From: Actinomadura physcomitrii
GTDB taxonomy: Bacteria > Actinomycetota > Actinomycetes > Streptosporangiales > Streptosporangiaceae
Direction of reading: 5' to 3'
Assembly: GCF_008923205.2 (NCBI RefSeq)
Contig: NZ_WBMS02000003.1
Location: forward strand, 62,001 to 126,000
Length of the DNA: 64,000 nt
Shown: in pieces, positions 1 to 64,000 of the stretch
Numbering within the stretch: position 1 is the first letter of the stretch
How the letters are laid out: each line of letters starts with the position of its first letter
Translations under genes and position numbers: made by a program
Notes under the pieces: model-generated
What the model saw: the letters and a program-made list of their open reading frames with translations, nothing else
Told to the model about the DNA's origin: nothing
Database searches by the model: none

Positions 1-1
1 C

Positions 2-643
2 GGCACCACCGCGTTCGCGGCGTGCGTGCACGCCGGGCAGGGCTGCGCGATCACCACCCGCCTGGTGGTGCCCCGCGAGCGCTACGACGAGGCGGTGGAG
101 ATCGCCGCCGCCACGATGGGCTCGCTCGGCGCGAAGGACCCCGCCGACCCCGGCACCATCTGCGGCCCCGTCATCTCCGCCGTTCAGCGCGACCGCGTGA
201 AGTCCTACCTCGACCTGGCCGCCGAGGAGGGCGGGCGGTTCGCGACCGGCGGCGGCGTCGCCGAGCAGGACGGCGACCTCGCCGGCGGGTTCTGGATCCA
301 GCCGACCGTCATCGCCGGCCTGGACAACACCGCGCGGGTCGCCCAGGAGGAGATCTTCGGGCCGGTGCTGACCGTCATCGCGCACGACGGCGACGACGAC
401 GCCGTCCGGATCGCCAACGAGTCGCCGTACGGGCTGTCCGGCTCGGTCGACTCCGGCGACCTGGACCGGGCCAAGGCGGTCGCGGCCCGGATCCGCACCG
501 GCACCATCGGCGTCAACGGCGGGCTGTGGTTCGGCGCGGACGCGCCGTTCGGCGGCTACAAGCAGTCCGGCATCGGCCGCGAGATGGGCGTGGCCGGGTT
601 CGAGGAGTACCTCGAGACCAAGACCACGGCCGAACCGGCCTAG
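2..643 (+). CDS. Aldehyde dehydrogenase, C-terminal part (cut by window edge)
   Basis: This is the C-terminal 213 residues of an NAD(P)-dependent aldehyde dehydrogenase, which oxidises an aldehyde to a carboxylic acid in the cytoplasm; the N-terminal half lies outside the window. The catalytic-cysteine motif GQGC is at about residues 12-15. The conserved EEIFGPVL segment follows near residue 117, and the PFGGYKQSGIGRE motif lies near the C-terminus, as in the ALDH superfamily. It is the first visible gene of a plus-strand catabolic operon and is followed after 35 bases by a 3-hydroxyisobutyrate-dehydrogenase-like gene. The family is certain, but the substrate is not visible; a semialdehyde from terpenoid or alicyclic breakdown would fit the neighbours. 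Confidence 0.93.
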   Translation, partial: GTTAFAACVHAGQGCAITTRLVVPRERYDEAVEIAAATMGSLGAKDPADPGTICGPVISAVQRDRVKSYLDLAAEEGGRFATGGGVAEQDGDLAGGFWIQPTVIAGLDNTARVAQEEIFGPVLTVIAHDGDDDAVRIANESPYGLSGSVDSGDLDRAKAVAARIRTGTIGVNGGLWFGADAPFGGYKQSGIGREMGVAGFEEYLETKTTAEPA

Positions 644-678
644 CACTCCATGGCTAGGCGGGGACGAGGAGGAAACCG

Positions 679-1545
679 ATGAGCGACATCGTCCGCGTCG
701 GATGGGTCGGGCTCGGCGACATCGGCAAGCCGATGGCGACCCGGCTGGCCGCGCAGCAGAGCGAGGCCGGGCTCGCCCTCGGCGTGTTCGACCTGGCCGC
801 CGCGCCGGTCGAGGAGCTGGTCGCGGCGGGAGCGAAGGCGGCCGGCGGCGCCGGCGCGCTCGCCGCCGGCAGCGACGTGCTGTGCGTCATGGTCAACAAC
901 GACGAGCAGGTCCGCTCGGTGCTGGACGAGGTGCTCGCCGCCGCCCCCGCCGGCCTCACCGTCGCGGTCCACTCGACCGTCGCCCCCGGGACGCCCGCCG
1001 AGCTGGCGGAGCTCGCCGCGCGGAAGGGCGTCCGGCTGGTCGACGCGCCCGTGTCGGGCGGCGTGATGGGCGCGGGCACCGGCGAGCTGGCCATCATGGT
1101 CGGCGGGACGGAGGAGGCCTTCGCCGCGGTCCGCCCCGTGCTGGACGTCCTGGCGAAGAAGGTCGTGCACGCCGGGCCGATCGGCGCGGGCACGAGGTTC
1201 AAGCTCGCCCGCAACCTGATGCACTACGCCGCCTTCACCGCGGCCACCGAGGCGCAGCGGCTGGCCGAGGCGGCCGGGCTCGACATCGTCGCGCTCGGCG
1301 AGGTCGTCCGGCACACCGACGCGCTCACCGGCGGCCCCGGAGCGATCATGTACCGCGACACGACCGCCGAGATGGCGCCGGGGTCGTTCTGGTTCACCAC
1401 CTTCGGCCACCTCAGGCAGCTCGCGGAGAAGGACCTCGACTTCGCGATCGCGCTGGCCGACGAGCTCGGCGTCGAGGTACCGATGGCCAGGATCGCGCGC
1501 GAGCGGCTCGCGCCCGGCCTGGGCTTTCCCGAGGAGCAGCGATGA
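679..1545 (+). CDS. NAD(P)-dependent oxidoreductase, 3-hydroxyisobutyrate dehydrogenase family
   Basis: A 288-residue beta-hydroxyacid dehydrogenase, the usual family length. The N-terminal Rossmann motif is VGWVGLGDIGKPMA (residues 7-20). The substrate-binding segment DAPVSGGVMGAGTGELAIM is near residue 120, and the catalytic-lysine region is GTRFKLARNLMH near 174-185. Members oxidise 3-hydroxy acids or reduce semialdehydes with NAD(P). An ATG preceded by a GAGGAGGAAAC ribosome-binding site supports the start. The stop overlaps the next start in an ATGA, so the two are probably translationally coupled. The substrate is unknown; pairing with an aldehyde dehydrogenase suggests a hydroxyacid to semialdehyde to diacid sequence. 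Confidence 0.9.
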   Translation: MSDIVRVGWVGLGDIGKPMATRLAAQQSEAGLALGVFDLAAAPVEELVAAGAKAAGGAGALAAGSDVLCVMVNNDEQVRSVLDEVLAAAPAGLTVAVHSTVAPGTPAELAELAARKGVRLVDAPVSGGVMGAGTGELAIMVGGTEEAFAAVRPVLDVLAKKVVHAGPIGAGTRFKLARNLMHYAAFTAATEAQRLAEAAGLDIVALGEVVRHTDALTGGPGAIMYRDTTAEMAPGSFWFTTFGHLRQLAEKDLDFAIALADELGVEVPMARIARERLAPGLGFPEEQR

Positions 1546-1970
1546 GCGACGACAAGACCGGGAAGTTCGACGACCTCCCGGAGCCGCGGGCCCGCGGCCT
1601 GCGCAAGATGGAGCAGGTCTACGGGTTCGACATGGCCGACGGGACCGGCGACTTCTTCCGCTACACCGCCGACCACCTGTTCGGCGACGTCTGGCAGCGG
1701 CCCGGCCTGTCCGACCGGGACCGGCGCCTGCTGCTGTTCGGGCTGCTGGCCGGGCAGGGCGCCGCCGACGTCCTCGGCATCCAGGTGCCCGCCGCGTACG
1801 CCGCCGGCGAGTTCGACGACGAGGCGCTGCGCGAGATCGTCGTGTTCCTCAGCCACTACGCGGGCTGGCCGAACGGCGCGCGGCTCAACTCGATCGTCGA
1901 GGAGACGATCGCCAAGGCGGCCCGCAAGGCCGCGCGGGAGGCCGCGCGGGCCGCCGGGAAGCAGGGCTGA
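1542..1970 (+). CDS. Carboxymuconolactone decarboxylase-like protein
   Basis: A 142-residue protein of the carboxymuconolactone decarboxylase/AhpD-like fold. Visible family features are the DLFGDVW-type helix (HLFGDVWQRPGLSDRDRRLL, residues about 41-60) and the later IREIVVFLSHYAGWPNGA-like helix near residue 108. The AhpD CxxC pair is absent, so a peroxidase role is unlikely and a decarboxylase, lactonase or uncharacterised role is more likely. The C-terminus is an Ala/Lys/Arg-rich tail (AKAARKAAREAARAAGKQG). It overlaps the upstream gene by four bases and lies eight bases before the next one, so it is inside the operon. Confidence 0.82.
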   Translation: MSDDKTGKFDDLPEPRARGLRKMEQVYGFDMADGTGDFFRYTADHLFGDVWQRPGLSDRDRRLLLFGLLAGQGAADVLGIQVPAAYAAGEFDDEALREIVVFLSHYAGWPNGARLNSIVEETIAKAARKAAREAARAAGKQG

Positions 1971-1978
1971 GGAGCACC

Positions 1979-3061
1979 ATGGCCATCCGCGTCCTGCACG
2001 TCGCGACCGGCAACGTCGGCCGCATCGCCCTGTCGCAGCTCATCGAGGACCCCCGCTTCGAGCTCGCCGGCCTCGTCGTGTCCGACCCCGCCAAGGTCGG
2101 GCGGGACGCCGGGGACCTCGCCGGACTCGGCACGGTCACCGGCGTGACCGCGACCGGCGACCTGGACGCCGCCCTCGCGGCGGCGCGGCCGGACTGCACG
2201 ACCTACTGCGCGATCGGGGAGACCCGGCTGCGCGAGGCGCTCGCCGACATCGAGAGGATCCTCGCGTCGGGCAGCAACGTCGCCGCGTCGTCGCCGGTGC
2301 CGCTGATCTACCCGTGGGGGCTGCTGCCCGACCGGATGATCGACCCGATCGAGAAGGCCTGCGAGGCCGGCGGGACGAGCCTGTTCGCCAGCGGCGTCGA
2401 CCCCGGCTGGGTCAACGACCTGCTGCCGTTCGCGATCGCGAGCACCTGCCAGCGGGTGGAGCAGGTGCGCTGCTCGGAGATCGCCGACTACGCGACCTAC
2501 GACGGCGGCCCGGTCATGTTCGACTTCATGGGCTTCGGACGCCCGCTGGACGACCTGCCGCGCATGTTCGAGCCGGGGATCCTCGCGGCGTCCTGGGGCG
2601 TCAGCCTCCGGATGATGGCCCGCGGCTTCGGCTTCGAGCTCGACGACATCACCGAGTCTTACGAGCGGGAACCGGCGCCGGAGGCGTTCGACGTGGCCGC
2701 CGGGCACATCCCGGCGGGCGGCGTCGCGGCGATGCGGTTCCAGATCACCGGCGTCTCCGCCGGCAAGGAGGTGCTGGTCATCGACCACACCACCCGGCTG
2801 CGCGGCGACCTGCGCCCCGACTGGCCGCGGCCCGCGCAGGACGGCGGCTCCTACCGGCTCGAGATCACCGGCGAGCCGTCCTACCGCGTCGACGTGTGCC
2901 CGACCAGCGCCAAGGGCGACCACAACCACGCCGCGATCGCCGCGGGCGCCGGACGCATCGTCAATGCGATCCCCGACGTCGTCGCGGCGCCGCCGGGCCT
3001 GCGAACCCCGCTCGACCTGCCGTTCAACACCGCCCGCGGCGTCTTCGCGGCGGCCCTGCCC

Positions 3062-3067
<6 letters not shown>
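1979..3067 (+). CDS. DapB/2,4-diaminopentanoate-dehydrogenase-like NAD(P)-binding protein
   Basis: A 362-residue protein with an N-terminal Rossmann fold beginning RVLHVATGNVGRIALSQL, followed by the LAGLVVSDPAKVGRDAG segment typical of the actinobacterial proteins annotated as dihydrodipicolinate reductase-like. It is much longer than true DapB (about 250 residues) and lacks an obvious DapB catalytic His-His motif, so lysine biosynthesis is not its likely role. Homologues sit in steroid and terpenoid catabolic clusters and may act on a keto or amino intermediate. Its TGA stop (3065-3067) lies inside the left arm of the poly-G/poly-C inverted repeat described separately. Reaction unknown. Confidence 0.85.
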
Positions 3068-3186
<119 letters not shown>

Positions 3187-3208
3187 CACACGAGAGAGAG
3201 GACATCCG

Positions 3209-3943
3209 ATGGGACGCGTGGACGGGAAGATCGCGCTGATCAGCGGCGGCGCGCGGGGCATCGGCGCCGCGAGCGCGCGGGCGCTGGTGGCCGAGGGCGC
3301 GAAGGTCGTGCTCGGCGACATCCTCGACGAGGAGGGCAAGGCCGTCGCGGACGAGCTGGGCGGCGCCGCCCGCTACGTCCATCTCGACGTGACCAGCCCC
3401 GACGACTGGACCGCCGCCGTGCGGACCGCCGTCACCGAGTTCGGCGGGCTGAACGTGCTGTTCAACAACGCCGGGATCGCCAACGGCGCCGCCATCAACC
3501 ACTTCAAGCTGGAGAAGTGGCGCAAGATCATCGACATCAACCTCACCGGCCCGTTCCTCGGCATCCGCGCGGCGGCGGACGCGCTGATCGCGGCCGGCGG
3601 CGGGTCGATCATCAACACCTCGTCCATCGAGGGGCTGCGCGGCACGTCCTGGGCGCACGGCTACGTGGCGTCCAAGTGGGGCCTGCGCGGCCTGACCAAG
3701 TCGGTCGCGATGGAGCTGGCGCCGCACGGCGTCCGGGTCAACTCGCTGCACCCCGGCCTGATCCGGACGCCGCTCACCGAGGGCATCCCCGACGACATGA
3801 TCCCGGTGCCGCTCGGCCGGCCCGGCGTGCCCGAGGACGTCGCGTCGTTCGTGGTCTTCCTGGCCAGCGACGAGTCCTCCTACGCCACCGGTTCGGAGTT
3901 CGTCATCGACGGCGGCACCGTCAACCAGATCCCGCACAAGTGA
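3209..3943 (+). CDS. SDR family NAD(P)-dependent oxidoreductase
   Basis: A 244-residue classical short-chain dehydrogenase. The cofactor motif SGGARGIG is at residues 12-19. A structural NNAG lies near residue 88, the catalytic Ser is in NTSS, and the YVASK tetrad motif is near residue 153. PGLIRTPL follows, and the C-terminus has GSEFVIDGG. Its sequence resembles 3-alpha/20-beta-hydroxysteroid dehydrogenases, so alcohol/ketone interconversion on a cyclic or steroid-like substrate is likely. The start is the ATG after GAGAGAGAGGACATCCG. An open frame continues upstream across the poly-G/poly-C repeat in the same frame, but would give an implausible Gly/Pro homopolymer N-terminus and was rejected. 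A short GC hairpin (3946-3961) follows the stop. Confidence 0.92.
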   Translation: MGRVDGKIALISGGARGIGAASARALVAEGAKVVLGDILDEEGKAVADELGGAARYVHLDVTSPDDWTAAVRTAVTEFGGLNVLFNNAGIANGAAINHFKLEKWRKIIDINLTGPFLGIRAAADALIAAGGGSIINTSSIEGLRGTSWAHGYVASKWGLRGLTKSVAMELAPHGVRVNSLHPGLIRTPLTEGIPDDMIPVPLGRPGVPEDVASFVVFLASDESSYATGSEFVIDGGTVNQIPHK

Positions 3944-3998
3944 GCCCGGCCGCACGGCCGGCGCCGATTCGAGACGCACCGATTCAAAGCAGGGACCG

Positions 3999-5486
3999 AT
4001 GAACGCACAGACCCCGGCCGGAATGGCCGTCCCCCCGGTGGTGCCGGCCGCGGACCTGCCCGCCGATGCCGAGCGGTTCGACGTCGTGGTGGTGGGCTTC
4101 GGGATCGCCGGAGGGTGCGCGGCGCTGGAGGCCGCGCGCTCGGGAGCCCGGGTGCTGCTCTTGGAGCGGGCCGCCGTGCACGGCGGTACGTCGAGCATGT
4201 CGGGCGGCCACTTCTACCTCGGCGGCGGCACCGCCGTGCAGAAGGCGACGGGCCACGACGACACCGTCGAGGCGATGGCGCGCTACCTGATGGAGAGCAC
4301 CAAGGATCCCGACGAGGAGAAGATCCGGGCCTACTGCGCGGGATCGGTCGCGCACTTCGACTGGCTGGAGGCGCTCGGGTTCGAGTTCGAGCGGTCCTAC
4401 TTCCCGGGGAAGGCGGTGATCCAGCCCGGCACCGAAGGGCTGATGTTCACCGGCAACGAGAAGGTGTGGCCCTTCCGCGACGAGGTCGCCCCGGCGCCGC
4501 GCGGGCACAAGGTGCCGGTGCCCGGCGACACCGAGGGCACCAAGATCGTGATGGACCTGCTGCGGGACCGGGTCGAGGAGGCCGGCGTCGAGGTCCGCTA
4601 CGAGACCGGCGCGACCAACCTCGTGGTGGACGCCGGCGGTACGGTCACCGGCGTCGCCTGGCGGAACTTCGACCGGACGGGTGCGGTCGCCGCGGCCGCG
4701 GTGGTGCTCGCGGCCGGCGGGTTCGTGATGAACGCCGACATGGTCGCCGCCTACACGCCCGCCCTCGGCGAGAAGCTGTTCACGCTCGGCAGCACCTACG
4801 ACGACGGGCTCGGCATCCGGCTCGGCCAGTCCGCCGGCGCGGCGCTGGAGCACATGGACGAGCCGTTCATCACCGCGCCGTTCTACCCGCCGTCGTCGCT
4901 GGTCAAGGGCCTGATCGTGAACAACCGCGGGGAGCGGTTCGTGGCCGAGGACAGCTACCACGCGCGCACCTCGTACTTCGTGCTCAAGCAGCCGGGCGCC
5001 GCGGCGTACCTCATCGCCGACAGCGACCACATGGACGAGCAGCGGATGCCGCTCGTCCCGCTGAAGGACGGCTACGAGACGATCGAGGAGATGGAGGCCG
5101 GCCTGAAGCTGCCCCCCGGCTCGCTGACGGCGACGATGGCGCGCTACAACGAGCACGCCGCGCGCGGCGAGGATCCCGACTTCCACAAGCACCCCGACTG
5201 GCTCGCGCCGCAGACCAACGGGCCATGGGGCGTCTACGACCTGACCCTCGGCACCGCCCTGTACGCCGGTTTCACGCTCGGCGGCATGGCCACCACGGTC
5301 GACGGCGAGGTGCGGCGGCCCGACGGGTCGGTCATCGGCGGGCTCTACGCGGCCGGGGCCTGCGCGTCCAACATCGCCCAGGACGGCGCCGGGTACTGCT
5401 CGGGCACCCAGCTGGGCGAGGGCTCGTTCTTCGGCCGCCGCGCCGGCATCGCCGCGGCGGCGCGGGCGCGCGCCGCGACCCGGTAG
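3999..5486 (+). CDS. FAD-dependent 3-ketosteroid dehydrogenase-like flavoprotein
   Basis: A 495-residue flavoprotein of the fumarate reductase/3-ketosteroid delta-1-dehydrogenase superfamily. A dinucleotide-binding VVVVGFGIAGG motif lies at about residues 30-40, followed by GGTSSMSGGHFYLGGG, the segment that contacts FAD in KstD-type enzymes. The C-terminal GLYAAGACASNIAQ and GEGSFFGRRAG segments close the FAD site. Such enzymes introduce or remove a C=C bond next to a ring ketone. It is the last gene of the operon and is followed by a convergent esterase. The assignment to this superfamily is firm; the exact ring substrate and regiochemistry (delta-1 versus delta-4) are inferred from resemblance only. 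Confidence 0.85.
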   Translation: MNAQTPAGMAVPPVVPAADLPADAERFDVVVVGFGIAGGCAALEAARSGARVLLLERAAVHGGTSSMSGGHFYLGGGTAVQKATGHDDTVEAMARYLMESTKDPDEEKIRAYCAGSVAHFDWLEALGFEFERSYFPGKAVIQPGTEGLMFTGNEKVWPFRDEVAPAPRGHKVPVPGDTEGTKIVMDLLRDRVEEAGVEVRYETGATNLVVDAGGTVTGVAWRNFDRTGAVAAAAVVLAAGGFVMNADMVAAYTPALGEKLFTLGSTYDDGLGIRLGQSAGAALEHMDEPFITAPFYPPSSLVKGLIVNNRGERFVAEDSYHARTSYFVLKQPGAAAYLIADSDHMDEQRMPLVPLKDGYETIEEMEAGLKLPPGSLTATMARYNEHAARGEDPDFHKHPDWLAPQTNGPWGVYDLTLGTALYAGFTLGGMATTVDGEVRRPDGSVIGGLYAAGACASNIAQDGAGYCSGTQLGEGSFFGRRAGIAAAARARAATR

Positions 5487-5508
5487 GTCCGCCGCGCGCC
5501 CCCGGCGT

Positions 5509-6468
5509 CTAGGCGCGCTGCTCGGCGGTGCCCAGCGCGCGGCTGAGCGCGTCGAGCCGGTCGGCGGCCATCCGGCGGGAGACGGCGGCGTCCGGGATCA
5601 GACCTGAGCCGTGGAACGTCCCCGGGTAGTGGTGCACCTCCGTGCCGACGCCCGCCTGGACGAGCCGCAGCGCGTAGCCGAGGCCCTCGTCGCGGAGCGG
5701 GTCGAACTCGCAGGTGGTGACGTAGGCGGGCGGCAGGCCGGTGAGGTCCTCGGCGCGGGCGGGCGCCGCGTAGGGCGAGACCCCGGCGGTGCCGCGCACC
5801 CCCTTGCCGAGGTAGTAGTCCCAGCTCAGCTCGGCGTTCGGGCGGTTCCAGATCGGGGTGTCGGTGAACGCGCGCATCGACGGGGTGTCGAGCCGGTCGT
5901 CGAGCTCGGGGACGCCGAGGAGCTGGAAGCACAGCGCCGGGCCGCCGCGGTCGCGGGCCAGCAGCGCGGTCGCGGCGGACAGGCCGCCGCCCGCGCTCTC
6001 GCCGCCCACCGCCAGCCGGCCCGGGTCGATGCCGAGATCGGCGGCGTTCGCGGCGGTCCAGGTCAGCGCCGCGTAGCAGTCCTCGAGACCGGCGGGGAAC
6101 GGGTGCTCGGGCGCGAGCCGGTACTCCACGGACAGGACCACCGCGCCGACCTCCGCCGCGATGCACAGCGCGTCGTCGTGGAAGGCGTCGACGGTGCCGA
6201 GGACGAACCCGCCGCCGTGGATGTAGAGCAGGCCGGGCAGCGGGCCCTCGGCGGCGGCCGGGGTGAAGATCCGCACCGGCACGTCCGGGGCGCCGTCCGG
6301 GCCGGGGACGGCGACGTCGCGGACGTCGACCGGGACGGACGGCTCGTACCGGGGCCGGTCGGCGAGCAGCCGGTCGTCGGCCTCCCGCATCGCCACGGGG
6401 TCGGTCAGCGTGATCTCGGGGATCATGGAGATCCACGGGGCGAGCTCCGGGTCGAAGGCGTACGGCAC
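5509..6468 (-). CDS. Alpha/beta hydrolase, hormone-sensitive-lipase-type esterase
   Basis: A 319-residue esterase. The oxyanion-hole motif HGGG is at residues 84-87, the nucleophile motif GGESAGG lies near residue 160, and the catalytic His is in YPGTFHGSG near residue 287. These are diagnostic of the HSL (family IV) carboxylesterases, which hydrolyse short-to-medium acyl esters. I chose the GTG at 6468-6466 because AGAGGAG lies seven bases upstream; the frame stays open for another 180 codons but that part has no protein-like sequence. It converges on the operon ending at 5486 and diverges from the regulator starting at 6591, which may control it. The substrate is unknown. Confidence 0.9.
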   Translation of the reverse strand: MPYAFDPELAPWISMIPEITLTDPVAMREADDRLLADRPRYEPSVPVDVRDVAVPGPDGAPDVPVRIFTPAAAEGPLPGLLYIHGGGFVLGTVDAFHDDALCIAAEVGAVVLSVEYRLAPEHPFPAGLEDCYAALTWTAANAADLGIDPGRLAVGGESAGGGLSAATALLARDRGGPALCFQLLGVPELDDRLDTPSMRAFTDTPIWNRPNAELSWDYYLGKGVRGTAGVSPYAAPARAEDLTGLPPAYVTTCEFDPLRDEGLGYALRLVQAGVGTEVHHYPGTFHGSGLIPDAAVSRRMAADRLDALSRALGTAEQRA

Positions 6469-6590
6469 GGTCCGGCTCCTCTCGGCGGCTGACCACCAGT
6501 TTCGCCGCGATCCGCGGCCCCGCCCAGCCGCCGACCGGCGGGGATCGCCGGCCGGAATCCGCCGATCGTCGGGTGGCGTACGATCCGTCC

Positions 6591-7622
6591 ATGAAAGGGC
6601 TGCTCCTGCGATTGTCGGGGCTGGACGCCGACGCGGAGAACGCCGTCCGGGTGATCGGGTTCTTCGACCGGCTGATCGCGGGACGCGCGAGCCCGCAGGC
6701 GCTGGTGCGCGCCACCGCCGCGCTCGCCGAGTGCCCCGCCGGGCTGGCCGACCCGGCGCGCGGGATCTCGCTGCGCTCCAAGCCCGGCGCGGCGCCGGGG
6801 GAGCGGGCCGTCCGGGAGTTCGCCGAGACCGGGCTCGTATGGCTGGAGCGGTCCGGCGCGCCGCTCCCGCTGGACGAGATCGTCCTCGAACGGTTCGCCT
6901 TCGCCGCGACGGTCCTGCTGGAGCGCGAGCGCGACGACCGGGACGACGCCGCGCTGGTGGACCTGGTGGTGTCGGCGGACGCCGCGGAGGCCGAGCGGTC
7001 CCGGGCGCTGCGGGCACTGCGGTTCGATCCGTCCGCCCCGCTGCACGTGCTGGCCGTCGCGGGCGGCGACGCGGCCGCGGTGCTCACAGCACTTGGCCGG
7101 GACGCCCGCGCCGCCGCGTTCGGGCACGTCCACGCGGTGCTGGCCCGGGACGTCCCGGCGGACCTGGAGCACCGGACGCCGGACGGCACCCGGATCGGGA
7201 TCGGCCCCGCGCTGCCCGGCGCCGGCGCGCCGGAGTCGTGGCGGCTGGCCCGGTCCGCGCTGCGGTTCACGACGCTCGGCGACGGGCTCGCCGCGGTGGT
7301 GCGCCACGACCGGCTCGGCGGGCTCGCCGCGATCGCCGCGCGGCTGCGTCCCGAGGACATCGCGCAGGTCGCGGACGTGGCGGCGCTGGACCGGCTCGCC
7401 GCCGAACCGCACGGCGACGACGTCCTCGCGGTGCTGGTCGCGTTCTGCGCGACGGGCTCGACCCGCAAGGCCGCCGCCCGCGTGCACCGCCACCACAGCA
7501 CGATCGCGGCGCGGCTGTCGCACGCGGAGCGGCGCCTCGGGTTCTCCTTCCACGCGCCCGGCGGGCGGCTGCGGCTGGACCTGGCGCTGCTGCTCCGCCA
7601 CCTGCGGGACGAACCGGGCTGA
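6591..7622 (+). CDS. PucR/CdaR-like helix-turn-helix regulator
   Basis: A 343-residue protein whose C-terminus carries a PucR-type HTH: TGSTRKAAARVHRHHSTIAA near residues 292-311, followed by a second helix HAERRLGFSFHAPGGRLRL. The upstream region has no recognisable enzyme motif and fits a sensory/GAF-like domain (about residues 1-130) and a CdaR-type middle domain. These regulators usually act on adjacent operons. It is divergent from the esterase with 122 bases between starts. The start could be the ATG at 6591 or the in-frame GTG at 6573; neither has a clear ribosome-binding site, so the transcript may be leaderless. Ligand unknown. Confidence 0.8.
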   Translation: MKGLLLRLSGLDADAENAVRVIGFFDRLIAGRASPQALVRATAALAECPAGLADPARGISLRSKPGAAPGERAVREFAETGLVWLERSGAPLPLDEIVLERFAFAATVLLERERDDRDDAALVDLVVSADAAEAERSRALRALRFDPSAPLHVLAVAGGDAAAVLTALGRDARAAAFGHVHAVLARDVPADLEHRTPDGTRIGIGPALPGAGAPESWRLARSALRFTTLGDGLAAVVRHDRLGGLAAIAARLRPEDIAQVADVAALDRLAAEPHGDDVLAVLVAFCATGSTRKAAARVHRHHSTIAARLSHAERRLGFSFHAPGGRLRLDLALLLRHLRDEPG

Positions 7623-7744
7623 GTCCCCGTCAACTCTTGCCTTATTGATCATCCGTAGGCAGCCTCTTGTGGTATGGGAGACGCCTGCCCGACCGTCCTC
7701 GCCCCGGTTCCCCCGCCGCCACCGCCGAACGACGGGAGGCGCCC

Positions 7745-8190
7745 GTGAGCTTCTCCGACTACCTCGCCGACCGCTGGCCGACGATCGCCCGGCAGATGGC
7801 CGAGCACGCCGAGGTGGTGCTGATCGCCGTCGGCATCGCCGCGGTGATCGGGATCGGCCTCGGCATCGCGGTGGAGGGCCGGCCGCGGCTGAGCCGGCTC
7901 GCGCTCGGCGTCACCGGCACCATGCTGACCGTCCCGTCGCTGGCGCTGTTCGGCCTGCTGATCCCGCTGTTCGGGCTGGGCCTGGCGCCGACGATCACCG
8001 CGCTGGTGCTGTACGCGGTGTTCCCGATCCTGCGCAACACGATCACCGGCCTGGAGTCGGTGCCGGGCGCGGTCGAGGAGGCCGCGCGGGGCATGGGGCT
8101 CGGCCGCGCGAGCCGGATGCTGCGGATCCGGCTGCCGCTCGCCTGGCCGGTCGTGCTCACCGGCGTCCGGGTCGCCACGATCATGACCTG
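7745..8190 (+). pseudogene. opuCB-like: Osmoprotectant ABC permease, 3'-truncated remnant
   Basis: The first 148 or so codons of a glycine betaine/carnitine/choline-type permease. It starts at GTG 7745 after GGGAGGCGCCC. TM segments are visible at VVLIAVGIAAVIGIGLGI and MLTVPSLALFGLLIPLFGL, then the inner-membrane coupling loop VEEAARGMGLGRASRMLRI of the BPD transporter family. Homology stops at GVRVATIM (about 8185). The frame then runs to 8464 as arginine-rich nonsense, while a different frame encodes the tail of a substrate-binding protein. About 80 C-terminal codons of the permease are missing. With no ATPase next to it, the gene is very unlikely to work. An assembly collapse is the alternative. 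Confidence 0.8.
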
Positions 8191-8643
8191 GCGCGCACCG
8201 ACCCGGCGAAGGCGTCCACGTGCGTGGCCAGCGAGTTCGCCGGACGCAGCGACGGGTGGCCGGGACTGCAGAAGGCGTACGGGTTCACGCTGCCGAAGTC
8301 GTCGGTCGCGACCCTCGCCGAGGGCGCCATCTACGACGCCATCGGCAAGGGCAAGCCGTGCGACTTCGGCGAGGTCGCGACGACCGACGGCCGGATCAAG
8401 GCGCTCGGCCTCACCTCGATCCCCGACGACAAGAAGTTCTTCCCCGTCTACAACCCCGCGCTGACGCTGCGCGACTCCGTTTACAAGGACCACCCGGCCA
8501 TCGAGAAGATCATGAACCCGATCGCGGCGGCGCTCAGCGACTCGGTCCTGCAGACCCTCAACGGCGAGGTCGACATCAAGGGCGAGGAGGCCACCGACGT
8601 CGCGCAGAAGTGGCTGCAGTCGAAGGGCTTCATCGGCGAGTAG
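8191..8643 (+). pseudogene. opuCC-like: Osmoprotectant substrate-binding protein, C-terminal remnant
   Basis: From about 8191 a different reading frame encodes the last 150 codons of a glycine betaine/choline substrate-binding protein. Recognisable segments are TDPAKASTCVASEFAGR, DGWPGLQKAYGF, the mid-domain YDAIGKGKPCDFGEVATTDG and the C-terminal NGEVDIKGEEATDVAQKWL. The N-terminal half with its signal peptide is gone, and there is no ribosome-binding site or start at the junction. It is the 3' end of the operon whose 5' end is the permease remnant immediately upstream. The deletion must have removed the permease tail, presumably an ATPase and second permease, and the start of this gene. A stem-loop at 8653-8686 follows. 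Confidence 0.8.
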
Positions 8644-8652
8644 GGACCGCCG

Positions 8653-8686
8653 GGACGCCGGGGTCCGTTGTTCCGCCCCGGCGTTC
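8653..8686 (+). terminator. Stem-loop after osmoprotectant operon remnant
   Basis: ACGCCGGGG (8655-8663) and CCCCGGCGT (8676-8684) form a nine-base GC stem with a twelve-base loop, extendable by a G-U and a G-C pair. It begins ten bases after the stop of the binding-protein remnant. There is no U-tract, as is usual for high-GC actinomycete terminators. It is probably the original operon terminator. Confidence 0.55.
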
Positions 8687-8742
8687 CCCGGGCAGGACAC
8701 CAGGGTGGCCGAATCCGCGAAATCGCGGGGGAGGGATCTGGG

Positions 8743-9699
8743 ATGAGACCGTTCGCGTCGTCGGCCGACCTGGCGGACAAGGAGCGGAGCCTGGAGGTGC
8801 TCGCGGACGGCGTGTACGCGCTGACCGCCGAGGGCGATCCGAACGTCGGCGCCGTCGAGGGCGAGGACTTCGTCGTGTGCTTCGAGGCGCTGGCCACGCC
8901 GGTGGCGGCGCGCGAGTGGCTGTCGATGCTGCGCGAGCACACCGACAAGCCCGTCCGGTACCTGGTGCTGTCGCACTATCACGCGGTGCGGGTGCTGGGC
9001 GCGAGCGCGTTCGGCGCCGACGTCGTCGTGGCGCACGAGAAGACGCGGGAGCTGGTCGCCGAGCGCGGGCGCCAGGACTGGGAGTCCGAGCTCGGGCGGA
9101 TGCCGCGGCTGTTCAAGGAGCCCGAGTCGATCCCGGGCCTGACGTGGCCGACGGCGACGTTCAGCGACCGCTTCACGATCCAGCTCGGCGGCGACCGCGG
9201 TGAGCTGGTCCTGCGGTACTGCGGGCGCGGGCACACCGAGGGCGACATCGTCGCGTGGCTGCCGCGGCAGCGGGTGCTGTTCGCCGGTGACCTGGTGGAG
9301 GCGCAGGCCGCGCTGTACACCGGGGACGCCTTCCACCGGGACTGGGCGACCGGGACGCTGGACCGGGTGGCGGCGCTCGGCGCCGAGGCGCTGGTGGGCG
9401 GCCGCGGCGCGGTGGCGGCCGGCCGGGAGGCGGTGGACGCGGCGATCGGCCAGACCCGGCATTTCCTTGAGGTGATGATCCGCGAGGTGACGGCCGTGCA
9501 GGGACGCGGCGGGACGCTGAAGGAGGCGTTCGAGGCGGTCCACGCGGAGCTGGAGCCGGAGTACGGGCGATGGCCGATCTTCGAGCACTGCCTGCCGTTC
9601 GACGTGTCGCGGCTGTGGGACGAGCTGTCCGGCGTCGAGCGCCCGGTGATCTGGACCGCCGAGCGCGACCGGGCCGTCTGGGATGAGCTCCAGGGCTGA
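8743..9699 (+). CDS. MBL-fold metallo-hydrolase with altered metal motif
   Basis: A 318-residue metallo-beta-lactamase-fold protein. The normal HxHxDH motif is replaced by LSHYHAVRVLGA (near residues 77-88): the first two histidines are present, but the Asp and third His are not. The later motifs RGHTEGDIVAW and LFAGDLVEAQ are intact. Loss of the second metal-site ligands suggests a mono-metal or altered-activity enzyme. The ATG at 8743 follows GGGGGAGGG at good spacing. It overlaps the start of the flavin monooxygenase by 17 bases, so the pair is co-translated and probably acts on the same pathway, for example ring or ester cleavage after hydroxylation. Confidence 0.85.
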   Translation: MRPFASSADLADKERSLEVLADGVYALTAEGDPNVGAVEGEDFVVCFEALATPVAAREWLSMLREHTDKPVRYLVLSHYHAVRVLGASAFGADVVVAHEKTRELVAERGRQDWESELGRMPRLFKEPESIPGLTWPTATFSDRFTIQLGGDRGELVLRYCGRGHTEGDIVAWLPRQRVLFAGDLVEAQAALYTGDAFHRDWATGTLDRVAALGAEALVGGRGAVAAGREAVDAAIGQTRHFLEVMIREVTAVQGRGGTLKEAFEAVHAELEPEYGRWPIFEHCLPFDVSRLWDELSGVERPVIWTAERDRAVWDELQG

Positions 9700-11272
9700 C
9701 CCCGGACCCGCGGACCCGGTCGTCGTGGCCGGGGGCGGTCCGGTGGGCCTGGTCGCCGCGCTGCTGCTGGCGCGGTTCGGCGTGCCCTCGGTCGTCCTGG
9801 AGGCCGCCGGCCGCCGCGAACCGGCCGGGTCCAAGGCGATCTGCTTCCAGCGCGACGTGCTCGACGTGCTCGACCGGGTCGGCTGCGCGGAGACCATGAT
9901 CGCGCGCGGCGTCACGTGGACGACCGGCCGCACCTACTACCGCGGCACCGAACTGTTCGCCGTCACGTTCCCGGCCGCCGGGAGCGGCGACGTCCCGCCC
10001 TGGATCAACATCTCGCAGGCCGAGGTGGAGCGGTACCTGCGCGACCTGGTGGACGCCGATCCGCTGGTGGACGTCCGGTACGGGCACCGAGTCACCGGCC
10101 TCGACCAGGACGCCGGCGGGGTGCGGGTCCGCGCGGACGCCCCGGACGGCGAGGTCACCGTGGCCGGAAGCCATCTGGTGGGGGCGGACGGGCCGCACAG
10201 CGCGGTCCGCCGGCTGATCGGCGCCGGGTTCCCCGGCCGCTCGTTCGACGACCGGTTCCTCATCTGCGACGTCCGCGCCGACCTGCCGTTCCCGAACGAG
10301 CGCCGGTTCCACTTCGACCCGGAGTGGAACCCGGGCCGCCAGGTCCTGGTGCACCAGTGCCCCGACCGGACCTGGCGGATCGACTGGCAGCTGCCGGCGG
10401 GTCATGACCTGGAGGCCGACCGCGCGTCCGGGGCGCTGGACGCGCGCATCCGGAAGATCACCGGGGACGTGCCCTACGAGATCGTGTGGGCGTCGGTGTA
10501 CCGGTTCCACCAGCGGTGCGCCGGGACGTTCCGCCGCGGCCGGGCCTTCCTGGCGGGGGACGCGGCGCACCTGTACGCGCCGTTCGGGGCGCGCGGGCTG
10601 AACTCCGGCGTCCAGGACGCCGAGAACCTCGCCTGGAAGATCGCGTTCGTCCGCCGCGGCCACGGCTCCGCGGGCCTGCTCGCGAGCTACGACGCCGAGC
10701 GCCGGGCGGCGGCGCTGGAGAACCTGGCCGTCACCACGCGCACCATGGAGTTCCTCGTCCCGCACACCCCCGCCGGGAGGGCGCGGCGGCTGGCCGCGCT
10801 GGAGGCCGCGCTCACCGACCCCGGCGCCCGCGCCCGCATCGACTCCGGGAAGCTCGCCGAGCCGTACTGGTACCTGGACTCGCCGCTGACCACCCCGTCC
10901 GGGGCCGCCGGCGGGTTCCCGCGCGCCCCCGGGGCGGCCCGCCCGCCGGTCCCCGGCGTCCTGTGCCCCGACGGGCCCTGCGTCGTCGACGGGCGCGCCA
11001 CCCGCCTGCGCCGGCTGTTCGGCACGGAGTTCGTCGCCCTCGCCGCCGACGAGGCGGGCCGCGCACGGATCCAGGGCTCGGCGGGCGGCGTCCCCGTCGC
11101 GGTGCACGCCCTGGACGCCATCGACACCACCGGCGCCGTCCGTACCGCGCTGGAGGCGGGCCCCGGCACCGTCCACCTCGTCCGGCCCGACGGCCACCTC
11201 GCCGCGGTCCTCCCGGACCCCGATCCGGGTGCGTTCACCGCCGCGCTGCGCCGCGCCTGCGGCCGTCCCTGA
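9683..11272 (+). CDS. FAD-dependent aromatic-type monooxygenase (class A flavoprotein)
   Basis: A 529-residue single-component flavin monooxygenase of the MhpA/pentachlorophenol hydroxylase type, which uses NAD(P)H and O2 to hydroxylate phenolic or related rings. The N-terminal GxGxxG motif is VVVAGGGPVGLVAA (residues about 13-26). The DG motif GADGPHSAVRR lies near residue 168, and the GD motif FLAGDAAHLYAPFGARG near 289-305. The last 120 residues form the thioredoxin-like C-terminal domain common to the family. It overlaps the upstream MBL-fold gene by 17 bases. The substrate is not determinable from sequence alone. Confidence 0.9.
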   Translation: MSSRADPGPADPVVVAGGGPVGLVAALLLARFGVPSVVLEAAGRREPAGSKAICFQRDVLDVLDRVGCAETMIARGVTWTTGRTYYRGTELFAVTFPAAGSGDVPPWINISQAEVERYLRDLVDADPLVDVRYGHRVTGLDQDAGGVRVRADAPDGEVTVAGSHLVGADGPHSAVRRLIGAGFPGRSFDDRFLICDVRADLPFPNERRFHFDPEWNPGRQVLVHQCPDRTWRIDWQLPAGHDLEADRASGALDARIRKITGDVPYEIVWASVYRFHQRCAGTFRRGRAFLAGDAAHLYAPFGARGLNSGVQDAENLAWKIAFVRRGHGSAGLLASYDAERRAAALENLAVTTRTMEFLVPHTPAGRARRLAALEAALTDPGARARIDSGKLAEPYWYLDSPLTTPSGAAGGFPRAPGAARPPVPGVLCPDGPCVVDGRATRLRRLFGTEFVALAADEAGRARIQGSAGGVPVAVHALDAIDTTGAVRTALEAGPGTVHLVRPDGHLAAVLPDPDPGAFTAALRRACGRP

Positions 11273-11358
11273 CCCTTCCACCGCGCTCGCCTGGGGTTGC
11301 GCGGAAAAAAGGGACGGGAGTTTCACAGGCGCCGGGTCCATTCGGTAACCTCGGAGTC

Positions 11359-11434
11359 GGGCCGAGAGGCGCTGCAACGGACGCGCGGGCGTCCGCCACG
11401 CTCGGCCCGGGACCGGTACACGCAAGGGCGCCTC
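11359..11434 (+). promoter_or_regulatory. S-adenosylhomocysteine (SAH) riboswitch
   Basis: This leader matches the SAH riboswitch architecture. P1 is GGGCCGAG (11359-11366) with CTCGGCCC (11401-11408). P2 is CGGACGC (11378-11384) with GCGTCCG (11389-11395) and a GCGG loop. The conserved GCTGCAAC joining region lies at 11371-11378. The pseudoknot is AGGCGC (11367-11372) with GCGCCT (11428-11433). The core GAGAGGCGCTGCAACGG is close to the known consensus. SAH riboswitches turn on S-adenosylmethionine-cycle genes when SAH accumulates, and the downstream gene is metH, as expected. It ends 22 bases before the GTG, with GGGAGG in between, so translational or transcriptional control is possible. 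Confidence 0.9.
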
Positions 11435-11456
11435 CCAACGACACGGGAGGTGGCTG

Positions 11457-15071
<3,615 letters not shown>

Positions 15072-15179
15072 ACTGCGGCGACACCTCGCGGTACTGACCT
15101 GAACCGGCCAGCCGGATAACGCGCGGAAACGACATCCCCGGCATAAATGTAAGGGAAATGTCAACGGTCGCGGCCTACG

Positions 15180-16241
15180 ATGTGCCGCGTGTCGGTTGCG
15201 CTGGCGGCCCGGGCCGTGCCGAGAAGGTGGAGCACCCCCCGCTGGCTGTGGACGGTGCTGGCCGCGGCCGTCGGCCTGACGGTGCTGTCCTGGCTGGCGG
15301 CGACGGCGGTGCTGGTCGGAAGCCGTTCGGCGGTGTCGTCGGTGAAGGACGGCGGCGCCCCCGCCTACGTCAGCGCCCGCACCGCGCACGCGGCGCTGTC
15401 GGACGCCGACCGGGCCGCCTGGCAGAGCTTCCGCTCCGGCGCGGCCCAGCTCATCGGCCCCGGCCAGCAGTTCCGGGACGACCTGACGACGGCGAGCGAC
15501 AATCTCGCGCACCTCGCCGAGCTCGATTTCGGCGGCGCCGCCGGACGCGATCTGCTGCGCGCGGTGAATGCGCAGGTCGTCACCTATCAGGGGCTGGTGG
15601 AGCAGGCCGACGCCACCTATCGGGAAGGGCTCGAAGACCTCGGGTACGCCTATCTCGGCTACGCCTCCGGCCTGCTGCACGGCGACGGCGGGCTGCTGTC
15701 GCGGATCGACGAGATCGCGCGCCGGGACCTGCGCGGCATCCACGGCGAGCGGGACTCGGCGTGGGCCGGCGAGGGCCTCGCGCTCGGCAGCGCCGCCGCC
15801 GGCGTGGTGCTGCTCGGCGTCCTCGGCTACGCGCAGGTGTCGATGGCGCGGCGGTTCCGCCGGCTGGTCAACCCGCCGCTGGCCGCCGCGAGCGCCGTCC
15901 TGGCCGGGCTGCTGGTCTGGACGTCCCTGACGTTCCTGCACGTCGACCACGCGTTCGCGGACGCGTCCGACCACGGGGTGCCCGCCTTCGACCGGACGCT
16001 GCAGGCGCAGATCCGCGACGCCGACGCCGGGTCCGGCGCGCTCCGCGCCGGCCGCCCCGCGCCGAAGGGCGGCGGCCTGGACGTCGCCGCCGCGGACAAG
16101 GCGCAGCGGCCCCTGGAGGCGGAGCTGTCCGACGCCACCGACACCCGCGGCCTGAACGTCGGGCTGCCGCTGCTGTCGCTGGCGGTCGCGGGGCTCGCCG
16201 CCCTCGGCGTGTGGATCCGGCTACGCGAGTACGGGAGATGA
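15180..16241 (+). CDS. Four-TM membrane protein with extracytoplasmic helical domain
   Basis: A 353-residue protein of unknown function. Predicted TM helices lie at about 22-46 (WLWTVLAAAVGLTVLSWLAA), 200-222 (LALGSAAAGVVLLGVLGYA), 234-255 (LAAASAVLAGLLVWTSLTFL) and 325-348 (GLPLLSLAVAGLAALGVWI). The 150-residue loop between TM1 and TM2 is predicted helical, like the ligand domain of a sensor or chemoreceptor; a second outside loop spans about 256-324. Its stop overlaps the start of a solute-binding lipoprotein (ATGA). No permease or ATPase is nearby. The layout recalls mycobacterial GlnX-GlnH, a membrane sensor and binding lipoprotein that signal to PknG, but no kinase is seen here. The start could also be GTG 15189. 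Confidence 0.75.
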   Translation: MCRVSVALAARAVPRRWSTPRWLWTVLAAAVGLTVLSWLAATAVLVGSRSAVSSVKDGGAPAYVSARTAHAALSDADRAAWQSFRSGAAQLIGPGQQFRDDLTTASDNLAHLAELDFGGAAGRDLLRAVNAQVVTYQGLVEQADATYREGLEDLGYAYLGYASGLLHGDGGLLSRIDEIARRDLRGIHGERDSAWAGEGLALGSAAAGVVLLGVLGYAQVSMARRFRRLVNPPLAAASAVLAGLLVWTSLTFLHVDHAFADASDHGVPAFDRTLQAQIRDADAGSGALRAGRPAPKGGGLDVAAADKAQRPLEAELSDATDTRGLNVGLPLLSLAVAGLAALGVWIRLREYGR

Positions 16242-17515
16242 CCGTGCGACTTCTGGCAGCGCTCCTCCTGCTCTGCGCGTTCACCACCGTGTCCTGTGGC
16301 GGCGCCGGTTCCGGGCAGAGCGTCACGGTGCTCGGCTCGTGGACGGGCGCCGAGGGCGACGCGTTCCGCGCGGTCCTGGCCGGCTTCGAGAAGAGCACCG
16401 GCATCCACGTCGACTACACCGGCACCCGCGACGCCCGCGCGATCCTCGCCAGCGAGCTGCACGACGGCACGCCGCCCGACACCGCCGTCCTCGCCACGCC
16501 CGGCGACCTGCGCATCTACGCCGCCGCCGGGGAACTGGCGCCGGTCGGCGGCGCCCAGCAGGGCATCGGCGGCGACCTGACCGGCGCGGCCGGCCCGGAC
16601 GGCGTCCGCCGCCCCTACGGCATCGTCGTGAAGGCGGCCGTGAAGGGCCTGGTCTGGTACGCGCCGCGGTCCCTGCCGGCGGCGACGCGGGCGCGGCTGG
16701 CGCAGCCCATCGCGTCCTTCGACGACCTGGCGAAGATCGCGTCCGGGGCGGCGGCGAAGCCCTGGTGCCTCGGCCTGGAGGACACGTCCAACTCGGGCTG
16801 GCCGGGCACCGACTGGATCGAGGACGTCGTGCTGCACGAGTCCGGTGCCGGCGTCTACGACCAGTGGGTGTCGGGGAATTTGGCGTGGACGTCGGACCCG
16901 ATCCGCAACGCGTGGCAGACGTTCGGGACGGTCGTCGCCGGCACCCGCTCCGGTACGGACGCCGTCCTGCTCACCGGCTACGGCAAGGCGGGCGCGCCGA
17001 TGTTCGCGGACCCGCCGGGGTGCCTGTTCGACCACGAGGCGTCGTTCATCACCGCCTTCTACGGGCAGGCCCCCGGCCGCCCGCAGGCGGGACGCGACTA
17101 CGACTTCGTGCCGTTCCCCGGCGGGCGGGCGGTCGAGATCGGCGGCGACCTGCTCGGCATGTTCCGCGCTACCCCGGCCGCACGCAAGCTCGTCGCCTAC
17201 CTGACCACGGCGAAGGCGCAGGAGACGTGGATCGAGCGACCGGGCAGCGGCGCGTTCTCGCTCAACCGGTCCGTGCCGCCGAGCGTCTACCCCGACCCGC
17301 TGTCGCGGCGGATCGCGCAGACGCTGGCGAGCGCGGCGACGGTCCGCTTCGACGCCTCGGACTCGATGCCGACCGTGATGGCCGCCGCGTTCGACCACGC
17401 CGTCCTGGAGTACGTCAGCGACCCCACCGCGCAGCGCCTCGACCGGATCCTCCGCTCGCTGGACCAGGTCCGCTGCACGACCGGTACCGGCACCGTGCCG
17501 CCACAGGACTGCTGA
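16238..17515 (+). CDS. Extracellular solute-binding lipoprotein (family 1 type)
   Basis: A 425-residue secreted binding protein. The signal peptide is MTVRLLAALLLLCAFTTVSC, with the lipid-anchor cysteine at residue 20 in a TTVSCGG lipobox. The mature part has typical family 1 features: VTVLGSWTGAEGDAFRAVL, a GFEKSTGIHVDYTG segment, and DWIEDVVLHESGAGVYDQW in the middle domain. Such proteins bind sugars, polyols or other small molecules outside the cell. The start overlaps the stop of the upstream membrane protein, and no transporter genes are adjacent, so a sensory rather than uptake role is plausible. The next gene downstream is convergent (9-base gap). Confidence 0.85.
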   Translation: MTVRLLAALLLLCAFTTVSCGGAGSGQSVTVLGSWTGAEGDAFRAVLAGFEKSTGIHVDYTGTRDARAILASELHDGTPPDTAVLATPGDLRIYAAAGELAPVGGAQQGIGGDLTGAAGPDGVRRPYGIVVKAAVKGLVWYAPRSLPAATRARLAQPIASFDDLAKIASGAAAKPWCLGLEDTSNSGWPGTDWIEDVVLHESGAGVYDQWVSGNLAWTSDPIRNAWQTFGTVVAGTRSGTDAVLLTGYGKAGAPMFADPPGCLFDHEASFITAFYGQAPGRPQAGRDYDFVPFPGGRAVEIGGDLLGMFRATPAARKLVAYLTTAKAQETWIERPGSGAFSLNRSVPPSVYPDPLSRRIAQTLASAATVRFDASDSMPTVMAAAFDHAVLEYVSDPTAQRLDRILRSLDQVRCTTGTGTVPPQDC

Positions 17516-17524
17516 CGGGCGGGG

Positions 17525-18223
17525 TCACGCGCCGGGATCGGCCTCCACCAGGGCCAGGGCGAGGCGGCCGAAGCGTTCGGCGACCTCGGCGGCGGGGAGC
17601 GGGCCGTCCTCGCGGAACCACACCGACACGCCCGTCGCCATCGTGAGGATGCCGCGGACGGCCTCGGACGGGTACGGCGTGCCGAACGCGCCGGACGCGG
17701 CGCCGTCGTTCACGACGCGGTGGAACATCCGCTCGTGCCGGTCGCGCTTGGCGATGAGCAGGGCGCGCTCGCGCCGCTCGATGCTGTGCATCTCGCCGAC
17801 GCCGAGCACGGCCTCGCGGCGCAGCTCGGTGTGCACGAGGACGTGCTCGCGGACGAGCCGGCGCAGCCGGGCGGCGGGATCGGCGGGGCCGTCGGCGAGG
17901 ACGGCCGCGCAGCGCTCGGTGAGGTGGTCGATGGTCCGGTGCATGATCGCCACGAGCAGGTCGTGCTTGGAGCCGAAGTAGTGGTAGAGCACGGCGGGGC
18001 TCATCCCGGCGCGGTCGGCGATGTCGCGGACCGACGTGCCGTTGAAGCCCTTCTCCGACATCGTCTCGACGGCCGCCGCGATGAGGATCCGGGTGCCGGG
18101 GGTGTCGGTCGGCAGGGACAGCGCGTCGCTCGACGTGGGCGTGACGTCGGCGGTCGTGCGGTGGGCCGGGGTCCCGCGCCCGCGCGGCGCGCGCTGCGGT
18201 ACGCCCCCTTCGTCATCGTCCAC
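17525..18223 (-). CDS. TetR family transcriptional regulator
   Basis: A 232-residue repressor-type protein. A 40-residue disordered N-terminus precedes the TetR HTH, in which TSVRDIADRAGMSPAVLYHY (near residues 63-82) carries the recognition helix, followed by FGSKHDLLVAIMHR. The C-terminal ligand domain covers about residues 95-225. The GTG at 18223 is preceded by AGGAGG at six bases. It is divergent from the fadD-led acyl-CoA operon (18307 onward), and an imperfect palindrome lies in the intergenic gap. The expected role is derepression of that operon by an acyl-CoA or related ligand. Confidence 0.9.
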   Translation of the reverse strand: MDDDEGGVPQRAPRGRGTPAHRTTADVTPTSSDALSLPTDTPGTRILIAAAVETMSEKGFNGTSVRDIADRAGMSPAVLYHYFGSKHDLLVAIMHRTIDHLTERCAAVLADGPADPAARLRRLVREHVLVHTELRREAVLGVGEMHSIERRERALLIAKRDRHERMFHRVVNDGAASGAFGTPYPSEAVRGILTMATGVSVWFREDGPLPAAEVAERFGRLALALVEADPGA

Positions 18224-18249
18224 GAAGATCCTCCTCTGGATTCCGCCTG

Positions 18250-18274
18250 CATTCCAACGTACATTCGTTCAATG
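18250..18274. promoter_or_regulatory. Imperfect palindrome, candidate TetR operator
   Basis: CATTCC-AACG and CGTTC-AATG flank a six-base centre (AACGTACATTCGTT at 18256-18269). It is the only AT-containing island in the 83-base gap between the divergent TetR gene and the acyl-CoA synthetase gene, and sits 33 bases before the latter's GTG. The position fits an operator controlling both; the symmetry is imperfect. Confidence 0.45.
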
Positions 18275-18306
18275 CCACCCCAGCCGGCTACCGGGAGTGT
18301 GACACC

Positions 18307-19866
18307 GTGACCGCACCCGTCCCCGATCCGCTGGCGGCGCTGACCGCCGCCCACCCGTCCAAGACCGCGATCATCGAGGGGGACCGGCGGCTGAGCTACG
18401 CCGCGTTCAACGCGCTGGTCAACCGCTACGCCAACGTGCTCGTCGGCCTCGGCGTCCGGGCGGGCACCAAGGTCACCTGGTGCGGGCGCAACAGTACCGA
18501 GGTCGTCGCACTGATCGCCGCGCTGCGCAAGGCCGGCGCGGTCGGCGTGCCGCTGAACTACCGGCTGAGCCCGGAGGAGGCGTCGTACGTGGTCTCGAAC
18601 GCCGACAGCGCGCTGGTGCTGTTCGACGTCGAGCAGGCGCCGCAGCTGGAGCTCGCCGCGCGCGAGGCCGAGGGCGTCCGCGGCTGGCTGGCGTTCCGGA
18701 GCGGAACGGGGCGGGTGCCGGACTGGGCGGCCGACCTGGACGCGCGGGCCGCCGGCAGCCCGGAGACCGAGCCGGCCGCCGCGGGCGACGACCCGGCGGC
18801 GGGCACCGCGATGTTCTACACCTCCGGGACGACCGGCAAGCCGAAGGGCGTGGTCCGCGGGCAGCCCGACCCGGAGATCGTCATCGGGCTGGTGACGGAG
18901 ATCGGCTACCAGCCCGATGACGTCTACCTGACGACCGGCCCGCTCTACCACTCCGGCCCGATGAGCTTCATGCTGATCGTCCAGCAGATGGGCGGGACCG
19001 TCGTGGTGATGCGCGACTTCGATCCCGAGCGCTGGCTGGAGCTGGTCGAGGAGCACAAGGTGACGGCGACGTTCTCGGCACCGACCCCGATCCGCCGGGT
19101 GCTGGACCTGCCGGACGAGGTGATCGCCGCCCGCGACCTGTCCTCGCTGCGGCGGTTCATCGCGAACGCGGCGCCCTGGCCGTTCGAGCTGAAGCGCCGC
19201 TACGTCGACAAGATCGGCGACGGGTCGCTGTTCGAGGTGTACGGGTCGACGGAGCTGGGCGTGGACACGGTCCTGCGGCCGGAGGACCAGATGCGCAAGC
19301 CGGGCAGCTGCGGACGGCCCGCGCCCGGCATCGAGATCGCGCTGTTCGACGACAAGGGCGAGCGCGTCGAGGAGCCCCGGGTGCCCGGCGACCTGTACGT
19401 GCGCAGCAAGGCGACGTTCGACGCCTACTACAAGGCGGACCGCAAGTTCGAGGACGCGAGGCTCGGCGAGTGGCTGACGGTCGGCGACATCGCCTACCGC
19501 GACGACGAGGGCTTCTACTACATCTGCGACCGCCGCACCGACATGATCATCTCGGGCGGGGTGAACATCTACCCCGCCGAGATCGAGGCGGTGCTGACCG
19601 CGCATCCGGCGATCGCGGACGCGGCCGTGTTCGGGATCCCGTCGCAGGAGTGGGGCGAGTCCGTGCACGCCGCGGTCGTCGTGCGCCCGGGCGCCGAGGC
19701 GTCCGACGCGGACCTGGACGCGTTCTGCCGCGAGCACCTCGCCTCCTACAAGGTGCCGCGCGGGTACGACCGGATCGCCGAGGTGCCGCGCAACCCGTCG
19801 GGCAAGGCGCTCAAAAGGAAGCTGCGCGACCCGTACTGGGAGTCGAAGGAGACCAAGATCGGCTGA
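18307..19866 (+). CDS. Acyl-CoA synthetase (AMP-forming, FadD type)
   Basis: A 519-residue ANL-superfamily ligase that activates a carboxylic acid as acyl-AMP and then acyl-CoA. The P-loop motif is FYTSGTTGKPKGV (near residues 172-184). The VYGSTELGVD core A5 motif lies near 314, the WLTVGDIAYRDDEGFYY region near 391, and the C-terminal catalytic lysine motif NPSGKALKRKL near 498. It is first in a plus-strand operon with three acyl-CoA dehydrogenases and an APH-fold kinase. It starts at GTG 18307, as no ATG gives a complete N-terminus. The chain length preference is not readable; branched, hydroxylated or steroid side-chain acids are the inferred substrates. Confidence 0.92.
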   Translation: MTAPVPDPLAALTAAHPSKTAIIEGDRRLSYAAFNALVNRYANVLVGLGVRAGTKVTWCGRNSTEVVALIAALRKAGAVGVPLNYRLSPEEASYVVSNADSALVLFDVEQAPQLELAAREAEGVRGWLAFRSGTGRVPDWAADLDARAAGSPETEPAAAGDDPAAGTAMFYTSGTTGKPKGVVRGQPDPEIVIGLVTEIGYQPDDVYLTTGPLYHSGPMSFMLIVQQMGGTVVVMRDFDPERWLELVEEHKVTATFSAPTPIRRVLDLPDEVIAARDLSSLRRFIANAAPWPFELKRRYVDKIGDGSLFEVYGSTELGVDTVLRPEDQMRKPGSCGRPAPGIEIALFDDKGERVEEPRVPGDLYVRSKATFDAYYKADRKFEDARLGEWLTVGDIAYRDDEGFYYICDRRTDMIISGGVNIYPAEIEAVLTAHPAIADAAVFGIPSQEWGESVHAAVVVRPGAEASDADLDAFCREHLASYKVPRGYDRIAEVPRNPSGKALKRKLRDPYWESKETKIG

Positions 19867-19961
19867 CCGGGCGCGGCTGCCCCGGGGGCGAGCCGGAGCG
19901 CGGCTTTCCCGGGAGCCGCCTCCGGTGCCAAGCTGAACTGAACAAGCGTTAGGGAGGGTGT

Positions 19962-21236
19962 GTGGACTTCGAGCTGCCCGCGGAGCTGACCGGGCTGCTG
20001 GCCGATCTCGACGCGTTCATCGAGCGGGAGATCGCGCCGCTGCAGGCGCAGGACGACAACGAGCGCTTCTTCGACCACCGCCGCGAGTACGCGCGGACCG
20101 ACTTCGAGAACGGCGGCGTGCCGCGCCGGGAGTGGGAGGAGCTGCTCGGCGAGATGTTCCGGCGGGCGGACGCGGCCGGCTGGCTGCGCTACGGCCTGCC
20201 CGAGTCGCTCGGCGGGTCCGACGGCACGAACCTCGACATGGCGGTGATCCGCGAGCACCTCGCCCACAAGGGCCTCGGCCTGCACAACGACCTGCAGAAC
20301 GAGTCCTCGGTCGTGGGGAACTTCCCGTTCGCCCACATGCTGCTGGAGTTCGGGACGGACGAGCAGAAGGAGGAGTTCATGCAGCCGATGCTCACCCGCG
20401 AGAAGCGCATCGGCTTCGGGCTCACCGAGCCCGGCCACGGCAGCGACGCGACCTGGATGGAGACCACCGCCGTCCGCGACGGCGGCGACTGGGTCCTCAA
20501 CGGCGCCAAGCGCTTCAACTCCGGCATGCACTCGGCCACCCACGACGTGGTGTTCGCCCGCACGTCCGGCGAGCCGGGCGACGCGCGCGGCATCACGGCG
20601 TTCTTCGTGCCGACCGACGCCCCGGGCTTCTCCGTCGACTTCCACTGGTGGACGCTCAACATGCCCACCGACCACGCGGAGGTCACCATCCGGGACGTGC
20701 GGGTGCCGGACTCGGCGGTGTTCGGCGAGGTCGGCGAGGGGCTCGCCGTCGCGCAGACGTTCGTGCACGAGAACCGGATCCGGCAGGCGGCGTCCGGCGT
20801 CGGCGCGGGCCAGTACTGCATCGACCGCAGCGTCGAGTATGCGCGTGAGCGGGTGACCTTCGGGCAGCCGCTCGCCGCCCGGCAGGCGATCCAGTGGCCG
20901 CTGGTGGAGCTGCAGACCGAGGCGGAGATGCTGCGCGGGCTCGTCCGCAAGACGGCGTGGGAGCTGGACCGGGTCCCGCACCTGGAGATCAGCGACAAGG
21001 TCTCGATGTGCAACTACCGCGCCAACCGGTTCGTGTGCGAGGCGGCCGACCGGGCGATGCAGGTGCACGGCGGCCTCGGCTACACCCGGCACACCCCGTT
21101 CGAGCACATCTACCGCCACCACCGCCGCTACCGGATCACCGAGGGCGCCGAGGAGGTCCAGATGCGCAGGGTGGCCGGCTACCTGTTCGGCTTCGCCGGC
21201 CCGAACCGGGCGCGCCGCGCCGAGAGGAAGGGCTGA
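19962..21236 (+). CDS. Acyl-CoA dehydrogenase (ACAD) with canonical Glu
   Basis: A 424-residue flavin-dependent ACAD. FAD/substrate motifs are IGFGLTEPGHGSDATW (near residue 147) and the C-terminal MQVHGGLGYTRHTPFEHIYR (near 366). The RITEGAEEVQ segment keeps the Glu-Gly pair at the usual catalytic-base position. The N-terminus is DFELPAELTGLL. The GTG at 19962 follows AGGGAGG. The 95-base gap upstream holds GAACTGAACAAGCGTTAG, an AT-rich stretch that may carry an internal promoter. The next gene, five bases downstream, is an APH-fold kinase, a pairing that matches the two domains of ACAD10/ACAD11. It may therefore handle phosphorylated 4-hydroxyacyl-CoA rather than, or as well as, simple dehydrogenation. 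Confidence 0.92.
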   Translation: MDFELPAELTGLLADLDAFIEREIAPLQAQDDNERFFDHRREYARTDFENGGVPRREWEELLGEMFRRADAAGWLRYGLPESLGGSDGTNLDMAVIREHLAHKGLGLHNDLQNESSVVGNFPFAHMLLEFGTDEQKEEFMQPMLTREKRIGFGLTEPGHGSDATWMETTAVRDGGDWVLNGAKRFNSGMHSATHDVVFARTSGEPGDARGITAFFVPTDAPGFSVDFHWWTLNMPTDHAEVTIRDVRVPDSAVFGEVGEGLAVAQTFVHENRIRQAASGVGAGQYCIDRSVEYARERVTFGQPLAARQAIQWPLVELQTEAEMLRGLVRKTAWELDRVPHLEISDKVSMCNYRANRFVCEAADRAMQVHGGLGYTRHTPFEHIYRHHRRYRITEGAEEVQMRRVAGYLFGFAGPNRARRAERKG

Positions 21237-21241
21237 CGCCG

Positions 21242-22297
21242 ATGCCGGACGCGCGCGCCGCCGGCCCCGGCACCCCGGGGATCGACGCCGGGCGGGTGGG
21301 GGAGTGGCTGGCGTCCCACGTCCCCGGGCTGGCCGCCCCGGTCCGGTTCGCGCTGGTGTCGGGCGGCCGGTCCAACCTCACCTACCGGGTCACCGACGCG
21401 GCGGGCTCCCTGTACGCGCTGCGCCGCCCGCCGACGGGCGGCGTGCTGGAGACCGCGCACGACATGGGGCGGGAATGGCGGTTCATCTCCGCGCTGGCCG
21501 GGACCGCCGTCCCCGTCGCGCCGCCGCTCGCGTTCTGCGCCGACGCCGCCGTCACCGGCGCGCCGTTCTACGTGATGGGGTTCGTGGACGGGACCGTCCT
21601 CGCCGACCGCGCCGCCGCCGAGGAGCTCGCGCCCGCGGCGAGGGCGGCCGCGTGCGGGAACCTCGTGGACGTGCTCGCCGCGCTGCACGCGCTGGACCCG
21701 CACGAGGTCGGGCTCGGCGACATGGTCCGCCGCACCGGGTTCGCCGAGCGGCAGCTGCGGCGCTGGCTGCACCAGGCGCGGCAGTCGGGCGCGGACTACC
21801 TGCCGCTGCTCGTCGAGGTCCACGGCATGCTGGCCGCGCGCGTCCCGGAGCAGGGCACCGGCGTCGTGCACGGCGACTACCGTCCGGGGAACCTCGCGTT
21901 CGGCCCGGACGGGACGGTCCGTGCGGTGTTCGACTGGGAGCTGGCGACCTCCGGCGACGCCCTGGCCGACCTCGGCTACCTCGTGTCGAACTGGCAGGAG
22001 CCCGGGGATCCCGCGGGCGCCGCGCCGCCCGGGCCGACGACGGTGCCGGGCTTCGCGTCCCGCGCGGAGCTGGCCGGGCGGTACGCGCGGGTGTCGGGAC
22101 GGGACGTGTCCGGCCTGCCGTACTGGGTGGCGTTCGCGCACTGGCGGTCGGCGTGCATCGGCGCCGGGGTGCAGGCCCGCTACCTGGCCGGCCACATGGC
22201 CGAGGACGGGTACCTGGCCGAGGCCCGCGAGCGCGCGGACCTGGGGATCGAGCTGGCCGAGAAGGCCCGCGCGGGCCTGCGCGGGGACGAGATCTGA
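21242..22297 (+). CDS. APH-fold phosphotransferase (candidate hydroxyacyl-CoA kinase)
   Basis: A 351-residue kinase-fold protein of the aminoglycoside phosphotransferase/choline kinase group. The Brenner motif VVHGDYRPGNLAF (near residue 208) gives the catalytic Asp, and VFDWELATSGDALADLGYL (near 228) gives the metal-binding Asp. The N-terminal lobe has SGGRSNLTYRV and YALRRPP with the ATP-binding lysine replaced by Arg, as in the ACAD10/11-type kinase domain. It is flanked by acyl-CoA dehydrogenases in a tight operon. An antibiotic-resistance role is unlikely; phosphorylation of a hydroxyacyl-CoA, as by LvaA in levulinate catabolism, is the favoured inference. Confidence 0.85.
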   Translation: MPDARAAGPGTPGIDAGRVGEWLASHVPGLAAPVRFALVSGGRSNLTYRVTDAAGSLYALRRPPTGGVLETAHDMGREWRFISALAGTAVPVAPPLAFCADAAVTGAPFYVMGFVDGTVLADRAAAEELAPAARAAACGNLVDVLAALHALDPHEVGLGDMVRRTGFAERQLRRWLHQARQSGADYLPLLVEVHGMLAARVPEQGTGVVHGDYRPGNLAFGPDGTVRAVFDWELATSGDALADLGYLVSNWQEPGDPAGAAPPGPTTVPGFASRAELAGRYARVSGRDVSGLPYWVAFAHWRSACIGAGVQARYLAGHMAEDGYLAEARERADLGIELAEKARAGLRGDEI

Positions 22298-22327
22298 CGA
22301 GCGGGGACGTCGAGGAGTGAAGACGAG

Positions 22328-23554
22328 ATGACCGAAGACGACCGCGCGATGACCGAGGACTACCGCGCGAGGGTCCGCGCGTGGCTGGCCGCGAACGACC
22401 CCGGCCCGGTCGGCGGCCTGCCGCCCGCCGAGCACCTGAGCGCGGCCAAGCGGTTCCAGGCGGCGCTGTACGCGGCGGGCTTCGCCGGCATCACCTGGCC
22501 GAAGGAGTGGGGCGGGCAGGGGCTCGGCACGGCGGATCAGCAGATCTTCGCCGAGGAGGCCGCCGAGTACGACCTGCCGACCTACCCGTTCATCGTCAAC
22601 ATGGGCATGTGCGGGCCGACGCTGGTCGACCTCGGCACGCCCGAGCAGAAGAGCCGCTACCTGCGCCCGCTGCTCAGCGGCGAGGAGATCTGGTGCCAGC
22701 TGTTCTCCGAGCCGGGCGCCGGGTCGGACGTGGCGAGCCTGCAGACCAGGGCCGTCCGCGACGACGGCGGCTGGGCGGTGAACGGGCAGAAGGTCTGGAC
22801 GACGAACGCGCAGTGGGCCGACTTCGGCGCGCTGCTCGCCCGCACCGACCCGGACGTCCCGAAGCACGCGGGCCTCACGATGTTCATCGTGGACATGCAC
22901 GCGCCGGGGGTGACCGTCCGGCCGCTGAAGGACATGTCCGGCAAGGCGCCGTTCAACGAGGTCTACCTCGACGACGTGCGGATCCCCGCCGGCGCCGTCA
23001 TCGGAGAGGTCGGGCAGGGCTGGCGCGTGGCGATCACGATGCTCGGGCACGAGCGGGTGTCGATCGGCTCGTCGCGGCCGTCCCGCAGCAGCGCGCTGAG
23101 CTTCGACGCGGTGCTCGCCCTGGCCCGCCGGCAGGGCGCCACCGACGTGCCGGCGCACCGCGAGCGGCTCGCCGGCCTGTACGCGCACGAACGCGCGCTG
23201 GAGCTGCTCAACGCACGGATGCGGCAGGAGGCGCAGGCCGGGCGTCCGCCGGGGGCGCGCGGCTCGGTCGCGAAGCTGGCCGGGGCGCTCCAGCTGCGCC
23301 GCGCGATCGAGGTCGCCGGGGAGCTGGCCGGCGCGGGCGCGGTGGCGTGGGAGCCCGGCGACCGGCACGGCGACGACCTCGCACTCGGCATCAACTCCGC
23401 GCCCGCCACCGGTATCGCGGGCGGCACCAACGAGGTGCAGCGGACCATCATCGGCGAGCGCGTCCTCGGGCTCCCGAAGGAGCCGCAGGTGGACCGGGAC
23501 GTCCCGGTCCGCGACCTCAAGGTCGGCACGCAGCGGACGGAGGACCCCCGATGA
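22328..23554 (+). CDS. Acyl-CoA dehydrogenase, FadE heteromer subunit type
   Basis: A 408-residue ACAD. Recognisable motifs are the N-terminal GFAGITWPKEWGGQG, CQLFSEPGAGSDVASL, the INGQKVWT-like VNGQKVWTTNAQWAD and the C-terminal GIAGGTNEVQRTIIGERVLG. In this last motif the usual catalytic Glu-Gly is Gly-Gly, typical of subunits in actinobacterial heterotetrameric FadE pairs. Its stop overlaps the start of the next ACAD gene (ATGA), and the two probably form an alpha2-beta2 complex as known for steroid side-chain FadE enzymes. An in-frame ATG at 22349 is an alternative start. Confidence 0.92.
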   Translation: MTEDDRAMTEDYRARVRAWLAANDPGPVGGLPPAEHLSAAKRFQAALYAAGFAGITWPKEWGGQGLGTADQQIFAEEAAEYDLPTYPFIVNMGMCGPTLVDLGTPEQKSRYLRPLLSGEEIWCQLFSEPGAGSDVASLQTRAVRDDGGWAVNGQKVWTTNAQWADFGALLARTDPDVPKHAGLTMFIVDMHAPGVTVRPLKDMSGKAPFNEVYLDDVRIPAGAVIGEVGQGWRVAITMLGHERVSIGSSRPSRSSALSFDAVLALARRQGATDVPAHRERLAGLYAHERALELLNARMRQEAQAGRPPGARGSVAKLAGALQLRRAIEVAGELAGAGAVAWEPGDRHGDDLALGINSAPATGIAGGTNEVQRTIIGERVLGLPKEPQVDRDVPVRDLKVGTQRTEDPR

Positions 23555-24657
23555 GACTCGTCCTGGACCCCGAGCAGGAGGAGCTGCGGGCGACCGTCCG
23601 CAAGGTGCTCGCCGACCGGGCGCCGAGCGCGAAGGCCCGCGAGGCGATGGAGTCGCCGGACGGGTTCGACCGCGACCTGTGGCGCACCCTCGGCGACCTC
23701 GGCGTCCTCGGCCTGGTGGTGCCGGAGCCGTTCGGCGGCGCCGGCGCGGGCCATGTGGAGCGCGCCGTCGTCCTGGAGGAGCTCGGCGCCGCGCTGACGC
23801 CGTCGCCGTTCCTCGCCTCGGCCGTGCTCGCCACCGACGCGCTGCTCGCCCTCGACGACGTCGGCGCCGGCGGCGACCACCTGCCGCGGCTGGCCGCCGG
23901 CGAGCTGATCGGCACGGTCGCCGCCGCCGAGGACGGCGCCTGGGACCTCGCGGGCGGCGCCACCGCGGCGGCCGAGCGCGACGGCGGCTGGGAGCTGACC
24001 GGCACCAAGGCCCCGGTGCTCGCCGGCGACTCCGCCGACCTGGTCCTCGTCTACGCGCGCACGTCCGGCGGGCCCGGCTGGTTCGCGGTGGAGGGCGGCG
24101 CGCCCGGCGTCACCCGGACGCCGCTGACCGGCCTCGACCCGACGCGGCGGCTCGCGCGGATCGACTTCGCCGCGGCCCCGGCCCGCCGGCTGGTCAGCGC
24201 CGATCCCGGCGCCGCACTGGAGACGGTGACCGGCCTCGCCGCCGTCGCGCTGGCCGCCGAGCAGGCGGGCGGGATGCGGCGGGCGATGGAGCTGACCGTG
24301 GACTACGCCAAGGCGCGCGTGCAGTTCGGCCGCCCGATCGGCTCGTACCAGGCCGTCAAGCACGGCTGCGCCGACATGTACAGCGCGTGGGAGCTCGCGG
24401 TGTCCGTCCTGCGCTACGCGGCCTGGACCGCCGACCATGACATCGCCGAGCTGCCCACGGCCGCCGCGTTGGCGCAGACCTACATCGGGCCCGCCTACTT
24501 CCGCACGGCGACGGACATGGTCCAGTTCCACGGAGGCATCGGCTACACCTGGGAGCACGACGCGCACCTGTACTACAAGCGCGCCAAGAGCTCCGAGCTG
24601 CTGTTCGGTCCTCCGAGCGCGCACCGCGCCCGCCTCGCCGACCAGCTCCAGATCTAG
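23551..24657 (+). CDS. Acyl-CoA dehydrogenase, partner FadE subunit
   Basis: A 368-residue ACAD-fold protein, shorter and more divergent than its upstream partner. Visible segments are LDPEQEELRATVRKVLADRA at the N-terminus, GVLGLVVPEPFGGAGAG, the ARVQFGRPIGSYQAVKH motif near residue 260, and FHGGIGYTWEHDAHLYYKRA near 334. The C-terminal SSELLFGPPSAHR lacks the Glu-Gly active-site pair. It overlaps the previous gene by four bases, so 1:1 translation is likely. The stop overlaps the convergent flavoprotein gene by four bases (CTAG). Confidence 0.9.
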   Translation: MRLVLDPEQEELRATVRKVLADRAPSAKAREAMESPDGFDRDLWRTLGDLGVLGLVVPEPFGGAGAGHVERAVVLEELGAALTPSPFLASAVLATDALLALDDVGAGGDHLPRLAAGELIGTVAAAEDGAWDLAGGATAAAERDGGWELTGTKAPVLAGDSADLVLVYARTSGGPGWFAVEGGAPGVTRTPLTGLDPTRRLARIDFAAAPARRLVSADPGAALETVTGLAAVALAAEQAGGMRRAMELTVDYAKARVQFGRPIGSYQAVKHGCADMYSAWELAVSVLRYAAWTADHDIAELPTAAALAQTYIGPAYFRTATDMVQFHGGIGYTWEHDAHLYYKRAKSSELLFGPPSAHRARLADQLQI

Positions 24658-26198
24658 CGGCCCTCCAGGACGGCGCGGGCGGCGTTGTGGCCGGGGATGC
24701 CGCTCACGCCTCCGCCGCGCCGCGCGCCCGCGCCGCACAGCAGCAGGCGCGGGTGCGCCGTCTCGACGCCCCACCGTCCCGCGGCCTCCTCCTCCGCGTA
24801 GGGCCAGGCGAGATCGCGGTGGAAGATGTGACCGCCGGGCAGGCCCGCGTCCCGTTCGAGGTCGACGGGCGTCTTCACCTCCAGGCAGGGCGTGCCGTCC
24901 GGCGCGCGCAGCAGGCAGTCCTCGATCGGCTCGGCGAGCACGGAGTCGAACGAGGCGAGCGTCGCGCGCAGCGCCTCGTCCCGCGCCCGCACCGGATCGG
25001 CGCGGAACAACCGCGCGGGCATGTGCAGGCCGAACAAGGTCAGCGTGTGCGCCCCGGACCGGCGCAGGTCAGGGCCCAGGATCGACGGGTCCGTCAGGGA
25101 GTGGCAGTACACCTCCGCCGGCGGGACGTCCGGGATCGTCCCGGCCGCCGCCTGCGCGTAGGCGGCGGCGAGCCGGTCGCGCCCCTCGTTGATGTGGAAG
25201 GTGCCGCCGAACGCCTCCTCGGGACGGACCGACGGGTCGCGCAGCCGGGGCAGGCGAGCGAGCACCATGTTCACCTTGAGCTGCGAACCCTCGGGCGGAT
25301 CGTGCGGGGCCTCGCCGAGGAGCCGGGACAGCACCGCCGGAGGCAGCGCCGCGAGGATCCGGTGCGCCGTGACCGCGTGCTCGGCGCCGTCCGCGTCGCG
25401 GAACGCCACCTCTCCGGACGGCGGGTCGATCGAGAGGACCTCCATCCCGGTCCGCAGCTCCGCGCCCGCCGCCCGCGCCGCGTTCGCGAGCGCCTCCGTC
25501 ACCGCGCCCATGCCGCCGACCGGCACGTTCCAGTCGCCGGTCCCGTTCCCGATCACGTGGTACAGCAGGCAGCGGTTCGCGAGCAGGGACTCCTCCGCCG
25601 GGTCGGCGAAGGTGCCGATCAGCGCGTCCGTGAGCACGATCCCGCGCACCGTGTCGTGCCGGAACCGCTCGTCCACCGACGCGCCGATCGGGCGCTCGAA
25701 GAACGTCCGCCACGCCTCGTCGTCGCCGACCAGTGCGCGCAGGCCGGCGCGGTCGCGCAGCGGCTCCAGCAGGGTCGGCGCGACCCGCCGCGCGACGTGC
25801 CCGGCCAGGCCGTAGAACCGCCGCCACGCGGTGAAGTCGCGGTCGTCCCCGGTGACGGCCGCGAACGACGCGGCGGTGCGCGCCTCGTCGGCGCCGTCGA
25901 CCAGCACGCCGGTCCCGCCCGACGGCGTGTACGAGGCGAACCGGCGCCGCAGCAGCTCGACCGGCAGCCCGAGATCCCGGACGATCTTCGTCGGCAGCAG
26001 GCTGACCAGGTAGGAGTACCGCGACACCCGCGCGTCCACACCGGCGAAGGGACGCGCGGACACGGCCAGGCCGCCGAGATGCCCGAGGCGCTCCAGGACC
26101 AGCACGCGCCGTCCTGCGCGGGCGAGGTAGGCGGCGGCGACCAGACCGTTGTGGCCGCCACCGGCGACGACGACGTCGTAGTCGGGCACGGCGGTCAC
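24654..26198 (-). CDS. Phytoene-desaturase/PYROXD2-like FAD oxidoreductase
   Basis: A 514-residue flavin amine-oxidase superfamily protein. The N-terminal motif is VVVAGGGHNGLVAAAYLARA (near residues 9-28), followed by VLVLERLGHLGG. A mid-domain VPVGGMGAVTEALANAA is typical of the carotenoid-desaturase-like group. The C-terminal FAD-closing segment is LLCGAGARRGGGVSGIPGHNAARAVLEG. No other carotenoid gene lies nearby, so carotenoid biosynthesis is not supported and a general lipid-isoprenoid oxidoreductase is more likely. The GTG at 26198 overlaps the TGA of the upstream truncated regulator (GTGA), so the two are coupled. It converges on the acyl-CoA operon. Confidence 0.85.
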   Translation of the reverse strand: MTAVPDYDVVVAGGGHNGLVAAAYLARAGRRVLVLERLGHLGGLAVSARPFAGVDARVSRYSYLVSLLPTKIVRDLGLPVELLRRRFASYTPSGGTGVLVDGADEARTAASFAAVTGDDRDFTAWRRFYGLAGHVARRVAPTLLEPLRDRAGLRALVGDDEAWRTFFERPIGASVDERFRHDTVRGIVLTDALIGTFADPAEESLLANRCLLYHVIGNGTGDWNVPVGGMGAVTEALANAARAAGAELRTGMEVLSIDPPSGEVAFRDADGAEHAVTAHRILAALPPAVLSRLLGEAPHDPPEGSQLKVNMVLARLPRLRDPSVRPEEAFGGTFHINEGRDRLAAAYAQAAAGTIPDVPPAEVYCHSLTDPSILGPDLRRSGAHTLTLFGLHMPARLFRADPVRARDEALRATLASFDSVLAEPIEDCLLRAPDGTPCLEVKTPVDLERDAGLPGGHIFHRDLAWPYAEEEAAGRWGVETAHPRLLLCGAGARRGGGVSGIPGHNAARAVLEGR

Positions 26199-26575
26199 GA
26201 CCGGCGCCGGTCCCGGCCGGTGCCGGCGGGCTCCGCCGACACGGACGGCAAGGTCAGGGCGTCATGGGCGGGCGTCCCCGGCGCCGCCTGGTAGAGCGAC
26301 AGGCGCTGGCCGGTCGAGCCGATGCGCAGCACCTCGTAGTCCAGGGCGAGGTCGCCGACGAGCGTGTCGAGCACGGCGCCGCCGGGGTTGGTCTCCCTGC
26401 CCTGCTCGAGCCGGATGGAGTAGTCGATGCCCACCCCGGACAGCGCGGCCGGTTCCTCGCGCCGCAGCCCGGGGGTGCGGCGCCGCCCCGTCCCCTCGGG
26501 CAGCCCGACGTCGGCCGGCCGCAGCCGCGCACGGCGCGGCCGCAGGAAGTCACCGAGCCCGTTGTAGCCGTCCAC
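26195..26575 (-). pseudogene. MmyB-type XRE regulator with internal deletion
   Basis: A 126-codon open frame starting at GTG 26575. Residues 1-62 are the N-terminal HTH of an MmyB-like regulator (LGDFLRPRRARLRP, then RRTPGLRREEPAALSGVGI and YSIRLEQGRE). From about residue 72 the sequence is the extreme C-terminus of the same family (LALDYEVLRIGSTGQRLSLY, then APGTPAHDAL). Intact members have about 270-290 residues, with a PAS-like ligand domain between these parts. About 150 residues are missing, with the junction near 26350-26370; unlike other scars in the window the frame is kept. It might still bind DNA, but without a ligand domain. The flavoprotein gene starts on its stop codon. Confidence 0.75.
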
Positions 26576-26666
26576 CCGCCCGATTCTCCCAGCCGCGCCG
26601 CCGCGCCGGTACCCCGCGCGGGTGGCCCTGTCGCTGCCAGGCACACCGTCATAGCCGGGAACATCG

Positions 26667-27518
26667 TCAGAAGAGGGTCGGGGGCTCGGCCGGGACGGGG
26701 TCCGGCAGCGGCTCCAGCCCGGGCACGAGGGCGCGCACCTCGTCGTGGAAGCGGCGGGCCAGCGGCAGCGCCTCGGCGTTGTCCGGGGTGTGCACGAACA
26801 CCGTCGGCGAGCGCCCCTCGCGCAGCCACCCGGCGACCTTCTCCGCCCACGGCCGCCAGCCTTCGACCGTGCGGGCCGGGTCGTCGCGGCCGAGGTAGCG
26901 CACGACCGGCCGGTCGGTCAGGGCGGGCGCCCGGCGCGGCACGCGCGGTTTCTTCGTCCACGCGTCCCGCTCGGCGTCGCTCGTCGGCGGGCTGCGGAAC
27001 AGCACGGTCGTGTCGAACGGCACCCACTCGGCCCCGGCACCGCCGAGGACCCGCATGAGGTCGCGCGCGGCCCGGCCGTCCTCGAAGAACGCCCGGTGCC
27101 GGACCTCGGCGGCGTAGCGGTACACGGGCGGCAGGCCCCGCAGGAACGCCGCCAGCGCGCCGAGGTCGCCGGGACCGAACGAGCCGGGCAGCTGCACCCA
27201 CAGGGCGTGGACGCGGGGGCCGAGCGGCTCGATCGCCGCCAGGAACGACCGCAGGTCCTCGCCGGGGTCCGCGAGCCGCCGCTCGTGCGTGATCGTCTTC
27301 GGCAGCTTGAGCAGGAAGCGGAAGTCCGGCGCGGTCTGCCGCGCCCACGACTCCACCGTCGCCCGCGTGGGCGTCGCGTAGAACGTCGTGTTGCCCTCGA
27401 CGGCGTTGCACCACGACGCGTAGGCGTGCAGCCGCTCGGCCGGAGCCAGCGGATGGGGCAGGAAACGGCCCTGCCACGGCGCGTGCGCCCACATCGCGCA
27501 TCCCACATGAAGCCGCAT
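26667..27518 (-). CDS. DUF72 family protein
   Basis: A 283-residue protein of the DUF72 (UPF0759, YecE-like) TIM-barrel family. Diagnostic features are the N-terminal LHVGCAMWAHAPWQGRFLP, YASWCNAVEGNTTFYATPT, the FRFLLKLPKTITHERRL strand and the RYLGRD and FVHTPDNAEALPLAR segments near the C-terminus. The biochemical role of the family is not established. It is encoded alone, with a 148-base gap to the truncated regulator downstream. Confidence 0.88.
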   Translation of the reverse strand: MRLHVGCAMWAHAPWQGRFLPHPLAPAERLHAYASWCNAVEGNTTFYATPTRATVESWARQTAPDFRFLLKLPKTITHERRLADPGEDLRSFLAAIEPLGPRVHALWVQLPGSFGPGDLGALAAFLRGLPPVYRYAAEVRHRAFFEDGRAARDLMRVLGGAGAEWVPFDTTVLFRSPPTSDAERDAWTKKPRVPRRAPALTDRPVVRYLGRDDPARTVEGWRPWAEKVAGWLREGRSPTVFVHTPDNAEALPLARRFHDEVRALVPGLEPLPDPVPAEPPTLF

Positions 27519-27653
27519 GGACGCGACGGTAGCGGAGCCGGCGGCGGGACGGCGTCCGGCCGGACGGGAGATCGGCGCGGGGATCCCGCTTCCGGCCCGC
27601 CGGCCCGCCCCGCCGTGCGATGATCATTGCGTGCGACGCGGTCGCGACCCCCG

Positions 27654-27669
27654 TCTACAAGCGTGTAGA
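27654..27669. promoter_or_regulatory. BlaI-type operator palindrome
   Basis: TCTACAAGCGTGTAGA is a perfect inverted repeat with six-base arms (TCTACA/TGTAGA) and a four-base centre. It matches the TACA-Nx-TGTA class of operators used by BlaI/MecI/CopY repressors. It lies 56 bases before the dedA start, and a BlaI-family gene is the second gene of the same operon, so autoregulation is likely. Confidence 0.7.
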
Positions 27670-27725
27670 TTCCGGGGACGCCGGACCGGGCGCGGGCCCG
27701 GTCCCTCCTGAACACGGGGGATCCC

Positions 27726-28460
27726 ATGATCGATGCCTTCGGCGCGCTGCCCGCGGTGGTGAACCCGCTGGACGCGGGGTCGCTGCTGGCGGCCTTCGGC
27801 GCCATCGGCATCGCCGTGGTGATGTTCGCCGAGACCGGGCTGCTGATCGGCTTCTTCCTGCCGGGCGACTCGCTGCTGTTCACCGCGGGCCTGCTGTGCA
27901 CGGCGAGCTCGCACGGCGACACCCGGCTGTCGCTGCCCTGGGTGATGCTCGCGGCCGCGTTCGGCGCGCTGGCCGGGGCGCAGACCGGCTTCGTCATCGG
28001 GCGCCGCGGCGGGCGCGCGCTGCTCGCCCGCACCCGCAACCGGCACCTGCTGGAAGGGGTCCAGCGGGCGGAGGAGTTCCTCGCCCGGTACGGGCACGGC
28101 AAGGCCATCGTGCTGGCCCGGTTCGTCCCGGTCGTCCGGACCGTCCTGAACCCGCTGGCCGGCGCCCTGGACGTGCCGGTCCGGGTGTTCACGCTCTGGC
28201 AGATCGCCGGCGGGCTGGTGTGGAGCCTCGGCCTGGTGCTGGGCGGCTACCTGCTCGGCTCCTCGATCCCGAACGTCGACCACTACCTGCTGCCGGCCGT
28301 CGCGGTGATCGTCGCGCTGTCGCTGATCCCGGTCGCCCTCGAACTGCTCAAGGCGCGCCGCAAGAACGCCGGCTCCCGGGTACGGGCGCCGGGGGACGCG
28401 GTCCAGGTGCCGCCGCGCCGTCCGGCGGGCACGCGCGGCGCGCACCGTCGGGTGCGATGA
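27726..28460 (+). CDS. DedA family (SNARE-associated/VTT domain) membrane protein
   Basis: A 244-residue integral membrane protein. The family signature is visible: an N-terminal AETGLLIGFFLPGDSLLFTAG re-entrant segment (residues about 36-56), then FVIGRRGGRALL, then HGKAIVLARFVPVVRTVLNPLAGA (about 125-150), with the conserved FxPxxR core. TM helices follow near 160 and 185. DedA proteins are implicated in lipid flipping, including undecaprenyl phosphate or phospholipids. The Pro/Arg-rich cytoplasmic tail covers the last 35 residues. A BlaI-type operator lies upstream and a BlaI gene 61 bases downstream, suggesting a link to cell-envelope stress. Confidence 0.9.
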   Translation: MIDAFGALPAVVNPLDAGSLLAAFGAIGIAVVMFAETGLLIGFFLPGDSLLFTAGLLCTASSHGDTRLSLPWVMLAAAFGALAGAQTGFVIGRRGGRALLARTRNRHLLEGVQRAEEFLARYGHGKAIVLARFVPVVRTVLNPLAGALDVPVRVFTLWQIAGGLVWSLGLVLGGYLLGSSIPNVDHYLLPAVAVIVALSLIPVALELLKARRKNAGSRVRAPGDAVQVPPRRPAGTRGAHRRVR

Positions 28461-28521
28461 GCGGCCTGCGCGCCGCACCGAGAACCGAAGGGCGGTCGGC
28501 CGGCTTCGCAAGGGGGCGCCC

Positions 28522-28878
28522 ATGACGCGCGCACGCAGGGCCGCGGGCGCGCTGGAGTCGGAGATCATGACCGTGCTGCAGCGGGCCGCCGAGCCGCTGA
28601 CCCCGGCCGCCGTCCGGCAGCGCCTCGACGGCGACCTCGCCTACACCACGGTCGTCACGATCCTCACCCGCATGCACGGCAAGGGGCTGCTCGTACGGAG
28701 CAAGTCCGGCCGCGCCTACCGGTACATGCCGGTCAGCGACGAGCCCGGGCTCGTCGCCCGGCGCATGTACCAGGCCATGGACGGGCGGCCCGACCGCGCC
28801 GCCGTGCTCGCGCGGTTCGTCGAGTCCCTCACCGACCAGGACGAGCGGCTCGTCCGCTCGCTGCTCGGCGGCGGGTGA
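28522..28878 (+). CDS. BlaI/MecI/CopY family repressor
   Basis: A 118-residue winged-helix repressor. The HTH reads ALESEIMTVLQRAAEPLTPA, then YTTVVTILTRMHGKGLLVR (the recognition helix), and SGRAYRYMPV is the wing, all typical of the penicillinase repressor family. The C-terminal helix for dimerisation ends in DQDERLVRSLLGGG. Family members are normally partnered by a BlaR1/M56 membrane peptidase that cleaves them; no such gene follows here, only a truncated MocR gene overlapping on the opposite strand. Predicted target: the TCTACA/TGTAGA palindrome upstream of dedA. Confidence 0.9.
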   Translation: MTRARRAAGALESEIMTVLQRAAEPLTPAAVRQRLDGDLAYTTVVTILTRMHGKGLLVRSKSGRAYRYMPVSDEPGLVARRMYQAMDGRPDRAAVLARFVESLTDQDERLVRSLLGGG

Positions 28879-29605
28879 GCGGCGGCGCGAGCAGGTCGCC
28901 GACGGCGGCGATGCCCGCCCGCACCGCCCGCTCGCCGGTGTTGCCGAACCCGAGCACGAGCTGCGGCGGGGCGTCCGAGCCGTCCGCCCGGCACACGCTC
29001 ATCCCGTGCAGGCCGACGCCGCGCGCGCGGGCCGCCTCGATCACCGGCGCCTCCCCTCCAGGTGTGTCGAGGTGCGCGACGGCGTGGAAGCCGGCGTCCG
29101 GGCCCGTCACCCGGACGCCGGGCGCGTGCTCGGCGAGGGCCGCGAGCAGCGCGGCCCGGCGCGCCGCGTACACCGCCCGCATCCGGCGCAGGTGCCGGTC
29201 GTAGCGGCCCGACTCGACGAGCCGGGCGAGCGCGAGCTGGTCGAGCGCCGGGGAACCGCGGTCGCTCAGCAGCTTGTACTCCACGACCGCCGCCGCGAGC
29301 GACGGCGGGGCCAGCAGCCAGCCGAGCCGCAGCGCGGGCGCCGGCGACTTGCTCACCGTGCCGATCGACACGACCCGGTCGGCGGCGAGCCCCTGCAGCG
29401 CGCCGACCGGCTCGCGGTCGTAGCGGAACTCGGCGTCGTAGTCGTCCTCGATGATCACCGGGCGGGCGCCGCACCGGCCGCGACGCGGGTGGCCGAGCCG
29501 CCCCGCGTGACGAGATACCCCTCCGCCCGGAGCTGGGCGTAGCACTCCTGGACCAGGCCGCGCGAGATCCCCAGCGTCCGGGCCAGCTCGCGCGACGACG
29601 CGCTG
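28829..29605 (-). pseudogene. MocR-type GntR/aminotransferase regulator, deleted and frameshifted
   Basis: Two pieces of one MocR regulator are visible. The N-terminal wHTH fragment reads SSRELARTLGISRGLVQECY (29.5-29.6 kb). It stops at 29455, while a different frame continues from about 29470 with the second half of the aminotransferase domain: VIIEDDYDAEFRYDREP, TVSKSPAPALRLGWL with the PLP-binding lysine, and VLGFGNTGERAVRAGI. Intact proteins have about 450-480 residues; about 170 codons between HTH and VIIEDDYD, and about 40 N-terminal codons, are missing. The upstream break near 29603 also truncates the divergent MFS gene, so one deletion probably removed both starts. Its 3' end overlaps blaI by 50 bases. 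Confidence 0.8.
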
Positions 29606-30100
29606 ATGTTCGCCACCGTGTGCGGCGAGTTCGGCACCCCGTGGCTGGTGAGCCGGTACGGCTACCGGGCCGCGCTGGGCGCCGGGCTGGTGCTGCTGGG
29701 CGCGCCCGCCCTCGTGCTGACGGCGTCGTCGAGCATGGCGTGGATCGTCCTGGTCCGCCTGCTGCGCGGGCTCGGGTTCGCGCTCACGGTGGTCGCCGGC
29801 GGCGCGCCGACCGCCGCGCTGATCCCGGACGGGCGGCGTGGCGAGGGGCTGGCGCTCGTCGGCATCGTGGCGGGCGCCCCGGCGCTCGGCGCGCCGCCAC
29901 TCGGCGTGTGGTCCGTCCGGCACTTCGGGTACACGCCGGTCGCCGTCGTCGCGGGCGCCGCCCGCGTCGTCGCGGGCCGGACCGGCTACCCCTGGGCGTT
30001 CGTCCTCACCGCGGTGCTGCTGGCGGCGGCGCTGCCGGTCGCGCTGCGCGACCTGCGCGGCGCGTCCCGCTCAGCGGGCCCCGGCTCTGCGGACGGGTGA
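29606..30100 (+). pseudogene. MFS transporter remnant
   Basis: Only about 165 codons of a 400-residue major facilitator remain. The first readable part, ATVCGEFGTPWLVSRYGYRA, corresponds to the first cytoplasmic loop, so TM1 and the start are lost. TM segments LVLLGAPALVLTASSSMAWI and LLRGLGFALTVVAGGA follow, then VGIVAGAPALGAPPLGVW. Near 29960-29980 the sequence jumps from about TM5 (VAVVAGAARVVAG) to a final helix (YPWAFVLTAVLLAAALPVAL), implying a second internal deletion of roughly 170 codons. The ATG at 29606 is accidental. It cannot be functional. Confidence 0.75.
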
Positions 30101-30106
30101 CGAATA

Positions 30107-30120
30107 TTGTATCAAGTATC
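30107..30120. promoter_or_regulatory. AT-rich operator-like motif, site A
   Basis: TTGTATCAAGTATC, within the AT-rich stretch 30102-30120, lies 32 bases upstream of the enoyl-CoA hydratase start. The pattern TTGTA-N6-ATC is shared with sites at 37321-37334 and 39094-39107 (both on the minus strand), and the core ATCAAGTATC recurs inverted at 32537-32546. A GntR-family regulator encoded at 39.3 kb is the candidate binder. Confidence 0.45.
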
Positions 30121-30151
30121 TCCAGGCCGAGATCTCGAGGAGGACCGGGCG

Positions 30152-30916
30152 ATGACGGAGACGCTGCGGATCGAGGACGACGGCGCGGTGCGGACGCTGG
30201 TCTTCGCCCGCCCGGAGGCGGCCAACGCCTTCAACGAGGAGCTGTACCACGCCGCCGCCCGGGCGCTGCGGGACGCCGCGTCCGACGACGCCGTCTCGGT
30301 CGTCCTGCTGACCGGGGAGGGCCGGGCCTTCACCGCCGGGACCGACATCAAGGAGATGGCCGAGATCGCCCGCGACCACGCCGCCGGCCGCTCGGACCAG
30401 GAGATGGGCGGCGGATTCGTCGCGCTCGTCGACGCGCTCGCCGAGTTCACCAAGCCGCTGATGGCGGCGGTGAACGGCGCCGGCGTCGGCCTCGGGATCA
30501 CGATGCTCGGCCACTGCGACGTGGTGCTCATCGCCGAGCACGCGCGGCTGATGGCGCCGTTCGCCGCGATGGGCGTCGTGCCGGAGGCGGCGGGCAGCTA
30601 CCTGCTACCTGCGCGCATGGGCCACCAGCACGCCGCGCTCGCGCTGTTCACCGGGAACTGGGTCACCGCGGAGGAGGCCGTGCGCTGCGGCCTCGCGCTG
30701 CGCGCCGTCCCGGCGGAGGCGCTGCTGGAGGAGGCGCGCGGCATCGCCCGCGAGATCGCCGCCAAGCCGCTGGCGTCGCTGGTGGCGACCAAGGAGCTGA
30801 TCCTCGCGCCGCGGCGCGAGGAGGTGCGCCGCGCGCGCGAGCGCGAGGACGCCGCGTTCGCCCGACTGCTCGGGCAGGCGGGCGCGGACGGCCGCATCGC
30901 CGCCCGGCTCGGCTGA
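30152..30916 (+). CDS. Enoyl-CoA hydratase/isomerase (crotonase family)
   Basis: A 254-residue crotonase-fold enzyme that hydrates 2-enoyl-CoA or performs a related step in beta-oxidation. The CoA/oxyanion motifs are AFTAGTDIKEMAE (near residue 61) and AAVNGAGVGLGITMLGHCDV (near 108); a catalytic-region MGVVPEAAGSYLLPARMG follows near 140. The Glu at the VPEAAG position is kept. The ATG at 30152 follows GAGGAGGA at eight bases, which favours it over the in-frame GTA-adjacent ATG further upstream at 30107. It is convergent with two SDR genes, and an operator-like site lies just upstream. Confidence 0.92.
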   Translation: MTETLRIEDDGAVRTLVFARPEAANAFNEELYHAAARALRDAASDDAVSVVLLTGEGRAFTAGTDIKEMAEIARDHAAGRSDQEMGGGFVALVDALAEFTKPLMAAVNGAGVGLGITMLGHCDVVLIAEHARLMAPFAAMGVVPEAAGSYLLPARMGHQHAALALFTGNWVTAEEAVRCGLALRAVPAEALLEEARGIAREIAAKPLASLVATKELILAPRREEVRRAREREDAAFARLLGQAGADGRIAARLG

Positions 30917-30926
30917 CCCGCAGAGT

Positions 30927-31745
30927 TCACTCCCGCGCGGGCGTGCCGCGCAGCGCCGCCGCGCCGAACAGCGGCTCGAACACCGCGGAGTAGTCGGGGC
31001 CCCGGCGCAGGTGGTGGCCGCCGTCCACGTTGATGATCTGACCGGTGATCCACGAGGAGTCCGGGCCCGCCAGGAACCCGACCGCGGCGGCGATGTCCGC
31101 GGGCTCGCCGACCCGGGCGAGCGGCATGCACGCGAGGTAGTCCTCCAGCACGGGACCGGTGTCGGCGATGCCCGCCACCAGCTCGGTGCGGGTCAGCCCC
31201 GGGCGGACCCCGTTCACCCGGATCCCCGCGCCGCCCAGCTCGTCGGCCGCCAGCTGGACGAGGTGGTCCACCGCCGCCTTCGACACCCCGTACGCGCCGA
31301 ACCAGCGGTGCGTGTTCGACGCGGCGACGGACGAGATCGCGATGATCGACCCGCCGCCCGCGCCCGCCATCGCCCGCGACGCGTGCCGGATCGTCAGCAT
31401 GGTGCCGGTCGCGTTCAGCTCCATCGTCGCGCGCCAGGCGTCGAGGTCGAGGTCCCCGATCGGGCCGATGGAGCTGGACCCGCCGGCGCAGGCCACGGCC
31501 GTGCGCAGCGGGCCGCGCTCGGCCGCCGCCGCGACGGCGTCCGCCACCTGCGCGTCGTCGGTGACGTCCGCGACGGCGTAGCCGATGGCCTTGCCGGTCT
31601 TCTCGGCCGCCTCGCGCAGCCGGTCCTCGGTGCGCCCGCAGATGGTCACGGCCGCGCCCAGGTCGGCGAGCCGGGCCGCGCACGCGAGCCCGATCCCGCT
31701 GCCGCCGCCCGTGACCAGCGCCGCCGTGCCGTCGAGAGCTCCCAT
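30927..31745 (-). CDS. SDR family oxidoreductase
   Basis: A 272-residue classical SDR. The cofactor motif VTGGGSGIG is at residues 11-19. VACAGG stands in the NNAG position (residue about 89), with Ser in ISSVAAS and YGVSKAA as the catalytic Tyr/Lys. NVDGGHH precedes a 25-residue C-terminal extension. It is the second gene of a two-SDR minus-strand operon (12-base gap). Likely role: 3-hydroxyacyl-CoA or alcohol dehydrogenation in the same pathway as the convergent enoyl-CoA hydratase; the substrate is not visible. Confidence 0.9.
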   Translation of the reverse strand: MGALDGTAALVTGGGSGIGLACAARLADLGAAVTICGRTEDRLREAAEKTGKAIGYAVADVTDDAQVADAVAAAAERGPLRTAVACAGGSSSIGPIGDLDLDAWRATMELNATGTMLTIRHASRAMAGAGGGSIIAISSVAASNTHRWFGAYGVSKAAVDHLVQLAADELGGAGIRVNGVRPGLTRTELVAGIADTGPVLEDYLACMPLARVGEPADIAAAVGFLAGPDSSWITGQIINVDGGHHLRRGPDYSAVFEPLFGAAALRGTPARE

Positions 31746-31757
31746 GTCGTCTCCTTT

Positions 31758-32519
31758 TCAGCGGTCGATCGCGGTGGTGCCGCCGTCGACCGTCAGGTGC
31801 GTGCCGGTGATGAAGGACGCCTCGTCGCTCATGAGGAACCGGACCGCCGCGGCGACCTCCTCGGGGCGGCCGAGCCTGCCGACCGGGGCCTTTGCCTCGA
31901 ACAGCGGCCGCATCTCCGCCGGAACGTCCCTGCTGAGCAGCGGCGTGTCGATGTATCCGGGGCAGACGGCGTTGACGCGGACGCCGTCGCCGGCGAGCAG
32001 GTGCGCCATCGAGCGGGTGAGGCCGAGCATGCCCGCCTTGGACGCGCAGTAGGACGGGATGAACAGGCTCCCGACGAACGCCTCGATCGAGGCGATCCCG
32101 ACGATCGCCGAGCCCTCCTGCGCGCGCAGGTCGCCGAGCAGGGCCTGGGACAGCAGCGCGTGCGCCCGCAGGTTGACGTGCTGGACGGCGTCCCAGCGGG
32201 CCTCGTCGAGGTCGCCGACCGCGGCCGGGCCGGAGATCCCGGCGGCGTGCACGAGCCCGCCGATCGGGCCGAGCGCGGTGCGGCTGCGCTCGATCGCGGC
32301 GGGGAAGGCGGCCGCGTCGGTCACGTCGATGGTGACGGCGAGCGTCGCCGTCCCGGTGCCGGCGGCGATCGCCTCGGCGACGCCGGCGGGGTCGGTGCGG
32401 TCCCAGAGGGCGACGGGGCGGCCGACGTCGGCGAGGGCGCGGGCGCAGGCGGCGCCGATGCCGGAGGCCGCGCCGGTCACGACGACGGCGGTGCCGGGGG
32501 AGGGGGCGGGCACGGTCAT
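31758..32519 (-). CDS. SDR family oxidoreductase
   Basis: A 253-residue SDR. The cofactor motif is VTGAASGIGAA (near residues 14-24), with HAAGISG at the NNAG position, Ser in GIASIEAF, and YCASKAGM as the Tyr-Lys motif. The C-terminus is TGTHLTVDGGTTAIDR. The ATG at 32519 is preceded by GGAGGG; the frame continues upstream but lacks protein-like sequence there. It is the first gene of the two-SDR operon and has an AT-rich operator-like stretch immediately upstream (32529-32548) containing the same ten-base core as site A, suggesting co-regulation with the enoyl-CoA hydratase. Confidence 0.9.
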   Translation of the reverse strand: MTVPAPSPGTAVVVTGAASGIGAACARALADVGRPVALWDRTDPAGVAEAIAAGTGTATLAVTIDVTDAAAFPAAIERSRTALGPIGGLVHAAGISGPAAVGDLDEARWDAVQHVNLRAHALLSQALLGDLRAQEGSAIVGIASIEAFVGSLFIPSYCASKAGMLGLTRSMAHLLAGDGVRVNAVCPGYIDTPLLSRDVPAEMRPLFEAKAPVGRLGRPEEVAAAVRFLMSDEASFITGTHLTVDGGTTAIDR

Positions 32520-32528
32520 GAGCCCTCC

Positions 32529-32548
32529 GAATATTTGATACTTGATGC
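32529..32548. promoter_or_regulatory. AT-rich operator-like motif, site B
   Basis: GAATATTTGATACTTGATGC lies 10-29 bases upstream of the SDR operon. GATACTTGAT (32537-32546) is the exact reverse complement of the ATCAAGTATC core of site A, and both sites also contain AATATT. It is one of few AT-rich islands in the region and probably overlaps the promoter. Confidence 0.4.
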
Positions 32549-32618
32549 GATCTGACTTTGAGATTAGCGTGCTTCCGATCCCGCCGACAGTGCCGGCGGG
32601 CCGACCCTGGAGGGCGCC

Positions 32619-32920
32619 GTGCGGGACCTGCACGGGAGGGCGGCGGCGGTGACCGGCGCCGGGAGCGGCATCGGGCGCGCGCTGTCCGTCCGGCTGGCGC
32701 GCGAGGGCGTGCGCCTGGCGCTCGCCGACCTCGACGAGGCGGCCCTCGCGGAGACCGAACGCGCCCTCGGCCCCGGCGCCATCGTCGTCACGCACGTCAC
32801 CGACGTCGGCGACGAGCGGTCCTCACCCACCCCGAGTACGAGCCGGGCCTCGCCGAGCAGGCCGAGGCGCTCGCCGCCGGGCGGCTGCCGGGCCTGCCCG
32901 ACTTCGAGATGAGGGAATGA
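32619..32920 (+). pseudogene. SDR gene with central deletion and frameshift
   Basis: From GTG 32619 the first 60 codons are a normal SDR N-terminus ([19 protein letters not shown], then [18 protein letters not shown]). At about 32815 homology ends. The frame three bases further (from 32818) encodes a typical SDR C-terminal tail ([18 protein letters not shown], ending LPDFEMRE) that terminates at 32920. Some 190-200 codons holding the Ser-Tyr-Lys active site are gone, and the two parts are out of frame. The downstream Ddn-like gene still starts on its stop (ATGATGA), so the intact ancestor was co-translated with it. Confidence 0.78.
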
Positions 32921-33405
32921 TGCCGCCGAAGACCAGCGCCGCGCCCAAGGGCATGGACTCGCCGATCGTGCCGAAGATCCTCAAGGTCATGGCACGGCTC
33001 AACATCGCCGCCTACCGCGCGACCGGCGGCCGCGTCGGCGGGACGTGGCGGGTCGGCAGCGCCTTCCGCAAGGGCGTGCCGATCTGCCTGCTGACCACCA
33101 AGGGGCGCAAGACGGGACGACCGCGCACGCAGCCGCTGCTGTACATGCCGGACGGGGAACGCGTCATCATCGTGGCGTCCCAGGGCGGCCTGCCCAAGCA
33201 CCCCCTCTGGTACCTCAACATCCGCGCGGACCCGCGCGTGACCATCCAGGTGAAGCGGGACGTCCGCCGCATGCGCGCCCGCACGGCCTCGTCCGAGGAG
33301 CGCGCCGCGCTCTGGCCTCGCCTGGTCTCCGTCTACGCCGACTTCGACAAGTACCAGTCCTGGACGGACCGCGAGATCCCCGTCGTCATCTGCGACCCCG
33401 CATAG
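32917..33405 (+). CDS. Deazaflavin (F420)-dependent nitroreductase family protein
   Basis: A 162-residue protein of the Ddn/FDOR-A family, which binds the deazaflavin cofactor F420 and reduces quinones, fatty acids or nitro compounds. Family features are LTTKGRKTGRPRTQPLLYM (near residues 59-77), VASQGGLPKHPLWYLNI (near 88-104) and a C-terminal YQSWTDREIPVVICDP. The start overlaps the stop of the degenerate SDR gene. A GC stem-loop follows at 33432-33456. Physiological substrate unknown. Confidence 0.92.
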   Translation: MMPPKTSAAPKGMDSPIVPKILKVMARLNIAAYRATGGRVGGTWRVGSAFRKGVPICLLTTKGRKTGRPRTQPLLYMPDGERVIIVASQGGLPKHPLWYLNIRADPRVTIQVKRDVRRMRARTASSEERAALWPRLVSVYADFDKYQSWTDREIPVVICDPA

Positions 33406-33431
33406 CCGGCCTCCCTTCCCGCCTCCTCCCG

Positions 33432-33456
33432 GCCGCCGGATCCGCCGTCCGGCGGC
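33432..33456 (+). terminator. GC-rich stem-loop terminator
   Basis: GCCGCCGGA (33432-33440) pairs exactly with TCCGGCGGC (33448-33456) around a seven-base loop. It lies 27 bases after the stop of the Ddn-like gene, before the PadR promoter region. There is no U-tract. Confidence 0.6.
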
Positions 33457-33475
33457 TCCGGCTTTACGCCCTTGA

Positions 33476-33507
33476 TGGCTAACCGCTACTCATTTGGCTA
33501 GCCGTTA
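33476..33507. promoter_or_regulatory. Repeat pair upstream of padR-like gene
   Basis: TGGCTAACCGCTA (33476-33488) and TGGCTAGCCGTTA (33495-33507) are 13-base direct repeats with two mismatches and a 19-base period. TAACCGCTA and TAGCCGTTA within them are also inverted repeats with one mismatch. They end ten bases before the regulator's ATG, fitting autoregulation. Confidence 0.5.
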
Positions 33508-33517
33508 GGGGTGATGG

Positions 33518-33886
33518 ATGCAGGACGCGGTGCTGGCGATGCTCGCGAAGGAACCGTCGCACGGTTACCGGCTGCGCGAGCGGCTCCGCAAGGCCCTCGG
33601 GCCGCTCGGGGAGTCGATGAACGCCGGGCAGGTCTACGTGACCCTCGCCCGGCTCGAGAAGCAGGGCCTGGTCGCGTCCGAACGCGCCGGCGGGCTGCCC
33701 GACCGGCCGGACCGCAAGGTGTACGCGCTGACGCCGGCCGGGCAGCGGCGGGTGGCCGCCTGGCTGGGCGAGGTGAGCTGGCCGAAGCCGAACCTGGCGG
33801 AGTTCCACCTCAAGCTCGCCGCCGTGCCCGCGCGCCTCGCGGCCCGCCGGTCCGTCGCGCGGACCCTCAGCGTCGAAGCGGGATGA
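33518..33886 (+). CDS. PadR family regulator, C-terminally short
   Basis: A 122-residue protein with the PadR winged-helix domain: MQDAVLAMLAKEPSHGYRLR, MNAGQVYVTLARLEKQGLV (recognition helix) and DRKVYALTPAGQRRVAAWL. The start of the C-terminal helical domain, NLAEFHLKLAAVPARLA, is present. The remaining 50-70 residues of the dimerisation domain found in family members of about 180 residues are absent, and the last 15 residues look unrelated. It may be a further truncated gene, since the neighbouring convergent gene ends only 10 bases away. Repeats upstream suggest autoregulation. Confidence 0.75.
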   Translation: MQDAVLAMLAKEPSHGYRLRERLRKALGPLGESMNAGQVYVTLARLEKQGLVASERAGGLPDRPDRKVYALTPAGQRRVAAWLGEVSWPKPNLAEFHLKLAAVPARLAARRSVARTLSVEAG

Positions 33887-33895
33887 GGGCTCGCG

Positions 33896-34930
33896 TCAGA
33901 GGAGATCGAGCGAGCCCAGGTCCCGGATCGCCGCGCAGGAGCGGGCGGCCATCGTCAGGAACATGCGGTCGCCGCGTTCGGTGCGCGTCCCGTACGCGCA
34001 GCCCAGGACGGTGATCAGCGGGCCCTGGAGGGCGGCGAAGCGGTAGTCCTCGAAGCACTCGTCCAGGTCGTAGCCGTCCACCCCGTACCCGGTCAGGGCG
34101 GCGTGGTAGGCCGCGACGAGTGACCGCTCGTGCGCGGCACGGCCGGCGGGGTCCAGGCTCGTGCCGAGGAAGAAGGCGAGGTCGCGGAGCGGGTGGCCGA
34201 GGCTGAGCGTCTGCCAGTCGACCGCCGTGGCGCCTCGTTCCGGCGCTGGCGGGAACAGCAGGTTGTCCAGGCGGTAGTCGCCGTGGACGAGGCCGAACCG
34301 GTCGGGACGGGCCGTCATCCACGCGGCGATCGCAGCGGCGGTGTCGCGGAGCGTGCCCACGTCCCGGTCGTCGAGCGCGCCGGCGAACCGGTCCGCGAAC
34401 GTCTCGACGGCGGGCGCGTACACCTCGGCGAGCGTGGCCGCGTCGTCCGCGCCGACCGCGCTCAGCCAGGGAAGGCCGGTCAGCGCCGGGTCGCACCAGC
34501 GCGGGCCGTGCAGGCCCGCGAGGTTCGTGACGGCGTCGGCCGCCTGCTCCGGCGTGCATCCCGCGATCTGGTCGCCCTGCGCCGCCGGGTGCAGGTCGTC
34601 GAGCAGCAGGACGAAGGAGGTCCCGTCGTCGGACAGGGCGCTGTAGTGGCAGCGGGGCGTCCGCACCGCGACGGTCGGGGCGACGTCCCGGTAGAAGGAC
34701 ACCTCGGCGCGGTACGCGGGCGCGAGGAACGCGCGGGACGCCTCGTCCTCGGCCGCCAGCTTCGCGACCAGACGGCGCGGCACGCCCTCGGCGCCCTCGA
34801 GCCTGAGGCGGTAGCACGCCCCGATCTGGCCGGAACCGACCTTCTCCCACCGCACGGCGGTCACCGACGCCGCGAAGATCTCGCTGAGCGCCGCCGGCGT
34901 GAGCGCGGACGGGCCGTCGATGAAGGGCAT
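33896..34930 (-). CDS. APH/ecdysteroid-kinase-like phosphotransferase
   Basis: A 344-residue protein of the APH-fold, nearest in style to the EcKinase/DUF1679 group: GSGQIGACYRLRLEG (glycine-rich loop), VAKLAAEDEASRAF (lysine motif), the catalytic loop LVHGDYRLDNLLF (near residue 223), and TAVDWQTLSLGHPLRDLAFFL (metal-binding Asp). Relatives phosphorylate small alcohols, steroids or CoA thioesters. It is the last of a three-gene minus-strand operon with a CYP142-like P450 and an LLM oxidoreductase (gaps of 1 and 5 bases), so phosphorylation of a hydroxylated lipid or steroid intermediate is a reasonable inference. The start is the ATG at 34930. Confidence 0.85.
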   Translation of the reverse strand: MPFIDGPSALTPAALSEIFAASVTAVRWEKVGSGQIGACYRLRLEGAEGVPRRLVAKLAAEDEASRAFLAPAYRAEVSFYRDVAPTVAVRTPRCHYSALSDDGTSFVLLLDDLHPAAQGDQIAGCTPEQAADAVTNLAGLHGPRWCDPALTGLPWLSAVGADDAATLAEVYAPAVETFADRFAGALDDRDVGTLRDTAAAIAAWMTARPDRFGLVHGDYRLDNLLFPPAPERGATAVDWQTLSLGHPLRDLAFFLGTSLDPAGRAAHERSLVAAYHAALTGYGVDGYDLDECFEDYRFAALQGPLITVLGCAYGTRTERGDRMFLTMAARSCAAIRDLGSLDLL

Positions 34931-34935
34931 GGGAC

Positions 34936-36024
34936 TCAGCTCCGGCCGGGATTGCGCCGCGCGCCGCTCGCGAGACCGGCGGGCCTGACGTCGCGGTAGG
35001 CCGCCACGACGGGCTCGACCTCGGCCGGCGTCACCCCGTGCATGATCACGCCGTCGGCGCCCGCGTCGAACTGGTCGAGGACGCGGCGCGCGCACGCGGC
35101 GGCCGAGCCGGTCGCCGAGGCGGCGAGCCACTCGTCCGGGATGAGCGTGGCGACGTGCTCGAGCTGCTCCGCCGTGCCGATCGCGTCGAACGCGCCGGGG
35201 AAGCCGGCGACGAGGTCGTCCGCGCGAAAACGGGCGAGCGGCTCCGGGTCCCAGCCGTTGACACGGACGAGCAGGTCGCCGTAGCCCTGCAGGTACGTGG
35301 CGAACCGGCCGACGAGCTTGCGCAGCCGCTGCTCCTCCTCGAGATGGTCGCCGACCGTGGCGAGCACCGACCAGACCCGGACGTCCGCCGGATCGCGTCC
35401 GGCCTTCTCGGCGCCGCGCCGCACCGCCTCCACCGAGCGGCTCAGCGTCTCGTCGGTGAAGAAGGTGTGCAGGACGACGCCGTCGGCGACCGATCCGGCG
35501 AACTCCAGCGTCTTCCCGCCCATCGCGGTGAGCAGGATCGGGATGTCCTCGTCGAACGAGGGGTCCTGGTTCAGGTACGGGAAGTCGCCGGCCGGTCCGT
35601 GGTGGTCGATGACCGGCTCCCCGCGCCAGAGCCGGCGCATGATGCCGATGAAGTCCTCGAGTTGCGCGGACGTGACGCGGGGCAGGCCCATCACGTCGAA
35701 CAGCAGGTCGAACCCGCGGCCGAGGCCGAGCGCGAACCGGCCGCCGGTGAGGCGGTGCATCGTCGCCGCGAACGTCGCGGTGACGAGCGGGTGGCGCGTG
35801 TTGTGGTTGGTGGCCGCGGTCGCGATGCCGAGCCGCTCGCTCACCGCGCCCGCGGCGCCCGACAGGGTCGCGGCGTCCTTGGTGGCGAAGCGCTCGGACA
35901 GGAACACCGAGCCGAGGCCGAGCCGCTCGCCGTCGCGCACCTGGCCGAGCAGGTCCCGGGGCGAGGACGAGTGCCCGGCGAGCCCGTAGAAGCCGAGTTC
36001 CGGCAGGTCGTTGATGTCCGGCAT
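34936..36024 (-). CDS. LLM-class F420-dependent oxidoreductase
   Basis: A 362-residue TIM-barrel enzyme of the luciferase-like monooxygenase superfamily in the F420-dependent branch. Visible segments are LGFYGLAGHSSSPRDLL, a GLGSVFLSERF strand, TAATNHNTRHPLVTATFAAT (near residue 70), HRLTGGRFALGLGRGF (near 90) and PILLTAMGGKTLEFAGSVAD (near 160). Members transfer hydride to or from F420 on aldehydes, alcohols, enones or sugars. It lies between the P450 and the APH-like kinase genes and is surely co-transcribed with them. The substrate is not readable from sequence. Confidence 0.9.
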   Translation of the reverse strand: MPDINDLPELGFYGLAGHSSSPRDLLGQVRDGERLGLGSVFLSERFATKDAATLSGAAGAVSERLGIATAATNHNTRHPLVTATFAATMHRLTGGRFALGLGRGFDLLFDVMGLPRVTSAQLEDFIGIMRRLWRGEPVIDHHGPAGDFPYLNQDPSFDEDIPILLTAMGGKTLEFAGSVADGVVLHTFFTDETLSRSVEAVRRGAEKAGRDPADVRVWSVLATVGDHLEEEQRLRKLVGRFATYLQGYGDLLVRVNGWDPEPLARFRADDLVAGFPGAFDAIGTAEQLEHVATLIPDEWLAASATGSAAACARRVLDQFDAGADGVIMHGVTPAEVEPVVAAYRDVRPAGLASGARRNPGRS

Positions 36025-36025
36025 G

Positions 36026-37216
36026 TCAGGCTCCCAGCGGTGCGGACGGCGTGAACCGGACCTTGAACGACTCGTAGCCGGAGACGAAGTTGGCGGACCG
36101 GTGCGCCGGCTCGCCGTCCTCGATCGGCTCGATGTCGGGCAGCCGGGCCAGCAGCCGCTCGAACATCACCTTCAATTCCAGCCGGGCGAGGCTGTTGCCG
36201 AGGCAGAAGTGCGGCCCGTTGCCGAACGCGATGTGGTCGTTCGGGGCGCGCTCCACGTCGAAGCGGAACGGGTCGTCGAACACGTCCGCGTCCCGGTTCG
36301 CCGACGGGTACAGCAGCAGCACCTTGTCGCCCTCGCGGATCGTCCGGCCGCCGAGCTCGACGTCGCGGGTCGCGGTCCGGTTCATGTTCTTGATGGGGGA
36401 GACCCAGCGCAGCATCTCCTCGACCGCGGCCGGGATCTTCGCCGGGTCGTCGATCAGCTTGCGCCGCTGGTCCGGATGCAGGCACAGCTGGTACATGCCG
36501 CCGGAGATGACGTGCCGGGTGGTCTCGTCGCCGCCGATGAGGATCAGCAGCGACTCCTGCAGCAGCGAGTCGAGGTCGAGGTGGTCGCCGTCGATCTCGG
36601 CGTGCACCAGGATGCTGAGCAGGTCGTCGCCCGGTTCGGCGCGGCACCGCTCGACGGCCCGGGCGGCGTACTCGTTGAACCCGGCGAACGCCTCCCCGGC
36701 CTTGACCATCAGCTCCAGGTCGTCGCCGCCGGTCAGGGCCCGGAGCATGTCGTCCGACCAGGCCAGCAGCGTCTGCCGGTCCCGCGGGGCGAAGCCGAGC
36801 GCGTCGCCGATCACGATCAGCGGGAGCTGCGCGGCGATGTCGTGCACGAAGTCGCACTCGCCCCGCTCGCAGACGCCGTCGAGGATCTCGTCGCAGATCC
36901 GCCGCAGGTAGTCCTCCTGGGCGGCGACGCGGCGCGGGGTGAAGCCGGCGCTGACCAGCTTGCGGCGCATCTTGTGCTCGGGGTCGTCCATGTCGATCAT
37001 CATCGGCATCGCGGCGTTGTCGGGCCGGATGCCGTGGGCGCTGGAGAAGGCCTCCGGGTTCCGGGACACCGCCTTGACGTCGGCGTGCTTGGAGATCCCC
37101 CAGACGCCGCCGTTCTCGTCCCGGTACACCGGCTCGTTCTCGCGGATCCAGCGCAGTTCCTCGTGCGGGTCGCGGCCCCAGAACTCGCCGCTGACCAGGT
37201 TGATCGACTCGTGCAT
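36026..37216 (-). CDS. Cytochrome P450, CYP142-like (steroid side-chain oxidase)
   Basis: A 396-residue soluble P450. The I-helix motif is LILIGGDETTRHV, the ExxR motif is EEMLRW, and the heme-binding loop is FGNGPHFCLGNSLARLE with the proximal Cys. Several stretches (GIRPDNAAMPMMIDMDDPEH, RRKLVSAGFTPRRV, CERGECDFVHD and the C-terminal ANFVSGYESFKVRFTPSAP) match what I remember of mycobacterial CYP142, which oxidises C26 of cholesterol and cholestenone. That subfamily assignment is from memory. The ATG at 37216 follows GGAGGAG. First gene of its operon; divergent from a FadD with a TGAGAC palindrome between them. Confidence 0.88.
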   Translation of the reverse strand: MHESINLVSGEFWGRDPHEELRWIRENEPVYRDENGGVWGISKHADVKAVSRNPEAFSSAHGIRPDNAAMPMMIDMDDPEHKMRRKLVSAGFTPRRVAAQEDYLRRICDEILDGVCERGECDFVHDIAAQLPLIVIGDALGFAPRDRQTLLAWSDDMLRALTGGDDLELMVKAGEAFAGFNEYAARAVERCRAEPGDDLLSILVHAEIDGDHLDLDSLLQESLLILIGGDETTRHVISGGMYQLCLHPDQRRKLIDDPAKIPAAVEEMLRWVSPIKNMNRTATRDVELGGRTIREGDKVLLLYPSANRDADVFDDPFRFDVERAPNDHIAFGNGPHFCLGNSLARLELKVMFERLLARLPDIEPIEDGEPAHRSANFVSGYESFKVRFTPSAPLGA

Positions 37217-37288
37217 CGTGCTCCTCCAGCGGTGGCGGGAGGCCGGCGGCCCGGCCCGGCGTGTGCGGTTCGCGCCCGACGGATCGAC

Positions 37289-37306
37289 ATGAGACTGCCG
37301 TCTCAT
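37289..37306. promoter_or_regulatory. 18-base perfect palindrome in P450/FadD divergent promoter
   Basis: ATGAGACTGCCGTCTCAT has seven-base arms (ATGAGAC/GTCTCAT) around TGCC. It is midway in the 151-base divergent gap, 73 bases from the P450 start and 62 from the FadD start. Perfect symmetry and position suggest a TetR-type operator controlling both directions; no TetR gene adjoins. Confidence 0.6.
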
Positions 37307-37320
37307 CTTTTCGTAGATTT

Positions 37321-37334
37321 GATGTTATATACAA
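37321..37334. promoter_or_regulatory. AT-rich operator-like motif, site C
   Basis: On the minus strand the sequence is TTGTATATAACATC, sharing TTGTA-N6-ATC with sites A and D. It lies 33-46 bases before the FadD start, inside an AT-rich stretch (37306-37335) that probably also holds the promoter. Confidence 0.4.
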
Positions 37335-37367
37335 GGGGTGAGCCAACCCGGCCGACGGGAGTGATCC

Positions 37368-39095
37368 ATGCCCGCCCCCCTCACCCTGGAGTGGCACGGC
37401 GACGAGCTGCTCGACGACGGCATGCGCGCGCTGCTGTGCGGCCCGGGCGCCATGTTCGAGCGCCGCGTCGAGGACGTGCTCGGCGCGCCGGCCGAGGTGT
37501 TCGCGCAGCGGGCGCCGCACGTCCCCGCCATGCTCGCCGCCGCCGCGTCGAACACCCCCGATCAGACCTACCTCGCGTTCGCCGATGCGCCGGACCGCGC
37601 CGTGACGTTCGCCGAGGCGCACCGGCTCGCCGCCGCGTACGCCCGCGTCCTCGCCGCCCGGTACGGCATCGGCAGGGGCGACCGGGTGGCGGTGGCGGCG
37701 CCGAACGGCCTGGAGCACGTCCTGCTGTGGTGGGGCGCGCTGTCGCTCGGCGCGATCATGGTCGGGCTGAACGGCTGGTGGACGCCGGGCGAGCTCGACC
37801 ACGGCATCGGGCTGACCGGGCCGTCCGTGCTGTTCGGCGCGGGCAAGCCGCTGGTGCGCCTGGCGGAGACCCGCGCCGCCGCCGGCGGCGTCCCGGTCGT
37901 CTCGCTGGACGAGCTGCACGCCGCCGCGGCGTCCCTGCCCGATCCGTCCGGCGCGCTGCCCGGCACCGGGATCCACGAGGACGACCCCGCCGCGATCATG
38001 TTCACCAGCGGGACGACCGGCCGCCCCAAGGGCGCCACCCTGTCGCACCGCAACTTCGTGCACTTCGGGCTGTTCGGCGGGCTCGGCGGCGCCGTCGCCG
38101 CCCTCACCGGCCCGCCGGGGCGGCGGCAGGTCCCGGACGGCGTGCAGCGCGCCTCGGTGTTCGCCAACCCGCTGTTCCACGTCTCCGGCGCGTGCCTCGC
38201 GCTGGCGAACGCGCCGCTGTTCGCGCTCAAGCTGGTGCTGCCGCCGCCGGGGCGGTGGGACGCGGAGGCCGCGCTGAAGCTGACCCACGACCACGGGCTG
38301 ACGCAGTGGACCGGCGTCCCGACGCACTTCTGGCAGATGCTCACCCATCCGCGGTTCGCCGAGTACGACACCTCGCGGGTCGCGACGATCGGCAGCGGCG
38401 GCGCCACGTTCGCGCCCGAGCTGCTGCGGCTGTTCGAGGAGAGGCTGCCGGGCGTCGGCATCACCAACGGCTACGGGATGACCGAGACGACCGGGACCGG
38501 CACCTTCCTCAACGGCCGCGAGATGGACGGGCATCCCGCCTCGGTCGGCGCCGCCGCGCCCACCATCCGCGTGCAGGTCCGCGACGAGGACGGCAAGCCG
38601 CTACCCGAGGGCGAGGTCGGGCGCGTCCACATCGGCGGCGCCGGGGTGTTCCTCGGTTACTGGGGCGACGCGGAGGCGACGGCGGAGGCGCTCATGCCGG
38701 GCCGCTGGTACCGGTCCGGCGACTTCGGCCGCATCGTGGACGGCGTCCTGTACCTGGAGAGCCGGATGCGCGACCTCATCATCCGGGGCGGGGAGAACGT
38801 CTACCCGATCGAGATCGAGTACCGGCTCGTCGAGCATCCCGGTATCGCCGACGCGTGCGTGGTCGGCGTCCCGCACACCGTCCTCGGCCAGGAGGTCAAG
38901 GCCGTCGTGGTGCCGCGCGGTGGCGCGCGTCTCACCGAGCGGGAGGTGCGCGACTGGGTGGCCGCGGGACTGGCGCCCTTCAAGGTGCCCGCCCGCGTGG
39001 AGTTCCGCGACGCGCTGCCCTACAACGAGACCGGCAAGGTCATCAAGCGGCTCCTGGAGGACCCGCCGGCCACCGGGCGCGGGCATGCGATCTGA
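37368..39095 (+). CDS. Acyl-CoA synthetase (AMP-forming, FadD type)
   Basis: A 575-residue ANL ligase. The P-loop is IMFTSGTTGRPKGATLSHR (near residue 208), the A5-type motif is ITNGYGMTETTGTGTF (near 365), the adenylate-binding segment is WYRSGDFGRIVDGVLYLESR (near 446), and the C-terminal lysine motif is YNETGKVIKRLL (near 552). It has an N-terminal extension of about 45 residues compared with the FadD at 18.3 kb. It is divergent from the P450/LLM/kinase operon, suggesting it activates the carboxylate produced by side-chain oxidation. Two operator-like sites precede it. Confidence 0.92.
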   Translation: MPAPLTLEWHGDELLDDGMRALLCGPGAMFERRVEDVLGAPAEVFAQRAPHVPAMLAAAASNTPDQTYLAFADAPDRAVTFAEAHRLAAAYARVLAARYGIGRGDRVAVAAPNGLEHVLLWWGALSLGAIMVGLNGWWTPGELDHGIGLTGPSVLFGAGKPLVRLAETRAAAGGVPVVSLDELHAAAASLPDPSGALPGTGIHEDDPAAIMFTSGTTGRPKGATLSHRNFVHFGLFGGLGGAVAALTGPPGRRQVPDGVQRASVFANPLFHVSGACLALANAPLFALKLVLPPPGRWDAEAALKLTHDHGLTQWTGVPTHFWQMLTHPRFAEYDTSRVATIGSGGATFAPELLRLFEERLPGVGITNGYGMTETTGTGTFLNGREMDGHPASVGAAAPTIRVQVRDEDGKPLPEGEVGRVHIGGAGVFLGYWGDAEATAEALMPGRWYRSGDFGRIVDGVLYLESRMRDLIIRGGENVYPIEIEYRLVEHPGIADACVVGVPHTVLGQEVKAVVVPRGGARLTEREVRDWVAAGLAPFKVPARVEFRDALPYNETGKVIKRLLEDPPATGRGHAI

Positions 39096-39107
39096 TACCG
39101 GCTACAA
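39094..39107. promoter_or_regulatory. AT-rich operator-like motif, site D
   Basis: On the minus strand the sequence is TTGTAGCCGGTATC, matching site A as ATATTGTA-N4-GTATC when flanks are included. It overlaps the FadD stop codon, is followed by ATATATTTTTT, and lies about 190 bases before the GntR-family start. It may serve GntR autoregulation. Confidence 0.4.
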
Positions 39108-39295
39108 TATATTTTTTGCGTGCCGTACCCGGCGGCGCACCGCCCCGGCGGACGCGCCGGGTCCGCGGGCCGCCGGACGCGGGGAGTACGCGCTGCTAGC
39201 TTTGCGTTGCGTGCCGGGCGGTGTCGGACCGCCCACCGGACCTAGGAGTGAGAGCGATCCCGCGGAGCCAGGAACCCGAGCTGCGGGCCGCCGGT

Positions 39296-40006
39296 ATGAC
39301 GGACGGCGCCGGCGCGCTCCCGGGGCAGAACCTGTCCCGGCTGACCAGCGGCGAGCAGGTCCGGCTCTACCTGCGCCGGCTGATCTTCGACGGCGTGCTG
39401 CGCCAGGGGCAGCGGGTCCCGCAGGACGCGGTGGCGCGCGCGCTCGGGGTGTCGAGGATCCCCGTCCGCGAGGCGCTGATCGCGCTGGAGCGGGAGGGCT
39501 GGATCACGATCATCGCCCACCGGGGCGCGTTCGTGAACGCGCTCGACGAGCCGTCGGTCCGCGACCACTACGAGCTGTACGGGCTGTTCTACGGCTTCGG
39601 GGCCCGGCGGGCGGTGGAGCGGCAGGGCGCCGAGCTGGGCGAGCGGCTGGCGCCCCTGCAGAAGGAGATCGCCGCGGCGGACGGCGCCGAGGCGCTGCAG
39701 GAGCTGACGGCGCGCTTCCACGGCCTGGTCGTGGAGGCGGCACAGTCGCCGCGGCTGCGCAACATGCTGAAGCAGATGACCGGCATCGTGCCCGGCAACG
39801 TCTTCGAGCTGGTGCCCGGCGTGCCGGCCGCGGAGAAGCGCGGCACCGCCGCGATCGTCCGCGCGATGAAGAAGGCCGACGCGCAGGCCGCGGAGCGCGA
39901 GTACGTCGCGATGCTGCGCGGCCAGGGCGACCTGGTCGTCCGGCTGTTCCGCGGCCGGGGCATGTTCGAGCGGCCGGACGCGGAGGCGGAGCCCGCCGCG
40001 CCCTGA
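39296..40006 (+). CDS. GntR family regulator (FCD/FadR subfamily)
   Basis: A 236-residue regulator. The N-terminal winged helix has EQVRLYLRRLIFDGVLRQGQ and VARALGVSRIPVREALIALE (near residues 47-66). The C-terminal FCD-type helical domain starts near residue 88 with DEPSVRDHYELYGLFYGFGA and includes a metal/ligand-site ARFHGLVVEAAQSPRL. The start is uncertain: ATG 39296, GTG 39248 and GTG 39221 are all in frame and none has a strong ribosome-binding site. It lies between lipid-catabolic genes and is the best local candidate for binding the TTGTA-N6-ATC sites. A stem-loop follows at 40012-40031. Confidence 0.88.
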   Translation: MTDGAGALPGQNLSRLTSGEQVRLYLRRLIFDGVLRQGQRVPQDAVARALGVSRIPVREALIALEREGWITIIAHRGAFVNALDEPSVRDHYELYGLFYGFGARRAVERQGAELGERLAPLQKEIAAADGAEALQELTARFHGLVVEAAQSPRLRNMLKQMTGIVPGNVFELVPGVPAAEKRGTAAIVRAMKKADAQAAEREYVAMLRGQGDLVVRLFRGRGMFERPDAEAEPAAP

Positions 40007-40011
40007 GAGCG

Positions 40012-40031
40012 TCCCGGCGCCTGCGCCGGGA
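40012..40031 (+). terminator. GC-rich stem-loop after gntR-type gene
   Basis: TCCCGGCGC (40012-40020) is the exact reverse complement of GCGCCGGGA (40023-40031), giving an effective eight-base stem with a four-base loop six bases after the stop codon. There is no U-tract. Confidence 0.55.
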
Positions 40032-40100
40032 GGGCCCGCCCGGCACGGGCGCGGCCCGGCCGCCCGCCCGGCGGCATGAGCGACGACCGTTGAGGTGCAT

Positions 40101-40766
40101 GTGACGAACACGTCCGAATCCCCGCATCCCGCGCTGGTGGGCCGCGAAGCGGAGTCCGCGGCGCTGATGGACGCCATCCGGCGGCTCATCGCGGTCGCCA
40201 CGGCGACGACGGCGCCCGCGGAGGAGACGCTGGCGGCGGCGCGCGAGCTGGAGTCCGTCGCCGACGCGCTGGAGCGGCACGTCCCCGACCCGCCGCTGCC
40301 GAAGACGATGCTGCACATGTCCGGCGACGGCCGGCCCGACCTCGCCGGGCGCATGGCCTACGACCTCGTCATCGGTCGGCACAACCCGATGGCGCTCCCG
40401 CTGGAGGTGGCGTTCGAGCCGCCGAAGGCGCTGCTGCGCGGCACGTTCACCCGCCCCTACGAGGGGCCGCCCGGCTGCGTGCACGGCGCGGTGATCGCGG
40501 GCGCGTTCGACATCCTGTGCGCGGCGGCGAACTTCATCGCCGGGGTCGCCGGCCCGACGGCCCGGCTGGAGATCGCCTACCGCCGGCCGACCCTGCTCGG
40601 CGAGCCGTGCCTGTTCGAGGGCGAGGTCGAGGCCCGCGAGGGCAAGCGGGTGCGCACGGTCGGGCGGCTCCTGCAGCGCGGCCGGGTGACGGTCGAGGCG
40701 ACCGGCGACTTCGTCCACCTCGACCGCGAGGACATCGCCCGCATGGCCGCCCAGATGGCGGAGTGA
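40101..40766 (+). CDS. Hotdog-fold thioesterase (PaaI/4HBT type)
   Basis: A 221-residue protein. The first 75 residues are an alpha-helical extension. The hotdog domain follows with GRHNPMALPLEVAFEPPKAL, the catalytic-loop-like YEGPPGCVHGAVIAGAFDIL (near residue 118) and RLEIAYRRPTLLGEPCLFEG. Family members hydrolyse acyl-CoA thioesters. GAGGT just upstream favours GTG 40101 over GTG 40095. It sits between the GntR regulator and the MFS exporter and may release free acid from CoA esters in this lipid region. Confidence 0.85.
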   Translation: MTNTSESPHPALVGREAESAALMDAIRRLIAVATATTAPAEETLAAARELESVADALERHVPDPPLPKTMLHMSGDGRPDLAGRMAYDLVIGRHNPMALPLEVAFEPPKALLRGTFTRPYEGPPGCVHGAVIAGAFDILCAAANFIAGVAGPTARLEIAYRRPTLLGEPCLFEGEVEAREGKRVRTVGRLLQRGRVTVEATGDFVHLDREDIARMAAQMAE

Positions 40767-40827
40767 CCGGGCGGGAAGAAGGAGCGTTCAGGGCCGCGGC
40801 CAGGGACGCTCGCTTTTCCACAATGTT

Positions 40828-40860
40828 TATGGGCCATACACATTTTGTGTATGGCCCATA
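40828..40860. promoter_or_regulatory. 33-base perfect palindrome upstream of MFS exporter
   Basis: TATGGGCCATACACA (40828-40842) and TGTGTATGGCCCATA (40846-40860) are perfect 15-base arms around TTT. The element is 70 bases before the exporter start and 62 bases after the thioesterase gene. It could be an operator for a drug-responsive repressor or a bidirectional terminator; its AT-rich inner part and position favour an operator. Confidence 0.6.
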
Positions 40861-40882
40861 TCGTATTTATCGTGCATATGGA

Positions 40883-40904
40883 CGGCTCCGCCACCGCGGA
40901 GCCG
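40883..40904 (+). promoter_or_regulatory. 5'-leader hairpin before MFS exporter
   Basis: CGGCTCCGC (40883-40891) pairs with GCGGAGCCG (40896-40904) around a four-base CACC loop. It lies between the long palindrome and the AGAGGAG ribosome-binding site of the exporter gene, so it should fold in the transcript leader. Function unknown; it may influence termination or translation. Confidence 0.4.
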
Positions 40905-40930
40905 CCCCGTTTCTCGAAGAGGAGACTCAC

Positions 40931-42376
40931 GTGGACGACTCCCGGTCCACCGTCCGCCCGAACGGCATCGTCGCGGTGCTCGCCGTCGCGGGCATCGTCG
41001 CCGCGTTCATGCAGACGCTGGTGGTGCCGCTGATCGCCGACCTGCCGAAGCTGCTGCACACCACGGCCTCCAACGCGACCTGGGTGATCACCGGCACGCT
41101 GCTGGCGTCCGCGGTCGCGATGCCGATGATCGGCCGGCTCGGCGACCTGTACGGCAAGCGCCGGCTGATGCTGGCCTGCATGGTGCCGCTGATCGCCGGC
41201 TCGGTGGTGTGCGCGCTGGCGGGCTCGCTCTGGCCGATGATCATCGGCCGCGGCCTGCAGGGCCTCGGCATGGGCATGATCCCGCTCGGTATCAGCGCGC
41301 TGCGCGACCTGCTGCCGCCCGAGCGGCTCGGCTCGTCCATCGCGCTGATGAGCTCCTCGATGGGCATCGGTGCCGCCTTCGGGCTGCCGATCGCCGCGCT
41401 GGTCGCCGAGAACACCAGCTGGCGCGTGCTCTTCTGGGGATCGGCCGCGCTGAGCGTCCTCGTCGCCGTGCTGATCTGGCTGCTGGTGCCCGCCGTGCCC
41501 GCGCAGGCCAAGGGCCGCTTCGACGCCCCCGGCGCGGCCGGGCTCGGCGCCGGCCTCGTCTGCCTGCTGCTCGCCGTGTCCAAGGGCGCCGACTGGGGCT
41601 GGGCGAGCGGCACCACCGTCGGCCTGTTCGCCGCCGCCGTGATCGTCCTGCTCGCGTGGGGGTGGTGGGAGCTGCGCACCCGCGACCCGCTCGTCGACCT
41701 GCGCGTCACCGCCCGGCCGCAGGTGCTGCTCACCAACGCCGCGTCGGTCGTGGTCGGCTTCTCCATGTACGCCCAGTCGCTGATCGCGCCGCAGCTCCTG
41801 CAACTGCCCGAGCAGACCGGGTACGGCCTCGGCCAGTCGATGGTGGCCGCCGGGCTGTGGATGGTCCCCTCCGGCCTGGTGATGATGGCGGTGTCCCCGC
41901 TCGGCGCGCGGCTGTCGGCCGCCCGCGGCCCCAAGATCACGCTGATCAGCGGGGCCCTGGTGATCGCGGCCGGGTACGGGTCGGCGCAGGTCCTGCTGGG
42001 GCACGCCTGGGGCCTGATGCTCTTCACCGCGATCTGCAGCGGCGGCGTCGGCCTCGCCTACGGCGCGATGCCCGCCCTCATCATGAGCGCGGTGCCGCAG
42101 TCGGAGACCGGCTCGGCCAACAGCTTCAACACGCTGATGCGCTCCATCGGCACGTCGGTGTCCGCCGCCGTCGTCGGGGCCGTGCTGTCGCAGATGACGA
42201 TCAGCCTCGGCGGGCACGCGCTGCCCTCGCAGAACGGGTTCCGCACCGGCCTCGCGATCGGCTGCGGCGTCGCCGTCCTCGCCGCGCTGATCGCCACGAC
42301 GATCCCGGGCCGCCGCGCGGCCGCCACCGCGCGGGAGGCCGCGCCCGCCGAGCCGTCCACCGAGCCGGTGGCCTGA
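40931..42376 (+). CDS. MFS drug exporter (DHA2/EmrB type, 14 TM)
   Basis: A 481-residue major facilitator. Motif A is visible as GRLGDLYGKRRLMLACM (near residue 69). Motif C-like LMSSSMGIGAAFGLPIAALV lies in TM5, and motif B is MIIGRGLQGLGMGMIPLGIS. About fourteen hydrophobic segments fit the proton-driven DHA2 family, which exports drugs and amphiphiles. The GTG at 40931 follows AGAGGAG; the frame stays open upstream through non-coding palindromes and was not used. An unusually perfect 33-base palindrome precedes it, but no regulator gene adjoins. Converges on ctaD. Confidence 0.9.
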   Translation: MDDSRSTVRPNGIVAVLAVAGIVAAFMQTLVVPLIADLPKLLHTTASNATWVITGTLLASAVAMPMIGRLGDLYGKRRLMLACMVPLIAGSVVCALAGSLWPMIIGRGLQGLGMGMIPLGISALRDLLPPERLGSSIALMSSSMGIGAAFGLPIAALVAENTSWRVLFWGSAALSVLVAVLIWLLVPAVPAQAKGRFDAPGAAGLGAGLVCLLLAVSKGADWGWASGTTVGLFAAAVIVLLAWGWWELRTRDPLVDLRVTARPQVLLTNAASVVVGFSMYAQSLIAPQLLQLPEQTGYGLGQSMVAAGLWMVPSGLVMMAVSPLGARLSAARGPKITLISGALVIAAGYGSAQVLLGHAWGLMLFTAICSGGVGLAYGAMPALIMSAVPQSETGSANSFNTLMRSIGTSVSAAVVGAVLSQMTISLGGHALPSQNGFRTGLAIGCGVAVLAALIATTIPGRRAAATAREAAPAEPSTEPVA

Positions 42377-42397
42377 CCGGCTGGTCCGCCGGGGCCG

Positions 42398-44086
42398 CTA
42401 CGGGCCGCCGGGCGGCGGGGGCGTGGCGATCTCCGCCTCCTCCGGCGGCTCCAGCGGCGGGTAGTGCAGATCGAACGCCGGCCGCATCGACCGGATCCGC
42501 GGCATTTGCGTGAAGTTGTGGCGGGGCGGCGGGCACGACGTCGCCCACTCCAGCGAGTTGCCGAAGCCCCACGGGTCGTCCACGCCGACGCGTTCGCCGC
42601 GCCGGTGCGTCCGGTAGACGTTCCACAGGAACGCGAAGGTGGACGCGCCGAGGACGAACGCGCCGATCGACGACACCAGGTTCAGCGTCGCGAACTCCCG
42701 GGGGTAGTCGGCGTAGCGGCGGGGCATGCCTGCGGCGCCGAGCCAGTGCTGGACGAGGAAGGTGGTGTGGAAGCCGGCGAACAGCGACCAGAAATGGATC
42801 TTCCCCCAGGTCTCGTCGAGCCTCCTGCCGGTCATCTTCGGCCACCAGAAGTAGAACCCGCCGAACATCGCGAACACCACGGTCCCGAACAGGACGTAGT
42901 GCAGGTGCCCCACGACGAAGAAGGAGTCGGTGAGGTGGAAGTCCATGGCGGGCGAGGCCAGGATCACCCCTGTCAGCCCGCCGAACAGGAAGGTCACCAG
43001 GAAGCCGATCGCCCACAGCATCGGTGCGGCCAGGACGAGCTCGCCCTTCCACATGGTGCCGACCCAGTTGAAGAACTTCACCCCCGTCGGCACGGCGATC
43101 ATGAACGAGGTGATCGAGAAGAACGGCAGCAGGACCTGGCCGGTGGCGAACATGTGGTGCGCCCACACCGCCATCGACAGCCCGGTGATGGCGATGGTGG
43201 CGGCGACCAGCGCCAGGTACCCGAAGATCGGTTTGCGGGAGAACACGGGGATGATCTCGGTGACGATCCCGAAGAACGGCAGCGCCACGATGTAGACCTC
43301 GGGGTGGCCGAAGAACCAGAACAGGTGCTGCCACAGCAGCGCGCCGCCGTTGTGCGGGTCGTAGATGTGCGTGCCGAGCCTGCGGTCGGCCTCCAGCGCG
43401 AACAGCGCGGCGGCCAGCACCGGGAACGCGACGATGACCATCAGGCTGGTCAGCAGCACGTTCCAGGTGAAGATCGGCATCCGGAACATCAGCATGCCGG
43501 GCGCGCGCATGGCGGTGATCGTGGTGATCAGGTTGACGCCGGTCAGGGTCGTCCCGACACCGGACAGGATCAGGCCCATGACCCACATGTCCTTGCCGAG
43601 GCCCGGTGAGTAGACGGCCGAGTTCAGCGGGGCGTAGGCGAACCATCCGAAACTGGCGGCGCCGAGCGGGGCGAGGAACCCGGCCAGCACGATCAGCGAG
43701 CCGAACGCGAACAGGTAGAAGGTGAGGGCGTTCAGGCGGGGGAACGCCACGTCGGGCGCGCCGATCTGCAGCGGCACGATCACGTTGGCGAACCCCAGGA
43801 ACAGGGGGGTGGCGAACAGCAGCATCATGATGGTGCCGTGGATGGTGAACAGCTCGTTGTACTGCAGGTTGTCCATCACCTGAAGGCCCGGCCTCATGAG
43901 CTCGGACCGCATCAGCATCGCCATCAGCCCGGCGATCAGGAACATGGCGAACGAGGTGGTCAGGTACATGTAGCCGACCACCTTGTGGTCGGTCGTCGCC
44001 AGGACGTCGCCGATCCGCTTCCCGAGGCCGTGCCGCCGCAGCGCCTCCTCCGCGCTGGTGTCGGCCGCCTCCTCGACCGCCGTCAT
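42398..44086 (-). CDS. ctaD: Cytochrome c oxidase subunit I (aa3 type)
   Basis: A 562-residue heme-copper oxidase subunit I with twelve TM helices. The heme a ligand is in [17 protein letters not shown]. The Cu-B ligands and the cross-linked Tyr are in [15 protein letters not shown]. The K/D channel region and AHHMFATGQ follow, and the heme a3/a ligands are in [13 protein letters not shown]. It closely matches actinobacterial CtaD in length. It stands alone here, with no ctaC, ctaE or qcr genes, so it is probably an additional paralogue. The ATG at 44086 follows GGGAGGGGG. Confidence 0.96.
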
Positions 44087-44310
44087 CCGTGGCCCCCTCC
44101 CGCCGCCGTGCCTACACCGGGCACTAGCCCGAGAAAGCCCACGTCAAACGCCGCTCACCGCCCGATCATCGTCATGGTGGGGCGGCCGCGGCAGGGGCCG
44201 GGCACCGTCCGGCGCGCCCCCGCTACGCTCTCCTGGAAGATCAAGGACGACGGCCGGACGGCGGGCGGTCCGCTCGCCCGCCCGTGCGGCACGACCGGGA
44301 GGAGAGCGCC

Positions 44311-45171
44311 GTGGAGCTGTCCGGCGTCGGTGTGTGGAGCCAGCAACTGCGCTACGGGGACGCCGCCGAGGCGGCCGAGGCCGCCGCGGAACTGGAGGAG
44401 CTCGGGTACCGCGCGATGTGGATCCCCGACATCGGGGGACCGGTGTTCGACGCGGTCGGCAACCTCCTCGCGGCGACCCGCCGCGCGGTCGTCGCGACCG
44501 GCATCCTGAACCTGTGGATGCACGCGCCCGAGGACGCCGCCGCGTCGTTCGCGTCGCTGTCGGCCGAGCACGGCGACCGCTTCCTCATGGGCATCGGGGT
44601 GAGCCACGCCCCGCTCGTGGACGCCTCGGAGCCCGGCCGCTACCGCAGGCCGCTCGCGGCGATGTCCGCCTTCCTCGACGGCCTCGACGCGGCCGAACGC
44701 CCCGTCCCCCGGGAGAGCCGGGTGCTCGCCGCGCTCGGCCCCCGGATGCTGGAGACGGCGGCGAAGCGGGCCCGCGGCGCCCACCCGTACCTCGTCCCGC
44801 CGGAGCACACCCGGCTCGCCCGCGAGGCCGTCGGGGAGGGCCCGCTCGTCCTCCCGGAGCAGACGGTGATCCTCTGCTCGACGCGGGACGAGGCGCGCAC
44901 CATCGGGACCGACTGGCTGCGCTCCTACCTGAGCCTGCCGAACTACGCGGGCAACCTGCTGCGGGTCGGGTTCGCGCAGGAGGATGTCGACACGGTGAGC
45001 GACCGGCTGTTCGACGCCCTGATCGCCTGGGGCGACGAGGAGGCGATCCGGCGCCGGGTGGACGAGCACCGCGCCGCCGGCGCCGACCACGTCTGCGTGC
45101 AGGTGCTCACGGCCGACGGCAACGCGTTCCCCCGCGAGGAATGGCGCCGCCTGGCCCCGGCCCTGGCCTAG
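44311..45171 (+). CDS. LLM-class F420-dependent oxidoreductase (TIGR03620-like)
   Basis: A 286-residue short LLM-family enzyme: VGVWSQQLRYGDAAEAAEAA at the N-terminus, LEELGYRAMWIPDIGG, then ATGILNLWMHAPEDAAASFA (near residue 64) and GDRFLMGIGVSHAPLVD. This pattern is that of the TIGR03620 F420-dependent subfamily, recognised from memory. The GTG at 44311 is six bases after GGGAGGAG. Its 224-base upstream gap to ctaD shows no other gene. Substrate unknown. A stem-loop (45192-45221) follows the stop. Confidence 0.88.
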   Translation: MELSGVGVWSQQLRYGDAAEAAEAAAELEELGYRAMWIPDIGGPVFDAVGNLLAATRRAVVATGILNLWMHAPEDAAASFASLSAEHGDRFLMGIGVSHAPLVDASEPGRYRRPLAAMSAFLDGLDAAERPVPRESRVLAALGPRMLETAAKRARGAHPYLVPPEHTRLAREAVGEGPLVLPEQTVILCSTRDEARTIGTDWLRSYLSLPNYAGNLLRVGFAQEDVDTVSDRLFDALIAWGDEEAIRRRVDEHRAAGADHVCVQVLTADGNAFPREEWRRLAPALA

Positions 45172-45191
45172 CCCGGCCACCGCGCCGGCCT

Positions 45192-45221
45192 GGCCGGACC
45201 CGCCGTCGGCCCGGTCCGGCC
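45192..45221 (+). terminator. GC-rich stem-loop terminator
   Basis: GGCCGGACC (45192-45200) pairs with GGTCCGGCC (45213-45221) around a twelve-base loop, twenty bases after the LLM gene and before the start of the FAD oxidoreductase gene. No U-tract. Confidence 0.5.
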
Positions 45222-45267
45222 CGGGATCGCTCTTGGTGCCCGGCGGGCGGGATGCCAGGCTGAGGTG

Positions 45268-46395
45268 ATGCGGATACTCGTCATCGGTGCGGGCATCATC
45301 GGCGCGGCGCTCGCCGACCGGCTCGCCCGCCGGGTGGACGGCGGGCCGCCCGGGAGCCGCGACGCGGTGACGGTCGTCGAGGAGCGGCGGCCCGGCGCCG
45401 GGACGTCCGGGACCAGCTACGCCTGGTTCAACGCCAACGACCCCGAAGACCCGGCCTACCACCGGTTCCGGACGGACGCGCTGCGCACCTGGCGCGACGT
45501 GGCCGCCGGGTTCGGCGGCCCGTCCTGGTACCGGGCGGTGGGCAACATCGCGTGGGCGGTGGACGAGGACGCCAAGGCGGAGCTGGCCGCGCGGGTCGAC
45601 GCCCTGACCCGCCTCGGCTACGCCGCCCACGTGATCGGCGGCGACCGGTTGCGCGCGCTGGAACCGGCCGTCCGGGTTCCGCGCGGCGCGCTCGTCGCGC
45701 ACTATCCCGACGAAGGCTTCGTTCACGGGGGCCTCGCGGCGGAGGCCCTCGCGCGGCGGGCGCAGGAGTCCGGTGCCCGCGTCGTCACCGGGCGCCGCGC
45801 GGTCCGACTCAACGTCGACGGCGGCCGGGTCACCGGGGCGCGCCTCGACGACGGCCGCGACCTGGACGCCGACCTCACGATCTGCGCCGCCGGCCGGGAC
45901 GCGCCCGCGCTGCTGGCCACCGCCGGGATCGTCCTGCCGCTGGCCGACCCGTCCGTGCCCGGTTCGCCGGCGCCGTGCCTGGTCGCCACCACGACGCCGG
46001 TGCCCGGCGTCCTCACCGGGCTCGTGCACGGGCCGGAGCTGTCCATGCGCCCGGCGGAGAACGGGGGGCTCGTCCTGGAGGCCGTCGACATCGACGCCGG
46101 CATCGACGACGCGGTCCCGGCGGACCGGATCGAGGCCGCCGGGACCGAGCTCCTCGCCCGCGCCGGTGCCCTCGTCCCCGGCCTGAGCACGGACATCACC
46201 GATGTGCGCCGGTGCGTGCGGCCCCTGCCGACCGACGGCTACCCGCTCGTCGGCCCGCAGCTCCCCGGCCTCTACACCGCCGTCGCGCACAGCGGCATCA
46301 CGCTCGGCCCCTATCTGGCCGAGCTGATCGACCAGGAGGTCCACGGCCGTCCCGCCGCGGCGCTCGGCCCGTACCGGCCGGGCCGGCACGTCTGA
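45268..46395 (+). CDS. FAD-dependent amino-acid-oxidase-like oxidoreductase (DAO family)
   Basis: A 375-residue protein of the DAO superfamily (D-amino acid oxidase, glycine oxidase, sarcosine oxidase). The FAD motif is RILVIGAGIIGAALADRLA (residues 2-20). TSYAWFNANDP follows near residue 53, and the C-terminal LPTDGYPLVGPQLPGLYTAV and AHSGITLGPYLAELI close the FAD site. It probably oxidises the C-N bond of a secondary amine or amino acid. ATG 45268 or the overlapping GTG at 45265 could start it. It converges on the bkd operon with an 11-base gap. Confidence 0.88.
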   Translation: MRILVIGAGIIGAALADRLARRVDGGPPGSRDAVTVVEERRPGAGTSGTSYAWFNANDPEDPAYHRFRTDALRTWRDVAAGFGGPSWYRAVGNIAWAVDEDAKAELAARVDALTRLGYAAHVIGGDRLRALEPAVRVPRGALVAHYPDEGFVHGGLAAEALARRAQESGARVVTGRRAVRLNVDGGRVTGARLDDGRDLDADLTICAAGRDAPALLATAGIVLPLADPSVPGSPAPCLVATTTPVPGVLTGLVHGPELSMRPAENGGLVLEAVDIDAGIDDAVPADRIEAAGTELLARAGALVPGLSTDITDVRRCVRPLPTDGYPLVGPQLPGLYTAVAHSGITLGPYLAELIDQEVHGRPAAALGPYRPGRHV

Positions 46396-46406
46396 CCGGC
46401 GCCGGT

Positions 46407-47777
46407 TCAGCTGTGCGCGATCAGGACACCGGGGTTCTCCACGCAGTCGGCCACGTAGCGCAGGAACCCGCCGGCGGCGCCGCCGTCGCAGACCCGGTGG
46501 TCGAACGTCAGGGACAGCTGCGCGACCTTGCGCGGCACGACGGCGCCGTCGTGCACCCACGGCCGGTCGGCGAAGCGGCCCACGCCGAGCAGCGCCGCCT
46601 CCGGATGGTTGATGATGGGCGTCGAGCCGTCCACGCCGAACACCCCGTAGTTGTTGAGCGTGAACGTGCCGCCGGTCAGCGCCTCGGGCGGCAGCTTCCC
46701 GGCGCGGGCGAGGCCGGTGAGCCGGGCCAGCTCGGCGGCGAGGTCCGCGGTCGTCATCAGGTGCGCGTCCCGGACGACCGGGACGACCAGCCCCCGGTCG
46801 GTCTGCGCGGCGAAGCCGAGGTTCACCCGCCCGTGCCGGACGATCTCGCCGCGGGCGGTGTCGACCGAGGAGTTCAGCTCCGGGAACCGGCGCAGCCCCG
46901 ACACGCAGATGCGGGCGAGCAGCGCGAGCAGGCCGATGCGCAGGTCCGGGCGGGCCCGGCGCAGCGCGTCCTTCACCTCGACCAGGCCGGTGGCGTCGAC
47001 GTCCACCCAGGTGGTCGCGTCGGGGATCTCGGCGCGGCTGCGGGTGAGCTTGTCGGCCACCGCCCGGCGCAGGCCGCGCAGCGGGATGCGCTCGTCCGCG
47101 AGGCCGGGCGCCGCGCGACCGGGCGCGGCGGCGGTCGCCGGCTCTTCGGGCCCGGCCGCGGCGATGGCCTGCTCGACGTCGCGGCGCAGGATGACGCCGC
47201 GCGGGCCGGTCGGGGTGACGGCGGCGATGTCCACGCCGTGCTCGCGGGCGATCCGGCGGACCAGCGGCGAGATCACGCGCGGCGCCGGCCCCGGCCGTGC
47301 CGCCCGCGCGGCCGTCGCCGGGCGTGCGGCGGGCACGGCCGCGCCGGGGCGGCCCGCTTCGGCGCCGGCCGTTTGGGGGGCGGGACGCGCCCGGCCGCGC
47401 CGCCTGCGCGTCCCCGGCGCGCCGCCCGTGCCGTAACCGATCAGCACGTTGCCCGAGCCCGCCTGCTCCTCCTCGCGGTACCGGACCGCGGCCGGGTCCC
47501 CGGACGAGGTCCCTGGCGCGGTCCCCGCCGACCCGACCTCGATGAGCGGTTCGCCGACGCCGAGGACGGCCCCCGCTCCGGCGTGCAGCTTCAGCACCGT
47601 CCCGGCGAACGGGACCGGGACCTCGACGGCGGCCTTGGCGGTCTCCACCTCCACCACGACCTGGTCGACCTCGACGGTGTCGCCGACCGCCACCTTCCAT
47701 TCCAGGACCTCGGCCTCGGTCAGGCCCTCGCCGAGGTCGGGCAGGCGGAACACCCGCGCGGCGACGGCGGTCGTCAC
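46407..47777 (-). CDS. bkdC: Branched-chain 2-oxo acid dehydrogenase E2 (acyltransferase)
   Basis: A 456-residue dihydrolipoamide acyltransferase. The lipoyl domain (residues 1-80) has the lipoylated lysine in VEVETAKAAVEVPVPF. A Pro/Ala/Arg-rich linker spans about 85-170 and the E1/E3-binding domain is VISPLVRRIAREHGVDIAAV (near 170). The catalytic domain has LNNYGVFGVDGSTPIINHPE and the active-site FDHRVCDGGAAGGF. It transfers the acyl group from E1 to CoA. The GTG at 47777 overlaps the stop of the E1-beta gene (GTGA). The operon lacks an E3 gene, which must be supplied from elsewhere. Confidence 0.95.
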   Translation of the reverse strand: MTTAVAARVFRLPDLGEGLTEAEVLEWKVAVGDTVEVDQVVVEVETAKAAVEVPVPFAGTVLKLHAGAGAVLGVGEPLIEVGSAGTAPGTSSGDPAAVRYREEEQAGSGNVLIGYGTGGAPGTRRRRGRARPAPQTAGAEAGRPGAAVPAARPATAARAARPGPAPRVISPLVRRIAREHGVDIAAVTPTGPRGVILRRDVEQAIAAAGPEEPATAAAPGRAAPGLADERIPLRGLRRAVADKLTRSRAEIPDATTWVDVDATGLVEVKDALRRARPDLRIGLLALLARICVSGLRRFPELNSSVDTARGEIVRHGRVNLGFAAQTDRGLVVPVVRDAHLMTTADLAAELARLTGLARAGKLPPEALTGGTFTLNNYGVFGVDGSTPIINHPEAALLGVGRFADRPWVHDGAVVPRKVAQLSLTFDHRVCDGGAAGGFLRYVADCVENPGVLIAHS

Positions 47778-48862
47778 GATGCCTCCCGCATCGCGCCGCC
47801 GGCGAGGGGCCGGACCCCCGCGTCCGTCGGCTCCGCCGCCGCCAGGTAGCGGGTGTCGGGCGCGTCGTCGAACTGCAGCCGGTCGACCGCGTCGAGCACC
47901 CGGTCGGCGTCCGGCAGGTGCGAGCGCTCCAGCTTCGGCGGCGGGTACGGGATGTCGAACCCGCTGACGCGCAGCACCGGCGCGGCGAGGGAGTGGAAGC
48001 AGCGCTCCTGGACGCGCGCCGCGATCTCCGCGCCGACGCCGGCGAACCCCTGCGCCTCCTGGACCACCACGCACCGGCCCGTCCTGCGGACCGACGCCAT
48101 GACGGTCTCGTCGTCGAACGGGACGATCGACCGCAGGTCCACGACCTCCAGCGAGCGGCCCTCCGCCGCCGCGGCCTCGGCCGCCTCCAGGGCCACCGAG
48201 ACGCTCGGCCCGTAGGCGACGAGCGTCGCGTCCGTCCCGGCGCGCCGCACCGCGGCCCGCCCGATCCCGGCGCCGTGCCGCTCGCCCCGCGAGACCTCGC
48301 CCGAGGACCAGTACAGCCGCTTCGGCTCCATGAAGACGACCGGGTCGGGATCGGCGACGGCCTCGCGCAGCAGCCGGTACGCGTCGTCCGGCGTGGCGGG
48401 GGTGACCACCTTCAGGCCGGGCGTGTGCGCGTAGTAGGCCTCGCTGGAGTCGGAGTGGTGCTCGACGCCGCCGACGCCGCCCGCGTACGGGATGCGGATC
48501 ACCATCGGCAGCGGCAGCAGGCCGCGGGTGCGGTTGCGCATCTTCGCCACGTGCGAGGCGATCTGCTCGAACGCCGGGTAGGCGAACGCGTCGAACTGCA
48601 TCTCCACGACCGGGCGGAACCCGCCCATCGCCAGCCCGACGGCCAGCCCGACGATGCCGGCCTCGGCGAGCGGGGTGTCGAAGCACCGGTCCTCGCCGAA
48701 CTCGGCGGTCAGCCCGTCGGTGATGCGGAAGACGCCGCCCAGCGGCCCGACGTCCTCGCCGAAGACCAGGACCCGCTCGTCCGCGCCGAGCGCGTCCCGC
48801 AGCGCGGCGTTCAGCGCCTGCGCCATGGTCATCTGCGTGGTGCGTCCCGTCATCGTCGTCAT
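47774..48862 (-). CDS. bkdB: Branched-chain 2-oxo acid dehydrogenase E1 beta subunit
   Basis: A 362-residue transketolase-fold subunit: MTMAQALNAALRDALGADER at the N-terminus, VLVFGEDVGPLGGVFRIT, DTPLAEAGIVGLAVGLAMGG (near residue 67) and MQFDAFAYPAFEQIASHVAK, the usual beta-subunit signatures. With the alpha subunit it decarboxylates 2-oxo acids derived from Val, Leu and Ile using thiamine diphosphate. The stop overlaps the E2 start and its own start is one base after the alpha-gene stop, so translation of all three is coupled. Confidence 0.95.
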   Translation of the reverse strand: MTTMTGRTTQMTMAQALNAALRDALGADERVLVFGEDVGPLGGVFRITDGLTAEFGEDRCFDTPLAEAGIVGLAVGLAMGGFRPVVEMQFDAFAYPAFEQIASHVAKMRNRTRGLLPLPMVIRIPYAGGVGGVEHHSDSSEAYYAHTPGLKVVTPATPDDAYRLLREAVADPDPVVFMEPKRLYWSSGEVSRGERHGAGIGRAAVRRAGTDATLVAYGPSVSVALEAAEAAAAEGRSLEVVDLRSIVPFDDETVMASVRRTGRCVVVQEAQGFAGVGAEIAARVQERCFHSLAAPVLRVSGFDIPYPPPKLERSHLPDADRVLDAVDRLQFDDAPDTRYLAAAEPTDAGVRPLAGGAMREAS

Positions 48863-48863
48863 G

Positions 48864-50060
48864 TCAGTCCTCCAGGGCGGCCAGCTCGGACGCCAGCTGG
48901 GCCCGCTGCTCGCGCAGCTGCGGCGTGGGCTCGGCGAAGACGTGCTCGAACAGCTCCAGCGGGGCGGGCGCGCGCTCGGCGTCGGCGTTCAGCGCGTCGC
49001 GGACGCGGGCGGCGAACTCCTCGGCGGCCTTGTCCGCCGCGGCGACGCCCTCGTCGTCGAGCACGCCCCTGCCGCGCAGGTAGGCCTCCAGCCGGGCGAT
49101 GGGGTCGGCGGCCTCCCAGCGCGCGACCTCGTCGTCCCGCCGGTAGCGGGTGGCGTCGTCGGCGTTGGTGTGGGCGTCCATGCGGTAGGTGTGCGCCTCC
49201 ACCAGCGACGGGCCGCCGCCCGAACGCGCGCGCTCCACCGCCGTGCCCAGGACGGACAGCACGGCGACGAGGTCGTTGCCGTCCACCTGCTCGGAGCGGA
49301 CGCCGTAGCCGACGCCCTTGTAGGCGAGCGCGGGCGCGGCGGTCTGCTTGGCCAGCGGCACCGAGATCGCGTACTGGTTGTTCTGCACGAGGAACACCAC
49401 GGGCGCGCGCCGCACCGCCGCGTAGTTGAGCGCCTCGTGGAAGTCGCCCTCGCTCGTGCCGCCGTCGCCGACGAAGGCCATCACGACGCCGTCCTCGCCC
49501 TTGCGCCGCAGCGCCTCGGCCATCCCCACCGCGTGGAGGGTCTGGGTGGCCAGCGGGGTGCACTGGGGCGCGACCCGCACGGCGGCGGGGTCGTACCCGC
49601 AGTGCCAGCCGCCCTGCAGCAGCGTCAGCACCTCGGCGGGGTCGAGGCCGCGGGCGACCAGGGCCACCGAGTCGCGGTAGGTGGGGAACAGCCAGTCGCC
49701 GTCGCGCAGCGCGAGCACGCCGCCGATCTGGCAGGCCTCCTGCCCGCGGCTCGACGGGTACACCGCGAGCCGGCCCTGCCGGGTCAGCGCCGTCGCCTGC
49801 CGGTCGAAGCGGCGCCCGAGGACCATCCGCCGGTACCCCTCCAGCAGCTCGCCGTCGCCGGGCGCCGTCCGTCCGGCCGGGGGCTCGGCGGCCGTGCCGT
49901 CCTCGGCGACGAAGCGCACCGGGACGGCGGACGGGAGCAGCTCCTCGACCGCCGGCCGGTGATCGCGAGCGGGTCTCCGCGCGGACCTCGGTGTCCGCGC
50001 CGGCCCCGCCTTCCGCACGGGCTCGCCCTTTCGCACTGGCCCGCCCTTTCGCACTGGCAT
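48864..50060 (-). CDS. bkdA: Branched-chain 2-oxo acid dehydrogenase E1 alpha subunit
   Basis: A 398-residue thiamine-diphosphate subunit. The TPP-binding motif begins VMAFVGDGGTSEGDFHEALN and ends VFLVQNNQYAISVP, and the phosphorylation-loop-like HTYRMDAHTNADD follows. It performs the oxidative decarboxylation with the beta subunit. The first 20 residues are a low-complexity repeat (PVRKGG, PVRKGE, PVRKAG) encoded by an 18-base tandem repeat, unusual for the family. The ATG at 50060 follows GCGAGG; a later start cannot be excluded. It is first in the operon, divergent from an Lrp-type regulator with a palindrome between. Confidence 0.93.
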   Translation of the reverse strand: MPVRKGGPVRKGEPVRKAGPARTPRSARRPARDHRPAVEELLPSAVPVRFVAEDGTAAEPPAGRTAPGDGELLEGYRRMVLGRRFDRQATALTRQGRLAVYPSSRGQEACQIGGVLALRDGDWLFPTYRDSVALVARGLDPAEVLTLLQGGWHCGYDPAAVRVAPQCTPLATQTLHAVGMAEALRRKGEDGVVMAFVGDGGTSEGDFHEALNYAAVRRAPVVFLVQNNQYAISVPLAKQTAAPALAYKGVGYGVRSEQVDGNDLVAVLSVLGTAVERARSGGGPSLVEAHTYRMDAHTNADDATRYRRDDEVARWEAADPIARLEAYLRGRGVLDDEGVAAADKAAEEFAARVRDALNADAERAPAPLELFEHVFAEPTPQLREQRAQLASELAALED

Positions 50061-50079
50061 GGCGCGCCTCGCTTTCTCT

Positions 50080-50103
50080 GGACGCTTGACGACCAAAGCG
50101 TCC
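50080..50103. promoter_or_regulatory. Palindrome in bkd/Lrp divergent promoter
   Basis: GGACGCTT (50080-50087) and AAGCGTCC (50096-50103) are perfect eight-base arms around an eight-base spacer. It lies 20 bases upstream of bkdA and 78 upstream of the Lrp gene, where a BkdR/Lrp dimer could act on both. Confidence 0.5.
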
Positions 50104-50180
50104 GCCCGGACGACCATCTGTTCAAGACATGCCGGATAATGAGCGACAAGTGGTTACCGATGGGGCGTGAGGATGGCCAA

Positions 50181-50693
50181 ATGTCGAACGATGACGCCGC
50201 GGACGGCGCCTGGCCGGGACGTTCTGCCGGACGGCTGGACGCGGTGGACCGGGCGATCATCGCCGAGCTGCTGCGCGACGGCCGGATCTCGGTGCGGGCC
50301 CTCGCCGAGAACGTGCACGTCTCCCGCGCCAACGCCTACGCGCGCCTCACCCGGCTGATGGACGACGGCGTCATCACCGGCTTCACGGCGGAGCTGGCGC
50401 CGCACCGGGCGGGGCTCGGCACCAGCGCGTACGTCTCGATCACGATCGAGCAGAACTCCTGGCGGGCGGTGTCGGCCGGGCTGAAGGAGATCACCTACGT
50501 CGAGCACTTCGCGATGGTCGGCGGGGACTACGACGTGCTCGCCCTGGTCAGGGCCCCGGACAACGCGGCGCTGCGGCACGTGGTGCTGGAGCGCGTCCAG
50601 GACATCCCGGGCGTCCGCGCCACCCGCACGTGGCTGGTGTTCGACGAGGCCCGCGGGCGGGGAGCGGCGTGGGGCGCCGTCCCGGGCGCGTGA
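50181..50693 (+). CDS. bkdR: Lrp/AsnC family regulator, probable BkdR
   Basis: A 170-residue Lrp-type protein. The HTH reads LDAVDRAIIAELLRDGRISV, then RALAENVHVSRANAYARLTR (near residues 39-58), and the C-terminal RAM ligand domain has YVSITIEQNSWRAVSAGL and VEHFAMVGGDYDVLALVRAP. It is divergent from bkdABC, the classic position of BkdR, an activator that senses branched-chain amino acids. The ATG at 50181 is preceded by TGAGGA; ATG 50160 is in frame but lacks a ribosome-binding site. The symbol is inferred from context and family. Confidence 0.88.
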   Translation: MSNDDAADGAWPGRSAGRLDAVDRAIIAELLRDGRISVRALAENVHVSRANAYARLTRLMDDGVITGFTAELAPHRAGLGTSAYVSITIEQNSWRAVSAGLKEITYVEHFAMVGGDYDVLALVRAPDNAALRHVVLERVQDIPGVRATRTWLVFDEARGRGAAWGAVPGA

Positions 50694-50749
50694 ACGCGGC
50701 CGCCGCCCGCCTCGTCCGCGACGAGGGGGCGGCGGCGGGGCCGTGCGGG

Positions 50750-51055
50750 TCAGCCGAGGGTCTCGTGGACCTCGCCGGAGAACATCGTGGTGGAGGCGAC
50801 CTCGTACTTCGCCGCGTCCTCGGCGGCCGCGGCCATCTCCGGGCTGCCGAGCGCCGCCGCGAGGGCGTCGCCGTCCGCGAACCACAGCTCGGCGACGAGG
50901 TAGGGCGCGCCGGCGCCGAGCGCCTGCGGGCGCGTCAGCGTGAACGACTTCAGGCCGGGCAGCGCGTGCACGAGCGGCACGTGCACGCGCTCGTAGCGCT
51001 CGTCGAACGCCGCCGGGTCGGCGGGGGAGAAGTACTGGACGGTGAGGCGGTGCAT
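50750..51055 (-). CDS. EthD family protein
   Basis: A 101-residue small alpha/beta-barrel protein: MHRLTVQYFSPADPAAFDER, then YERVHVPLVHALPGLKSFTL (with the HxPL motif of EthD) and GSPEMAAAAEDAAKYEV. EthD proteins accompany oxygenases and dehydratases, usually with unknown or lyase/dimeric-barrel functions. The ATG is preceded by GGAGG. It is alone on the minus strand, divergent from the paa operon. Confidence 0.85.
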   Translation of the reverse strand: MHRLTVQYFSPADPAAFDERYERVHVPLVHALPGLKSFTLTRPQALGAGAPYLVAELWFADGDALAAALGSPEMAAAAEDAAKYEVASTTMFSGEVHETLG

Positions 51056-51200
51056 GCGGTCCTCCAGGGTGGATGCGGCCGGCCGGGTCCGGGCCACCTC
51101 ACCGTAGCCCGCGGGCCCGGCGCGCGGAGGAGGCGGTCCCGTGTGGCGGGTCCCGGCCGGGCGGGTGTTGCGCTGGGGCGCCGTCCCGTGCGACCTTATT

Positions 51201-51237
51201 ACTGACCGAACGATAAGTAATTCGTTCGACCGGTGAG
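51201..51237. promoter_or_regulatory. PaaR-like operator half-sites in paa promoter
   Basis: ACTGACCGAACG (51201-51212) matches the first half of the corynebacterial PaaR consensus ACTNACCGNNCG, and CGACCGGTGAGG (51228 onward) matches the second half CGNNCGGTNAGT with one mismatch, as recalled. CGAACGA and TCGTTCG between them form a further inverted repeat. The element ends about ten bases before paaA and contains the only AT-rich stretch in the region, likely the -10. A TetR gene at the end of the operon is the predicted binder. Confidence 0.6.
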
Positions 51238-51246
51238 GGAGCGGAC

Positions 51247-52205
<959 letters not shown>

Positions 52206-52209
<4 letters not shown>

Positions 52210-52499
52210 GCGGCGACCGGCGGGAGTGGCCGCTCTACGAGGTGTTCGTGCGCGGCAAGCGCGGCCTCAACCACGTGCACGTCGGGTCGCTGCACGCCCC
52301 CGACGACGTGATGGCGCTGCGGCACGCCCGCGACGTCTACACGCGCCGCAACGAGGGCGTGAGCATCTGGGTCGTGCGGGCCGACGCGATCACCGCGTCC
52401 AGCCCGGACGAGAAGGACCCGCTGTTCGCGCCGAACGGCGACAAGGTCTACCGGCACCCGACGTTCTATGACATCCCGGGCGACGTCCCGCACATGTGA
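52206..52499 (+). CDS. paaB: 1,2-phenylacetyl-CoA epoxidase subunit B
   Basis: A 97-residue small subunit: [20 protein letters not shown] at the N-terminus, [20 protein letters not shown] and a C-terminal [20 protein letters not shown], all strongly conserved in PaaB. It bridges the PaaAC heterodimers in the complex. GTG start overlapping the paaA stop. Confidence 0.95.
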
Positions 52500-52511
52500 G
52501 GCGGACCACCG

Positions 52512-53444
52512 ATGAGCGACGACCTCCTGAACAGCGACCTCGGCGGCGTGTTCGACGGCCTGGCCGGCGGCGAGTCCTCGCAGTGGGCGTTCGGCACCGG
52601 CTTCGAGGACCCCCTCGCCGGCGTCGACACCACCGTGCCGGACGGCGTCGACCGCGCCGATCTCGCCGCGTACTGCCTGATGCTCGGCGACGACGCACTG
52701 ATCATGTCGCAGCGCCTGGCGGAGTGGTGCAGCCGCGCTCCCGACCTCGAAGAGGACATCGCGCTGGCGAACATGGCCCTCGACCTGCTCGGGCAGGCGC
52801 GGCTGCTGCTGTCGCGGGCGGCCGCCGCCGACCCCGCCGCCGTGCCCGCCCTCCCCGAGGGCTCCCCGGTGCCGGCCGAGGACGCGCTCGCCTTCTTCCG
52901 CGAGGCCGGGGAGTTCCGCAACGTCCGCCTCGCCGAGGTGGCCAACGGCGACTTCGCGCACATCGTCGTCCGCCTGCTGCTGTTCTCGGTGGCCCGGCTC
53001 GCGCTGCTGGAGCGGCTCCGTGCGAGCACCGACCAGGTGCTGGCGGCGGTGGCGGCCAAGGGCGTCAAGGAGGTCACCTACCACCGCGACTGGGCGGGAC
53101 GCTGGTTCCTCACCCTCGCGCAGGGCACCGAGGAGTCGCGCCGCAGGCTCGTCGCGGCACTCGACGCGTTGTGGCCGCTCCACCCGGAAACGGTCACCGC
53201 GCACCCCCTCGAGACGTCCCTCGCCGAGGTCGGCGTCGGCGTGGATCCCGCCTCCGTCCGCGACGAGGTCGACGCCGTCCTCGGCCAGGTCCTCGCCGTC
53301 AGCGGCGTCGACCGCCCGGACCGGGCGCCGCTCGCCGGGGTCGGCGGGCGGACGGGCCGCGACGGCATGCACACCGAGGCGTTCGGCCGGCTGCTCGCCG
53401 AGATGCAGGTCGTCGCGCGCGCACACCCGGGCGGGCGCTGGTGA
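52512..53444 (+). CDS. paaC: 1,2-phenylacetyl-CoA epoxidase subunit C
   Basis: A 310-residue ferritin-fold structural subunit that pairs with PaaA and lacks a working metal site. Recognisable stretches are LAAYCLMLGDDALIMSQRL, EDIALANMALDLLGQARLLL (near residue 78), the FRNVRLAEVANGDFA strand and KEVTYHRDWAGRWFLTLAQG (near 188). It is preceded by a 12-base gap after paaB and overlaps paaD by four bases (GTGA). Full length for the family, apart from a somewhat extended N-terminus. Confidence 0.95.
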   Translation: MSDDLLNSDLGGVFDGLAGGESSQWAFGTGFEDPLAGVDTTVPDGVDRADLAAYCLMLGDDALIMSQRLAEWCSRAPDLEEDIALANMALDLLGQARLLLSRAAAADPAAVPALPEGSPVPAEDALAFFREAGEFRNVRLAEVANGDFAHIVVRLLLFSVARLALLERLRASTDQVLAAVAAKGVKEVTYHRDWAGRWFLTLAQGTEESRRRLVAALDALWPLHPETVTAHPLETSLAEVGVGVDPASVRDEVDAVLGQVLAVSGVDRPDRAPLAGVGGRTGRDGMHTEAFGRLLAEMQVVARAHPGGRW

Positions 53445-53965
53445 GCGCCCTCGCGACGGCCCGCGAGCGCGCCCGCGAAGCGGCCGGGCGGGTACGCGAC
53501 CCGGAGATGCCGATGCTCACCCTCGCCGACCTCGGCGTGCTGCGCGGCGTCGACGTCGAGCCCGGTCCGGACGGCGGCGAGGTCGTCGTCGCCTCGATCG
53601 CCCCGACCTACACCGGCTGCCCGGCCATGGCGACCATGCGCGACGACCTCGTCCACCGGCTGAACGACGCCGGATTCGGACGGGTCGACGTGCGGGTGGT
53701 CCTCGACCCGCCGTGGTCGAGCGACTGGATCTCCGAGCGCGGGCGGGCCGCGCTGCGGGCGGCGGGCCTGTCGCCGCCCGGTCCGGCGCCGCGGCGCACC
53801 GGGCCGGTGGCGCTCACGCTCGGGCCGGTCCGCCGCGCCCCCGCCTGCCCGCGCTGCGGCTCCGCCGCCACCAAGCTGACCTCCGAGTTCGGCGCCACCG
53901 CCTGCAAGGCCCTGTACCGCTGCACCGACTGCCTCGAACCGTTCGAGCACGTCAAGGAGATCTGA
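53441..53965 (+). CDS. paaD: Phenylacetate catabolism protein PaaD (Fe-S/MIP18-like)
   Basis: A 174-residue protein with an N-terminal MIP18/DUF59 domain (VRDPEMPMLTLADLGVLRGV, TPTYTGCPAMA-type IAPTYTGCPAMATMRDDL) and a C-terminal zinc-finger-like domain with ACPRCGS and YRCTDCLEPFEHVKEI. It is thought to help assemble the iron-sulfur or di-iron centres of the epoxidase. The GTG start overlaps the paaC stop, and the stop is one base before the paaE start. Confidence 0.94.
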   Translation: MSALATARERAREAAGRVRDPEMPMLTLADLGVLRGVDVEPGPDGGEVVVASIAPTYTGCPAMATMRDDLVHRLNDAGFGRVDVRVVLDPPWSSDWISERGRAALRAAGLSPPGPAPRRTGPVALTLGPVRRAPACPRCGSAATKLTSEFGATACKALYRCTDCLEPFEHVKEI

Positions 53966-53966
53966 C

Positions 53967-55052
53967 ATGACCACCCTCGCGCCCGGCGCCGCACCGGCCC
54001 GGTCGGCGGTGTTCCACGAGCTGACCGTCGCGGCGGTCGACCGCCTCTGCGAGGACGCCGCCGCGATCACCTTCGACGTCCCCGCCGGCCTGCGCGACGC
54101 CTACGCCTTCCGGGCCGGGCAGTCCCTCACCCTGCGGCGCTTCGTCGACGGGCGGGAGGAGCGCCGGTCCTACTCGATCTGCGCGCCCGCCGGCGCCGCG
54201 CCGCGCATCGGCGTCCGGGAGATCCCCGGCGGGCTGTTCTCGTCCTGGCTCGTCAACGAGGTCGAACCGGGCACGCGCCTCGAGGTGCAGACCCCCACCG
54301 GCTCCTGGCAGGCCGACCCGGAGGCGGGCGAACGGCACCTGTGCATCGCCGCCGGCTCCGGCATCACCCCCATGCTGTCGGTCGCCTCCACCGTCCTGAC
54401 CCACCCCAGTGCGCAGGTGACATTGCTGTACGGCAACCGCACCAGCCGCACCGTGATGTTCGCCGAGGAGCTCGGCGACCTGAAGAACCGGTACGGGCCG
54501 CGGTTCCAGCTCGCCCACGTGCTGTCCCGCGAGCCGCGCGACGTCGCGCTGTTCTCCGGCCGCCTCGACGGCGACCGCCTCGCCCGCCTGCTCACCGGCC
54601 TGGTGCCCGCCGAGGTCTTCGACCACGTCTGGCTCTGCGGGCCCCTTGCGATGGTCGAGGACGCGCGGAAGGTCCTCGCCGACCTCGCCGTCCCCGCGCG
54701 GGTGCACGTCGAGCTGTTCTACGTCGACGCCCCTCCGCCGCGGCCGAGGCGCGCCGACGACACCGTCGCCGGCGCGACGGCCGAGCTGACCGTCGTGCTC
54801 GACGGCCTGCGCACCACGTCCCGGGTGTCCCGCGAGACGACGATCCTGGAGGGCGCCCAGCGCACCCGCGGCGACCTGCCCTTCGCCTGCAAGGGCGGCG
54901 TCTGCGGGACGTGCCGCGCCCGCGTCGCCGAGGGCGAGGCCGACATGCGCCGCAACTACGCCCTCGAACCGTCCGAGGTCGCCGCCGGGTTCGTGCTGAC
55001 CTGCCAGTCGTTCCCGGCCGCCGACACCGTCACGGTCGACTACGACGCCTAA
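53967..55052 (+). CDS. paaE: 1,2-phenylacetyl-CoA epoxidase reductase subunit
   Basis: A 361-residue oxidoreductase. The ferredoxin-NADP reductase module covers about residues 1-245, with FRAGQSLTLRRF and RRSYSICAP for FAD, GSGITPMLSVASTVL for NADPH and VWLCGPLAMVEDARK. The C-terminal 2Fe-2S domain has CKGGVCGTCRARVAEGEADM and a final LTCQSFP, giving four cluster cysteines. It passes electrons from NADPH to the PaaA di-iron site. The stop overlaps the convergent TetR gene by four bases. Confidence 0.95.
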   Translation: MTTLAPGAAPARSAVFHELTVAAVDRLCEDAAAITFDVPAGLRDAYAFRAGQSLTLRRFVDGREERRSYSICAPAGAAPRIGVREIPGGLFSSWLVNEVEPGTRLEVQTPTGSWQADPEAGERHLCIAAGSGITPMLSVASTVLTHPSAQVTLLYGNRTSRTVMFAEELGDLKNRYGPRFQLAHVLSREPRDVALFSGRLDGDRLARLLTGLVPAEVFDHVWLCGPLAMVEDARKVLADLAVPARVHVELFYVDAPPPRPRRADDTVAGATAELTVVLDGLRTTSRVSRETTILEGAQRTRGDLPFACKGGVCGTCRARVAEGEADMRRNYALEPSEVAAGFVLTCQSFPAADTVTVDYDA

Positions 55053-55702
55053 TCGAACTGCCCTGGAGCGTTGCGGGTCTCGTTGCGGGCGAGGCCGTCG
55101 AAGGCGATCGCGGTGATGGCGTCGGCGACGGTCGCGGTGTCGTAGGCGCCGCCCGGCCGGTACCACTCGACCAGTGAGTTCACCATGCCGAACAGCAGCC
55201 GGCTCACCAGCACCGGCGGCACGTCCCCGCGCAGCGCGCCCTCGGCGACGGCGTCGGCGACGAGTTCGGCCAGCCGGTCGTCGATCCACCGGCGGCGCTC
55301 CAGCGCGGCCAGCTCCACCTCGCTGTTGCCCCTCACCCGCAGCAGCAGCGTGACGGTCGGCTGGTGCGCGACGAGGACCTCGACGCTGCGCCGCACCACC
55401 GCGCGCAGCCGCTCGTAGGCGGTCGTTCCCTCGCGCGCGCGGGACGCCTCGGCCACGGCGGCGGTGAGCTCGTCGAGGGCGTCGTCGAGGGCCTGGCCGA
55501 GCAGCTGCTCCTTGCCCGAGACGTGGTGGTAGATCGCGGGCTTGGTGAGGCCGAGCTCCCTGGCCAGGTCGCCCATGCTGGTGGCGTCGTAGCCCTTGCG
55601 GTTGAACAGGTCCACGGCGGCGCGCAGGATCGCCGCCTGGTCGTGGCCGGGACGGCCACGCCGGCGGCGCGGAGCGGATCCCTCCGGACCGGTCGTCACC
55701 AC
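55049..55702 (-). CDS. TetR family regulator, PaaR-like
   Basis: A 217-residue TetR protein. The N-terminal HTH contains GYDATSMGDLARELGLTKPA and IYHHVSGKEQLLGQALDDAL. The ligand domain ends with VSRLLFGMVNSLVEWYRPGG, a common motif in PaaR/KstR-like regulators. Its place at the end of the paa operon and the half-sites upstream of paaA suggest it is the phenylacetyl-CoA-responsive repressor. It converges on paaE with overlapping stops. Confidence 0.88.
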   Translation of the reverse strand: MVTTGPEGSAPRRRRGRPGHDQAAILRAAVDLFNRKGYDATSMGDLARELGLTKPAIYHHVSGKEQLLGQALDDALDELTAAVAEASRAREGTTAYERLRAVVRRSVEVLVAHQPTVTLLLRVRGNSEVELAALERRRWIDDRLAELVADAVAEGALRGDVPPVLVSRLLFGMVNSLVEWYRPGGAYDTATVADAITAIAFDGLARNETRNAPGQFD

Positions 55703-55830
55703 GACCGCAGCATCTCACGCGCGCCGGGGGCACCGACCGGACCGGGGCGGGCGGCGCGTGCCTGGCCGGACGGTGTGATCTGCGTAACCTTGCCGACGGT
55801 GAGGGCGCGGGCCGTCTCCGGCATATTCCC

Positions 55831-55854
55831 TGATAAATCGGTATGTTTTATAGG
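55831..55854 (+). promoter_or_regulatory. AT-rich promoter/operator upstream of sulfur-type operon
   Basis: TGATAAATCGGTATGTTTTA, continuing TAGG, is the AT-richest stretch of the 240-base gap. ATAAA (55833-55837) and TTTAT (55847-55851) are inverted around TCGGTATGT. It lies about 90 bases before the leader-peptide gene. Similar AT-rich elements precede sulfur-regulated operons in actinomycetes; a specific regulator is not identified. Confidence 0.4.
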
Positions 55855-55942
55855 TTTTCCTCGGTCGCGACGACGTCTGTGCAGGTCGAGCGGGCTTTCG
55901 GCGGGCTTCCCAAGACCCGGTTCCGTGTGCATCCTTGGGGAC

Positions 55943-56014
55943 ATGAACGCGACGGAGGTACTGGTGGCGAGGCGCCACATCGACCTCCTCCGCGTGTGCA
56001 GCGCGTCCTGTTGA
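55943..56014 (+). CDS. Cysteine-rich leader peptide (23 residues)
   Basis: A 72-base reading frame with a GGGG-type ribosome-binding site encodes a peptide starting MNATEVLVARRHIDLL and ending RVCSASC. The RRHIDLLR core and terminal Cys residues are the hallmark of actinobacterial leader peptides found ahead of sulfur-assimilation and sulfonate-uptake operons. With two Cys near the end, ribosome stalling when cysteinyl-tRNA is short would control the downstream genes. A weak hairpin (CGGCC 56034-56038 with GGCCG 56046-56050) lies between it and the permease gene and may be part of an attenuator. Recognition is from memory of the family, with high confidence in the pattern. Confidence 0.85.
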   Translation: MNATEVLVARRHIDLLRVCSASC

Positions 56015-56138
56015 ACCGCTGATCCGCACATCACGGCCGATGACCGGCCGCCTCTTCTCCTCCACCGCCCGGCAGTGCCGCCGCGACGGATCCCCCCTCT
56101 GCCTTTCCTTCCGCCCACCCCTGTCCTGGAGGTGCCGC

Positions 56139-56987
56139 GTGTCCACCGATCTGCTCGATCCACCCCGCTCCTCACTGCCCGGAGCCGCGGCGCCGACGGC
56201 CGCGGCGCGGTCGGGCGCCGCGGCGCTGTCGCTGCTGCGCCGCGTCCGCAAGGCCGGCGGGCTCGTCGTCGTCCTCGTCCTCTGGGAGGCCGGCGCCCGC
56301 GCGGGCTGGCTCGGCAGCACCACGCCGCCGCTCAGCGACGTCGCCGTCCGCGGCTGGGACATGGCCTCGTCCGGCGAGCTGTTCACCAACCTCGGCGTGT
56401 CGCTGCTGCGGGTGCTGAAGGGACTCGCGATCGGGCTGCCGCTCGGACTCGTGCTCGGCCTGCTCTCCGGACTGTTCCGGATCAGCGAGGACATCATCGA
56501 CGCGCCCGTCCAGGCCGTCCGGATGCTGCCGCACCTGGCGCTCGTGCCGCTGTTCATCATCTGGTTCGGGATCGGCGAGACGTCCAAGGTCGGCCTCATC
56601 GCGGTCGGCGTCGTGTTCCCGCTCTACATCAACGTGTTCCACGGCATCCGCGGCGTGGACGAGCGGCTGGTGGAGTCGGCGCGGACCTGCGGCCTCGGCC
56701 GGCTCGGGCTGGTCCGGAAGGTCGTCCTGCCGGGCGCGCTCCCGCAGATCCTCGTCGGGCTGCGGCTGTCGCTCGGCGTCGCGTGGCTGACCCTCGTCGT
56801 CGTGGAGCAGTCGGCGACCGCCAGCGGCATCGGCTTCCTCATCAACCAGGCCACCCAGTTCATGCAGATGGACACGGTGTTCCTGGTGCTCGTCCTGTAC
56901 GCGGTGCTCGGCGTGTCGACGGACCTGCTGGTCCGGCTGATCGAACGGCGCGCGCTGGCCTGGCGGAAGGGACTGGTGGCGCGGTGA
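56139..56987 (+). CDS. ABC transporter permease, SsuC/TauC type
   Basis: A 282-residue inner-membrane permease of the sulfonate/nitrate/taurine class. TM segments include GGLVVVLVLWEAGARAGWL and LALVPLFIIWFGIGETSKVG; the BPD-transporter loop is VDERLVESARTCGLGRLGL, with the EAA-like Gly near residue 185. SATASGIGFLINQATQFMQ is typical of SsuC. The GTG at 56139 is six bases after GGAGG. The stop overlaps the ATPase start (GTGA). The leader peptide 124 bases upstream predicts control by cysteine supply. Confidence 0.92.
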   Translation: MSTDLLDPPRSSLPGAAAPTAAARSGAAALSLLRRVRKAGGLVVVLVLWEAGARAGWLGSTTPPLSDVAVRGWDMASSGELFTNLGVSLLRVLKGLAIGLPLGLVLGLLSGLFRISEDIIDAPVQAVRMLPHLALVPLFIIWFGIGETSKVGLIAVGVVFPLYINVFHGIRGVDERLVESARTCGLGRLGLVRKVVLPGALPQILVGLRLSLGVAWLTLVVVEQSATASGIGFLINQATQFMQMDTVFLVLVLYAVLGVSTDLLVRLIERRALAWRKGLVAR

Positions 56988-57715
56988 CCGCGGTCCTGCG
57001 GAACGGGGTGCGCGTCCGCGGCCTCCGGCGGGTGTTCGGCGACCGGACGGTCCTGGACGGCGTCGACCTCGACATCGCGCCCGGCGAGTTCGTCGCGCTG
57101 CTCGGCGCGAGCGGGTCCGGTAAGAGCACGCTGCTGCGCGCTCTCGCCAGGCTGGACGGCAGCGGGAGCGGCGCGGTCGACGTCCCCGCCGGGCGCGCCG
57201 TCGTCTACCAGGAGCACCGGCTGCTGCCGTGGAGCCGCGTGTGGTCCAACGTCGTGCTCGGCCTGCGCGGCCGGGACCTGCGCCAACGAGCCGAGGCCGC
57301 GCTCGCCGAGGTCGGGCTGGCGGCGCGCGCCGACGCGTGGCCGCTCACCCTGTCCGGCGGCGAGTCGCAGCGCGTCGCGCTCGCCCGGGCCCTGGTCCGG
57401 ACCCCCGACCTGCTCCTGCTCGACGAGCCGTTCGGGGCGCTGGACGCGCTGACCCGGCTCAACGCGCAGGCGCTCGTCGCCGACCTGTGGGCCGAGCACC
57501 GGCCCGCCGTCCTGCTCGTCACCCACGACGTCGAGGAGGCGCTGCTGCTCGCCGACCGCGCGCTGCTGCTCGCGGGCGGCCGGATCGCGCGGGAGTACAC
57601 CGTCGGCCTGCCGAGGCCGCGGTCCCTGGACGACCCCGAATTCATCGCGCTGCGGCGCGACCTGCTCGACGGCCTCGGAGTGCGGGCCGTCGCCACAGCC
57701 AAGGAGTCTCGATGA
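56984..57715 (+). CDS. ABC transporter ATPase, SsuB/TauB type
   Basis: A 243-residue ATP-binding subunit: Walker A LLGASGSGKSTLLRAL (near residue 41), the Q-loop VYQEHRLLPWSRVWSNV typical of the SsuB/NrtD class, signature LSGGESQRVALARAL, Walker B LLLLDEPFGALDALTR and switch His in LLVTHDVEEALLLADRAL. It powers uptake through the SsuC-type permease and is translationally coupled to genes on both sides (GTGA and ATGA overlaps). Confidence 0.94.
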   Translation: MTAVLRNGVRVRGLRRVFGDRTVLDGVDLDIAPGEFVALLGASGSGKSTLLRALARLDGSGSGAVDVPAGRAVVYQEHRLLPWSRVWSNVVLGLRGRDLRQRAEAALAEVGLAARADAWPLTLSGGESQRVALARALVRTPDLLLLDEPFGALDALTRLNAQALVADLWAEHRPAVLLVTHDVEEALLLADRALLLAGGRIAREYTVGLPRPRSLDDPEFIALRRDLLDGLGVRAVATAKESR

Positions 57716-59286
57716 ACGAACTGACCGCCGACGTCCTCGTCGCGGGCGGAGGACCCGCCGGAGCCTGGGCCGCCGTGAAGGCCGCGGAGGCCGGCGCGCG
57801 CGTCGTCCTCGCCGACAAGGGGTACCTCGGGACGAGCGGAGCGACGGCGTCGGCCGGCACCGGGGTCTGGTACGTCGAGCCGGAACCGGAGGCGCGCGAG
57901 ACCGCGATGGCGAGCCGGGAGGGCCTCGGCGGGCATCTCGCCGACCGGGAGTGGATGGCCCGCGTCCTCGACCAGACGTACGCGAACATGAACGAGCTGG
58001 CCGAGATCTCCAAGTACCCGTTCCCCGTGGGCGAGGACGGCCGGCAGATCCGGCGAGGGCTGCAGGGCCCGGAGTACATGCGGCGGATGCGCGTGCGGGT
58101 GCGCCGCGCCGGGGTCCGTGTCCTCGACCACAGCCCGGTCACCGAGCTGCTGGCGGACGGGTCCGGAGCCGTCGCGGGCGCGGCCGGGTACCACTTGCGC
58201 GACGACCGGCCGTTCAGCGTCCGCGCCGGCGCGGTCGTGCTCGCCACCGGCGGGTGCGCGTTCCTCAGCAAGGCGCTCGGCTGCGACGTCGACACCGGCG
58301 ACGGGGCGCTGTTCGCGGCGGAGGCCGGCGCGGAGCTGTCCGGGATGGAGTTCTCCAACGCCTACGCGATCGCCCCGGCGTTCACGTCGGTGACGAAGAC
58401 GGCGTTCTACTCTTTCGCCACCTTCTACCGGTCGGACGGCAGCGTCCTGGAGGGCGCGGGCAGCCGCCGCGGCCGGTCCGTCATCGCCCGGACCCTGCTC
58501 AGCGAGCCCGTCCTGTGCCGGATCGACCGGGCCACTCCCGAGCAGCAGCGCGCGATGCGGCTCGCGCAGGCGAACTTCTTCCTGCCGTTCGACCGGCAGG
58601 GCATCGACCCGTTCACGGACCTGTTCCCCGTGACGCTCCTCGCCGAGGGGACGGTCCGCGGCACCGGCGGCATCCGGATCGCGGGCGCCGACTGCTCGAC
58701 GACGGTGCCCGGCCTGTTCGCGGCGGGCGACGCCGCCACCCGCGAGCTGATCTGCGGTGGCTTCACCGGCGGCGGCAGCCACAACGCGGCGTGGGCGATG
58801 TCGTCCGGCACCTGGGCCGGGCGGGGAGCCGCGCGCTACGCCGCCGGGCTCGGCGGACGGGCGGCCGCGCGTCCCGTCCGGGCGCTCGGGGAGGCGGGCG
58901 TGCGGCCGTCCGGTCCCGCGGCGGGCGGCCACGCCGAGTACGTCGCCGCCGTCCAGGCGGAGGTGCTGCCTTACGACAAGAATTTGCTGCGCACCGGCGA
59001 CCGCCTCGGCGCGGCGCTGGCGTCGCTCGACGGGACGTGGCGGGAGCTGCGGGGCACGCTCCGCGAGGACGGCGCCGGGGTGGTGCGGGCGCGGTCGGCC
59101 GCGGCCATGGCCGCGCACGCCCGCTGGATGTACAACGCGGCGCTCGCCCGGACCGAGACGCGCGGCATGCACAAGCGGCTGGACCTGCCCGAGCAGGACC
59201 CGGCCCAGCGCCGCCGGCTCGTCACCGGCGGCCTCGACGAGGTGTGGACGCGGCCGGAGACCGGCGCCCTGGCGGTGGCGTCGTGA
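57712..59286 (+). CDS. AprA/fumarate-reductase-like flavoprotein
   Basis: A 524-residue FAD enzyme of the fumarate reductase/adenylylsulfate reductase (AprA) superfamily. The FAD motif is VLVAGGGPAGAWAAVKAAEA (residues about 8-27); LGTSGATASAGTGVWYV follows near 44. AVVLATGGCAFLSKALGC and GDGALFAAEAGAELSGMEFS are near 180-210, RGTGGIRIAGADCSTTVPGL near 317, and LICGGFTGGGSHNAAWAMSS near 348. The C-terminal helical domain has MAAHARWMYNAALARTETRG. The ATG follows AAGGAG and overlaps the ATPase stop; its own stop overlaps the ferredoxin start. In AprAB such a pair interconverts APS and sulfite; here the substrate is probably an imported sulfur compound. That use is an inference. Confidence 0.85.
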   Translation: MNELTADVLVAGGGPAGAWAAVKAAEAGARVVLADKGYLGTSGATASAGTGVWYVEPEPEARETAMASREGLGGHLADREWMARVLDQTYANMNELAEISKYPFPVGEDGRQIRRGLQGPEYMRRMRVRVRRAGVRVLDHSPVTELLADGSGAVAGAAGYHLRDDRPFSVRAGAVVLATGGCAFLSKALGCDVDTGDGALFAAEAGAELSGMEFSNAYAIAPAFTSVTKTAFYSFATFYRSDGSVLEGAGSRRGRSVIARTLLSEPVLCRIDRATPEQQRAMRLAQANFFLPFDRQGIDPFTDLFPVTLLAEGTVRGTGGIRIAGADCSTTVPGLFAAGDAATRELICGGFTGGGSHNAAWAMSSGTWAGRGAARYAAGLGGRAAARPVRALGEAGVRPSGPAAGGHAEYVAAVQAEVLPYDKNLLRTGDRLGAALASLDGTWRELRGTLREDGAGVVRARSAAAMAAHARWMYNAALARTETRGMHKRLDLPEQDPAQRRRLVTGGLDEVWTRPETGALAVAS

Positions 59287-59627
59287 TCGAGATCGTCTCG
59301 CGGGACCGGTGCATCTCCTGCGACAAGTGCATCGCGGTCTGCCCGACCAACGTCTTCGACCGCGGCGAGGACGGGATCCCCGTGCTCGCCCGGCGGGACG
59401 ACTGCCAGACCTGCTTCATGTGCGAGGCGTACTGCCCGGTGGACGCCCTGTTCGTCGACCCGCGCTCGCACCCGCTGCCCGAGCCGCCGGACGAGGCCGC
59501 GCTCGCCGCGGGCGGGCTCCTCGGCAGCTACCGCGAGCGGATCGGCTGGGGCCGCGGGCGCACCCCCGGCGCCCGGTTCGCGGTCGGGCCCTCGCTGGAC
59601 CGCGCGGGCGCGCCCCTCACCTCCTAG
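59283..59627 (+). CDS. Two-cluster 4Fe-4S ferredoxin (AprB-like)
   Basis: A 114-residue electron carrier. Two CxxCxxCxxxCP motifs are visible: CISCDKCIAVCP (residues 10-21) and CQTCFMCEAYCP (residues about 41-52), giving two 4Fe-4S clusters, as in AprB. The C-terminal 60 residues have no Cys and could wrap the flavoprotein, like the AprB tail. The GTG at 59283 overlaps the stop of the flavoprotein, so stoichiometric production is expected. It should link the flavoprotein to the cell's electron carriers. Confidence 0.92.
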   Translation: MIEIVSRDRCISCDKCIAVCPTNVFDRGEDGIPVLARRDDCQTCFMCEAYCPVDALFVDPRSHPLPEPPDEAALAAGGLLGSYRERIGWGRGRTPGARFAVGPSLDRAGAPLTS

Positions 59628-59665
59628 TACGGCGCAACCCTGCGCACCCCCTGAAAGGCGTCAAC

Positions 59666-60637
59666 GTGAGAATTCCCCGGATGCTGGCCGCCGGCCTGCT
59701 CGTCCTCGCCGCGGCGGCGTGCGGCTCGTCCGCGGCCGCCGGCGGCTCCGGGACGCTGCGCGTCGGAGTCATCGGATCGGCCGTCGGCAACAAGCTGACC
59801 CGCGCCGTCGGGTTCCTCGACGAGCGCGGTGAGCTGCTGCCCGCGCTGAAGGCCGCCGGCGTCACCAGGATCAAGGTCGCGACGTTCCAGAACGGCCCCG
59901 ACCTGAACCAGGCGCTCGCCGGCGGCTCCCTCGACATCGGCATGTACGGCGACACCCCCGCGCTCATCGGGCGCGGCCAGGGGCTGCCGACCCGGCTGCT
60001 GTCGCTCAACTCGGTCCGCCTGGACGCGGCGATCGTCGCCAGGAAGAACGGCGGGCCGGCGTCCCTGAAGGATCTGCAGGGCAAGGTGATCGGAGTGCAG
60101 ACCGGCTCCTACATCCACCGCTACCTGCTCGGCGCGCTCCGGCAGGCCGGAGTGAAGCCGAAGCAGATCATCCACATGTACACGCCGGCGATCATCGCGG
60201 CGCTGGAGAAGGGGTCGATCGACGCGGGCGGCCTGGTCTCCGCCGACCAGGTCGCCGAGGAGGCGAAGGGCTACAGGTCGATCGACGTCGCCTCCCGCGA
60301 CCATCCCGACCTGCTCGGCACATCCGTCACCGTCGTGACGGAGAAGTACCTGTCCGGGCACAAGGGCATCGTCAAGGCGTGGCAGCAGGCCGAGACCAAG
60401 GCCTCGCAGGTCGCCAAGGCGAACTGGGCCGCCTACACCGCGTACGTCGCCAAGACCGGCGGGTACGCGCCGCAGGTCACGCTCAAGACGACGCTGAAGG
60501 ACCAGCTGCCCGACGAGCCCTTCCCCGCGGACGGGCTGAAGCTGCTCGACGGCACCAAGACCTTCCTCGTGCAGCAGAAGCTCGTCAAGAAGGACTACAC
60601 GCTCGACTCCTGGCTCGCGCCCGGGGCGAAGGCATGA
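59666..60637 (+). CDS. ABC transporter substrate-binding lipoprotein (SsuA/THI5-like)
   Basis: A 323-residue binding protein. The signal peptide has a hydrophobic MLAAGLLVLAAAACGSS segment with the lipid-anchor Cys at about residue 17. The mature part, TLRVGVIGSAVGNKLTRAVG, then TFQNGPDLNQALAGGSLDIG and KVIGVQTGSYIHRYLLGAL, and EPFPADGLKLLDG near the end, is typical of NMT1/SsuA proteins for sulfonates or similar anions. GTG 59666 follows AAAGG. It lies 38 bases after the ferredoxin gene and completes the transporter. Confidence 0.92.
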   Translation: MRIPRMLAAGLLVLAAAACGSSAAAGGSGTLRVGVIGSAVGNKLTRAVGFLDERGELLPALKAAGVTRIKVATFQNGPDLNQALAGGSLDIGMYGDTPALIGRGQGLPTRLLSLNSVRLDAAIVARKNGGPASLKDLQGKVIGVQTGSYIHRYLLGALRQAGVKPKQIIHMYTPAIIAALEKGSIDAGGLVSADQVAEEAKGYRSIDVASRDHPDLLGTSVTVVTEKYLSGHKGIVKAWQQAETKASQVAKANWAAYTAYVAKTGGYAPQVTLKTTLKDQLPDEPFPADGLKLLDGTKTFLVQQKLVKKDYTLDSWLAPGAKA

Positions 60638-60646
60638 TGCCCGGTC

Positions 60647-60868
60647 TCAGGCGCGCCACCGGTAGATCTGCCCGTCGCGCAGCTCGACGGAGGCGGGCGG
60701 AGCCGGAGCCTGGGCGGCCTCCTCCAGCATCGCGAGGACCTTCGTCCTGCCGCGCAGGGTGCGCCCGTCGGCTCCGGTCCAGTGCAGGTACGGGTGCAGC
60801 AGCGGCCGCGCCGCCTCCCAGTCGCGGGCGGCGAGGGCCGCGTGCGCCTGCCGCACGATCTCGTCCAT
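60647..60868 (-). CDS. Small SnoaL/NTF2-like protein
   Basis: A 73-residue protein: MDEIVRQAHAALAARDWEAA, RPLLHPYLHWTGADGRTLRG, then KVLAMLEEAAQAP and VELRDGQIYRWRA. The pattern resembles the nuclear transport factor 2-like fold, but it is short compared with the usual 110-140 residues, so it may be a compact member or a fragment. It converges with the lipoprotein gene at a 9-base gap. Function unknown. Confidence 0.65.
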   Translation of the reverse strand: MDEIVRQAHAALAARDWEAARPLLHPYLHWTGADGRTLRGRTKVLAMLEEAAQAPAPPASVELRDGQIYRWRA

Positions 60869-60913
60869 GCCGTGATCCTTCCTTCTATGGGCGCCCTGAG
60901 ACTCCGCGTGCGG

Positions 60914-63523
60914 TCAGGATCCGCTGCGGAGGAGGTCGTGGACGGCCTCGCTCATCGTCACCGGATCGACCTCGCCGAGCGGCACGGAGCCCTGCGGCGC
61001 GCGGGCCGGTTCCGGACCCGCCCACAGGGCCGTGATCCGCTGGTCCTCGCCCTCGCCGTACATGTAGTAGCCGAGGCCGGGGCTCAGGCTCGCCACCACG
61101 TACAGGCCGGCCGGGTCGCGGCGGGCGAGCCAGGCGCCGGTGAAGTCGCCGTTGGCGTCGACGGACTCCCAGCGCCCCTGCGAATGCCCCTTCGCCTTGC
61201 CGTAGGGCAGGACGAGCCCCTCCACCCGGGCGAGCCTGTGCGCGGTGCGCTCGGCGTCCGTGAGCCGATGGACGGGCCGCCCGAGCTGCTCGAACGGCTG
61301 CAGGATCTCGTAGTCGGCGAACAGCTCCGCCCAGGCGCCGAGGTCGTCGCCCAGCAGCAGCGGGTGGGCGATGCCGATCCGGGCGTCCGGTGCCGGCGTG
61401 AACGCGTCGTCGTCGATGCCCGCGTAGGTGCGGTCCTCGGCGACGCGGAACGCGGTGCCGCCGTCGGTGATCCACACCAGCCGGCGGACGATGTGCCGCA
61501 GCAGCGGATGGTCGACGAACAGCCGGCGGAAGTCGTCCGGCGTCCAGCTCCGCCGGACGGTCATGGCCTTCTCCAGGCGCTTGATCTCCTGGTCGGCGAT
61601 CGTCCGCAGGTCCTTGCGCAGGCCCGTGAACAGCGCGTGCGCGGCCTGCGCGAGCGCCGGGTCGTCCTTTGGGCCGGGCTTGGGCGCGCTCTTGCGGACC
61701 TTGCCGTTGGCCTCCACGACCAGCGGGACGAGCTGCTGGTCGAAGGTCACCGTGAACCGGCGCGGGCCGTAGTCCAGGACGAGCGTGCCCTGCTCGTCCA
61801 GCCCGAAATCGGGGACGGCGCGGTCGGCGAGGTCGTCCGGTGTGATCCCGCGCGCGGCGGCGATCTCGTCGATCCGCTGCGCCGCCTTGGCCTTGAGCCC
61901 CTTGTACTTGCCGCGGCGCGTCAGCTCGAACAGGTGGGTGAGGGCGACGTCGGAGCCGATCGCGGCCAGCACGTCCAGCGCGGCGACGGCCCGTCCGGTG
62001 CCGCCCTCGCCCGGCCACTGCCTGATCAGCGGCGCGAGCCGCCGCACCGTCGTGTCGTCCCCGATCACGCCGAGCTGCGCCAGCGCCCAGTTGTGCTTGG
62101 ACGGCGCCCCGAGCGCGTACCAGCGCTGGAACACCGCCCAGGAGAACTCCGCCAGCGAATGCCGGTCGCAGAAGCCGCGGACGTCCGCCGCCTCGGGCGC
62201 CTTCTTGGCGAGCAGCGCCAGCAGGCGCCTCGTCGCGTCCTCGGGAAGCGCCCGGTCGCGGCCGCGGGTGAGGACGCGGGGGAGCAGCGCCGGGTCCGCC
62301 CAGTCCGTCTTCGCGCTGCGCGTGGCCCGGCCCGTGAGCGCGGCGGGCAGGTCGTCGCAGTCGGGGACGGCGGGACGCGGCAGCAGATCCTCGGCGGTCC
62401 CCGGCGGGAGCGCCTCCGCGAGTTCCGGCTTCGCGTGCAACAGGCTCCGCACCAGCCCGGCCGCCTGCAGGCTCCGGACCGTCTGTTCCTGCACGAAGGG
62501 CGCGAGCGCCCGGACCGCCTGCACCGGATGCCGCCTCGCCGCTTCCTGCAGCGCGGCCGGCACGCCCTTGATCCCCATGCGGCCGAGCAGTGCGGGGAAG
62601 AGCCGCTCGTCCGCGATCCCGAGCAGCGCTTTTAGTACGAGCGGACGTATCTCGTCGGAGTCCCCGTGGCGGTAGGCGAGGGCGGTCTCGAGCAGCGGGA
62701 GGGCGTCCGCGCCGAGACCGTCGAGCAGCGTCGCGAGCACGTCGGGCACGACGGGGATCCAGCCGAACCGGTCGGCGTGGGCGGCGGTGGACAGCGAGCA
62801 CAGCAGGTGCTCGTGCCCGAGGACGCCCATGCCGGACGGGTCGTCGAGGGTCTCGTCCACCCAGGCCGTCTCGGTCGGCGCCAGGTAGGACGCCGTGGAG
62901 CGCCGCGCCGCGTCGCCGCGGTGCGCCGCCAGCCGCGCGACGGCGTCGCGGTACTCGTCCTCGGGGGCCGCCGCCAGCAGCGCGCGGAGCCGCTTGGCCA
63001 CGGCGTCCTCGGCGATCCACAGGGTGCGGGCGAAGTGGTCGCGGGACGTCGCGCGCCGGATCTCGCCGCGCCATCCCCGCGGCGCGCCGGCGTGGCTGTA
63101 GGCCACGAGGCGGATGACACGGTCGGGGCCGGGCCTCGCCTGCGCCGGCGGCGGGCCGAGCGCGATGGAGGACGCCTCGGTGAGGGCGCACGCGGCGAAC
63201 GCGAGCCCGTGGTCCAGGACCCAGGCGTCCACGAAGGGCGCGCCGCCGAGGCCGTCCAGGTGCTTCACCGCGACGGCGGCGAGGACCGCCGCGCCCGCCG
63301 GGTCGGCCCCGCCGTCCAGCCGCGCGCGCAGCGCCTTGGCGAGGTCGGGGTCGGTGCGCTCGTGCTCCGCCATCTCCTCGGCGATCGCCCGCGCCTCCTG
63401 CTCCCACTCGCGCGCCCGCCGCGCGGCGTCCTCGTCCAGGACGGCCTCAGGCCCGGCGACGCCGCCGTGCCGGGGGTGAAGGTGCTCGCGCCACTCGACC
63501 GGAATGTCCACCGTCTCGCTCAT
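60914..63523 (-). CDS. DUF4132 domain-containing protein
   Basis: A very large 869-residue protein of unknown function. The C-terminal half contains the DUF4132 (MolR-like) domain, recognised by AMTVRRSWTPDDFRRLFVDH, PLLRHIVRRLVWITDGGTAF and YEILQPFEQLGRPVHRLTD. Residues about 250-560 have HEAT-like helical repeats (for example DALPLLETALAYRHGDSDEI). No TM segments or signal peptide are seen, so it is cytoplasmic. The ATG at 63523 gives the best start. Members are often found in actinomycetes, sometimes with WGR domains; no WGR is seen here. Confidence 0.85.
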   Translation of the reverse strand: MSETVDIPVEWREHLHPRHGGVAGPEAVLDEDAARRAREWEQEARAIAEEMAEHERTDPDLAKALRARLDGGADPAGAAVLAAVAVKHLDGLGGAPFVDAWVLDHGLAFAACALTEASSIALGPPPAQARPGPDRVIRLVAYSHAGAPRGWRGEIRRATSRDHFARTLWIAEDAVAKRLRALLAAAPEDEYRDAVARLAAHRGDAARRSTASYLAPTETAWVDETLDDPSGMGVLGHEHLLCSLSTAAHADRFGWIPVVPDVLATLLDGLGADALPLLETALAYRHGDSDEIRPLVLKALLGIADERLFPALLGRMGIKGVPAALQEAARRHPVQAVRALAPFVQEQTVRSLQAAGLVRSLLHAKPELAEALPPGTAEDLLPRPAVPDCDDLPAALTGRATRSAKTDWADPALLPRVLTRGRDRALPEDATRRLLALLAKKAPEAADVRGFCDRHSLAEFSWAVFQRWYALGAPSKHNWALAQLGVIGDDTTVRRLAPLIRQWPGEGGTGRAVAALDVLAAIGSDVALTHLFELTRRGKYKGLKAKAAQRIDEIAAARGITPDDLADRAVPDFGLDEQGTLVLDYGPRRFTVTFDQQLVPLVVEANGKVRKSAPKPGPKDDPALAQAAHALFTGLRKDLRTIADQEIKRLEKAMTVRRSWTPDDFRRLFVDHPLLRHIVRRLVWITDGGTAFRVAEDRTYAGIDDDAFTPAPDARIGIAHPLLLGDDLGAWAELFADYEILQPFEQLGRPVHRLTDAERTAHRLARVEGLVLPYGKAKGHSQGRWESVDANGDFTGAWLARRDPAGLYVVASLSPGLGYYMYGEGEDQRITALWAGPEPARAPQGSVPLGEVDPVTMSEAVHDLLRSGS

Positions 63524-63607
63524 GGCCCCGGAACCTAACGGCTCCCGCCGACACTCGCGCGGAGCCGGTTCGGGCGGCGGCGGATCCCCAGCGGTTAGCA
63601 TCACCGG

Positions 63608-64000
63608 ATGCCGCTGATCGCAGCCGGTCGCTTCCACGCGTACGGGCCGTCCCACTGGGCGGCCCTCGGGCTGTTCGCGATCGGCTGCGCGGTGCTGGTG
63701 GCGCTCGGCCGCGCGCAGCGGACGCCGGGGACGGAGCCCGGCTCCGGGGAGCAGGCGAAGGGCTTCGGCCGGGCTTACGCGCTGGCGGTCCTGTTCGTGA
63801 TGATCGGCACGCAGGCGCACGCCCTGCTGCCCCGGGAGTGGGATCTCGGCGGGTCGCTGCCCCTGCAGTTGTGCGACGTGGCGTGGCTGACCGCGGCCGG
63901 CGCGCTGTGGACGTTCCGCCGCCGCTGGTACGCGCTGACGTACTACTGGGGGCTCACCCTGTCGGTGCAGGGGCTCCTCACGCCGGCGCTCGACGGCGGC
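63608..64000 (+). CDS. TIGR02206 (YwaF-like) family membrane protein, 5' part
   Basis: The first 131 codons of a membrane protein that runs off the right edge. It begins MPLIAAGRFHAYGPSHWAAL, followed by helices with LGLFAIGCAVLVALGRA and LAVLFVMIGTQAHALLP. The diagnostic segment SLPLQLCDVAWLTAAGALWT is near residue 88, and RRRWYALTYYWGLTLSVQGL near 110. The pattern matches the TIGR02206 family of unknown function. The ATG has no strong ribosome-binding site. It is divergent from the DUF4132 gene. Confidence 0.8.
   Translation, partial: MPLIAAGRFHAYGPSHWAALGLFAIGCAVLVALGRAQRTPGTEPGSGEQAKGFGRAYALAVLFVMIGTQAHALLPREWDLGGSLPLQLCDVAWLTAAGALWTFRRRWYALTYYWGLTLSVQGLLTPALDGG

Follow-up and report, generated by a model that had tools for sequence, protein, structure and literature searches.

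A cysteine-leader operon that may couple a sulfonate-type importer to a flavoprotein–ferredoxin pair freeing sulfur without an oxygenase

Main

How could a bacterium free the sulfur of an imported organic compound with an operon that encodes a sulfonate-type importer, a flavoprotein and a ferredoxin, and no oxygenase? The best-known assimilatory sulfonate operons rely on oxygenases. The locus that raises the question lies in a 64-kb window of DNA from the soil actinobacterium Actinomadura physcomitrii (the whole stretch analysed, 64,000 nucleotides), and an excerpt of PMC4267179 puts organic forms at over 95% of soil sulfur. An earlier, sequence-only reading of the window had proposed that the flavoprotein and ferredoxin act on the imported sulfur compound, in a composition for which it knew no named pathway; in the open-licence literature we likewise found no description of the pair.

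In this work, we conclude that the operon very probably serves sulfur scavenging under cysteine control, and that the flavoprotein–ferredoxin pair itself probably frees sulfur from the imported compound. A widespread, unnamed flavoprotein–ferredoxin family tied to sulfonate-type importers would hint at a further, possibly O2-independent, route of organic sulfur release.

Five protein genes follow a short cysteine leader

Every part that the sequence-only reading described was found in its place (Table 1), including a 23-residue leader that ends in cysteine. Its ‘six-part unit’ holds only when the leader is counted, as the protein genes number five: permease, ATPase, flavoprotein, two-cluster ferredoxin and lipoprotein, in this order after the leader and all in one direction. 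The overlaps that it noted from permease through ferredoxin are 4 nt at each junction, and the lipoprotein gene starts 38 nt past the end of the ferredoxin gene. For the permease we chose the GTG start at 56139, given that the GGAGGT in front of it does not vary across 13 aligned loci.

Table 1 Features of the operon, in positions of the 64-kb window
Feature	Position	Strand	Remark
Candidate -10 element TGCATCCT	55928..55935	+	7 nt 5' of leader ATG
Leader ORF, 23 aa, two Cys codons, Cys-stop end	55943..56014	+	translation MNATEVLVARRHIDLLRVCSASC
Permease ribosome-binding site GGAGGT	56128..56133	+	invariant, 13 aligned loci
SsuC-type ABC permease, 282 aa, GTG start	56139..56987	+	Pfam BPD_transp_1
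SsuB-type ABC ATPase, 243 aa	56984..57715	+	Pfam ABC_tran
FAD flavoprotein, unnamed family, fumarate-reductase fold, 524 aa	57712..59286	+	Pfam FAD_binding_2
Ferredoxin, 114 aa, two CxxCxxCxxxCP motifs	59283..59627	+	Pfam Fer4-type
Lipoprotein-type substrate-binding protein, NMT1/SsuA-TauA type, 323 aa	59666..60637	+	Pfam NMT1

Neither the operon nor the 64-kb window holds an SsuD- or TauD-type oxygenase (E 1e-12), and a remnant of a second flavoprotein–ferredoxin pair was not found in window positions 60301–64000 (best E 0.14). Rfam gave zero matches at E 1 in 55600–60700.

The importer most resembles sulfonate and taurine systems

By sequence and by fold, the lipoprotein lies nearest to SsuA and TauA (22 of 32 binding proteins aligned), and all six of its top solved folds are SsuA or TauA; nitrate-, bicarbonate- and pyrimidine-binding proteins also occur among its fold matches. 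It scores 121.8 bits against the curated SsuA model (cut-off 163.5), while the top NCBIfam models of the permease and the ATPase are SsuC (225.2 bits, cut-off 347) and PRK11247 (235.2 bits, cut-off 395). The operon thus shares with the Ssu and Tau operons (SsuABCDE, TauABCD) an importer of the same type with an SsuA/TauA-like binding protein and, we infer, a role in sulfur scavenging. It differs from them in carrying a flavoprotein and a ferredoxin in place of an oxygenase gene, and in importer scores that fall under the NCBIfam equivalog cut-offs.

The leader is conserved and probably belongs to a family that often marks sulfur genes

The leader reaches 36.4 bits (cut-off 45; E 2.7e-9) and 25.2 bits (cut-off 27; E 9.2e-6) against two NCBIfam leader models, and a degenerate DNA pattern for it has a single match in the 64-kb window and none in 100 shuffles. 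Among the best 80 of 556 stretches from public genomes, 13 loci have the leader 5' of the permease in the same operon, and all 13 fall within the 19 with a permease–ATPase–flavoprotein–ferredoxin run. A looser motif matched 19 of 89 loci (L024–L112) forwards and none of the 89 backwards. Across 14 leader sequences the final cysteine is always kept, and variation touches 23 of the 66 coding columns (8 at first, 4 at second and 11 at third codon positions), compared with 58 of 60 flanking columns on either side, a contrast that is crude given the ungapped comparison.

A few bases 5' of the leader ATG, TGCATnnT is present in 13 of 13 aligned sequences, its T, G, C, A, T and last T being invariant and the C before the last T conserved in at least 90%. 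This position suggests a transcript that starts at the ATG, that is, a leaderless one. The title of Canestrari et al. (2020), as given in the reference lists of PMC9031893 and PMC13236596, likewise speaks of a leaderless ORF. Consensus scans of 55700–56200 returned neither a sigma-70-type promoter nor an intrinsic terminator. The consensus fold of the leader region has changes on both sides in 1 of 28 pairs, almost no covariation, and thus a structural attenuator is not supported there.

The leader family model has 8 matches at E ≤ 0.0013 across the same genome, five of them above the cut-off; the window leader is one of the 8 but not among these five. The other seven precede sulfite reductase, DUF4395 with rhodanese, and cysteine dioxygenase, as well as KorA, a HEAT-repeat protein, an SDF symporter and an ABC ATPase operon, so the leader family marks sulfur-related genes, though not exclusively. 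The lipoprotein-like ORF ahead of that ABC ATPase has zero Pfam matches at E 1e-5. In Gordonia grown on organic sulfur sources, cysteine dioxygenase and sulfurtransferases are raised, according to an excerpt of PMC7661421. Like the Cys leader attenuators of mycobacteria (Ms4527A family), the window leader is a short ORF with a terminal Cys codon 5' of sulfur-related genes; unlike them, it has two Cys codons set apart instead of an unbroken run, scores slightly under the profile cut-off and is known here from sequence.

The flavoprotein falls outside named families

The sequence-only reading had called the pair AprAB-like. As a description of general architecture this stands: AprAB and the PAPS reductase of M. 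thermolithotrophicus (8a8o) also join a fumarate-reductase-fold FAD flavoprotein to a ferredoxin with two [4Fe-4S] motifs. As a statement of family it fails. The flavoprotein scores 41.4 bits against the AprA model NF005331 (cut-off 557), and SdhA and FrdA score above both 8a8o and AprA. In an unrooted tree of 30 proteins (each up to 640 residues; the cut E. coli FrdA and the own-genome row L005 omitted), all 11 AprA rows, short AprAs included, form one clade (100/99) that excludes the 15 rows of the window family, which form a separate clade. The motifs EPY..G[GS]H, KF.SG and RF..(R).KD, carried by the AprA rows with the exception of variants in L147, are absent from the window family in our alignments. 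Its link to a sulfonate-type importer further sets it apart from AprAB and 8a8o.

Fumarate reductase, succinate dehydrogenase and L-aspartate oxidase do not accommodate it either. The window pair lacks an sdhB/frdB-type partner, and in all 46 members other residues occupy the positions of FrdA His355, Arg390 and Arg287, which we take to be the catalytic residues in FrdA numbering, an alignment-dependent result in which His355 falls on Glu312. The alignment took in 46 of 107 full-length flavoprotein matches, and the structure model 37 flavoproteins, with nine plasmid rows omitted. No NCBIfam model claims the flavoprotein, which was thus not placed in a well-characterised family with an unrelated substrate.

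Two CxxCxxCxxxCP motifs occur in 101 of 102 ferredoxin matches of loci L024–L112 (11 ferredoxins were aligned). A two-[4Fe-4S] ferredoxin gene beside a flavoprotein gene is a trait shared with AprB, and a weak one because many ferredoxins have it.

Gene neighbourhoods tie the pair to importers and to sulfur genes

To place the pair in genomic context, we scanned one genome per species (tblastn, E up to 1e-3) and retained the best 80 of 556 stretches, which biases the counts to close relatives; some of these loci run into contig ends. In these best 80 of 556 loci, the ferredoxin gene lies immediately 3' of the flavoprotein gene in 73 and is not adjacent in seven, at least one importer part is found within 6 kb in 71, the full importer is present in 54, and 19 have two flavoproteins. 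TauD, LLM or SfnB lies within 6 kb in 43 of the same 80 of 556, and eight have neither these nor an importer part within that distance. As a rough background, the rest of the 64-kb window holds none of these neighbour genes.

Among the 54 full-importer loci of the best 80 of 556, TauD, LLM or SfnB is within 6 kb in 38 and absent in 16. The order SBP-ATP-PERM-LLM-FLAV-FD-TauD is seen in six loci among the matches listed, and three Actinomadura loci (L028, L029 and L032) have LLM-SfnB-SfnB-LLM further down the same operon. These three operons and the 38 loci indicate that the pair could be an accessory; it may be one tool of several. Importer-plus-pair units without a nearby oxygenase occur in several groups, and for this reason we see the pair as the counterpart of SsuD or TauD.

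A proposed route and its alternatives

The sulfur link drawn by the sequence-only reading gains support from the leader family, the SsuA/TauA-like importer and the sulfur genes adjoining relatives, and action of the pair on the imported compound remains a reasonable inference. Our favoured reading, which we hold tentatively at somewhat under even chances, is a cysteine-controlled organosulfur-scavenging operon whose pair cleaves the imported compound reductively and releases inorganic sulfur. When charged Cys-tRNA is scarce, ribosomes would stall where the leader encodes Cys, and expression of the genes that follow it would ensue, as the leader family suggests. Lipoprotein, permease and ATPase would then import a small sulfonate-like compound, in line with their sequences and the lipoprotein fold, and flavoprotein and ferredoxin would form a redox enzyme that breaks it. 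The ferredoxin clusters would most likely supply the electrons, which FAD would hand on to the substrate in an O2-independent reductive C–S cleavage, and the sulfur released, most likely sulfite, would go to sulfite reductase. The pair would in this way replace the oxygenases of known sulfonate operons.

Several observations count against this reading: the eight loci without importer part or TauD/LLM/SfnB and the seven without an adjacent ferredoxin (best 80 of 556), the leader relatives at KorA, HEAT-repeat and SDF symporter genes, the scores of leader, permease, ATPase and binding protein under curated cut-offs, and a leader RNA with 1 of 28 pairs covarying and no terminator found in the scanned region.

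Electrons might instead flow the other way, with the flavoprotein dehydrogenating the imported compound like aspartate oxidase or succinate dehydrogenase, sulfite leaving the dehydrogenated product spontaneously and the ferredoxin exporting the electrons. We consider this unlikely, given the replaced FrdA/SdhA/NadB catalytic residues in all 46 members of our alignment and given that a low-potential two-cluster ferredoxin would be an unusual electron acceptor for an aerobe. The family evidence speaks against the AprAB idea, in which the pair would reduce APS or PAPS for assimilation and the importer would take up sulfate or a sulfate ester. General architecture apart, the separate clade, the missing motifs, the score far below the AprA cut-off and the higher ranks of SdhA and FrdA make it very improbable.

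The neighbourhoods speak to a different possibility, in which the pair assists LLM-type or TauD sulfonate monooxygenases nearby or elsewhere by relaying electrons or handling an intermediate. The 43 of the best 80 of 556 loci with TauD, LLM or SfnB, the recurring orders with LLM and TauD (six loci among the matches listed) and the Actinomadura operons extended by LLM-SfnB genes all favour such a role; yet in 16 of those 80 the importer is complete and all of these genes are absent within 6 kb, and LLM enzymes normally depend on NAD(P)H-flavin reductases for their reduced flavin, so that we judge it rather improbable. That the imported substrate is free of sulfur, the sulfur signs reflecting shared transporter ancestry and the leader, seems to us improbable to a greater degree: proteins of the same fold do bind nitrate, bicarbonate or pyrimidines and some leader relatives precede KorA, HEAT-repeat and SDF symporter genes, but the six top folds of the lipoprotein point to SsuA and TauA without exception, and sulfur neighbours recur across several phyla.

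The family is patchily distributed and may have spread horizontally

The best 80 of 556 loci are chiefly actinobacterial, with Nostoc and its kin, Paenibacillus and one Capsulimonas bin, presumably an armatimonad; the closest among the matches listed is an A. montaniterrae locus whose flavoprotein is 98% identical. Together with the plasmid matches, the flavoprotein family ranges over actinobacteria, cyanobacteria, Paenibacillus, proteobacteria and an armatimonad, and the identity of roughly 57–66% between phyla suggests horizontal spread. Distribution is patchy inside the group: a match was found in at least 10 of 59 relatives (E 1e-30), at least 17 of 200 genomes of the order (E 1e-100) and at least two of 296 genomes of the phylum (E 1e-40), own genome included in each, these counts being lower bounds as the searches scored the best few candidates per genome. 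It is possible, if less probable than our favoured reading, that the family represents an enzyme class new to the fumarate-reductase superfamily, one that works with a two-[4Fe-4S] ferredoxin in O2-free reductive C–S cleavage of imported sulfonates and supplies sulfite to assimilation, spread over about five phyla and unannotated so far.

Matches on plasmids (58 records) extend the range to rhizobia, Azospirillum, Paracoccus, Cupriavidus and others; the plasmid records matched numbered 58 in one search and 59 in another, and 15 were examined, one of them without annotation. Because these records label the genes of the pair merely as ‘FAD-binding protein’, ‘ferredoxin family protein’ or the like, a single enzyme assay could assign a function to many genes. 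The ferredoxin gene is adjacent in 14 of the 14 annotated records and a contiguous importer is present in nine, with SfnB, SsuD, CysDN, rhodanese, serine acetyltransferase and aliphatic-sulfonate binding proteins among the neighbours.

A second flavoprotein–ferredoxin pair in relatives of the operon

Directly 3′ of the binding-protein gene, the nearest public relative of the operon, a locus of Actinomadura montaniterrae (L024), carries a second flavoprotein–ferredoxin pair, as do several other relatives, and two flavoproteins are present in 19 of the 80 best loci out of 556 stretches from the genome scan. Similarity between the window and L024 ends at 60638, immediately past the binding-protein gene, and a search of window positions 60301–64000 found no remnant of such a second pair (best E value 0.14). 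Three cyanobacterial loci (L088, L092 and L094) encode an MFS transporter after the flavoprotein and have no ferredoxin gene immediately downstream of it.

Features beside the operon, in its nearest public relative and elsewhere in the same genome
Feature	Location	Strand
TetR-family regulator, divergent, upstream of the leader	window 55049–55702	minus
Second flavoprotein–ferredoxin pair	L024 6822–8719	
Cys leader upstream of KorA	L118 (C15:43482)	
Cys leader upstream of a HEAT-repeat protein gene	L119 (C23:266517)	
Cys leader upstream of a cysteine dioxygenase gene	L121 (C60:61198)	
NMT1 binding protein and flavoprotein cluster	L148:3173–8827 (C89)	

Cys leaders and a further importer–flavoprotein association in the same genome

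The top leader match of the genome is the one preceding KorA, a 2-oxoacid:ferredoxin oxidoreductase that could serve as a source of reduced ferredoxin when cysteine is short. Cysteine dioxygenase behind such a leader is odd, being at variance with a cysteine-sparing gene set.

Besides the operon in the window, this genome holds another importer–flavoprotein association, L148, where an NMT1 binding protein shares one cluster with a FAD_binding_2 flavoprotein with HEAT repeats. In an unrooted tree of 30 rows, this flavoprotein clusters with AprA (support 96/93).
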